From Prevotella sp. (GTDB taxonomy: Bacteria > Bacteroidota > Bacteroidia > Bacteroidales > Bacteroidaceae): DNA of 32,131 nucleotides. Of the stretch, positions 1-32,131 are shown one piece after another. The number at the start of each line of letters is the position of its first letter. Position 1 is the stretch's first letter. Under the pieces are notes generated by a model that saw only the letters and a list, made by a program, of their open reading frames with translations, was not told where the DNA came from and did not search any database. The position numbers and the translations under genes were made by a program. The stretch spans positions 1-32,131 of the forward strand of contig JAFVGN010000025.1 in NCBI GenBank assembly GCA_017474925.1, read 5' to 3'.

Positions 1-1850
1 ATCTTGTCGCGGACCAGCTGCAGCTCGTCCTTGAGCTTCTGGACCTTGCGGTTCATCTCGTCGATGAGCGAATTGCCCTTCTTGGAGCTGGCATTCAGGA
101 AACCGAGGTTGTTCTCGTAGGTCTGTACCTCGCTCTTGAGCTGCTCGTACTGGCGCATGAGACGCGAACGCTCGTTGTCGAGGGCGTCGCCACCACGCTC
201 GGCAACCTGGCGCAGGTTGTCCTTGAACTTGCTGAGACGGCGGCGGGCCACCGTGATGTTGAGGTCCTTGTAGAGCTTGTCGAGCACGGCATGGTACTCG
301 TCGTAGAGCTTGTCCTTCTCCTTGAAGGGGACGTGGCCGATGGACTGGTATTCCTCGACGAGCTTCTGGACACGCTCCTGCAGGTTGTCGCCGGCTTCCT
401 CGGCTACGGCCTTGAGGCGGGCGATGACGTCGCGCTTCTTCTCCAGGTTGTCGCGCTCCTCACTGCGGGTGCCGGCACCGGCGGCGTTGCGGGCCTCGAA
501 GAACTTGTTGCAGGCTCCCAGGAACTCGTCCCACAGCTGGTCGCCGAGGCGCTTGGGTACCATGCCGATGGTCTTCCACTCCTTCTGCAGGTTGATGAGC
601 TTGTCGCTGGTGGACTTCCACTCGGTGGAGTCCTGAAGGGCCTTGGCCTTCTCGATGAGGGCACGCTTCTTGTCGGCGTTCTGGCGGAAGATTTCCTTGA
701 GGTCCCTGAAGTACTGGGCCTTGCGGGCGAAGAAGTCGTCGCACGAGGCGCGGAAGCGCTCGAAGATCTTGATGTTCATCTTCTGGGGGGCGAAGCCGAT
801 GGTCTTCCACTCGTTCTGCAGCTCGAGGATCTCCTTGGTGCGGCGCTCCCAGTCGGAGCTGGTCTTGTTCTCCTGGGCAACGATGGCCTCGACTTTCTCG
901 CAGAGCTCGGTCTTGCGGGCGAGGTTCTCTTCCTCCTTGGCACGGATGCCGTCGAAGTGCTGCTGGAAGTGCTTGTTGATGACGGAGGAGGCGGCCTTGA
1001 AGCGCTGCCAGATTTCCTCGCGCAGCTCCTTGGCTACGGGACCGGTCTCGCGGTACTCCTGGTGGAGCTTCTGCAGCTGGTGGAAGGCGCTGATGGCGTC
1101 GGGCTCCTCGGCGAGCTTCTCGGCTGCCTCGCAGAGGCGGGTCTTGAGCTCGAGGTTCTTCTTGAAGTCGTACTCGCGGGCCTCGCTGTTGAGCTTCAGC
1201 AGGTCGTAGAACTGCTCGACGTAGAGCTGGTAGCTGCGCCAGAGCTCGTTGGCTCGCTCGGCGGGGACGTTCTTGATTTCGCGCCACTCGTCCTGCAGGG
1301 CCTTGAACTCCTTATATGACTTGTTGGCCTCCTCGGGGGAGGTGACCATGGCTTTGATCTTCTCGATGATGTCGAGCTTTTTCTGCAGGTTCTCCTGCTT
1401 CTCCTGCTCGATCTCCTTGAACTGCTGCTGGCGTCTCTCGCGGATGAGCACCATCTCGGCCTTGAAGGCTTCCTCGTCGGGGTCGGGGGTGATGCGATAC
1501 TGCTCGGGGTCGCCGCCGCCGTCGATATAGCTCTTGAGCTTGGCTTCGCGCTCGGCTATGTGGAGCTTGTAGAAGCAGGTCTTCAGCCAGTCGATCTCGT
1601 CCTTCTGGGGCGAGGTGTCGCCGTGGGCTATCTCGCGCACACGCTCGAGCACTTCTTTCTTGGTCTGATACTGCCTGCGTTCGGGGGCTTCTGCCGGCTG
1701 GGTTGCTTCGGCTGCGGGCTGGGGGGCTGCCTCAGCGGGCTGTTCGGGAGCGGCTTCCGCATTGTTTGCCGGCTGGGGGCCGGACTGTGGCGTTGCATTC
1801 TGTTCAATGTTCTGCTCCTGGATGGGAGCGTTTTCTTGAGAGTCCATCAT
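1..1850 (-). CDS. DUF349 repeat protein (C-terminus beyond window edge)
   Basis: The minus-strand frame is open from the tandem ATG ATG at 1850/1847 to the left edge, giving about 616 residues without a stop, so the C-terminus is missing. Residues 1-60 are a low-complexity stretch rich in Gln, Pro, Ala and Glu. Five copies of a helical unit of the DUF349 type follow, starting near residues 168, 250, 330, 405 and 488, with motifs such as LQDEWREI, LQNEWKTIG, LQKEWKTIG and EEYQSIG. The visible end is a charged coiled coil. No signal peptide or membrane segment is seen, so the protein is probably cytoplasmic. DUF349 proteins of this size are common in Bacteroidales and their function is not established. 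The -7 box at 1935-1942 would give a leader of about 80 bases. Family assignment is firm; function is unknown. Confidence 0.85.
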   Translation of the reverse strand, partial: MMDSQENAPIQEQNIEQNATPQSGPQPANNAEAAPEQPAEAAPQPAAEATQPAEAPERRQYQTKKEVLERVREIAHGDTSPQKDEIDWLKTCFYKLHIAEREAKLKSYIDGGGDPEQYRITPDPDEEAFKAEMVLIRERRQQQFKEIEQEKQENLQKKLDIIEKIKAMVTSPEEANKSYKEFKALQDEWREIKNVPAERANELWRSYQLYVEQFYDLLKLNSEAREYDFKKNLELKTRLCEAAEKLAEEPDAISAFHQLQKLHQEYRETGPVAKELREEIWQRFKAASSVINKHFQQHFDGIRAKEEENLARKTELCEKVEAIVAQENKTSSDWERRTKEILELQNEWKTIGFAPQKMNIKIFERFRASCDDFFARKAQYFRDLKEIFRQNADKKRALIEKAKALQDSTEWKSTSDKLINLQKEWKTIGMVPKRLGDQLWDEFLGACNKFFEARNAAGAGTRSEERDNLEKKRDVIARLKAVAEEAGDNLQERVQKLVEEYQSIGHVPFKEKDKLYDEYHAVLDKLYKDLNITVARRRLSKFKDNLRQVAERGGDALDNERSRLMRQYEQLKSEVQTYENNLGFLNASSKKGNSLIDEMNRKVQKLKDELQLVRDK

Positions 1851-1934
1851 CTTGGTTGTTTTTTGTGAATGACAGTTGTTTCAAATCATGTAATATTGCC
1901 CGCTGGGCGGGGTTGGCCTATAAACCTTGGGGGA

Positions 1935-1942
1935 CAAAGGTA
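1935..1942 (-). promoter_or_regulatory. -7 promoter box for the DUF349 gene
   Basis: On the minus strand this reads TACCTTTG, a perfect match to the Bacteroidetes -7 element TAnnTTTG. No good TTTG lies 19-21 bases upstream, so the -33 element is weak or absent. Confidence 0.5.
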
Positions 1943-1986
1943 CAGAAAAATTCTGGAACGACCTAATTTTTTTCAAGAAAAATGAT

Positions 1987-2913
1987 TTAAATGAGTCGTT
2001 TATGTCTGAAAACCAACAGGGAGAGTACTGAAATGGCCACGGAGAGTATGATGGCGATGGCGAATCCCATGGGGCTGTTTTCCATGCCGTTGATGAGGTT
2101 CATGCCGAAGAAGGAGGCGACGAGGGTGGGCAGCATGAGGATGATGGTGACGGAGGTGAGGGTACGCATGATGGTGTTCATGTTGTTGTTGATGATGCTC
2201 TGGTAGGTGTCCATGGTGGACTCGAGGATGTTGGAGTAGATGCTGGTGGTCTCGCGTGCCTGGGTCATCTCGATGTTGACGTCCTCGATGAGGTCGGCGT
2301 CGAGCTCGTCGATCTGGAGCTTGAACTTGAGCTTGGAGAGCAGGTTCTCGTTGCCCCGGATGGAGGTGTTGAAGTAGGTGAGCGAGTCCTGTAGGCGGGA
2401 GAGTCCTATGAGGCTCTCGTTGTTGACCTCGCGGTCGAGGTTACGCTTGGCCTTGTCGATGAGCATGGAGATTTGCTTGAGGCGCTTGAGGTACCAGACG
2501 GCGGAGCTGAGGAAGAGGCGGAAGATCATGTCGACATAGTCGGTGAACCCCACGCCGCGCTTCTGCTGGTAGGAGACGAAGTCGATCATCATGTTGGTCT
2601 CGTAGTAGCAGACGGTGATGGTGACGTCGCGCTTGTGGATGATGCCGAGGGGCACGGTGGTGTAGGGCGTGCGGCTGCGCACCTCCTTGACGTAGGGTAT
2701 GCGCAGGATGATGAGCATCCAGCCGTCGTCGTACTCGTAGCGTGCGCGCTCGTCGGTATCGCTGATGTCGGGGAGGAAGTAGTCGGGGATGTTGTACTGT
2801 TCCTCCAGCAGCTGCTGCTCTTCTTCGGTCGGACACGTCATCTGTATCCAACAGTTGGGCTGCCACTCGCTAATCTGGCTGAGCCCTCCTTGGGTGTTCC
2901 AGTAAGTCTTCAT
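1987..2913 (-). CDS. corA: CorA family magnesium/cobalt transporter
   Basis: This is a CorA-type divalent cation channel of the inner membrane, 308 residues from the chosen start. The long N-terminal part is soluble and helical. The C-terminus has two membrane helices with the family signature GMN at residues 270-272, just after the first helix, and a short basic tail RHKRLI. An in-frame ATG at 2976 would add 21 residues (MAGKTANPLAP...). I prefer 2913 because homologues I know begin with MKTY-like residues and the extension looks unrelated. A perfect promoter at 3052-3083 gives a leader of about 130 bases that contains a 16-codon ORF. Mg2+ is the usual substrate of the family; specificity cannot be read from the sequence. 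Confidence 0.9.
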   Translation of the reverse strand: MKTYWNTQGGLSQISEWQPNCWIQMTCPTEEEQQLLEEQYNIPDYFLPDISDTDERARYEYDDGWMLIILRIPYVKEVRSRTPYTTVPLGIIHKRDVTITVCYYETNMMIDFVSYQQKRGVGFTDYVDMIFRLFLSSAVWYLKRLKQISMLIDKAKRNLDREVNNESLIGLSRLQDSLTYFNTSIRGNENLLSKLKFKLQIDELDADLIEDVNIEMTQARETTSIYSNILESTMDTYQSIINNNMNTIMRTLTSVTIILMLPTLVASFFGMNLINGMENSPMGFAIAIILSVAISVLSLLVFRHKRLI

Positions 2914-2984
2914 TGTGCTAATCCTTCGTTCAAAAAATGATTCAGGGGCAAGAGGATTAGCGGTCTTGCCTGCCATCCTCCGGC

Positions 2985-3035
2985 CTAACGCTTGTTACTT
3001 GTCGCCGGGTAATCGTCCATATTTTTGTTGTCCAT
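2985..3035 (-). CDS. possible leader peptide upstream of corA
   Basis: The corA leader holds an ORF of 16 codons plus TAG, encoding MDNKNMDDYPATSNKR. It ends 8 bases before the alternative corA ATG at 2976, and the gap reads GCCGGAGG. The peptide contains Asp-Asp-Tyr-Pro. Enterobacterial Mg2+ transporter genes are known to use short translated leaders (mgtL, corL), but those are not homologous to this one. It could be chance: such a short ORF has little statistical weight. Confidence 0.25.
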   Translation of the reverse strand: MDNKNMDDYPATSNKR

Positions 3036-3051
3036 TTTGATTATACCGCTG

Positions 3052-3083
3052 CAAAGATAAATAAAAAACGCAGATTCGCCAAA
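3052..3083 (-). promoter_or_regulatory. corA promoter (TTTG-N20-TATCTTTG)
   Basis: On the minus strand TTTG (3083-3080) is followed after exactly 20 bases by TATCTTTG (3059-3052). The -33 element lies in the loop of the pepD terminator at 3063-3099, so termination and initiation signals are nested. Confidence 0.75.
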
Positions 3084-3099
3084 CAAATCTGCGTTTTTT
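3063..3099 (-). terminator. pepD terminator (probably bidirectional)
   Basis: A 14-base perfect stem (3063-3076 with 3086-3099) encloses a 9-base loop. The core is ACGCAGATT/AATCTGCGT, with A and T runs on both flanks so that either strand gives a U tract. It sits 17 bases after the pepD stop. Confidence 0.8.
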
Positions 3100-3115
3100 T
3101 GTGTCTATTCCGTGT

Positions 3116-4573
3116 CTATTTCGCGGGAATGTCCTCCAGCGTCTTCTTCAGCAGTTGCCAGAAAGGCTCCACGGTCTCGATGAGTGCGCGCTCGGAGGTG
3201 GTGTGGGGCGACTTCATGGTGGGTCCGAAGGAGACGACGTCGAGGTGGGGGTACTTGCCCAGGATGACGGAGCACTCGAGTCCGGCGTGGTCGACCTGTA
3301 TGATGCCGTCCTTGCCGAAGAGTTGCTTGTACTCCTTGAGCAGCAGATGGAGGATGGGTGAGTCGGGGTTGGGGTCCCAGCCGCCGTAGGATCCTGCGGT
3401 GGTGACTTTCATGCCTGCCATGTTGAAGCAGCTCTCGAGGGACTTGACGATGTAGTCCTTCATGTCCTCGCGGCTGGAGCGTGCCAGTATCTTGATGTCG
3501 GCATGTCCGCCACCGATGTTGATGATGGCGAGGTTGCTGCTGGTCTCGACGACGTCGGGGTAGGAGGGTATCATGCGCACCACGCCGTCGTGGCAGGCAT
3601 AGATGGCGTCGATGAGGTTGTCCTGGATCTCGACGGGAACCTGGAGGGCAGGGGTGGCGGCGGGCTCGCAGGTGAACTTGATGTTCTGCTCGATGCCCTT
3701 GTACTGGTCGGTGAAGTCGTCGAGCCACTGGTCCATGAGGTCCTTCAGGGCGTCGATGTTGTCCTTGGGCAGGGTGAGCACGACCTCGGCCTTGTAAGGG
3801 ATGACGTTGCGCACGTTGCCGCCCTGCCAGGAGGCCAGACGGGCATCGAGGGTCTCGACGGCCTCGCGGACGAAGCGTACCATGAGCTTGTTGGCATTGG
3901 CGCGGCCCTCGTTGATCTCGAGTCCGCTATGTCCGCTGCGCAGGCCCTTGAGGGTGATGCGGAGGGCTGCGTCGTTGGGGTCGGTCTCGGTCTCCTTGTA
4001 GTCGAGGGTTGCGGTGATGTCGATGCCGCCTGCGGAGCCGATGACGAACTTGCCCCAGGTCTCGGAGTCGAGGTTGAGGAGGATGTCGCCCTGCAGCTCG
4101 CCCTCCGGCAGGTCGTTGGCACCGTACATGCCGGTCTCCTCGTCGCGCGTGATGAGGGCCTCGACGGGACCGTGCTTCAGCGTCTTGTCCTCCATGACGG
4201 CCATGATGGCGGCAACGCCCAGTCCGTTGTCGGCTCCCAGCGTGGTGCCTTTGGCCTTGACCCAGCCGTCGCTGATCCAGGGACGGATGGGGTCGGTCTC
4301 GAAGTTATGTGACGACTCGGTGTCGCGCTCTGGCACCATGTCCATGTGTGCCTGCAGGATGACGGCCTTGCGGTTCTCCATGCCTGGTGTGGCGGGTTTG
4401 CGGAACACGATGTTGCCGGCAGGGTCCTGGAAGGCCTCGACACCGGCCTGCCGACCGAAGTCGAGCAGGAACTGCTGTACTTTCTCAACATGTCCACTGG
4501 GGCGTGGAACCTGGGTGAGTGCGTAGAAGTTTTTCCACACACATTTGGGGGTTAGTTTTTGAATTTCGTTCAT
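3116..4573 (-). CDS. pepD: cytosolic aminoacyl-histidine dipeptidase (M20 family)
   Basis: This is a 485-residue M20-family dipeptidase (PepD, beta-alanyl-histidine or nonspecific dipeptidase), full length. Metal-site motifs are visible: AHMDM with H76 and D78, GADNG with D115, the catalytic and metal glutamates in TRDEETG (E145, E146), LNLDSE with D169, and a C-terminal SPHTTSE that supplies the last histidine. The lid domain lies between roughly 190 and 390. No signal peptide is present, which agrees with a cytosolic role in final peptide degradation to amino acids. No clear promoter is found in the 130 bases upstream, which hold an inverted-repeat element, so it may be read through from the membrane-protein gene at 4704-5729. 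It ends in a strong terminator. Confidence 0.93.
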   Translation of the reverse strand: MNEIQKLTPKCVWKNFYALTQVPRPSGHVEKVQQFLLDFGRQAGVEAFQDPAGNIVFRKPATPGMENRKAVILQAHMDMVPERDTESSHNFETDPIRPWISDGWVKAKGTTLGADNGLGVAAIMAVMEDKTLKHGPVEALITRDEETGMYGANDLPEGELQGDILLNLDSETWGKFVIGSAGGIDITATLDYKETETDPNDAALRITLKGLRSGHSGLEINEGRANANKLMVRFVREAVETLDARLASWQGGNVRNVIPYKAEVVLTLPKDNIDALKDLMDQWLDDFTDQYKGIEQNIKFTCEPAATPALQVPVEIQDNLIDAIYACHDGVVRMIPSYPDVVETSSNLAIINIGGGHADIKILARSSREDMKDYIVKSLESCFNMAGMKVTTAGSYGGWDPNPDSPILHLLLKEYKQLFGKDGIIQVDHAGLECSVILGKYPHLDVVSFGPTMKSPHTTSERALIETVEPFWQLLKKTLEDIPAK

Positions 4574-4597
4574 GATTCCTTTGACTTAGTTATTGTT

Positions 4598-4747
4598 TTT
4601 CTCGCGCAGAGCCGCAGAGTTCGCTGAGGATACGCAGAGTTGTCGTTTTTGAGATTTCTGAGTTGTTATTGAGTTTTTTGAGTTATTTCTCGTTTGTTAC
4701 TCCTCACTGCGAAAAACTCTGTGTGTTCTGCGGCTCTGCGCGAGAAA
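4598..4747. repeat. 150-bp element with 21-bp terminal inverted repeats
   Basis: The left arm 4598-4618 and the right arm 4727-4747 are perfect 21-base reverse complements with the core CGCGCAGAGCCGCAGA. The inside contains further GCAGAGTT-like words and repeated TTTTTGAG / ATTGAG words at 4644-4686. No target duplication is obvious at the ends. It may be a miniature inverted-repeat element or an intergenic repeat family; copies elsewhere in the genome cannot be seen from here. It overlaps the last codons of the gene at 4704-5729. Confidence 0.7.
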
Positions 4748-5729
4748 TACCATTTGCGCGTGATGTGAGGTTCAGTGCCAGCCAGGCGTAGATGCCCAGG
4801 AGGATGACGAGGGCGGTCTGCACGGTATGGACGATGAGCACGAAGTAGAGGGCCTGAACGTCGGCAACGCCGTAGAGGATGAGCATGGTCTTGACGGCGA
4901 AGTGCCAGGGACCGGCTCCGTTGGGCGTGGGAACGACGACGGCGATGGAACCTACGATGAAGGTCACCAGGGCACAGCCCAGTCCGAGGTGGCTGGTGAA
5001 GTCGAAGCAGAAGAAGGTGAGGTAGTAGTGCAGGAAATAGCTGATCCAGATGGCGAGGGTGAAGGCGATGAAGAGGGGTACGTTGCGTACGTCCTTCAGC
5101 GAGATGACGCCCTGCCAGATGCCTCGTAGCGTCGTGCGTACCTTATTATATATAGAGAGCTTGCGCAGCAGGAAGTGCAGTAGGATGAGTATGGCCACGG
5201 CACAGGCGGCCACGACGAGGTAGCCCGTGAGTGAGAAGCGGCTGAGGATGCTGTGGACGCTGGTGCCCGTCTTGTGGAAGAAAGTGCCGAAGGTGCTCAT
5301 CTCGAGGAGCAGCACGACGGCGGTGATGCCCAGCACGAGCAGCGAGTCGATGGCGCGCTCGATGACCACGGTGCCCAGTGCCTTGGGGAAGGATACGCCG
5401 TCGTAGCGGTTGAGCACGGCGCAGCGTGTGAACTCGCCCACGCGGGGTATGACGAGCGAGACGGCATAGCTGATGAAGATGCTGTGGATGCTGACCGACG
5501 TTCGCGGGTGCTCACCGACAGGCTCGAGGGTCTGGCGCCAGCGCCATCCGCGGAAAGCCTGTGCCAGGATGCCGAAGGGGAACGACAGCAACATCCAGGC
5601 CCAGTCCATCTCGCTGGTGGCCACGTGAATGATGGTCTGCCAGTCCTCGCCGCGGTACATCCAGTAGAGAATGGCACCTCCCAGGACCAGTGGCATGAGT
5701 ATCTTCAGTATGACATTGCTCGTCTTCAT
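4704..5729 (-). CDS. lysylphosphatidylglycerol synthase TM-region/UPF0104 family membrane protein
   Basis: A 341-residue integral membrane protein starting MKTSNVILKILMPLVLGGAI, with about eight hydrophobic helices. Landmarks are the RGWRWRQTL loop, a VIPRVGEFTRC motif and PTPNGAGPWHF near the C-terminal third. These fit the LPG_synthase_TM (UPF0104) family, the membrane half of MprF-like proteins, which are thought to move lipids. No synthetase domain is attached, so the substrate is unknown. The frame stays open upstream to 5954, but that part lies across rsmA and both promoters, so the ATG at 5729 is chosen. Its promoter at 5738-5769 leaves only 8 bases between -7 box and ATG. The last 14 residues (ISRAEPQNTQSFSQ) are encoded by the arm and flank of the repeat at 4598-4747. 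Confidence 0.87.
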   Translation of the reverse strand: MKTSNVILKILMPLVLGGAILYWMYRGEDWQTIIHVATSEMDWAWMLLSFPFGILAQAFRGWRWRQTLEPVGEHPRTSVSIHSIFISYAVSLVIPRVGEFTRCAVLNRYDGVSFPKALGTVVIERAIDSLLVLGITAVVLLLEMSTFGTFFHKTGTSVHSILSRFSLTGYLVVAACAVAILILLHFLLRKLSIYNKVRTTLRGIWQGVISLKDVRNVPLFIAFTLAIWISYFLHYYLTFFCFDFTSHLGLGCALVTFIVGSIAVVVPTPNGAGPWHFAVKTMLILYGVADVQALYFVLIVHTVQTALVILLGIYAWLALNLTSRANGISRAEPQNTQSFSQ

Positions 5730-5737
5730 CGCGAATG

Positions 5738-5769
5738 CAAAGGTAATGTAATTTGCGCGAAACACCAAA
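5738..5769 (-). promoter_or_regulatory. promoter of the UPF0104 gene
   Basis: On the minus strand TTTG (5769-5766) is followed after exactly 20 bases by TACCTTTG (5745-5738). Only 8 bases separate it from the ATG at 5729, which implies a very short 5' leader. Confidence 0.75.
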
Positions 5770-5773
5770 TTTA

Positions 5774-5805
5774 TTTGGGCATTTCGTAACTTATTCGTAC
5801 CTTTG
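5774..5805 (+). promoter_or_regulatory. rsmA promoter
   Basis: TTTG at 5774-5777, a 20-base spacer, then TACCTTTG at 5798-5805. Its -33 box is only 4 bases from the -33 box of the divergent promoter. Four bases separate the -7 box from the first ATG at 5810, so the mRNA is predicted to be leaderless or nearly so. Confidence 0.78.
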
Positions 5806-5809
5806 CAGC

Positions 5810-6619
5810 ATGATGAAACAAGTAAGACCCAAGAAGAACCTCGGTCAGCACTTTCTGACCGACCTGACGATTGCCAAACGCATTGCCGACACGGTGGATG
5901 CGTGTCCCGGACTGCCCGTGCTGGAAGTAGGACCGGGCATGGGAGTGATGACACAGTACCTGGTGGAGAAGCCCCGTCCGCTGAAAGTGGTGGAGATAGA
6001 CCGCGAGTCGGTGGACTATCTGAACGAGCATTTCCCCCAGTTGCGCGAGAACATCCTCGGAGAGGACTTCCTGCGCATGGACCTTAACAAGGTGTTTGAC
6101 GGACAGCAGTTTGTGCTTACAGGCAACTACCCCTATGACATCTCGTCGCAGATATTCTTCAAGATGATTGACAACCGCGACCTGATACCCTGTTGTACGG
6201 GCATGATACAGCACGAGGTGGCGCTGCGCATGGCCTCGAAGCCGGGCTGCAAGGCATACGGTATCCTGTCGGTGCTGATACAGGCATGGTACGACGTGGA
6301 ATATCTGTTCATGGTAGACGAGACGGTGTTCAATCCGCCCCCCAAGGTGAAGAGTGCCGTGATACGCTTGACACGTAACCATGTGCATGACCTGGGATGT
6401 GACGAGCAACTGTTCAAGCGCGTGGTGAAGGCGGTGTTCAACCAGCGCCGTAAGATGCTGCGAGGATCGCTGAAGCAGATAGTGAAGGATGATAGGGGAG
6501 CGGATAGTGAACTGTTCAACCATCCCTTCATGACCCTGCGCCCGGAGCAGTTGACCATTGAGGAGTTCGTGGTGCTGACCCATTTGGTGGAAAAAGAGCT
6601 GTGTACGACCACAAAATAG
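5810..6619 (+). CDS. rsmA: 16S rRNA (A1518/A1519-N6) dimethyltransferase
   Basis: RsmA/KsgA dimethylates two adjacent adenines in the 3' hairpin of 16S rRNA using SAM, a late step of 30S assembly. The 269-residue product begins MMKQVRPKKNLGQHFL, with the LGQHFL start typical of the family. The SAM-binding motif VLEVGPGMGVMT is at 37-48, the acidic end of the second strand is VVEID near 60-64, and the catalytic NYPY motif is at 106-109 followed by DISSQ. A C-terminal helical domain contains FNQRRKMLRGSL. Two tandem ATGs at 5810 and 5813 are both possible; the frame upstream to 5753 is excluded because it covers the promoter. A terminator follows at 6660-6690. Identification is secure. Confidence 0.95.
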   Translation: MMKQVRPKKNLGQHFLTDLTIAKRIADTVDACPGLPVLEVGPGMGVMTQYLVEKPRPLKVVEIDRESVDYLNEHFPQLRENILGEDFLRMDLNKVFDGQQFVLTGNYPYDISSQIFFKMIDNRDLIPCCTGMIQHEVALRMASKPGCKAYGILSVLIQAWYDVEYLFMVDETVFNPPPKVKSAVIRLTRNHVHDLGCDEQLFKRVVKAVFNQRRKMLRGSLKQIVKDDRGADSELFNHPFMTLRPEQLTIEEFVVLTHLVEKELCTTTK

Positions 6620-6639
6620 GTGTGTTCGCGCACAATCGA

Positions 6640-6653
6640 TTGATTTACGTCAA
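6640..6653. promoter_or_regulatory. possible CRP/FNR-type operator
   Basis: The sequence TTGATTTACGTCAA differs by one base from the FNR consensus TTGAT-N4-ATCAA. It lies just after rsmA and about 80 bases before the predicted start of the small transcript at 6688-6933. A chance match is possible. Confidence 0.2.
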
Positions 6654-6659
6654 GAACGA

Positions 6660-6690
6660 GCCCCTTTTTTCAGAAAAAGAGGGGCTTTTT
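6660..6690 (+). terminator. rsmA terminator
   Basis: GCCCCTTTTTT and AAAAAGAGGGGC form a stem with a 3-base loop and one bulged G, followed by TTTTT. It begins 41 bases after the rsmA stop. Confidence 0.75.
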
Positions 6691-6722
6691 GGTACAACAT
6701 TCTGAAAAACGTTGTACCTTTG
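6688..6722 (+). promoter_or_regulatory. promoter for candidate small RNA
   Basis: TACCTTTG at 6715-6722 is a perfect -7 element. A TTTG at 6688-6691 lies 23 bases upstream, a little farther than the usual 19-21, and overlaps the T tract of the rsmA terminator. Confidence 0.55.
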
Positions 6723-6726
6723 CATC

Positions 6727-6933
6727 GTCTTCAAGAGAGAAAGTTAGTATTAAAGGTAAAAATGATTCAGGATTCAATAGGATTGACAGATTTTGAGGAA
6801 AAGTGAAAAGATTGAAGTAAGGATAACATCGACGTCGGGAGACGCAACATTTTTTCATAAGTAGTAGGTTTTTAGTTATTGATAGTAGAAGCAATGCAGC
6901 GCAGGTGAGAACCTGAGAGCTGCATTGCTTTTT
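6727..6933 (+). ncRNA. candidate small RNA of about 205 nt between rsmA and the MATE gene
   Basis: This stretch has its own -7 box at 6715-6722 and ends in a very strong intrinsic terminator at 6890-6933, but has no convincing long ORF on either strand. Internal pairing is possible: CTTCAA near the 5' end with TTGAAG near 6813-6818, and a small CGTC-GGGA-GACG hairpin near 6833-6844. A 14-codon ORF (6762-6806, MIQDSIGLTDFEEK) lies inside, so a small peptide or a dual-function RNA is also possible. I cannot match it with confidence to a named family. The start is estimated from the -7 box. Confidence 0.5.
6890..6933 (+). terminator. strong two-part terminator hairpin
   Basis: AGCAATGCAGC (6890-6900) pairs perfectly with GCTGCATTGCT (6919-6929). 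Inside it CAGGT pairs with ACCTG around a GAGA loop. A run of five T follows from 6929. Confidence 0.85.
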
Positions 6934-6938
6934 ATCGC

Positions 6939-6972
6939 TCCTCCTTCCTCGTTCCTCCTTCCTCGTTCCTCG
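6939..6972. repeat. 14-bp tandem repeat, 2.4 copies
   Basis: The unit TCCTCCTTCCTCGT is present at 6939-6952 and 6953-6966, followed by a partial TCCTCG. It lies immediately after the stop codon of the minus-strand MATE gene. It looks like a simple pyrimidine-rich repeat. Confidence 0.75.
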
Positions 6973-6976
6973 AAAA

Positions 6977-8350
6977 TCACTCCTTAATCCGTTTCAGCCA
7001 TCCGCCATGGAACAGGCGGGCGAGGAATATTAACCCACGGAAGGTCAGTTCGACGGCCATGGCAAACCAGACACCCTGCAGGCCGTAGGTGGTGGCCAGT
7101 AGTGCTGCCAGCGTCAGACGGACGCCCCACATGGACACCAGTGTCATGGCAGCAGGTTTCAGCGTGTCGCCAGTGCCGATGAATACCCCGTTGCAGACGA
7201 TGGCGGCAGCAAACATGGGTTCGGCATAGGCTTCGATGCGCAGACAGTCGGTGCCCAGGCTGATGATGTCGTCGACTGGTGTCAGTACGGCCATCAGTTC
7301 AGGGGCAAAGACCCACATGAATACGCCCATGAGTGTCATGACCACGATGCCCAGTGCTGCCGACATCCGAGCAAAGGACTGTGTCAGCAGGCGCTTGCCG
7401 GCACCAAAGCTCTGTCCGACGAGTGTGGTGGCAGCCTCGCCAATGCCGAAGCCTGGCATGTAGCACAGGCTCTCGACGGTGATGCCCATCGAGTGGGTGG
7501 CAATGGCTATGGTACCCAACGGTGCCACGATGACGGTGCTCACCACCTGTGCCCCTCCCATGAGCAAGTGCTGCAATCCCATGGGCACACCGATCTTGAA
7601 GGCATTCCCCACTACATCAGCCTTGGGCCTGAAGGATCCGGGGCGCCCCTTGAGGTGCAGGATGTCGGAACGGCAGAGCAGGAAGTAGAGCATGAGGCAG
7701 GCGGTGATGAACATTGCCGTGCCTGTGCCGATGGCCGCGCCCGTGACACCCAGGTCGAAAAGGTAGATGAATATGTAGTTGAAGACCACATCGAGGATGC
7801 ACATCAGGATGTTGAGGGCTGATGGTATTTTCATGTTGCCTGAGCACTTGAGCATGGAACCCGCCAAACCTTCCATCTGGAAGAAGATGCCACAGGCAGA
7901 GAAAATGGCATAATAGCGTGTAGCATCGGAGGCTATCTCCTCGGTTCCCCCCAGCCAGTAGGGCAGGTAGCCGCAGATGAGCAAGGAGATGGTGGACACG
8001 GAGAGGGTCCAGATAGTACAGCACACGAGCGACTGGCGCAACACCCTACGTGCACGTTCGAAATCGTTGGCACCGATGGCATGGGCCACCTGCACGCTGA
8101 ATCCCATGTTGGCAGCAGAAGCCAGTCCGCCCATCAGCCAGCCGGTGGTCTCTACCAGTCCGATGGCTGCCGATGCACGGGCTCCCAGGTGTCCGACCAT
8201 CGAGGTGTCGATGAAGAACATGACGGTGGCTGAGATCTGGGCCAATATCGACGGAATACTCAGGCTGATGATCAGCCTGAGTTTCTCGGCTTGTGTCATT
8301 TCGCGTCCTTCGCGAATATGCGCCAGCAGGTCAGTCTTTTCTTTCTTCAA
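6977..8350 (-). CDS. MATE family multidrug/cation efflux transporter
   Basis: A 457-residue polytopic protein with about 12 membrane helices in two similar halves. It shows family landmarks such as SLSIPSILAQ, FIDTSMVGHLGA near the first loop, and GFGIGEAATTLVGQSFGAGK at the corresponding place in the second half. MATE proteins export drugs or metabolites by Na+ or H+ antiport; the substrate is not predictable. No ATG begins the frame: it opens with TTG at 8350 and the first ATG is at 8299 (MTQAEKLRL). I keep TTG because the intervening HIREGREM is typical of Bacteroidales homologues. It follows the GH36 gene by 49 bases with no promoter seen, so the two are probably co-transcribed. Confidence 0.9.
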   Translation of the reverse strand: MKKEKTDLLAHIREGREMTQAEKLRLIISLSIPSILAQISATVMFFIDTSMVGHLGARASAAIGLVETTGWLMGGLASAANMGFSVQVAHAIGANDFERARRVLRQSLVCCTIWTLSVSTISLLICGYLPYWLGGTEEIASDATRYYAIFSACGIFFQMEGLAGSMLKCSGNMKIPSALNILMCILDVVFNYIFIYLFDLGVTGAAIGTGTAMFITACLMLYFLLCRSDILHLKGRPGSFRPKADVVGNAFKIGVPMGLQHLLMGGAQVVSTVIVAPLGTIAIATHSMGITVESLCYMPGFGIGEAATTLVGQSFGAGKRLLTQSFARMSAALGIVVMTLMGVFMWVFAPELMAVLTPVDDIISLGTDCLRIEAYAEPMFAAAIVCNGVFIGTGDTLKPAAMTLVSMWGVRLTLAALLATTYGLQGVWFAMAVELTFRGLIFLARLFHGGWLKRIKE

Positions 8351-8399
8351 TGTCGTGTGTTGGATAGTGAGAGAGGTGCATCGTCAGCCGTCCATCGTG

Positions 8400-10604
8400 C
8401 TACTCGGCCTCCAAGTACAGCACGCGGCTGGCCCATTCGCTGCGCATGTTCCATTCCGGTTCGTTGCGGTAAGGCACGTCCAGACCATGGTTCATGAGGT
8501 ATGCACCGCTGAACGACTTGCCCTCGAAGTCGAGGGGCTTGACGTCGATGCGGTTCAGCTCGTGTACCTTATATAAACGCGTGGGATTCAGTCCGGCCAT
8601 CTTGACACGAGGCAGGTGCTCGTTCTGGAATGACTCCGTCTTCCACCAGTACCAGACAGCTTTCGACTGGCTGTCGTCGACATACATGAGCGAGGCCAGG
8701 CCTTTCTTGTCGTAGGGCGATACCAGGCGGTAGATGTTGCCGAACTGCACCACGGGACGTATCTTCTTGTACTCGGCAATGGCTTTCCGGCAGAGCTCCT
8801 TCTCCTGGTCGGTCATGTTCTTGGGCTGTATCTCCATGCCCAGACGTCCGCTCATGGCCACATCGATGCGATATTTCAGCGAGGTGGTGCGGAACACGGT
8901 ATGGTTAGGCGTTGCCGAGATGTGTGAGGCCATGGCGATGGCAGGGAAGAAATAGCTGGTTCCCCACTGCATGTAGATGCGCTGCAGGGCATCGGTGTTG
9001 TCGCTAACCCAGAACTCGTCGAACCAAGGCAGTACGCCCCAGTTGGCGCGTCCGCCACCCGAGGCACAGGCCTGGATGGTGACATCGGGATATTTGGCAC
9101 GGACGCGCTGGCATACCTGCTCGAAGCCACGGTGATAGTCGATGTAGAGGTGGCTTTGGTCGGCCATGGTCAGGTATTGGGAACCATGGTTCATGATGGG
9201 CATGTTGGCATCCCACTTGATGTAGTCGATTTCAGGATACTTGGTCATGAGGTCGTCGACGATGCTGAAGACGAAGTCCTGAACCTTGGGGTTGCTCAGG
9301 TCGAGCACTACCTGTGTGCCACCGCGTCCCAGCACGGCATCGCGCTTGGGAGCCTTGACTATCCAGTCGGGATGCTTCTCGTAGAGTTCACTGGTGGTAT
9401 TGGCCATTTCAGGCTCAATCCAGATGCCGAACTTGACACCGTTCTTCTTGGCATCCCTGAGCAGTCCCTCAATGCCGTCTGGCAGTTTCTGCCTGTCGAC
9501 CACCCAATCGCCCAAAGCACAGTTGTCAGTCTTGCGAGGATACTTCTCGCCAAACCATCCGTCATCCATCACGAAAAGCTCACCGCCCATGGAGGCAATG
9601 TCCTTCATCATCTGGTCCATGCCCTGCTGGTTGATGTCGAAGTAGACACCCTCCCAGGAGTTGAGCAGGATCTTGCGCTCCTTGTTGCCATGCATCAGCT
9701 TGTACTTGCGGCCCCACTTGTGATAGTTGCGCGACACACCGGAAAGACCTTGCTGTGAGTAGGTCAGAGCAAGGGCGGGGGTCTTGAAGGTCTCACCCTT
9801 CTTCAGGTGATATTCGGAATTGTCCTCATTGATGCCTGCAAAGAAGTAGTGGTAGTCTGTGTCGTCAGTGACCACTTTCAGGCGGTAATTGCCTGAGTAG
9901 CAGAGCGCCGCGCCAATGACGTCGCCCGTATTCTCCTGTCCTTTGCCGTCGAGAGAGAACATGACCTCGGCATGGTCGGTATGTGAGTTACGCGTACCGT
10001 CTTTGTTGACAATGACCTTCTGGCCGGCCGTAATAGGCTCTTCCACCAGCTGTGCCTCGTTGGCCCATGAACCGTAGAAGTGGCTCATCCATACGTTGCC
10101 ACGACGGATGGGCAGCATGGCTGAGGCGAAGGTCGTCAGGTTGACGGTGCCTTTCTCGTTGTTGGTGACTTCAGTCCAAACCTCTATCATGTCCTCGTCG
10201 GCATAGGCTTTGTAGTTGACGGCAACACTGACGGGGTAGACGGGGTCTGTCAATGTGATGGTGGTCAGTGTGCTGCCGTGGTCAGCCTTGCCTTGTGTGA
10301 CGCCCTCGGCCACCAGTGAAGTAGACATGTTGCCGTCGGCATGCTTCATGGCCAGTGCGGCTTCTGCCGGTGTGTTCAGTCCGTAGGCAGGGTAGACATC
10401 CATGCGTCCGAAGACGGCAGGTGTCTGCAGATGCTGCAGCTCATGGGCGTTCAGCTTGGCACCGTAATACACATACTTGGGTTGTTGCCCCTTCTCGACG
10501 TCGAGCACCAGGCTGGTGTTCTTGGTTGTGATGACCACTTGCTTTGCCTGTATGGACATGGTTGTCAGACAAAGCATGGCTGCGATGAAAGATAGTCTTT
10601 TCAT
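8400..10604 (-). CDS. secreted GH36 alpha-galactosidase
   Basis: A 734-residue alpha-galactosidase that releases terminal alpha-1,6-galactose from melibiose, raffinose or galactomannan type glycans by a retaining mechanism. Residues 1-20 are a Sec signal peptide ending SIQA before KQ, so the enzyme is probably periplasmic. After an N-terminal beta domain (to about 300), the barrel carries the DDGWFG motif near 347-352, the nucleophile D465 in KWDAN, the ACASGGGR motif at 512-519 and the acid/base D535 in WVSDNTD. The common GGGRFD ending is GGGRAN here, as in a Bacteroidales subgroup. Length is normal. A perfect promoter at 10639-10670 precedes it, divergent from the permease operon. Exact linkage preference is not readable. 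Confidence 0.93.
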   Translation of the reverse strand: MKRLSFIAAMLCLTTMSIQAKQVVITTKNTSLVLDVEKGQQPKYVYYGAKLNAHELQHLQTPAVFGRMDVYPAYGLNTPAEAALAMKHADGNMSTSLVAEGVTQGKADHGSTLTTITLTDPVYPVSVAVNYKAYADEDMIEVWTEVTNNEKGTVNLTTFASAMLPIRRGNVWMSHFYGSWANEAQLVEEPITAGQKVIVNKDGTRNSHTDHAEVMFSLDGKGQENTGDVIGAALCYSGNYRLKVVTDDTDYHYFFAGINEDNSEYHLKKGETFKTPALALTYSQQGLSGVSRNYHKWGRKYKLMHGNKERKILLNSWEGVYFDINQQGMDQMMKDIASMGGELFVMDDGWFGEKYPRKTDNCALGDWVVDRQKLPDGIEGLLRDAKKNGVKFGIWIEPEMANTTSELYEKHPDWIVKAPKRDAVLGRGGTQVVLDLSNPKVQDFVFSIVDDLMTKYPEIDYIKWDANMPIMNHGSQYLTMADQSHLYIDYHRGFEQVCQRVRAKYPDVTIQACASGGGRANWGVLPWFDEFWVSDNTDALQRIYMQWGTSYFFPAIAMASHISATPNHTVFRTTSLKYRIDVAMSGRLGMEIQPKNMTDQEKELCRKAIAEYKKIRPVVQFGNIYRLVSPYDKKGLASLMYVDDSQSKAVWYWWKTESFQNEHLPRVKMAGLNPTRLYKVHELNRIDVKPLDFEGKSFSGAYLMNHGLDVPYRNEPEWNMRSEWASRVLYLEAE

Positions 10605-10638
10605 ATTGTTTCAGTTTGTAGATGTTTATTTCGTCTTG

Positions 10639-10670
10639 CAAATGTAGTGAAAAAAATCGAAACCATCAAA
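10639..10670 (-). promoter_or_regulatory. GH36 promoter
   Basis: On the minus strand TTTG (10670-10667) precedes TACATTTG (10646-10639) by a 20-base spacer. The start codon is 34 bases past the -7 box. Confidence 0.75.
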
Positions 10671-10771
10671 TTTTTCAGAAAAAGACAGCCCAAATATTGA
10701 AATTGGTGTGTCATGATGGTTCTGATATGCCGGTGGTGAGCAATGGTGTCAAGAAAAAAAGCGGCAGACTT

Positions 10772-10803
10772 TTTGGTCAGTCCGTTTTTTTTTTGTACCT
10801 TCG
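10772..10803 (+). promoter_or_regulatory. promoter of the permease-kduI-MFS operon
   Basis: TTTG at 10772-10775, a 20-base spacer, then TACCTTCG at 10796-10803, one mismatch to the -7 consensus. The ATG at 10845 is 41 bases downstream of the box. About 100 bases of non-coding sequence lie between it and the divergent GH36 promoter, enough for an operator. Confidence 0.7.
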
Positions 10804-10844
10804 CACCCAAATACACTAAAACAAACAAAAGAATTCAAAATCTA

Positions 10845-12212
10845 ATGGAACAAGTCTTTAGTTACATTATTAGTCTGGGTGCATCGGTGATGATGCCAAT
10901 CTTGTTTACGATTATCGGCCTGGCTATCGGCCTGAAATTCGGACGTTCGCTGAAATCAGGCCTCTATGTGGGCGTGGGTTTTGTGGGTCTGGGCATTGTG
11001 ACAGCGCTGCTCACAACAAACTTCGGTGGACCATTGAGTGAGATTTCCCTGTTGTACGACCTTCAGCTGAAAGTGTTTGACATGGGCTGGCCTGCCGCTG
11101 CCGCTGTGGCATACAACACGGCAGTGGGAGCGTTGATCATCCCCATCTGCCTGGGAGTGAACTTCCTGTTGCTCATAACGGGATGCACCCGTACGGTGAA
11201 CATCGACCTGTGGAACTACTGGCACTTTGCATTCATCGGTGCCGTGGCTTACTTCGTGATGGGCGAGTCACTGGCATGGGGCTATTTTGCTGCTATCGTG
11301 TGCTATATCGTCACGCTGGTCATGGCAGACTTGACGGCCGAGAAGTTCCAGGAGTATTATCCCGAGTGGCAGGGCATCTCGATTCCCCAGCCGTTCTGTC
11401 AGAGCTTTGTACCCTTTGCCCTGGTTATCGGCAAGGCTCTGGACAAAATACCCGGCTTTGAAAAGCTGAACATTGATGCCGAGGGCATGAAGAAGAAATT
11501 CGGTGTGATGGGCGAGCCGCTCATCTTGGGTGTCATCGTGGGATGCCTTATCGGTGCATTGGCCCAGTTGGACATCAAGAAGGTGCTGTTCCTTGGTGTG
11601 ACGATGGGTGCCGTGATGGAGCTGATACCGCGTATTACCTCTTTGTTCATAGAAGGCTTGAAACCCATTGCAGAGAAGACGCAGGAGGTGGTGAAGAAGA
11701 AGTTCAACGGCAAAAAGGTATATATCGGCATGTCTCCTGCTGTGGTCATTGGTCATCCGACGACGCTGGTAGTCAGTCTGTTGCTCATACCAGTCGCCTT
11801 AGGACTGGCTGTGGTGTTGCCCGGCAACCAGTTCCTTCCCCTGGCTTCGCTGGCCGGCATGTTCTACTTGTTCCCCATGGTGCTGCCATTCACGAAGGGC
11901 AATGTGGTGAAGACGTTCATCATCGGTCTTGTGGCCTTGGCCATCGGTCTTTATTTTGTCACCGACATGGCCAGTGCCTTCACACAGGCTGCCCATACGG
12001 TGTTTGAGCAGACAGGCGACAAGGCTGCCGATATTCCTGTAGGTTTCGAAGGCGGTGCGCTGGACTTTGCCTCAAGTCTCTTCGGTTGGGTCATCTTCAA
12101 ATGTGTGGCTTATCTGAAGTGGATTGGTGCAGGCGTACTGACCGTCATCACGTTGGGTATGGTGGTGTGGAACCGCCAGCGTATAGCCAAGCAAAATAAG
12201 GAAAACAAATAA
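10845..12212 (+). CDS. orphan PTS galactitol-type EIIC permease (GatC-like)
   Basis: A 455-residue membrane protein that resembles E. coli GatC along its whole length. Shared landmarks are GVGFVGLGIV, FDMGWPAAAAVAYNTAVGALIIP, TRTVNIDLWNYWH, KKFGVMGEPLILG, VMELIPRI, GLKPIAEK and VVLPGNQFLPL. In the classical system EIIC moves galactitol while EIIA and EIIB phosphorylate it. Neither EIIA, EIIB, EI nor HPr is in this window, and the phylum generally lacks a sugar PTS, so this is probably a phosphorylation-independent carrier. It starts the operon with kduI (15-base gap), which suggests a uronate or related substrate. The frame extends upstream to 10743, but that part crosses the promoter, so ATG 10845 is chosen. 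Family is firm; substrate and mechanism are open. Confidence 0.88.
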   Translation: MEQVFSYIISLGASVMMPILFTIIGLAIGLKFGRSLKSGLYVGVGFVGLGIVTALLTTNFGGPLSEISLLYDLQLKVFDMGWPAAAAVAYNTAVGALIIPICLGVNFLLLITGCTRTVNIDLWNYWHFAFIGAVAYFVMGESLAWGYFAAIVCYIVTLVMADLTAEKFQEYYPEWQGISIPQPFCQSFVPFALVIGKALDKIPGFEKLNIDAEGMKKKFGVMGEPLILGVIVGCLIGALAQLDIKKVLFLGVTMGAVMELIPRITSLFIEGLKPIAEKTQEVVKKKFNGKKVYIGMSPAVVIGHPTTLVVSLLLIPVALGLAVVLPGNQFLPLASLAGMFYLFPMVLPFTKGNVVKTFIIGLVALAIGLYFVTDMASAFTQAAHTVFEQTGDKAADIPVGFEGGALDFASSLFGWVIFKCVAYLKWIGAGVLTVITLGMVVWNRQRIAKQNKENK

Positions 12213-12227
12213 ACAACAAATAGGATT

Positions 12228-13202
12228 ATGAAAAAACAAGTATTAAGCTTATTAATGATTATGAGTTCATTATCTATGTCTGCCCAGCAGGATGTGAAGT
12301 TCCAAACGGCCTGTCATCCTGAAGACGTGAAACATTATGACACAAAGACTTTGCGCGAACGTTTCGTTATGGAGAAAGTGATGGAAGCTGACAAAATCCA
12401 CCTGACCTATTCTCACTACGACCGTTTTATTTTCGGTGGTGCCATGCCCGTACACAAGACCCTGAAGCTGGAAAACTTCCTGGAACTGGGACTGGACGTA
12501 GATCCAGGCATCAAAGAGAAGTACTTCCTCTACAACCGTGAGCTGGGTGTCGTCAACTGTGGTGGTGGCGACGGTGTGGTCATTGTCGACGGCAAGGAGT
12601 ATGCCTTGTCTCCCAAAGAGGCTCTTTACATTGGCCGCGGACACATAGCTAAGGATAAGGACGTGAACAAGGTAGTGGAATTCCGCTCGAAGGATGCGAA
12701 GAATCCTGCCAAGTTCTATTTGAATTCTGCAACAGCCCACCAGCATTACAAGACCCAGTGGATAACGCTTGACGGCCGTAAGGGTTCGCTGAAGGCAGCC
12801 GTATGGGGACCAGTAGGATCGTTGGAGGAATGCAACAACCGTACCGTTTACAAACTGATAGTCAATGACGTGCTTGAGGAGGGTCCCTGTCAGTTGCAGC
12901 TGGGTCTGACCCAGTTGAATCCCGGTGCAGCATGGAATACCATGCCGCCTCACACCCACGGTCGTCGTATTGAGGCCTATTATTACTTTAACCTGCCTCA
13001 GGAGCAGACCATTGCCCACATTATGGGTGAGCCGCAGGAGAGCCGTGTGGTATGGCTGCACAACGAGCAGGCCATCATGTCGCCAGAATGGAGTATGCAT
13101 GCTGCAGCAGGTACCTATTACTATACTTTTATCTGGGGTATGGCTGGCGAGAATCTCTATTACAATGACAAAGATAACATTCCCGTCATTGACATTAAGT
13201 AA
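12228..13202 (+). CDS. kduI: 5-keto-4-deoxyuronate isomerase with signal peptide
   Basis: KduI converts 5-keto-4-deoxyuronate (DKI) from pectin or glycosaminoglycan breakdown to 2,5-diketo-3-deoxygluconate (DKII). The 324-residue product matches the family from residue 25 on: [50 protein letters not shown] and [12 protein letters not shown]. The Zn ligands are H242, H244, E249 and H291. Residues 1-19 ([19 protein letters not shown]) form a typical Sec signal with an SMSA cleavage site, which is unusual because KduI is normally cytoplasmic. An internal ATG at codon 17 could give a cytoplasmic form, but the upstream codons look like a genuine signal. It sits between the EIIC-like permease and an MFS hexuronate-type carrier, fitting pectin or uronate use. 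Confidence 0.93.
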
Positions 13203-13235
13203 TAGCCGATAGAAAATAGTAAAACAGTAAATATT

Positions 13236-14687
13236 ATGGCTCCTGTACAAACTGCAAAAATGTCCAACTTCCGTTGGGTCATCTGTGCGTTGCTGTTTTT
13301 GGCAACCACTGTCAACTACATGGACCGTCAGGTCTTGTCGCTAACCTGGAAGGACTTTATCGCTCCTGAATTCCATTGGACGGATGCCGACTATGGTACC
13401 ATCACTGGATTTTTCTCTTTATTCTATGCTATTGCAAACCTTTTTGCCGGTAAGTTCATTGACTGGATGGGCACCAAGAAAGGTTATCTTATTGCCATCT
13501 TCGTATGGTCGACGGGTGCTGTCCTGCATGCCGGATGCGGTTGGGCAGCCATGACCTATGAAGGCTACGACTCCGTGGCACAGTTAGGTCAGCTGACGGG
13601 TGATGCCGCTGTGGCCATTGCAACTGTATCGGTATGGCTCTTCCTGAGCTGCCGCCTGATTCTGGCAGTTGGTGAGGCAGGTAACTTCCCTGCAGCCATC
13701 AAGGCTACGGCAGAGTACTTCCCTGCCAAGGACCGTGCGTTTTCTACCTCTATCTTCAATAGCGGTGCATCGGTAGGTGCATTGGCAGCTCCCGCTACCA
13801 TTCCCTTGCTGGCACGTGCATGGGGCTGGGAGATGGCGTTCATCATCATCGGTGTGTTAGGTTACATTTGGATGGGACTTTGGATGTGGGCCTATGACAA
13901 ACCCCGTAAGAACAAATACGTCAATCAGGCTGAGTTGAACTACATCGAACAGGATAGTGACCTGGCTGAAGTCCAGGACCGTGATGCCGTGAAGGAGGAA
14001 AAGAGCATCCCGTTCTTCAAGTGCTTCTCCTACAAGCAGACTTGGGCATTCCTTGTCGGCAAGTTCATGACTGATGGCGTATGGTGGTTCTTCCTGTTCT
14101 GGGCTCCTGCCTACTTCTCTGACCAATATGGCTACACCACCGACTCGGGTATGGGTATTGCCCTGATTTTCACACTTTACCTCATTGTGACTGTTCTGAG
14201 CATCGGTGGCGGCTATCTGCCTAAGTATTTCGTTGAGAAAAAAGGTATGAATCCGTACTTAGGTCGTATGCGTGCCATGTTTATCTTTGCTTGTTTCCCT
14301 GTGTTGGGTCTGTTTGCCCAGCCCATGGGTGCCTATAGTGCCTGGTGGCCTGCTATTTTGATTGGTCTGCTGGGTGCTGGACACCAAGCATGGTCGGCTA
14401 ATCTGTTCTCGACCATTGGCGACATGTTCCCCAAGTCAACCATCGGAACGATTGTCGGATTGGGAACCATGACGGGCGGTCTGGGCTCTATGGCCATTAA
14501 TATGGGTTCAGGACAGTTCTTCACATGGGCTGCTGATCAGGGTGAGGCTTTCTCGTTCTTCGGTTTCGAAGGCAAGCCTGCTGCCTATATGGTCGTGTTC
14601 TGTATCTGTGCTGTGGCCTACCTGATTGGCTGGTGTATCATGAAGGCATTGGTGCCGAAATACAAGCCCATTACGTTGGAAGACTAA
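13236..14687 (+). CDS. MFS hexuronate-type transporter (ExuT/ACS family)
   Basis: A 483-residue major facilitator with 12 predicted helices. The first helix ends with TTVNYMDRQVLSLTWKDF, which is typical of the anion:cation symporter family (ExuT, GudP, DgoT). LILAVGEAGNFPAAIKATAEYFP in helix 4 and the loop after it is another hallmark of hexuronate and hexonate carriers. A second ATG at codon 9 (MSNFRW) is an alternative start. The gene follows kduI by 33 bases and ends in the terminator at 14710-14738, closing a three-gene operon. The likely cargo is galacturonate, glucuronate or a product of KduI; this is inferred from family and neighbours. Confidence 0.9.
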   Translation: MAPVQTAKMSNFRWVICALLFLATTVNYMDRQVLSLTWKDFIAPEFHWTDADYGTITGFFSLFYAIANLFAGKFIDWMGTKKGYLIAIFVWSTGAVLHAGCGWAAMTYEGYDSVAQLGQLTGDAAVAIATVSVWLFLSCRLILAVGEAGNFPAAIKATAEYFPAKDRAFSTSIFNSGASVGALAAPATIPLLARAWGWEMAFIIIGVLGYIWMGLWMWAYDKPRKNKYVNQAELNYIEQDSDLAEVQDRDAVKEEKSIPFFKCFSYKQTWAFLVGKFMTDGVWWFFLFWAPAYFSDQYGYTTDSGMGIALIFTLYLIVTVLSIGGGYLPKYFVEKKGMNPYLGRMRAMFIFACFPVLGLFAQPMGAYSAWWPAILIGLLGAGHQAWSANLFSTIGDMFPKSTIGTIVGLGTMTGGLGSMAINMGSGQFFTWAADQGEAFSFFGFEGKPAAYMVVFCICAVAYLIGWCIMKALVPKYKPITLED

Positions 14688-14709
14688 TTAAGGTGTGATT
14701 TCTTGATCA

Positions 14710-14738
14710 GCCTCCCGATTCATTCGGGGGGCTTTTTT
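14710..14738 (+). terminator. operon terminator after the MFS gene
   Basis: GCCTCCCGA pairs with TCGGGGGGC (one G-T pair) around a TTCAT loop, followed by six T. It starts 22 bases after the MFS stop codon. Confidence 0.85.
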
Positions 14739-14768
14739 GATGGATAAGTGAAAAAAGACACTTTTTTC

Positions 14769-14799
14769 TTTGTATTTAGCCCGAATTGTATTATCTTTG
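14769..14799 (+). promoter_or_regulatory. promoter of the sensor-GH31 unit
   Basis: TTTG at 14769-14772, a 19-base spacer, then TATCTTTG at 14792-14799. The ATG at 14831 is 31 bases after the box. Confidence 0.75.
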
Positions 14800-14830
14800 C
14801 AGCAACCAAATTTTAAATACTACTATTCCG

Positions 14831-17800
14831 ATGACACGTAAAACCTTTTTATCCATCGCTATATTGCTCTTTTCTTTGGCTGTAGAGGCTAGCATCCCTG
14901 AAATCAAATTCCGTCGGCTGGATACTCGCAATGGCTTGTCAAACTCCCAGATAAACTGTGTCTTTCGCGATTCTCATGGCTTTGTATGGATAGGCACTGC
15001 ATACGGACTGAACCGCTATGACGGCTATCGCGTGAAGACATTCTTCTCAAATATGCGTGATACGACGACCATGCGCGACAACTACACCGACCAGATTATG
15101 GAGGACATAGACGGACGGTTGTGGCTGAAACAGGGTATGAACCATTGTGTTTACGATCCTGTTACGGAAAAGTTCGAGCGCAATCCAAACCGTTTGATAG
15201 AGAAGTTTATCAAAGGGCACGGTCCCATGGAGCGTATGTATATTGACAGCAAGAAAAACTTCTGGTTCAAGTTCTACGACGAGGGTATTGTGTTCTATAA
15301 TCCCCAGACAAAGAAAACCAGCGAGTTCAAATTAGGCTACGGTCCAAACGAGTTCAAATCGCACTATGGCATAGCGGCAATCGACAACTATAAGAACGGT
15401 ATTGCCGTGGTAACCTATACAGGAGAACTGGTCTTCCTGAATGGCGAGAAAGGTGTCATCGAACTCGAGGACACAAGGATGAAAGAGTCTGGTGCCCAGC
15501 AGAGTCAGAACTATAAGCTTAAAATAGATGAACAGGGCAACTACTGGGTGATAGCCGAGCTGTTTACTTGTGTTTACATGAAACAGGAGCAACGATGGTA
15601 CAACACTTTGCCGGAACTGTTGCGTGCGTGGGGTATCGAGAACGTTCCTGATGATATGCAGGTGTGGGACATTGTGATAGACCGTCATGGATGGCTGTGG
15701 GTGGCTACTGATCATTTGGGACTTTTCGTCATTGATCCGAAGGAACGTCAGATGCGCCAGTTGGTGAATAATAAGTTCGACGAGTCAAGCATCAGTGACA
15801 ATACTCCCCGTCAGATTTATATTGACCATTTGGGGATAGTTTGGATTTCCACCTACAAGAACGGTGTCAATGAATACAAGGAGGGTCTTGCCAGCATTAA
15901 GAGTCTGGAGAAACTGGGCGATATCAACACAGTAGTGGAAGACAAATATGGTAATTATTGGCTGGGAAGCAATACCGATGGTATCATCGTCTACGACCCC
16001 AAGACCGACGAGATAGTCAGTCACTACACCAAGGATAACAGCCCGATGATGGGTAACATCATGGTGGGCTCGTGCTTAGCCAGCGACGGTAGTATCTGGT
16101 TTGGCTCATATAATGGAGGACTGGTGCGCTGTATCCCTTCCAAGGAAGATCCCCAGAAGGCCACCATTGTCAACTGGCGTTCGACAGGAGATCCTGAGGG
16201 ACTTTCCACGAATAATGTGTGGAGTGTCACGGAGGACAAATGGCATCGTATTTGGTTAGCTACCTTGGGCGGTGGTATCCAGATGCTTGATTTGAAGACG
16301 GGAAAATTCCGCACATGGAACCAGAATAACTCAGGCTTGCCCAGTAACTATATGTCCAGTGTGTGGTGGATTAAGAAAGGATGGCTGATGGTAGGTACCA
16401 GCTGGTTCTGGTGCTTTGTCAATCCTGTGACAGGAAAAGTTGCCAACCGTGTGCTGCCGGAAACGGACTATCTTCCCTCGAATGTGGGCTCGACTAGTTG
16501 TGCCATAGAGGATTCGCGTGGACTGATCTGGCAGGGTTCTGCATCAGGAGCAACGGTCTATGACCAGCGTACCAAGCGCGTCTGGTTGCTTGACATGACA
16601 CATGGTCTCTTTGGTTCCAGCGTCTGCTCAATCATAGAAGACAAGGAACATACCATGTGGGTGGTCACTGACCATGGCGTGTCGAAAATCCTTCCTGAGA
16701 AACAAGAGGATGACACATGGGCATTCACCGTACGTAGCTATAACAATCGCGACGGACTGCAACAGGAAACCTACAATCAGCGTTCAACCTGTCTGACGCA
16801 CGATGGCCTGATATTGATTGGCGGACAGGGGGGACTGGATATCATCAATCCTAAGGCACTATCGGATGCGCAAAGTAAGGAACGCCCCATATTCAGTGGC
16901 TTGCAGTTATTTGATACTGATGTTCCTGTCGACAGGGAAATCGATGGCCGTGTCATCTTGGACGAGGCTCTTGACGTGTGCCGCGAGATTACCTTGCGCT
17001 ATAACGACCAGTTTACCATCCAACTGGCAAGCGATGCTGGTATCATCAACAACGGTAAGCGCTTTGTCTATACGCTGGAGGGCTTTAACGATAACTGGGT
17101 TAAGACCTCGGAACTGAATCCTAACATTACCTATAACTCGCTACGTGCCGGAAGCTATACGCTGCACGTGAGGATGCTTAACGATGACGGAACGTTTGGT
17201 GATGAAGAATCGACGTTGGAGATAACTATCCAGCCTGGTTTCTGGCGTACACGTTGGATGATAATGCTCTACTTGCTGGCCATAGCTGCCGCTGCGTGGT
17301 GGTGGCGTAAGCGATATATTAAGCGCCATAGCTTGCGTATGCAGGCAGAGACACTCCAGCGTGAGACGGAGAAGATGCAGTGGATGAGCGAGATGCGTAT
17401 GCAGATGATGTCTGAACAAGCTGCTTCCGCTTCTGCTGCTCCCAGTCCCAGTGAGGTCGTGCCTCAGCCAGAAGTTCTTCAACTGAATATGGTAGAGGAT
17501 GACTTGGTAAATGCCGTAAAGACCATCTGCAAGAATTTTGCAGCTACTCCGGAGGGTCAGAAAGCTAAAGTGAACTGCCGTTCGATAGTCGAAGAGATGA
17601 TGGTACGTTTCGATCATGATGAGCTGACCAAAGCCATGAATATCCTGCTTTCAAATTCGGTCAAATTCTCACCGGGCAATTGCCAGATTTCCGTCAATCT
17701 GGGACGTGGTGAGGATAACATGGCTATTGTCCAGGTTGCAGACAACAGTATAGGAATCCGTGATGAGTATAAGGCTACAGCTTTTGACCCCATGGTGGGG

Positions 17801-17962
17801 AGTGAAGGTATCGGACTGGATAAAGTGAAGAATATTATTGTGGCTCATGGTGGTTCTATCAGGTTGGAAGACAATCCTGGCGGTGGTACGGTCTTTATTT
17901 TCTCGTTGCCCATGGAACCGGAAATAGTCATTGAGGACGCTGTCTTGATGGACGAAGAATAG
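14831..17962 (+). CDS. Reg_prop/Y_Y_Y sensor with degenerate histidine-kinase domain
   Basis: A 1043-residue membrane sensor built like the periplasmic half of Bacteroides hybrid two-component systems. After a signal peptide (1-20) come about nine Reg_prop beta-propeller units, for example VWIGTAYGLNRYDG (52), WLWVATDHLGLFVID (288), YWLGSNTDGIIVYD (376), IWLATLGGGIQMLD (474) and ILIGGQGGLDIIN (661). A Y_Y_Y domain (about 735-800) and one membrane helix (808-825) follow. The cytoplasmic part is short: an Ala/Ser/Pro-rich linker (862-882) stands where the HisKA domain with the phosphoacceptor His should be. An ATPase-like domain follows with an N-box (LLSNSVKFSP), a G1 box changed to DNSIGI and a G2 box GSEGIGL. 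Receiver and AraC domains are absent. It is co-directional with the GH31 gene 58 bases downstream. Ligand unknown. Confidence 0.88.
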   Translation: MTRKTFLSIAILLFSLAVEASIPEIKFRRLDTRNGLSNSQINCVFRDSHGFVWIGTAYGLNRYDGYRVKTFFSNMRDTTTMRDNYTDQIMEDIDGRLWLKQGMNHCVYDPVTEKFERNPNRLIEKFIKGHGPMERMYIDSKKNFWFKFYDEGIVFYNPQTKKTSEFKLGYGPNEFKSHYGIAAIDNYKNGIAVVTYTGELVFLNGEKGVIELEDTRMKESGAQQSQNYKLKIDEQGNYWVIAELFTCVYMKQEQRWYNTLPELLRAWGIENVPDDMQVWDIVIDRHGWLWVATDHLGLFVIDPKERQMRQLVNNKFDESSISDNTPRQIYIDHLGIVWISTYKNGVNEYKEGLASIKSLEKLGDINTVVEDKYGNYWLGSNTDGIIVYDPKTDEIVSHYTKDNSPMMGNIMVGSCLASDGSIWFGSYNGGLVRCIPSKEDPQKATIVNWRSTGDPEGLSTNNVWSVTEDKWHRIWLATLGGGIQMLDLKTGKFRTWNQNNSGLPSNYMSSVWWIKKGWLMVGTSWFWCFVNPVTGKVANRVLPETDYLPSNVGSTSCAIEDSRGLIWQGSASGATVYDQRTKRVWLLDMTHGLFGSSVCSIIEDKEHTMWVVTDHGVSKILPEKQEDDTWAFTVRSYNNRDGLQQETYNQRSTCLTHDGLILIGGQGGLDIINPKALSDAQSKERPIFSGLQLFDTDVPVDREIDGRVILDEALDVCREITLRYNDQFTIQLASDAGIINNGKRFVYTLEGFNDNWVKTSELNPNITYNSLRAGSYTLHVRMLNDDGTFGDEESTLEITIQPGFWRTRWMIMLYLLAIAAAAWWWRKRYIKRHSLRMQAETLQRETEKMQWMSEMRMQMMSEQAASASAAPSPSEVVPQPEVLQLNMVEDDLVNAVKTICKNFAATPEGQKAKVNCRSIVEEMMVRFDHDELTKAMNILLSNSVKFSPGNCQISVNLGRGEDNMAIVQVADNSIGIRDEYKATAFDPMVGSEGIGLDKVKNIIVAHGGSIRLEDNPGGGTVFIFSLPMEPEIVIEDAVLMDEE

Positions 17963-17991
17963 AGAAGGCGGAACTTAAATGATACAATTAA

Positions 17992-18026
17992 TACAAAACA
18001 AATGAAATATTACAAAACAAATGAAA
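17992..18026 (+). repeat. 16-bp direct repeat over the GH31 start codon
   Basis: TACAAAACAAATGAAA occurs at 17992-18007 and again at 18011-18026. Both copies contain an ATG. The second is the GH31 start (18021). The first (18002) opens a 10-codon ORF (MKYYKTNEKS) in another frame, ending inside the GH31 gene. Confidence 0.8.
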
Positions 18027-20990
18027 AGTCTTAGGAAATTCATGACGGGAATACTGTCCATGAGTGTCTTGACATTAGTGGCAGCAGACTACACTGTGGA
18101 AGGACAGTTCATAACAATTCCCGTGAAGCAAGTGAAGGCAGACGGTGCCAAGTTGGTTCGCCTGCAGGTTGTAAACGACAACATCATCCGAGTGCAGGCA
18201 ACATCAGAAAATAAGCTGCCTGAGAAACAGAGTTTGATTATTGTGCAACAGTCTGCCAAGCCGAAATTCAGTGTTACGGATGGCGACATCGTTCGTGTGA
18301 AGGCTGCCAACGTTGAGGCGCGTGTTGACAAACAGACAGGTGCCATCGTTTTCTATGACGCTCAGGGGAGATTGTTGCTGAAAGAAGCAGAGAACGGTAA
18401 GTCATTCCAGAAGTTTCGTGTACCCGATAGGGAGATAGGCGTTGATGTGGCGAAGGTTCCGGAGTCCCAGCGTAACGGTCTTTCATGGAGACTGTTGTTT
18501 GACAGTCCTGCAGAAGAAGCGTTTTACGGCTTGGGACAACATCAGTCGGAAGAGCTGAACATGAAAGGCCTGAATGAGGATTTGTTCCAGTATAATACAA
18601 AAGTCAGTGTTCCTTTTGTGTTGTCAAGCATGAACTATGGCTTGTTATGGGATTCTTATTCTTATTGCCGTTGGGGAAATCCTGAGGACTATCTGCAATT
18701 GGGACGTGCCTTTAAGATTTTTGACAAAAACGGCAAGGAAGGACATCTGACAGGTACCTATACGGACAGGGATGGTAAGCGCATTGTGCGCGATGAGGAC
18801 TCCATTTATTATGAGTTCGATTGCCCTGCAACTTCACAGCTGGCCAATCAGACAGAGCCTGGCGGTATCAAGAACCTGCCAAAAGGGTTTAAGTTGAATG
18901 GTTCTACAGTGGTTTACGAGGGTTATATCGAGACACTTGAAGCCCTGAAAGAGTTTCAATATCATTTCATACTCTACTATGCAGGGTATATTAAGGTATA
19001 TATCGGTGGACAGGAAGTTGTGCCGGAGCGTTGGCGTACTGCATGGAACCCCAATACCTATAAGTTCCGTAAAGTGTTAACTGGCGGAAAGCGTTATCAT
19101 TTGCGCGTAGAATGGCAGCCTGACGGTGACGTTTCATATTGCGGCCTCCGTGTGGCCAAGCCCAACAAAGACCAGAATAAGCTTTCTGTGTGGAATGAGA
19201 TGGCAAAGGATATGGATTATTACTTCATCGCAGGTGAGAATGCTGATGAGGTCATCTCTGGATATCGGACATTGACGGGAAAAGCTCCTGTCTATCCAAA
19301 ATGGGCCTTGGGCTTCTGGCAGAGCCGTGAGCGATACAAGACTTCTGCTGAAATAGAGGATAACTTGTCAGAATTCCGCAAACGTCAGATTCCTATAGAC
19401 AATATTGTGCAGGATTGGAACTATTGGAAGGAGGACCAGTGGGGCTCTCACCAGTTTGAGGCTTCACGCTATCCCGATCCGCAAGCGATGTTGGACAGTG
19501 TTCATGCTATGGGTGGACGCTTCATGATTTCCGTTTGGCCCAAGTTCTATTGCAATACGGACAATTACAAGGAAATCGACCAAAATGGCTGGATGTACCA
19601 TCAAGCCGTTGTGGATGACATCCACGACTGGGTAGGTCCGGGCTATGTGGGCTCGTTCTACGATGCCTATTCTGCCGGTGCCCGCAAGATGTTCTGGCGT
19701 CAGATGGACGAGAACCTGTTCTCAAAATATAAATATGGTATAGACGCTTGGTGGATGGATGCCTCAGAGCCGAACGTACGCGACTGTACGCCAATGTGGT
19801 ATCGCAAAGCACTCTGTGGACCTACCGCTTTGGGTACGTCAACAGAGTATTTCAATGCCTATAGCATCGTCAATGCTGATGCCATCTACAATGGCCAACG
19901 TTCCGTTAACCCCAACCAACGTGTATTCTTGCTGACACGTAGTGGTTTTGCTGGTGAACAGCGCTATTCGACAGCCACATGGAGTGGTGATATTGGTACC
20001 CGTTGGGAGGATATGCGGGCTCAGATGACGGCGGGACTGAACTACTCGGCATCGGGACTGCCCTTCTGGGGTATGGATCAGGGCGGCTTCTGTGTGGAGA
20101 GTCGCTATGTGGCAGCTCAACAGTTGTACGACCGCATGAAGGTGGAGAATGAAGACCTGAAGGAGTGGCGTGAGCTGCAGGCCCGTTGGAGCCAGTTCGG
20201 CTGCTTCATACCCCTGTTCCGTGTACACGGCCAGTGGCCTACGCGTGAAATCTGGAATATCGCACCCGACGACCATCCTGCCTACAAGTCGTTTGTCTAC
20301 TATGACAAGTTGCGCTACCGTCTGATGCCTTATCTCTACTCTATGGCCGGATGGGTTCATTTCGATGACTATACCATGATGCGTCCGTTGGTGATGGACT
20401 TCGCAAACGACAATAACATATATGACATCAAGGACCAGTGGATGTTTGGGCCGGCACTGATGGTTTGTCCCGTAGGTTATTACAAAGCCCGCAACCGTAG
20501 CGTCTACTTCCCTGATGGTGGATGGTACGACTTCTATACGGGTGAGAAGGTGATAGAGGGCTGTAATATCGACAGCACGTCCAGTCGCAGACTCATCGTC
20601 GATGCTCCTTACGAGCGCATCCCCGTTTTTGTGCGTGAGGGTAGCATCATTCCCTTCGGTCCGGAGATTCAGTATTGCGACGAGAAGCCTGCCGAACTCA
20701 TTACCCTTTACGTTTATGGCGGTGATGACGGTCATTTCCAGCTGTACGAGGACGAAGGTACCAACTACAACTATGAAAAGGGCAAGTATGCGACCATAGA
20801 TATTTCCTACGACGATGCGGCAAAGACGCTTACATTGGGAAAGTGTAAAGGTTCTTTCAAGGGTATGTTGAAAAAACGCCAGTTCAACATAGTCTATGTT
20901 ACCAAGGACAACCCCCAGGAACTTACATTCACACCGAAGTCTGCTTTGCAGATTTCTTATGACGGCAAGGAGGTTAAGGTCAATTTGTAG
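18021..20990 (+). CDS. GH31 alpha-xylosidase/alpha-glucosidase with PA14 insert
   Basis: A 989-residue secreted GH31 enzyme. Residues 1-21 are a Sec signal. An N-terminal beta-sandwich runs to about 225, then a PA14-like insert (about 230-380, with FILYYAGYIKVYIGG), then the catalytic barrel. The nucleophile is D580 in WWMDASEP and the acid/base is D657 in TWSGDIGTRWEDM. C-terminal beta domains follow. A PA14 insert at this place is the architecture of xyloglucan-type alpha-xylosidases characterised in Bacteroides ovatus and Cellvibrio, so release of alpha-1,6-xylose from xyloglucan oligosaccharides is the best guess; alpha-glucosidase activity cannot be excluded. The degenerate sensor lies directly upstream and a terminator follows at 21010. 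Confidence 0.9.
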   Translation: MKSLRKFMTGILSMSVLTLVAADYTVEGQFITIPVKQVKADGAKLVRLQVVNDNIIRVQATSENKLPEKQSLIIVQQSAKPKFSVTDGDIVRVKAANVEARVDKQTGAIVFYDAQGRLLLKEAENGKSFQKFRVPDREIGVDVAKVPESQRNGLSWRLLFDSPAEEAFYGLGQHQSEELNMKGLNEDLFQYNTKVSVPFVLSSMNYGLLWDSYSYCRWGNPEDYLQLGRAFKIFDKNGKEGHLTGTYTDRDGKRIVRDEDSIYYEFDCPATSQLANQTEPGGIKNLPKGFKLNGSTVVYEGYIETLEALKEFQYHFILYYAGYIKVYIGGQEVVPERWRTAWNPNTYKFRKVLTGGKRYHLRVEWQPDGDVSYCGLRVAKPNKDQNKLSVWNEMAKDMDYYFIAGENADEVISGYRTLTGKAPVYPKWALGFWQSRERYKTSAEIEDNLSEFRKRQIPIDNIVQDWNYWKEDQWGSHQFEASRYPDPQAMLDSVHAMGGRFMISVWPKFYCNTDNYKEIDQNGWMYHQAVVDDIHDWVGPGYVGSFYDAYSAGARKMFWRQMDENLFSKYKYGIDAWWMDASEPNVRDCTPMWYRKALCGPTALGTSTEYFNAYSIVNADAIYNGQRSVNPNQRVFLLTRSGFAGEQRYSTATWSGDIGTRWEDMRAQMTAGLNYSASGLPFWGMDQGGFCVESRYVAAQQLYDRMKVENEDLKEWRELQARWSQFGCFIPLFRVHGQWPTREIWNIAPDDHPAYKSFVYYDKLRYRLMPYLYSMAGWVHFDDYTMMRPLVMDFANDNNIYDIKDQWMFGPALMVCPVGYYKARNRSVYFPDGGWYDFYTGEKVIEGCNIDSTSSRRLIVDAPYERIPVFVREGSIIPFGPEIQYCDEKPAELITLYVYGGDDGHFQLYEDEGTNYNYEKGKYATIDISYDDAAKTLTLGKCKGSFKGMLKKRQFNIVYVTKDNPQELTFTPKSALQISYDGKEVKVNL

Positions 20991-21009
20991 GAATAATTTG
21001 TAGTAAAAT

Positions 21010-21044
21010 TAGTGGTAGTCCTAAAAAACTGCCACTATTTTTTT
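21010..21044 (+). terminator. GH31 terminator
   Basis: TAGTGGTAGT pairs with ACTGCCACTA (one G-T pair) over an 8-base loop, followed by seven T. The end of the T run is also the start of the -33 box of the next promoter. Confidence 0.8.
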
Positions 21045-21072
21045 GTCCTTTCCACATTTTGTGTTATCTTTG
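21042..21072 (+). promoter_or_regulatory. promoter of the TPR histidine kinase
   Basis: TTTG at 21042-21045, a 19-base spacer, then TATCTTTG at 21065-21072. It directly abuts the GH31 terminator. The ATG at 21092 is 19 bases after the box. Confidence 0.75.
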
Positions 21073-21091
21073 CAATCAAAACCACTAACTG

Positions 21092-22855
21092 ATGAACAAA
21101 ATTCGACTATATTATATACTGGGGGGTATTTTCTTGTTGCTTTTTTGGACAAGCCCTGTTCTGGCAGCCGATGAGCCCACTTATAAGGAAACCCCTGAAT
21201 ACCAGTTCTTGCGCGACTCCATGCATAATGCTTTTAACACGGGTGACAGTTCTCATTTCTTTGTGGCTGTCAAAGCGTTAGAAGACTACCTGCTCAAGCA
21301 AGGAGATTTGCATGCCTATTACACCCAACGTTGTAACGAAATTGTTTTCCAGCTGAATCGCCAGCGCGTTTTTGAAGCCTATAAACTTGCTACTGAATTA
21401 TCCAAGGAACTGACAGAACGTAAACTCGACAAAGAGATGTATATGGCCATTAATATGATGGGCCATATCTATCGGTATAGTGGCAATAAGGAAAGTGCCA
21501 AGCAGTGTTTTTGGGAAGTTATTCGTCGTATGGAGAAGGAAGGCTATATCGAGAGTCAGTCATCCATATACATGAATCTGGTGAATATCTATATGGATGA
21601 AGACCCCAAAGAGGCGTTGAAACTGATTGATAAAGCCGCATCCATAGCCAGCAAGACAAGGCCGGAACGATTGTTCGACATCGAGGCACGACGTACACTC
21701 GCATACTATGTCTTAAATGACAAGGAGCGTTTCCTGAAAGGCTATCAGGCATATAAAGAGGGCGAGGAAAAGGGCTTGACCTCTGTTCATGGCCGTACGA
21801 TGGAAATCTATTATCTGGCCAGTCAGGGCAAAACGGATGAAGCCATACAACTGGCAGCAGAAATCGCAGAAGACCCCTATGAAACTCAGGCTGACATCTA
21901 TGCCAAAGCCGGACGTTGGGAAGAGGCTTTCAAGGCTTTGAAGCTCGGTGCAGAAGAGAGCGATTCTATTAATAGCGTTATCCTGTCAAGTTCAATGCAA
22001 GACATTCAGCGGGAGTTAAGGCTATATGAAATGAAGCGCCAGTCTGAGCGTCGCAGGTTCTATGCTATGATTGCTATTGCCAGTCTGCTGTTGCTGTTGG
22101 TCATTGCTTTGGTCTATATCGTTCAAAGTCGTCGCCGCCATTTGAGCGAGATGAAGGATGCTTACCAGAAAATACTCGAATCCGATAAGATGAAGACGGC
22201 TTTTATTCAGAATGTGAGCCATGAGGTACGTACACCTCTTAATATTATTAGCGGTTTCGCCCAGGTTCTCGCAATACCCAACAACAACGTCTCACAAGAA
22301 GAACGCCGTCATATAGCCGATACCATGATGCACAATACGCGTATCATCACGACGATGATTAACGAGGTGTTGGATATGTCGGATAGTGAGAGTGCCAATA
22401 CGTTGGCTTTGGTGCCGATGCCTTGCAATGAAGTCTTGAAAAAGGTTATCAAGGATTTTTGTAAGGAGATGGTTGTTCCTGAGGAGAGACTGCGTTTTGA
22501 GACGACTCTAAACGATGATTTCACGATTCTTACGCAGGAAGTACTGCTAAAACGAATCATCACCCCCTTGCTTGACAATGCGGTAAAGAACACCAAGGAA
22601 GGTGACATTGTCATCAAGACTACTGCTTCCGACAGTCAATTGCAAATTATGGTTGAGGACAAAGGTAGTGGTATTCCTGCTAAAGAGGCTGAACATATTT
22701 TCGAGCGTTTCGTAAAGCTGGATACTTTCAAGCAGGGACTTGGGTTGGGACTGACATTCAGCCGTATGATGGCACGTAGAATTGGGGGTGATGTCGTCTT
22801 GGATACGATGTACTCTGGTTCTGGTGCTCGTTTTGTCGTCAAGCTTCCAATTTGA
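21092..22855 (+). CDS. TPR-containing sensor histidine kinase
   Basis: A 587-residue membrane histidine kinase. A signal peptide (1-25, ending VLAA) leads to a periplasmic helical region with TPR-like pairs (about 55-300). One membrane helix is at 325-344, followed by a coiled linker. The HisKA motif FIQNVSHEVRTPL places the phosphoacceptor at H377. The ATPase domain is complete: N-box LLDNAVKNT (N496), G1 EDKGSGI (D523), F-box IFERFVK and G2 GLGLGLTFS. No receiver or DNA-binding domain is attached and no response regulator gene is in the window. It lies between GH31 and GH2 genes, which suggests, but does not prove, a role in glycan sensing. Confidence 0.92.
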   Translation: MNKIRLYYILGGIFLLLFWTSPVLAADEPTYKETPEYQFLRDSMHNAFNTGDSSHFFVAVKALEDYLLKQGDLHAYYTQRCNEIVFQLNRQRVFEAYKLATELSKELTERKLDKEMYMAINMMGHIYRYSGNKESAKQCFWEVIRRMEKEGYIESQSSIYMNLVNIYMDEDPKEALKLIDKAASIASKTRPERLFDIEARRTLAYYVLNDKERFLKGYQAYKEGEEKGLTSVHGRTMEIYYLASQGKTDEAIQLAAEIAEDPYETQADIYAKAGRWEEAFKALKLGAEESDSINSVILSSSMQDIQRELRLYEMKRQSERRRFYAMIAIASLLLLLVIALVYIVQSRRRHLSEMKDAYQKILESDKMKTAFIQNVSHEVRTPLNIISGFAQVLAIPNNNVSQEERRHIADTMMHNTRIITTMINEVLDMSDSESANTLALVPMPCNEVLKKVIKDFCKEMVVPEERLRFETTLNDDFTILTQEVLLKRIITPLLDNAVKNTKEGDIVIKTTASDSQLQIMVEDKGSGIPAKEAEHIFERFVKLDTFKQGLGLGLTFSRMMARRIGGDVVLDTMYSGSGARFVVKLPI

Positions 22856-22930
22856 GGCCGATGTGGTCACGATAGCTGTCGTTTTTTGCAAATTCCTTAG
22901 GAAAGATGCCGTAATATTAAGGGATTTTTG

Positions 22931-22938
22931 TAACTTTG
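22931..22938 (+). promoter_or_regulatory. -7 promoter box of the GH2 gene
   Basis: TAACTTTG matches the -7 consensus, 34 bases before the ATG at 22973. No TTTG is found 19-21 bases upstream. Confidence 0.5.
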
Positions 22939-22972
22939 CGCCAAATTTTGCAAAATCATTTTGTCTTTCCAT

Positions 22973-25330
22973 ATGATGAAACGTGTTATTTGTACCATTT
23001 GTGTACTCTTCACGCTATTGTGCCTTCAGGCTCGTCAGCGTATACTATTTGATGCCGACTGGCGTTTTATATTGGCAGATTCTGCCTCCATGTCCCGTTA
23101 TGAATATGACGATTCCCATTGGCGAAAACTGAACTTACCCCACGACTGGGCCATCGAGGGCGACTTCCTGGCCTCCAACCCCTCTGGAGCGGGTGGGGGT
23201 GCTTTGCCTGGTGGAGTAGGATGGTATCGAAAGCATTTCCGCGTCAAAGAACCCATGATGTATTTTATTGAGTTCGATGGCGTGTATATGAATGCTACCG
23301 TTTACATCAACGGTGAAAAAATCGGATATCGTCCTTATGGCTATATTTCGTTCCAGTATGACATTACTCGCTATTTGCGCAGTGGCGATAATGTCATTGC
23401 TGTTCGTGTTGACAACTCCGACCAGCCTAATTCCCGTTGGTATTCGGGCTGCGGTATTTATCGCCATGTCTGGTTTGTCAAGACGGAACCGGTCTTTGTC
23501 AAGCACTGGGGAGTTCATGTCGAGACTAATGCCAAGAAAGGGCGTATCTATGTGAATGTAGATGTGCAAGGCAGGAACTACAAGGTCCACAATACTGTTT
23601 TTGATGCTTCAGGACGTGAGGTTGGCATGAAAGTGAGGCATCCGCATCTTTGGTCACCTGCTCATCCTTATATTTATAGAGTTCGCACACAAGTTTTGTC
23701 CCATGGGCAAGTCGTTGATGAGGTGTGGACGAATACGGCATTCCGCGATTTCCATTTCGATGCCAGGACGGGCTTTTGGCTCAATGGCGAGAACATCAAG
23801 TTGAATGGTGTTTGTGAACATCACGACCTTGGGTGTCTTGGTGCTGCCTTGCATGAAGACGCTTTGCATCGCAAGCTGTTGAAGTTGAAGCAAATGGGCG
23901 TCAATGCCATTCGTACCAGCCACAATCCGCCAGCTCCGGAACTGTTGAACATGTGTGATACGATGGGTTTCATCGTGATGGATGAGTCGTTTGATATGTG
24001 GCGTCGTCGTAAGACCCAGAATGACTATGCACGTTTCTTTGACGAATGGCACGAGCGCGACCTGACCGATATGGTATTGCGCGACCGTAATCACCCCTGC
24101 ATCCTGATGTGGAGCATTGGCAATGAGGTGTTGGAGCAGTGGACTTCTGCCGATGCTGACAATCTGACCCTTGAGCAGGCCAATCTTATTCTCAATGCCG
24201 GGCACGACACTTCGAAGCAGGCTGATGGTGGAAACAAGAATCCCAATACCCTGTTGGCAGAACACCTCTCTGGCATCATCCGTCGCTTGGATAGTACACG
24301 TCCTATTACTGCTGGCTGTAACGAACCATCACCTGATAATCATCTTTTCAAGGGCAACGCGCTTGATGTGATAGGCTTTAATTATCACCATCAATGGATT
24401 AAGGATGTTCCTAAGAATTTCCCTGGCCGTCCTTTCATCATGACTGAAAGCGTCTCAGCCCTTCAGACCAACGGTTTCTACAAGATGCCCTCAGATGTCA
24501 TCTACAAGGCTCCGCAGGAATGGTGGCTGCCATATACCGATCCCACCTACATGTGTTCTGCCTACGACAATATGCATGCGTCCTGGTCTTCTACCCATGA
24601 GGAGACATGGGATGTCGTGAAACATACACCCTATGTCAGTGGACAGTTCATCTGGACAGGCTTCGACTACATCGGTGAACCGACACCTTATTCCTTCCCT
24701 GCCCGCAGTAGCTATTTTGGCATCATCGACCTGGCTGGTCAGCCCAAGGACATCTATTATATGTATCAGAGCGAATGGACCAATCAGCCTGTGCTGCATC
24801 TGTTCCCCCATTGGAACTGGCTTGAGGGACAAGAGGTCGACATGTGGTGCTATTACAATAATGCCGACGAGGTAGAACTCTATATCAATGGCGAGAGCCA
24901 AGGAATACGCCGCAAGGGTATGCATCAGTATCATGTCATGTGGCATGTTGTCTTCGAGCCTGGTGAGGTCAAGGTCGTGGCGCGTAAGTCGGGTAGCGTG
25001 GTTCGCGAGCAGACAATCTGTACGCCAGGTCAACCTGACCACATCCTGCTGACCCTTGATTATCGTGGCCGCGATATCAGTTTCGTCCAGGCCACTGTTG
25101 TAGACAAAGACGGAAACCGCTGTCCGTGGGCTGAAAACGAGCTGTTCTTTAGCACGACGAACAATGCACAGGTCATTGCCACTGATAATGGCTGTCAGAC
25201 CTCTATGGAACGTTTTACAGCTCCTCATCGGAAGGCATTCTTTGGCCGCTGCGTGGCTGTGGTCAGGGGCAAGGGAATGGTCACTGCCCGTTCTTACGGA
25301 TTAAAGTCAAATACACTTAATATTCAATAA
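22973..25330 (+). CDS. secreted GH2 beta-galactosidase-type glycosidase
   Basis: A 785-residue glycoside hydrolase family 2 enzyme with signal peptide (MMKRVICT...CLQA). The order is an N-terminal sugar-binding domain (with YSGCGIYRHVWF), an immunoglobulin-like domain, a TIM barrel, then DUF4982-like and further beta domains. The acid/base is E385 in MWSIGNE and the nucleophile E492 in FIMTES. The barrel start reads KLNGVCEHHDLG. This fits beta-galactosidases, though beta-glucuronidase or other GH2 activities are possible. The Ig-like domain looks about 25 residues shorter than usual between DASGREVGM and KVRHPHLWSP. Tandem ATGs at 22973/22976 are chosen over an upstream TTG at 22961. Periplasmic location is predicted. 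Confidence 0.9.
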   Translation: MMKRVICTICVLFTLLCLQARQRILFDADWRFILADSASMSRYEYDDSHWRKLNLPHDWAIEGDFLASNPSGAGGGALPGGVGWYRKHFRVKEPMMYFIEFDGVYMNATVYINGEKIGYRPYGYISFQYDITRYLRSGDNVIAVRVDNSDQPNSRWYSGCGIYRHVWFVKTEPVFVKHWGVHVETNAKKGRIYVNVDVQGRNYKVHNTVFDASGREVGMKVRHPHLWSPAHPYIYRVRTQVLSHGQVVDEVWTNTAFRDFHFDARTGFWLNGENIKLNGVCEHHDLGCLGAALHEDALHRKLLKLKQMGVNAIRTSHNPPAPELLNMCDTMGFIVMDESFDMWRRRKTQNDYARFFDEWHERDLTDMVLRDRNHPCILMWSIGNEVLEQWTSADADNLTLEQANLILNAGHDTSKQADGGNKNPNTLLAEHLSGIIRRLDSTRPITAGCNEPSPDNHLFKGNALDVIGFNYHHQWIKDVPKNFPGRPFIMTESVSALQTNGFYKMPSDVIYKAPQEWWLPYTDPTYMCSAYDNMHASWSSTHEETWDVVKHTPYVSGQFIWTGFDYIGEPTPYSFPARSSYFGIIDLAGQPKDIYYMYQSEWTNQPVLHLFPHWNWLEGQEVDMWCYYNNADEVELYINGESQGIRRKGMHQYHVMWHVVFEPGEVKVVARKSGSVVREQTICTPGQPDHILLTLDYRGRDISFVQATVVDKDGNRCPWAENELFFSTTNNAQVIATDNGCQTSMERFTAPHRKAFFGRCVAVVRGKGMVTARSYGLKSNTLNIQ

Positions 25331-25380
25331 TGTTTCCCTCTATCGACATAAAAAAAACATAAACATAAAACAAAAGCAAA

Positions 25381-26664
25381 ATGGAAAAGCAATTTAAACC
25401 AGCCACTCTTTGTGTGCAAGCTGGGTGGAAACCGAAAAACGGTGATCCTCGTGTGCTCCCCATCATTCAGAGCACAACTTTCAAGTATGATAATACAGAG
25501 GAGATGGCCGACCTGTTTGACCTGAAGAAGGAAGGCTATTTCTATACCCGTCTTCAGAACCCCACTAACGATGCTGTTGCAAGTAAGATTGCCGCACTGG
25601 AAGGTGGAGTGGGTGCAGTGCTGACCTCCAGTGGCCAGGCTGCTAACTTCTATGCCCTGTTCAATATTTGTCAGGCAGGTGACCATTTTGTCACCAGTAA
25701 CGAGATTTATGGGGGTACTTACAACCTCTTCGGTGTTACCCTCAAGAAGTTGGGCATTGAGTGTACCTTTGTTTCCCAGGAGGCTAGCGAGGAAGAGATT
25801 GATCGTGCCTTCCAACCTAACACCAAGGCCCTGTTTGGCGAAACAATCTCGAATCCAGGATGCAAGGTGCTTGATATCGAGAAATTTGCACGTATAGCGC
25901 ATAAACATGGTGTTCCCCTGATTGTGGACAATACATTCCCCACGCCCATCAACTGCCGTCCCTTTGAGTGGGGCGCTGACATCGTGACCCACTCCACCAC
26001 CAAGTACATGGATGGTCACGCCACACAGGTAGGAGGATGTGTGGTCGATAGCGGCAACTTCGACTGGGATGCTTATGCTGACAAATTCCCCGGTCTGACC
26101 ACTCCGGACGAATCTTATCACGGCCTGACCTATACCAAGGCCTTTGGCAAGTTGAGTTACACCACCAAACTGGTGGCTCAGCTCATGCGTGACCTGGGGT
26201 CTATTCCTGCTCCGCAAAATTCGTTCCTGTTGAACATCGGACTGGAGACGCTACATCTGCGTATGCCTCGTCACTGCGAGAATGCCCAGCGTGTGGCAGA
26301 GTTCCTTCAGAACGATTCCCGTGTTGCATGGGTACACTATTGCGGTCTTCCTGGTGACGAGTGCTATGAACTTGCCCAGAAGTATTTGCCTAATGGTTCC
26401 TGTGGTGTCATTGCCTTTGCGCTGAAGGGAACGCGTGAGACTGCCGTCCGTTTTATGGACTCGCTGAAACTCATAGCCATCGTCACCCATGTGGCCGATG
26501 CTCGTACCTGTGTGCTCCATCCTGCCAGCCACACTCATCGTCAGCTTTCTGACGAGCAGCTCCGTGAAGCAGGTGTAGCCCCCGACCTGATACGTCTTTC
26601 CGTTGGCATAGAGGACTGTGACGATATCCTGGCTGATATCCGCCAAGCCTTGGACCAGCTATAG
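25381..26664 (+). CDS. metY: O-acetylhomoserine sulfhydrylase/aminocarboxypropyltransferase
   Basis: A 427-residue PLP enzyme of the Cys/Met metabolism family that makes homocysteine (or methionine) from O-acetylhomoserine and sulfide (or methanethiol). The start FKPATLCVQAGW and the segment RLQNPTNDAVASKIAALEGG are typical of MetY. The PLP lysine is K208 in THSTTKYMDGH, with SSGQAA near 83-88 as the phosphate-binding turn and IVDNTFPTP near 181-189. It is cytosolic and full length. It follows the GH2 gene by 50 A-rich bases without a recognisable promoter, so it may be read from upstream although the functions are unrelated. A strong terminator follows. MetB or MetC paralogues are alternatives, but length and motifs favour MetY. 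Confidence 0.92.
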   Translation: MEKQFKPATLCVQAGWKPKNGDPRVLPIIQSTTFKYDNTEEMADLFDLKKEGYFYTRLQNPTNDAVASKIAALEGGVGAVLTSSGQAANFYALFNICQAGDHFVTSNEIYGGTYNLFGVTLKKLGIECTFVSQEASEEEIDRAFQPNTKALFGETISNPGCKVLDIEKFARIAHKHGVPLIVDNTFPTPINCRPFEWGADIVTHSTTKYMDGHATQVGGCVVDSGNFDWDAYADKFPGLTTPDESYHGLTYTKAFGKLSYTTKLVAQLMRDLGSIPAPQNSFLLNIGLETLHLRMPRHCENAQRVAEFLQNDSRVAWVHYCGLPGDECYELAQKYLPNGSCGVIAFALKGTRETAVRFMDSLKLIAIVTHVADARTCVLHPASHTHRQLSDEQLREAGVAPDLIRLSVGIEDCDDILADIRQALDQL

Positions 26665-26683
26665 TACTATAGTACATAAACTG

Positions 26684-26720
26684 ACGGCAGCAAAGTTTTC
26701 GAGCTTTGCTGCCGTTTTTT
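26684..26720. terminator. terminator between convergent metY and AI-2E genes
   Basis: ACGGCAGCAAAG (26684-26695) pairs perfectly with CTTTGCTGCCGT (26704-26715) across an 8-base loop, followed by six T on the plus strand. The minus side has no long U tract, so it serves mainly metY. Confidence 0.85.
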
Positions 26721-26755
26721 ATTGCATAATGGAATGGAGAAACCGGCTCCGAGGT

Positions 26756-27841
26756 TCATTCTATAAGCCGTTTTTTCTCAATGACATAATTCTGATAGTA
26801 GGTGATAAGTAGCGTAGTCATGGGAAGTGCTATGACCATGCCAAGAATGCCCAGTAGTGATCCCCAGATGGACAGCGACAGCAAGATAATGGCAGAGTTA
26901 AGCCCCATGACGTGCCCCATGATTTTAGGCGTTAATATGGTATCCTGGATGATTTGGACAATGGCAAATACGACGAGTGCTCCTAACATGATAATCCAGA
27001 AGCTTTGCCCTGTGTCAGCAGCTTTGACCACAGCCAACATGATAGTTGGAACAAACCCCAATAATTGCAGGTAAGGCACCATATTCAGCAGTCCGATGAA
27101 CATACCCAGTCCAATGGCCATAGGGAAGTCGATGATAAGGAAACCGATACTAAACAGCACACCGACGCAGAGTGCCACACAACCTTGTCCACGGAAATAG
27201 AGGTTCATACCCTGCGTGACATCCTGGACCAGGTGCTTCGCAAAACTCCGATAGCGTATGGGCAGTAGTTCCACCCAACCGCTTGAAATCTTCTCGTAAT
27301 CCAATAATATGAAGAGTGTGTACAGGGCAACCATCGTCAGCGAGATGATGCTCGACGCGATACTCAGCGACTGCGCCATGACATCCCATATCTTGGGTAC
27401 ACTTTGTTTGATGGTGTCTACGAACCCTTCTTGCGTAATCAATGCCTTGAGATCCTGCTTGGTGAAGTTGTCGTGGATAAGATCTTCCAACATATCGGGA
27501 ATGTTGCTCAGGTAGGAATTGTTGGAAACATAGGCAAATAAAAGATCTTTCACTCTGATGCTCTCTTCTATTATAGGAGGTATCATCAGAAAGAACAGTC
27601 CTGTCAGAATGGCTCCCACTGTCAGGAAAGTACACAGAATACCAAGGATGCGATAGCGTAGCTTGCACTTGTACTGGAAAAACTTAACCAGCGGAAACAA
27701 CAGGTATGCTATCAGCCATGCAAGAAAGAAGGGTAGCAAAACCGTACTGAGTCTGTTAAGCAACATCACAATACCTGTGATGATGATGATGGTGATGAAA
27801 CCACGAATAAAACTATCGAAGGTAATCTTCTTTTGTTCCAT
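26756..27841 (-). CDS. AI-2E family transporter (PerM-like)
   Basis: A 361-residue integral membrane protein starting MEQKKITFDSFIRGF, with about eight hydrophobic helices and a soluble central part (roughly 95-160). The C-terminal half has GLGMFIGLLNMVPYLQLLGF, which resembles the conserved GLLxxIPYxGP region, and PKIMGHVMGLNSAIILLSL, typical of the AI-2E exporter family. Members export the autoinducer AI-2 or act as Na+/H+ antiporters; which applies here cannot be told. The frame extends upstream to 27901, but the promoter at 27860-27891 lies in that part, so ATG 27841 is chosen. It is divergent from trmO. Confidence 0.9.
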   Translation of the reverse strand: MEQKKITFDSFIRGFITIIIITGIVMLLNRLSTVLLPFFLAWLIAYLLFPLVKFFQYKCKLRYRILGILCTFLTVGAILTGLFFLMIPPIIEESIRVKDLLFAYVSNNSYLSNIPDMLEDLIHDNFTKQDLKALITQEGFVDTIKQSVPKIWDVMAQSLSIASSIISLTMVALYTLFILLDYEKISSGWVELLPIRYRSFAKHLVQDVTQGMNLYFRGQGCVALCVGVLFSIGFLIIDFPMAIGLGMFIGLLNMVPYLQLLGFVPTIMLAVVKAADTGQSFWIIMLGALVVFAIVQIIQDTILTPKIMGHVMGLNSAIILLSLSIWGSLLGILGMVIALPMTTLLITYYQNYVIEKKRLIE

Positions 27842-27859
27842 AACTTGATTATTTGGCGG

Positions 27860-27891
27860 CGAAGTTACGAAAAATTGAGAGAAATGCCAAA
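27860..27891 (-). promoter_or_regulatory. promoter of the AI-2E family gene
   Basis: On the minus strand TTTG (27891-27888), a 20-base spacer and TAACTTCG (27867-27860), one mismatch in the -7 box. The ATG follows 18 bases later. Confidence 0.65.
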
Positions 27892-27910
27892 ATAAATTCA
27901 TTTATTTTTG

Positions 27911-27918
27911 TACCTTTG
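27911..27918 (+). promoter_or_regulatory. -7 promoter box of trmO
   Basis: TACCTTTG is a perfect -7 element. Only CAAC separates it from the ATG at 27923, so transcription should start at or next to the start codon. No clear -33 box is present. Confidence 0.6.
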
Positions 27919-27922
27919 CAAC

Positions 27923-28588
27923 ATGAATATTCAACCCATTGCCATATTTCGCTCACCATTCCCCTCAAAATTTGGTATTCCGAGGCAGAGCGGCATCGTC
28001 GGTGAGTTGCGCGGCAGGGTGGAATTCCTGCCAGCTTATGCCCAGTCTGACGCCTTGCGTGGATTGCAGCAGTATGACTATGTCTGGTTGATATGGGGAT
28101 TCTCTGAAAATGTGGAGGCTGAGAAACATCCAACAGTCCGTCCGCCCCTGTTAGGCGGGAACGAACGTGTCGGAGTGTGGGCAACGCGCTCTCCGTTCCG
28201 TCCCAACAATCTTGGACTCTCTTCTGTCCGCATAGCCAAGGTTGACTTTGACCCTCCAGGTATTGAGGTCTTGGGGGCCGACTTGATGGATGGTACTCCC
28301 GTCTACGATATCAAGCCTTATCTGCCTTATGTAGACGCTCATCCCGAAGCCCGTGGCGGATTCACCGACAACCATGCTTGGAAACAACTGGATGTCGTCA
28401 TGCCCTTGGCAGTTCGACAGTTCTTTACTGCCGAGGAGCTGAAAGTGTTGGAACAGATCCTTTCATTAGATCCGCGTCCGCATTACCATGATGACAGCCG
28501 TCAGTACGGCATGCCTTTTGGAGAATACGACATCCGTTTTCATGTGACGGATGGAGTACTGACAGTCGACAACTGTGTCAAATTGTGA
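27923..28588 (+). CDS. trmO: tRNA (N6-threonylcarbamoyladenosine-37)-N6-methyltransferase
   Basis: A 221-residue TrmO (TsaA/YaeB, UPF0066) protein that methylates t6A37 of tRNAs with SAM. The family start IAIFRSPFPSKFGIPRQSG is present, followed by the core GVWATRSPFRPNNLGLSSVRI and DLMDGTPVYDIKPYLPYVD. The C-terminal domain includes DPRPHYHDDSRQYGM, matching the DPRP motif of the family. It is cytoplasmic and full length. The start is fixed by the -7 box four bases upstream; the frame stays open to 27908, but that would begin before the promoter. Confidence 0.93.
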   Translation: MNIQPIAIFRSPFPSKFGIPRQSGIVGELRGRVEFLPAYAQSDALRGLQQYDYVWLIWGFSENVEAEKHPTVRPPLLGGNERVGVWATRSPFRPNNLGLSSVRIAKVDFDPPGIEVLGADLMDGTPVYDIKPYLPYVDAHPEARGGFTDNHAWKQLDVVMPLAVRQFFTAEELKVLEQILSLDPRPHYHDDSRQYGMPFGEYDIRFHVTDGVLTVDNCVKL

Positions 28589-28616
28589 AGATTGCCATAA
28601 AAAAGTGTATTAAAAA

Positions 28617-28648
28617 TTTGGATTTCTCCATTTTTTATCGTAAATTTG
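28617..28648 (+). promoter_or_regulatory. promoter of the minimal histidine kinase
   Basis: TTTG at 28617-28620, a 20-base spacer, then TAAATTTG at 28641-28648. The ATG at 28677 is 28 bases downstream. Confidence 0.75.
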
Positions 28649-28676
28649 CAATCTATAAACCTGAATTTTTCTGAAA

Positions 28677-29456
28677 ATGATGCTTTTGACTGCTCTTTTA
28701 GCCATTGCCCTGGTGGTGGTCCTTGGTCTTTTATTGAGGATGAAGGTTAAGGTTACTGCGGTCATGAAGTCTGAGCGCATGAAGCTGACTTTTCTGAAGA
28801 ACATCAACCACGAGATACGTTCACCTCTGAAAATGTTCCATCAATTGGCTGAGACAGTAGGCAAGCCTGACTTGTATTTGTCGAAGAATGAGAAACGGAA
28901 TATTTCAGACCAGATGATCTATAATGCCAACCTCATAGCCACATTGTTGGACGAGGTCATGGTGCTTACCGATACAGAGCCTGTTGGCCATAGGCTTCTG
29001 ATCGAGTCGTTCAGTCCTAATGCGCTGTGCCGCCGTTGTCTGGAGGCCAACATGCATAGCATTTTCCACCGTCAAGCCGTCCGTCTGACGTTCAAGCGCG
29101 ATTTGAGCGACGAGTTCTTTGTAAAGAGCGACCGCCATCTTGTTGAGCTCATCGTCAACAAGTTGGTCATCAACGCGTGCAAGTTCACAGAGGAAGGTGA
29201 GATTACGTTAGGCTGTAATACATCAGAGCGTCCTGACAGGCTCGTCATCTATGTGAGCGATACAGGAAAAGGTATACCTGAGGGACGGCTGGGGAGCATC
29301 TTCAGCTATTTTGAAAAACCCGACGACCTGCAGGATGAAGCCGAGCTCGACCTGAGCCTGTGCGGCAGGATTGCCAAGACCTTAGGTGGTGAGTTGGTTC
29401 ATGACAACCGCTACACGACGGGTACGCGCATGGTGCTTATTCTGCCGCTCCGTTAA
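28677..29456 (+). CDS. minimal membrane histidine kinase without sensor domain
   Basis: A 259-residue kinase-like protein with one N-terminal membrane helix (about 3-21) directly followed by a HisKA domain. The motif FLKNINHEIRSPL places the phosphoacceptor at H45. The ATPase domain has an N-box-like VNKLVINACKFT and an intact G1 box SDTGKGI. The G2 box is degenerate: AELDLSLCGRIA replaces the usual GxGLGL, so ATP binding may be weak. There is no periplasmic sensor, receiver or output domain. Similar small kinases may work with other membrane partners. Two ATGs at 28677/28680 are equivalent. Its 3' end overlaps the convergent DUF4230 gene by 20 bases. Confidence 0.85.
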   Translation: MMLLTALLAIALVVVLGLLLRMKVKVTAVMKSERMKLTFLKNINHEIRSPLKMFHQLAETVGKPDLYLSKNEKRNISDQMIYNANLIATLLDEVMVLTDTEPVGHRLLIESFSPNALCRRCLEANMHSIFHRQAVRLTFKRDLSDEFFVKSDRHLVELIVNKLVINACKFTEEGEITLGCNTSERPDRLVIYVSDTGKGIPEGRLGSIFSYFEKPDDLQDEAELDLSLCGRIAKTLGGELVHDNRYTTGTRMVLILPLR

Positions 29457-30030
29457 AACGTACCCGTACTTTTTGGTATCCCATAGCCTTCATCATGTTC
29501 CGAAACTGTTCCTCTCCGCTTTGTCGGGCACGAAGAAGGTTCTCTGGTGTCACACAGTGGTGCAGCATCATGCGGTAGGCTTTCCTGTAGAGTGCTTCGC
29601 GGTCTTTGTGTGACCATTTGCCGCTTTCATAGAAACTCTTGGTACGTGCCTCGTCAATGAAATCGCTGTCCAACAATCCTATTCGGGGGAGCGTTACCAC
29701 GATGCTGTCATCTGTTGTCGTTATCCAGCCAGGTTCCACTTGGTGCATATTGACACCCAAGCGTATGGTGCCATAATATACACGTACCAAATGGTCGTCT
29801 CTTAGAATGCCCTTGCGGATGGTGTCCACAAGTTCTTCGTTAGCTATGGCCAGGAACTCCCATTCGCCAATAGCCTTGATACTCGTTATTTGCTCAGGTG
29901 TAAAGTTGATACGGTCGTCTACGGCCACAGTTATTTCCGACTGCTTGATGGCACCTGCCAGCCAGGATACTGCGCATACGACAATGCCTATCAGCACGAC
30001 ACCTACTATGATTTGATACCTTTTCTTCAC
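29437..30030 (-). CDS. DUF4230 family membrane-anchored protein
   Basis: A 197-residue protein with one N-terminal membrane helix (MKKRYQIIVGVVLIGIVVCA) and a DUF4230 domain, including ITSIKAIGEWEFLAI and YYGTIRLGVNMHQV. The start codon is GTG at 30030; no ATG lies near it. The gene comes 15 bases after the second DUF4230 gene, so the two form an operon. Function of DUF4230 is unknown. The last codons overlap the 3' end of the histidine kinase on the other strand (29437-29456). Confidence 0.83.
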   Translation of the reverse strand: MKKRYQIIVGVVLIGIVVCAVSWLAGAIKQSEITVAVDDRINFTPEQITSIKAIGEWEFLAIANEELVDTIRKGILRDDHLVRVYYGTIRLGVNMHQVEPGWITTTDDSIVVTLPRIGLLDSDFIDEARTKSFYESGKWSHKDREALYRKAYRMMLHHCVTPENLLRARQSGEEQFRNMMKAMGYQKVRVRFNGAAE

Positions 30031-30045
30031 CTTAACAATCCTTTA

Positions 30046-30705
30046 TTAGTTTTCTACGTTTCTGATCAGTTGCCTGATGTCCATATTTTTGCGGAAGGCA
30101 ATCATGATGTTTTTCTCCTCATATCCCATCTCCACTAACATGGGAACCAGCACGCGAGCCGCATTGGCCTGTGCCGTCTCGACAATCCCCAGGCTGGGTA
30201 TGCTGTTCAGAATGGCCTGGCGCCCTTGCTGTTCATAGCTGCTCAGTTCCTTGTCCGAGAAGTGCGAGCGTGTCAGCCCCACGTATTCGCGGATATCGCT
30301 TTGTTTGATTTTCGAACTGGTCATAACCACCTGCGGGTCTGGAAGTACGATGACGATTTTGTCACCATTCCGTTCAATGTTTTCTTCCGTGAAATGGCTG
30401 AAGTCAATATAGGCCTTCAGTGTGGCATCCATGGGAATGGCGATCTTGCGCTCACCTAAAGGCAGGGGAATGTTGAAGTCCTGTTTCAGCAGGTTGCCTT
30501 TCAATCGGAGCTCGTCGTTGTGCGTAATCACCTTGTGGATAGTATATTCTGTCGTATATAGTCGCGAGAACTGTTGTATCTGCGTGACCAGCGACGGTAT
30601 TGTGTCCCGCTCTTCGACTGTGGCCGAAGTATCGTCCTTACTGCTGCATGCCGATGTTGCGAAGAGCAGTATGCATAGAAGTATGATGGAAAAATGCTGT
30701 TTCAT
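30046..30705 (-). CDS. DUF4230 family lipoprotein
   Basis: A 219-residue lipoprotein: residues 1-20 are a lipoprotein signal with lipobox-like ATSAC, Cys20 being the lipidation site. The mature N-terminus CSSKDD has Lys-Asp-Asp close to the Cys, which resembles the lipoprotein export signal reported in Bacteroidetes surface lipoproteins, so surface exposure is possible. The rest is a DUF4230 domain with LVTQIQQFSRLYTTEY, IPMDATLKAYIDF and DKIVIVLPDPQV, similar in layout to the next gene. Start at 30705 rather than the upstream ATG at 30795, because a -7 box lies at 30710-30717, four bases before this ATG. Function unknown. Confidence 0.85.
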   Translation of the reverse strand: MKQHFSIILLCILLFATSACSSKDDTSATVEERDTIPSLVTQIQQFSRLYTTEYTIHKVITHNDELRLKGNLLKQDFNIPLPLGERKIAIPMDATLKAYIDFSHFTEENIERNGDKIVIVLPDPQVVMTSSKIKQSDIREYVGLTRSHFSDKELSSYEQQGRQAILNSIPSLGIVETAQANAARVLVPMLVEMGYEEKNIMIAFRKNMDIRQLIRNVEN

Positions 30706-30709
30706 AGGG

Positions 30710-30717
30710 CAAAGATA
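30710..30717 (-). promoter_or_regulatory. -7 promoter box of the DUF4230 operon
   Basis: On the minus strand this reads TATCTTTG. Only CCCT separates it from the ATG at 30705, predicting a leaderless mRNA. The nearest TTTG is 23 bases upstream (30744-30741). Confidence 0.6.
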
Positions 30718-30755
30718 GCTAAAAAATATCAAAAAGAGTCCAAAAGTCGATTTTT

Positions 30756-30788
30756 TTTGTCTCGTCATTAAACTTTTCCTTATCTTTG
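30756..30788 (+). promoter_or_regulatory. promoter without an obvious gene
   Basis: TTTG at 30756-30759, a 21-base spacer, then TATCTTTG at 30781-30788. It points right into a region without a convincing ORF and is divergent from the DUF4230 promoter. Confidence 0.6.
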
Positions 30789-30792
30789 CTGT

Positions 30793-30964
30793 CAAAATAT
30801 TGAATTGGATATTTTATATATAGTGTGTAAACATCATAGTGATTTAGGTTAACATAGTGTTTTTCTTTAGGCAAGCGTGCCTTAAAAGATTGGTAAACCC
30901 CTTTTTTTAAAGAAAGAAGTGAGTCAGGACAACAAAATATCCCGCTAAAACGGCGGGATATTTT
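30793..30964 (+). ncRNA. candidate second small transcript
   Basis: The stretch between the promoter at 30756-30788 and the hairpin at 30934-30964 is about 170 bases, AT-rich and lacks a plausible ORF. It contains a hairpin at 30865-30887: CTTTAGGCA and TGCCTTAAAG pair with one bulge around an AGCG loop. It could be a small RNA, or simply a leader or remnant. The start is estimated from the -7 box. Confidence 0.35.
30934..30964. terminator. terminator-like hairpin
   Basis: AAAATATCCCGC (30934-30945) and GCGGGATATTTT (30953-30964) pair perfectly around a 7-base loop. Short A and T runs on the flanks allow action on both strands. Confidence 0.6.
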
Positions 30965-31027
30965 CGTTGATGGGCTTGTACTGATATTGGCGAAAGTGTT
31001 TAGCACCACTTTCACACCTAAAACACA

Positions 31028-31219
31028 AATGTCCGTACCTCTACGGCAGAGGTACGGACATGATGCTTTATACTGGTTTTCAATCGGTGTTACGGGCTTA
31101 TAGAATGTTTTTCTACTTGATAACAATCATTTTTGCCTAGCATTTGACATTTTTCACCTATGAACAACCATTATTCTAATAAAATTTTGTACCTTTGCAC
31201 CCGCAATGTCCGTACCTCT
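31028..31219. repeat. 15-bp direct repeat, first copy part of a 14-bp-stem hairpin
   Basis: AATGTCCGTACCTCT occurs at 31028-31042 and 31205-31219, 177 bases apart. The first copy pairs with AGAGGTACGGACAT (31048-31061), giving a perfect 14-base stem with loop ACGGC. The second copy has only a short CTCT/AGAG partner (31216-31229). The two copies bracket a -7 promoter box at 31190-31197. This could be a site for a DNA-binding protein or recombinase, or remains of a mobile element. Confidence 0.65.
31190..31197 (+). promoter_or_regulatory. -7 promoter box upstream of the methylase remnant
   Basis: TACCTTTG is a perfect -7 element pointing toward the methylase fragment. No -33 TTTG at the right distance. 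The second copy of the 15-bp repeat starts 8 bases after it, in the predicted 5' leader. Confidence 0.45.
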
Positions 31220-31229
31220 TCCGTAGAGT

Positions 31230-31430
31230 TACTTTGCATGCGGGACAAAAAAAGGGTGGAAAAAATACGGTCACAGCAATTACAGGTTGACAGTAGACCG
31301 AAAAGAGAGTCTATACGGACTTTTCGGAATTTCGGGAGTATAAATTTACTCGTATTTACGTGTTAACCATCTGATTATAAGGTGTTTTAGTTCGGGCTTG
31401 GTGTCTTTGTCCGGACAAGGGTTAATAGTA
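31230..31430. other. non-coding stretch with small inverted repeats
   Basis: No convincing gene is seen. CCGAAAAG (31298-31305) and CTTTTCGG (31320-31327) form an inverted repeat with a 14-base loop; GAGTA (31336-31340) and TACTC (31347-31351) form another. These may be operators or leader structure for what lies downstream. Confidence 0.4.
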
Positions 31431-32007
31431 ATGGTCTCTAAATGCCGCAGGCAATGCTCTTAAGGCCTTCCTTTACATGCTGACCCAGTTAGATGAGGAG
31501 GGTAATAATCAGTGGAACCTACCCGAAGGGACGGATGCTGTGGTTAATGATATCGGATTGCCCGTTTTTGAACAGGTAAAAAGTGGATTCCGTGAAGGGC
31601 TAAAAAGGCTTCAGGTAATCCCTGACGTCAAGTTGCTTTTGCGCCATAGTGCCGGTATGCTGTTCCAGGAAGCAAATTATTTGGCGAGATTCAGTAATCA
31701 GTTAGAATTATTTCCGACAGAAACTATCAGGTATGAGATGAACCCTAAAATGATGGGGTCATACTACACACCTAGCTATATTGCCAGAACAATAGTGGAA
31801 GAGACTTTGCGGCATGCCAATATACAAGAAAGACAAAATCTGACTATCTTCGACCCAGCATGTGGATCAGGCGTGTTCTTGATAGAAGTATTGCATCAGT
31901 TAAAAACTCAGGGTTATCAAGGTCATGTGGATGTAATCGGATGGGACATTGATCCTATAGCTATTGATATGGCGAACTTCATACTTCAGTTCACTAGTGT
32001 CTCTTAA
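31431..32007 (+). pseudogene. truncated N-6 adenine DNA methylase fragment
   Basis: An open frame of about 190 codons resembles part of a type I/IIG-like N-6 DNA methylase. The segment GSYYTPSYIARTIVEETL precedes a classical SAM-binding motif I, FDPACGSGVFLIE, and then VIGWDIDPIAIDMANFIL. The frame stops with QFTSVS before the catalytic NPPY motif expected farther on, so the product could not methylate DNA. At the 5' end the first ATG is 31477, yet the same frame already reads AAGNALKAFLY before it, suggesting that the true N-terminus is missing. It may be a remnant of a restriction-modification or phage-defence gene left by a recombination event. The 3' end faces another gene. Confidence 0.7.
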
Positions 32008-32013
32008 TATATG

Positions 32014-32131
32014 TTAATCAAATTTGAAGTCAAAATAGAGTTGTCCGTCATTAGGATTCTCAGCGTCCTGCTTGAGAGGTCGGAGCAGGTCTTGGATGCT
32101 GTCCGTGGTGAGTGCCGACTTGCCAAGGATA
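32014..32131 (-). CDS. C-terminal end of an unrecognised gene (cut by window edge)
   Basis: A minus-strand frame is open from the right edge to TAA at 32014-32016, giving 39 codons including the stop. The visible end has ILGKSALTTDSIQDLLRPLK and finishes DGQLYFDFKFD. The codons look like real protein (polar helix, then an aromatic strand), but I do not recognise the family. It is convergent with the methylase fragment, 6 bases apart. The call rests on frame openness and composition only. Confidence 0.45.
   Translation of the reverse strand, partial: ILGKSALTTDSIQDLLRPLKQDAENPNDGQLYFDFKFD

Follow-up and report, generated by a model that had tools for sequence, protein, structure and literature searches.

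In many Bacteroidaceae, the isomerase KduI carries a predicted Sec signal peptide and is encoded directly downstream of a permease of the EIIC-GAT type. Judged from the sequences compared here, the predicted export of KduI and the linkage of its gene to that for EIIC are both very likely. KduI is regarded as a purely intracellular enzyme, and the exported protein appears to be a new form of a known enzyme and pathway. We consider it probable that exported KduI makes DKII in the periplasm, that a PTS-free EIIC imports DKII, and that reduction follows inside. In the proposed mechanism, Sec would export KduI and signal peptidase I would cut between A19 and Q20, leaving the mature enzyme soluble in the periplasm. 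There, unsaturated uronate set free by, for example, GH105 or GH88 hydrolases would open to 5-keto-4-deoxyuronate (DKI), which the enzyme would turn into DKII. The permease would then import DKII as a secondary carrier, and a cytoplasmic DhuD-type reductase, KDG kinase and Eda would complete the route.

With slightly less confidence, we regard the two genes as a module, in which an isomerase outside the inner membrane, often the sole KduI, is joined with a PTS permease domain turned PTS-free carrier. If the module is real, the whole unsaturated-uronate pathway would run via extracytoplasmic isomerization and DKII import in the many Bacteroidaceae where the exported copy is the only one. A textbook step in pectin and glycosaminoglycan breakdown would thus be relocated in abundant gut and rumen bacteria, orphan EIIC permeases would have a function in bacteria without a PTS, and DKII would be a transported intermediate.

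The KduI reading frame and its predicted signal peptide

The window, by which we mean the whole 32,131-nucleotide stretch of Prevotella sp. DNA analyzed, contains a full-length KduI reading frame of 324 codons (12228-13202, + strand; Table 1). Its product has the Pfam KduI domain and scores above the equivalog cut-off of NF002091 (250 bits). The NF002091 match begins only at residue 24, and that to the closest solved relative by sequence, PDB 9kd0, at residue 21, so the first 20 residues or so are an extension. The preliminary description had called the protein a complete isomerase with four Zn ligands, and this holds: H242, H244, E249 and H291, which we take to be the Zn ligands of KduI, are all present, and these positions are kept in 98/98, 97/98, 98/98 and 98/98, respectively, of the exported sequences in the larger tree described below. 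By sequence, the window protein is a KduI with its catalytic residues intact. Structure prediction was uninformative (mean pLDDT 33.6 and 40.3), and a fold search was used solely to read the titles of PDB entries that the sequence comparison had identified.

Table 1. Features of the kduI region, in window coordinates
Feature	Position	Strand	Basis
Orphan PTS EIIC-GAT permease	10845..12212	+	PF03611 235 bits (above cut-off); TIGR00827 375.6 bits, below cut-off 542.2
Sec signal peptide of KduI, residues 1-19, cleavage A19|Q20 (predicted)	12228..12284	+	Sequence; pattern kept in relatives
Mature KduI (5-dehydro-4-deoxy-D-glucuronate isomerase), 305 aa	12285..13199	+	NF002091 342.8 bits; Pfam KduI; PDB 9kd0 397 bits
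His242 codon, presumed Zn ligand	12951..12953	+	Sequence; kept in relatives
His244 codon, presumed Zn ligand	12957..12959	+	Sequence; kept in relatives
Glu249 codon, presumed Zn ligand	12972..12974	+	Sequence; kept in relatives
His291 codon, presumed Zn ligand	13098..13100	+	Sequence; kept in relatives
MFS transporter (optional partner)	13236..14687	+	Pfam MFS_1; 33 nt after kduI

According to their titles, PDB entries 9kd0 and 9kcz, both released 2025-10-29, are KduI2 and KduI1 of Bacteroides ovatus, for GAG metabolism; our literature search found no paper on 9kd0. KduI2 resembles the exported proteins. One of them (L139) aligns from its Q20 to residue 2 of the 9kd0 chain (646 bits), with 280 of 287 residues identical by hand count from the alignment. 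The alignment starts at the predicted mature +1 residue of L139, so the construct was evidently made without the signal. The cytoplasmic KduI of Escherichia coli (1x8m), Lactobacillus rhamnosus (7ye3) and B. ovatus (KduI1, 9kcz) belong to the same family, and we take these three to be unexported.

Residues 1-19 of the window protein are Sec-like, having Lys-Lys, a hydrophobic stretch, Ala at -1 and Gln at +1. The features expected of a signal peptidase I substrate, namely, a positive n-region, a hydrophobic core, a small residue at -1 and no lipobox Cys, can all be recognized. The residue at -3, Met, is not ideal; in most relatives this position is occupied by G, V, A, S or I. A scan of a genome collection gave 417 related stretches, the best 80 of which were taken as named loci. 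They are 89-97% identical to the window, titled Prevotella or kin, and many are ruminant-derived. The signal was scored present in 80/80 of these best relatives, which rules out an assembly artefact or a one-off and answers in the affirmative the question raised in the preliminary description, whether the signal is conserved in a clade. Where a named locus has a signal of the same length (60 loci), M1, K2, [AG]19, Q20 and Q21 are each kept in 60/60. Residues 1-19 have a mean identity to the window of 38% in these loci, and the mature part is 95% identical in the 57 of them with equal length. The 19-residue signal described earlier, and with it the prediction of export, is thus supported by a pattern that is kept across the clade while the sequence drifts.

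It would be possible to read the same N-terminus without export, if translation began within the apparent signal or if the hydrophobic N-terminus remained in the cytoplasm. The window does have Met17, the family match starts only at residue 24, and the codon-position pattern is weak in the signal, where third positions account for 696 of 1748 differences versus 5408 of 6530 over core codons 1-196. Because the third-position bias is weak, it is from the kept residues and the open frame that translation of the signal must be proved. However, codon 17 is ATG in only 22 of the 200 loci classed as exported, and on this ground we reject the start at codon 17 that would have undone the earlier claim. 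Moreover, the K2-hydrophobic-[AG]19-QQ pattern is kept, and the signal marks one side of a well-supported branch. We therefore regard lack of export as very improbable.

When applied to 120 cytoplasmic KduI loci as a control, the signal rule matched two, L101 and L113, both of which owe their score to a long extension preceding MKTNY, the conserved start of cytoplasmic KduI. These were assigned to the cytoplasmic class by hand, as L086 and L120, which lack Lys or Arg near the start, were to the exported class. Among the window reading frames, three secreted GH genes and KduI were positive, and 0/7 others. With any Met within the first 60 residues allowed as the start, the rule is loose: 18/95 SDRs and 2/9 aldolases were positive, as were 8/9 members of a cluster taken as TyrRS from the N-terminus. 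The case for export rests for this reason on conservation and the matched cytoplasmic control, not on the score. In one subgroup (L219, L318-L321 and L283), about 10 linker residues (such as QEADRFVGAQHV) separate the signal from the KduI core.

A single clade of predicted exported KduI in Bacteroidaceae

We classed 321 loci: 200 exported, 120 cytoplasmic and one truncated (L170), which was left out. These loci are partly redundant: the named and unnamed sets share records, the window is present as both L001 and L192, and some places were entered twice (e.g., L086/L120 and L083/L124). Distinct sequences number 176 in the exported and 119 in the cytoplasmic class. The fairest set comprises 74 thinned rows (29 exported and 45 cytoplasmic). 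A quick tree of 217 rows had 98 exported and 119 cytoplasmic sequences, the close relatives of the window being thinned to every eighth.

In the 74-row tree, from which the signal was excluded, a single branch parts the 29 exported from the 45 cytoplasmic Bacteroidota KduI with 100/97 support, and the split is present in 99% of 200 bootstrap trees. In the 217-row tree, made from core columns only and likewise excluding the signal, one label change suffices (SH-aLRT 98). Exported sequences scattered at 48-53% identity at first suggested several independent gains of the signal; this is unsupported, one branch being enough. The trees are without an outgroup from other phyla, and we infer a root on the cytoplasmic side.

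Exported members span 13 genus codes in the family of the window. Of 198 genomes sampled across the order, 47 had a match; four of the 44 loci read were exported (L223, L224, L282 and L283), and EIIC is upstream in all four. Of 296 genomes sampled across the phylum, 85 had a match, and the exported class was found in 0/36 loci read. The KduI with a predicted export signal is thus not peculiar to the window but forms a widespread clade in Bacteroidaceae, and the earlier proposal of a periplasmic KduI is supported in that the signal is conserved throughout the family on a single clade. L283, from a genome with another family code of the order (G644), has an exported KduI 92% identical to that of the window, with EIIC upstream, and may reflect either transfer or a mis-binned contig.

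The EIIC-GAT permease upstream and its partners

The window has a row of three genes in which the EIIC stop codon is 15 nt before the start of kduI and an MFS transporter gene follows (Table 1). The EIIC reading frame opens at 10743, and the start at 10845 is likelier because relatives begin MEQVF... The permease shares the PF03611 membrane domain with the EIIC of the galactitol PTS (GatC, TIGR00827). Unlike GatC, it falls below the cut-off of the galactitol-specific TIGR00827 model, and neither HPr nor PTS_IIB was found in any of 27 genomes (0/27 each), which include that of the window and were picked by hand from search tables, not at random; control searches were positive. In the absence of these PTS proteins, the permease is unlikely to act within the phosphotransferase system.

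Neighbor homologues were counted by tblastn with the EIIC of the window. A same-strand EIIC gene lies no more than 3 kb upstream of kduI in 193/200 exported versus 0/120 cytoplasmic loci, or in 95/98 versus 0/119 rows of the larger tree. After thinning, it is directly upstream in 27/29 versus 0/45. The two exceptions in the thinned set are L187, which has only 674 bases of upstream sequence, and L086; L120, a longer stretch of the same place as L086, also has no EIIC. Altogether six of the 200 exported loci are without EIIC nearby (L053, L074, L153, L187, L086 and L120), and the genome of L153 has an EIIC-GAT gene on another contig. The correlation extends to whole genomes. An EIIC-GAT gene is present in 104 of 301 genomes of the family, and 103 of these 104 have KduI. 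Among 91 genomes of this tally with at least one KduI read, 61 have an exported reading and EIIC, and 24 have only a cytoplasmic reading and no EIIC. Another five with only a cytoplasmic reading have EIIC, all of them two-match genomes whose other copy was outside the tally; the remaining reading is of a truncated KduI. An MFS protein is found downstream in 52/98 exported versus 1/119 cytoplasmic rows. Between the two transporters, the EIIC-GAT permease encoded upstream is a likelier carrier of the KduI product than the MFS protein encoded downstream.

Some other features of these neighborhoods were recorded. In one genome, an in-frame TAG interrupts the EIIC-GAT gene next to the exported KduI of L156 (G041:C381:29734-30893), which is possibly a decaying copy of the permease gene. 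The sequence TTTG-N17-23-TANNTTTG, which we take to be a promoter-like pattern of Bacteroidota, occurs 10 times on both strands of the window versus 0.47 expected by shuffling; none of the 10 immediately precedes the EIIC-kduI row on the + strand. At 14786-17962, the window encodes a sensor with Reg_prop, Y_Y_Y and HATPase_c matches, and with no HisKA or response-regulator match (Pfam, E <= 0.001); possibly it is a kinase without a phosphoacceptor domain of its own.

Reductase retention and pathway gene runs

In 17 of the 27 hand-picked genomes, a single KduI of the exported class was found. Sixteen of the 17 genomes are at least 90% complete, and four (G413, G314, G219 and G027) are each in one contig. 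The signal was read directly in 16 (G368 as L219), and EIIC adjoins kduI in 16/16 of these; G394 was placed in the exported class by 90% identity to the window, not by its N-terminus. A DhuD-type reductase is kept in 17/17. With the search of the 27 genomes as positive control, the reductase was found in 0/20 chosen genomes of the same genus without a KduI match (E <= 1e-60). The reductase thus tracks KduI even where the sole KduI is exported. An NADH-dependent reductase must work inside the cell; with the reductase inside and KduI exported, the route would require passage of DKII across the inner membrane.

The position of the reductase gene varies with the form of KduI. In six reductase loci from single-KduI genomes (L323, L324, L326, L329, L330 and L331), kduI is absent within about 1.5 kb (6/6), and in four from two-copy genomes (L322, L325, L327 and L328) a cytoplasmic kduI is adjacent (4/4). 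A reductase is in the locus in 95/120 cytoplasmic versus 12/200 exported cases, two of the 12 being only about 35% identical; at 50% identity or more and within 4 kb, the tree rows give 83/119 versus 8/98. The only reductase match in the genome of the window is on another contig (G000:C57:73703-74503, read as L330), with no kduI within about 1.5 kb on either side. That assembly is 63.65% complete, and its missing cytoplasmic KduI is for that reason weak evidence when taken alone.

A second, cytoplasmic KduI that would make export a side branch was weighed. In the same genus, 76 genomes have a best match in the exported class (E <= 1e-130); 33 of them have two matches and 43 one, many of the genomes being incomplete and the class of the second match having been read in a minority. 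A substitute isomerase of the DhuI type (RpiB family) was also considered: 14 of the 17 single-KduI genomes have one such gene, G457 and G368 have none and G219 has two, a tally that may leave room for some other isomerase.

In three loci from two genomes of one genus (L121, L124 and L125; G009 and G037), genes for a KdgK-like PfkB kinase, dhuD, eda, EIIC and exported kduI are co-directional. In L169, dhuD, DUF4861, EIIC, exported kduI, kinase and eda run in one direction, and in L160 the reductase adjoins kduI, the kinase and eda genes being close by on the opposite strand. Eda scores above its equivalog cut-off (360.9 versus 275 bits). The kinase has KDG-kinase models as top matches, below all their cut-offs, and the reductase matches the NCBIfam gluconate 5-dehydrogenase (462.5 bits, cut-off 369) and is below the KduD cut-off, so that kdgK and dhuD are names by context. 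Taken together, the linkage to EIIC, the retention of the reductase with a sole exported KduI and the gene runs support the earlier suggestion that the adjacent transporter would carry a KduI product.

The genes could serve saturated uronates instead, exported KduI acting mainly on galacturonate and glucuronate to give tagaturonate and fructuronate for import by EIIC or the MFS protein. KduI of E. coli is reported, in the part of the article available, to help convert both substrates (PMC3578941), and the top NCBIfam match of the MFS protein, below cut-off, is a D-galactonate transporter. However, the runs with dhuD, the KdgK-like kinase and eda fit the route through DKI, DKII and KDG, and KduI is accompanied by the DhuD-type reductase even in genomes where the exported copy is alone. 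On this evidence we consider saturated substrates unlikely.

A GH88/105-family hydrolase is divergently encoded upstream of EIIC in 14/200 exported loci, apart from those with pathway runs; Pfam was run on one of the 14 (L131). GH105 enzymes take unsaturated galacturonate off pectin oligosaccharides in Bacteroides, according to the portion of PMC8002723 seen. The window locus has neither a pathway run nor a GH88/105 hydrolase, none being found among its reading frames scanned with Pfam. The divergent neighbor there is a GH36 alpha-galactosidase, and the locus adjoins GH36, GH31 and GH2 genes with no evident pectin PUL. These neighbors, the galactitol family of EIIC-GAT, and inserts in KduI of the window lineage that are absent from cytoplasmic KduI and from about 70% of exported rows would suit a protein serving another compound (galactitol-like or some other keto sugar), with KduI recruited along with EIIC-GAT. 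Against this stand the catalytic residues and the NF002091 score, as well as the pathway runs and reductase retention, and we think it somewhat less likely still than action on saturated uronates.

DKII import by EIIC remains the reading that we prefer, and one of the closest described systems shares its two DKI-route enzymes. This is the kduI-dhuD cluster of Bacteroidaceae, type E (PMC12838403); in the part of that article available, "signal" is absent and "periplasm" occurs once, on Dickeya. Type E has kduI next to dhuD, an arrangement that the window does not have, and most exported loci are without an adjacent reductase. Cytoplasmic-type KduI of Bacteroidota, unlike the exported, is beside a DhuD-type reductase (95/120 loci) and never beside EIIC (0/120). 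In marine Catenovulum, four KduI are tabulated with no signal column for them in the portion seen (PMC7953866), and a term search of the available text of PMC4769552 had no matches. The literature on KduI or galactitol IIC in Bacteroides that we searched, which excludes supplements and most subscription journals, reports no exported KduI or EIIC partner.

A few loci have unusual compositions. G009, a single contig, has two exported-type KduI copies with equal family score (5.3e-130): one (L121) in the kinase-reductase-eda-EIIC-kduI run, the other (L120/L086) without EIIC and in a reading frame that starts MLLVCC, without MKK. At L282:2804-4429, adjoining EIIC and exported kduI, an exported domain that looks GH28-like by eye continues in a single reading frame into the C-terminal half of the SDR reductase, through an assembly join or a true fusion; because its reductase half is joined in this way, L282 was left out of the complete gene runs. 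DUF4861 proteins (L125:10903-12066 and L169:3322-4530) share a run with the reductase, EIIC and exported kduI, and are candidate partners in the release of unsaturated uronides.
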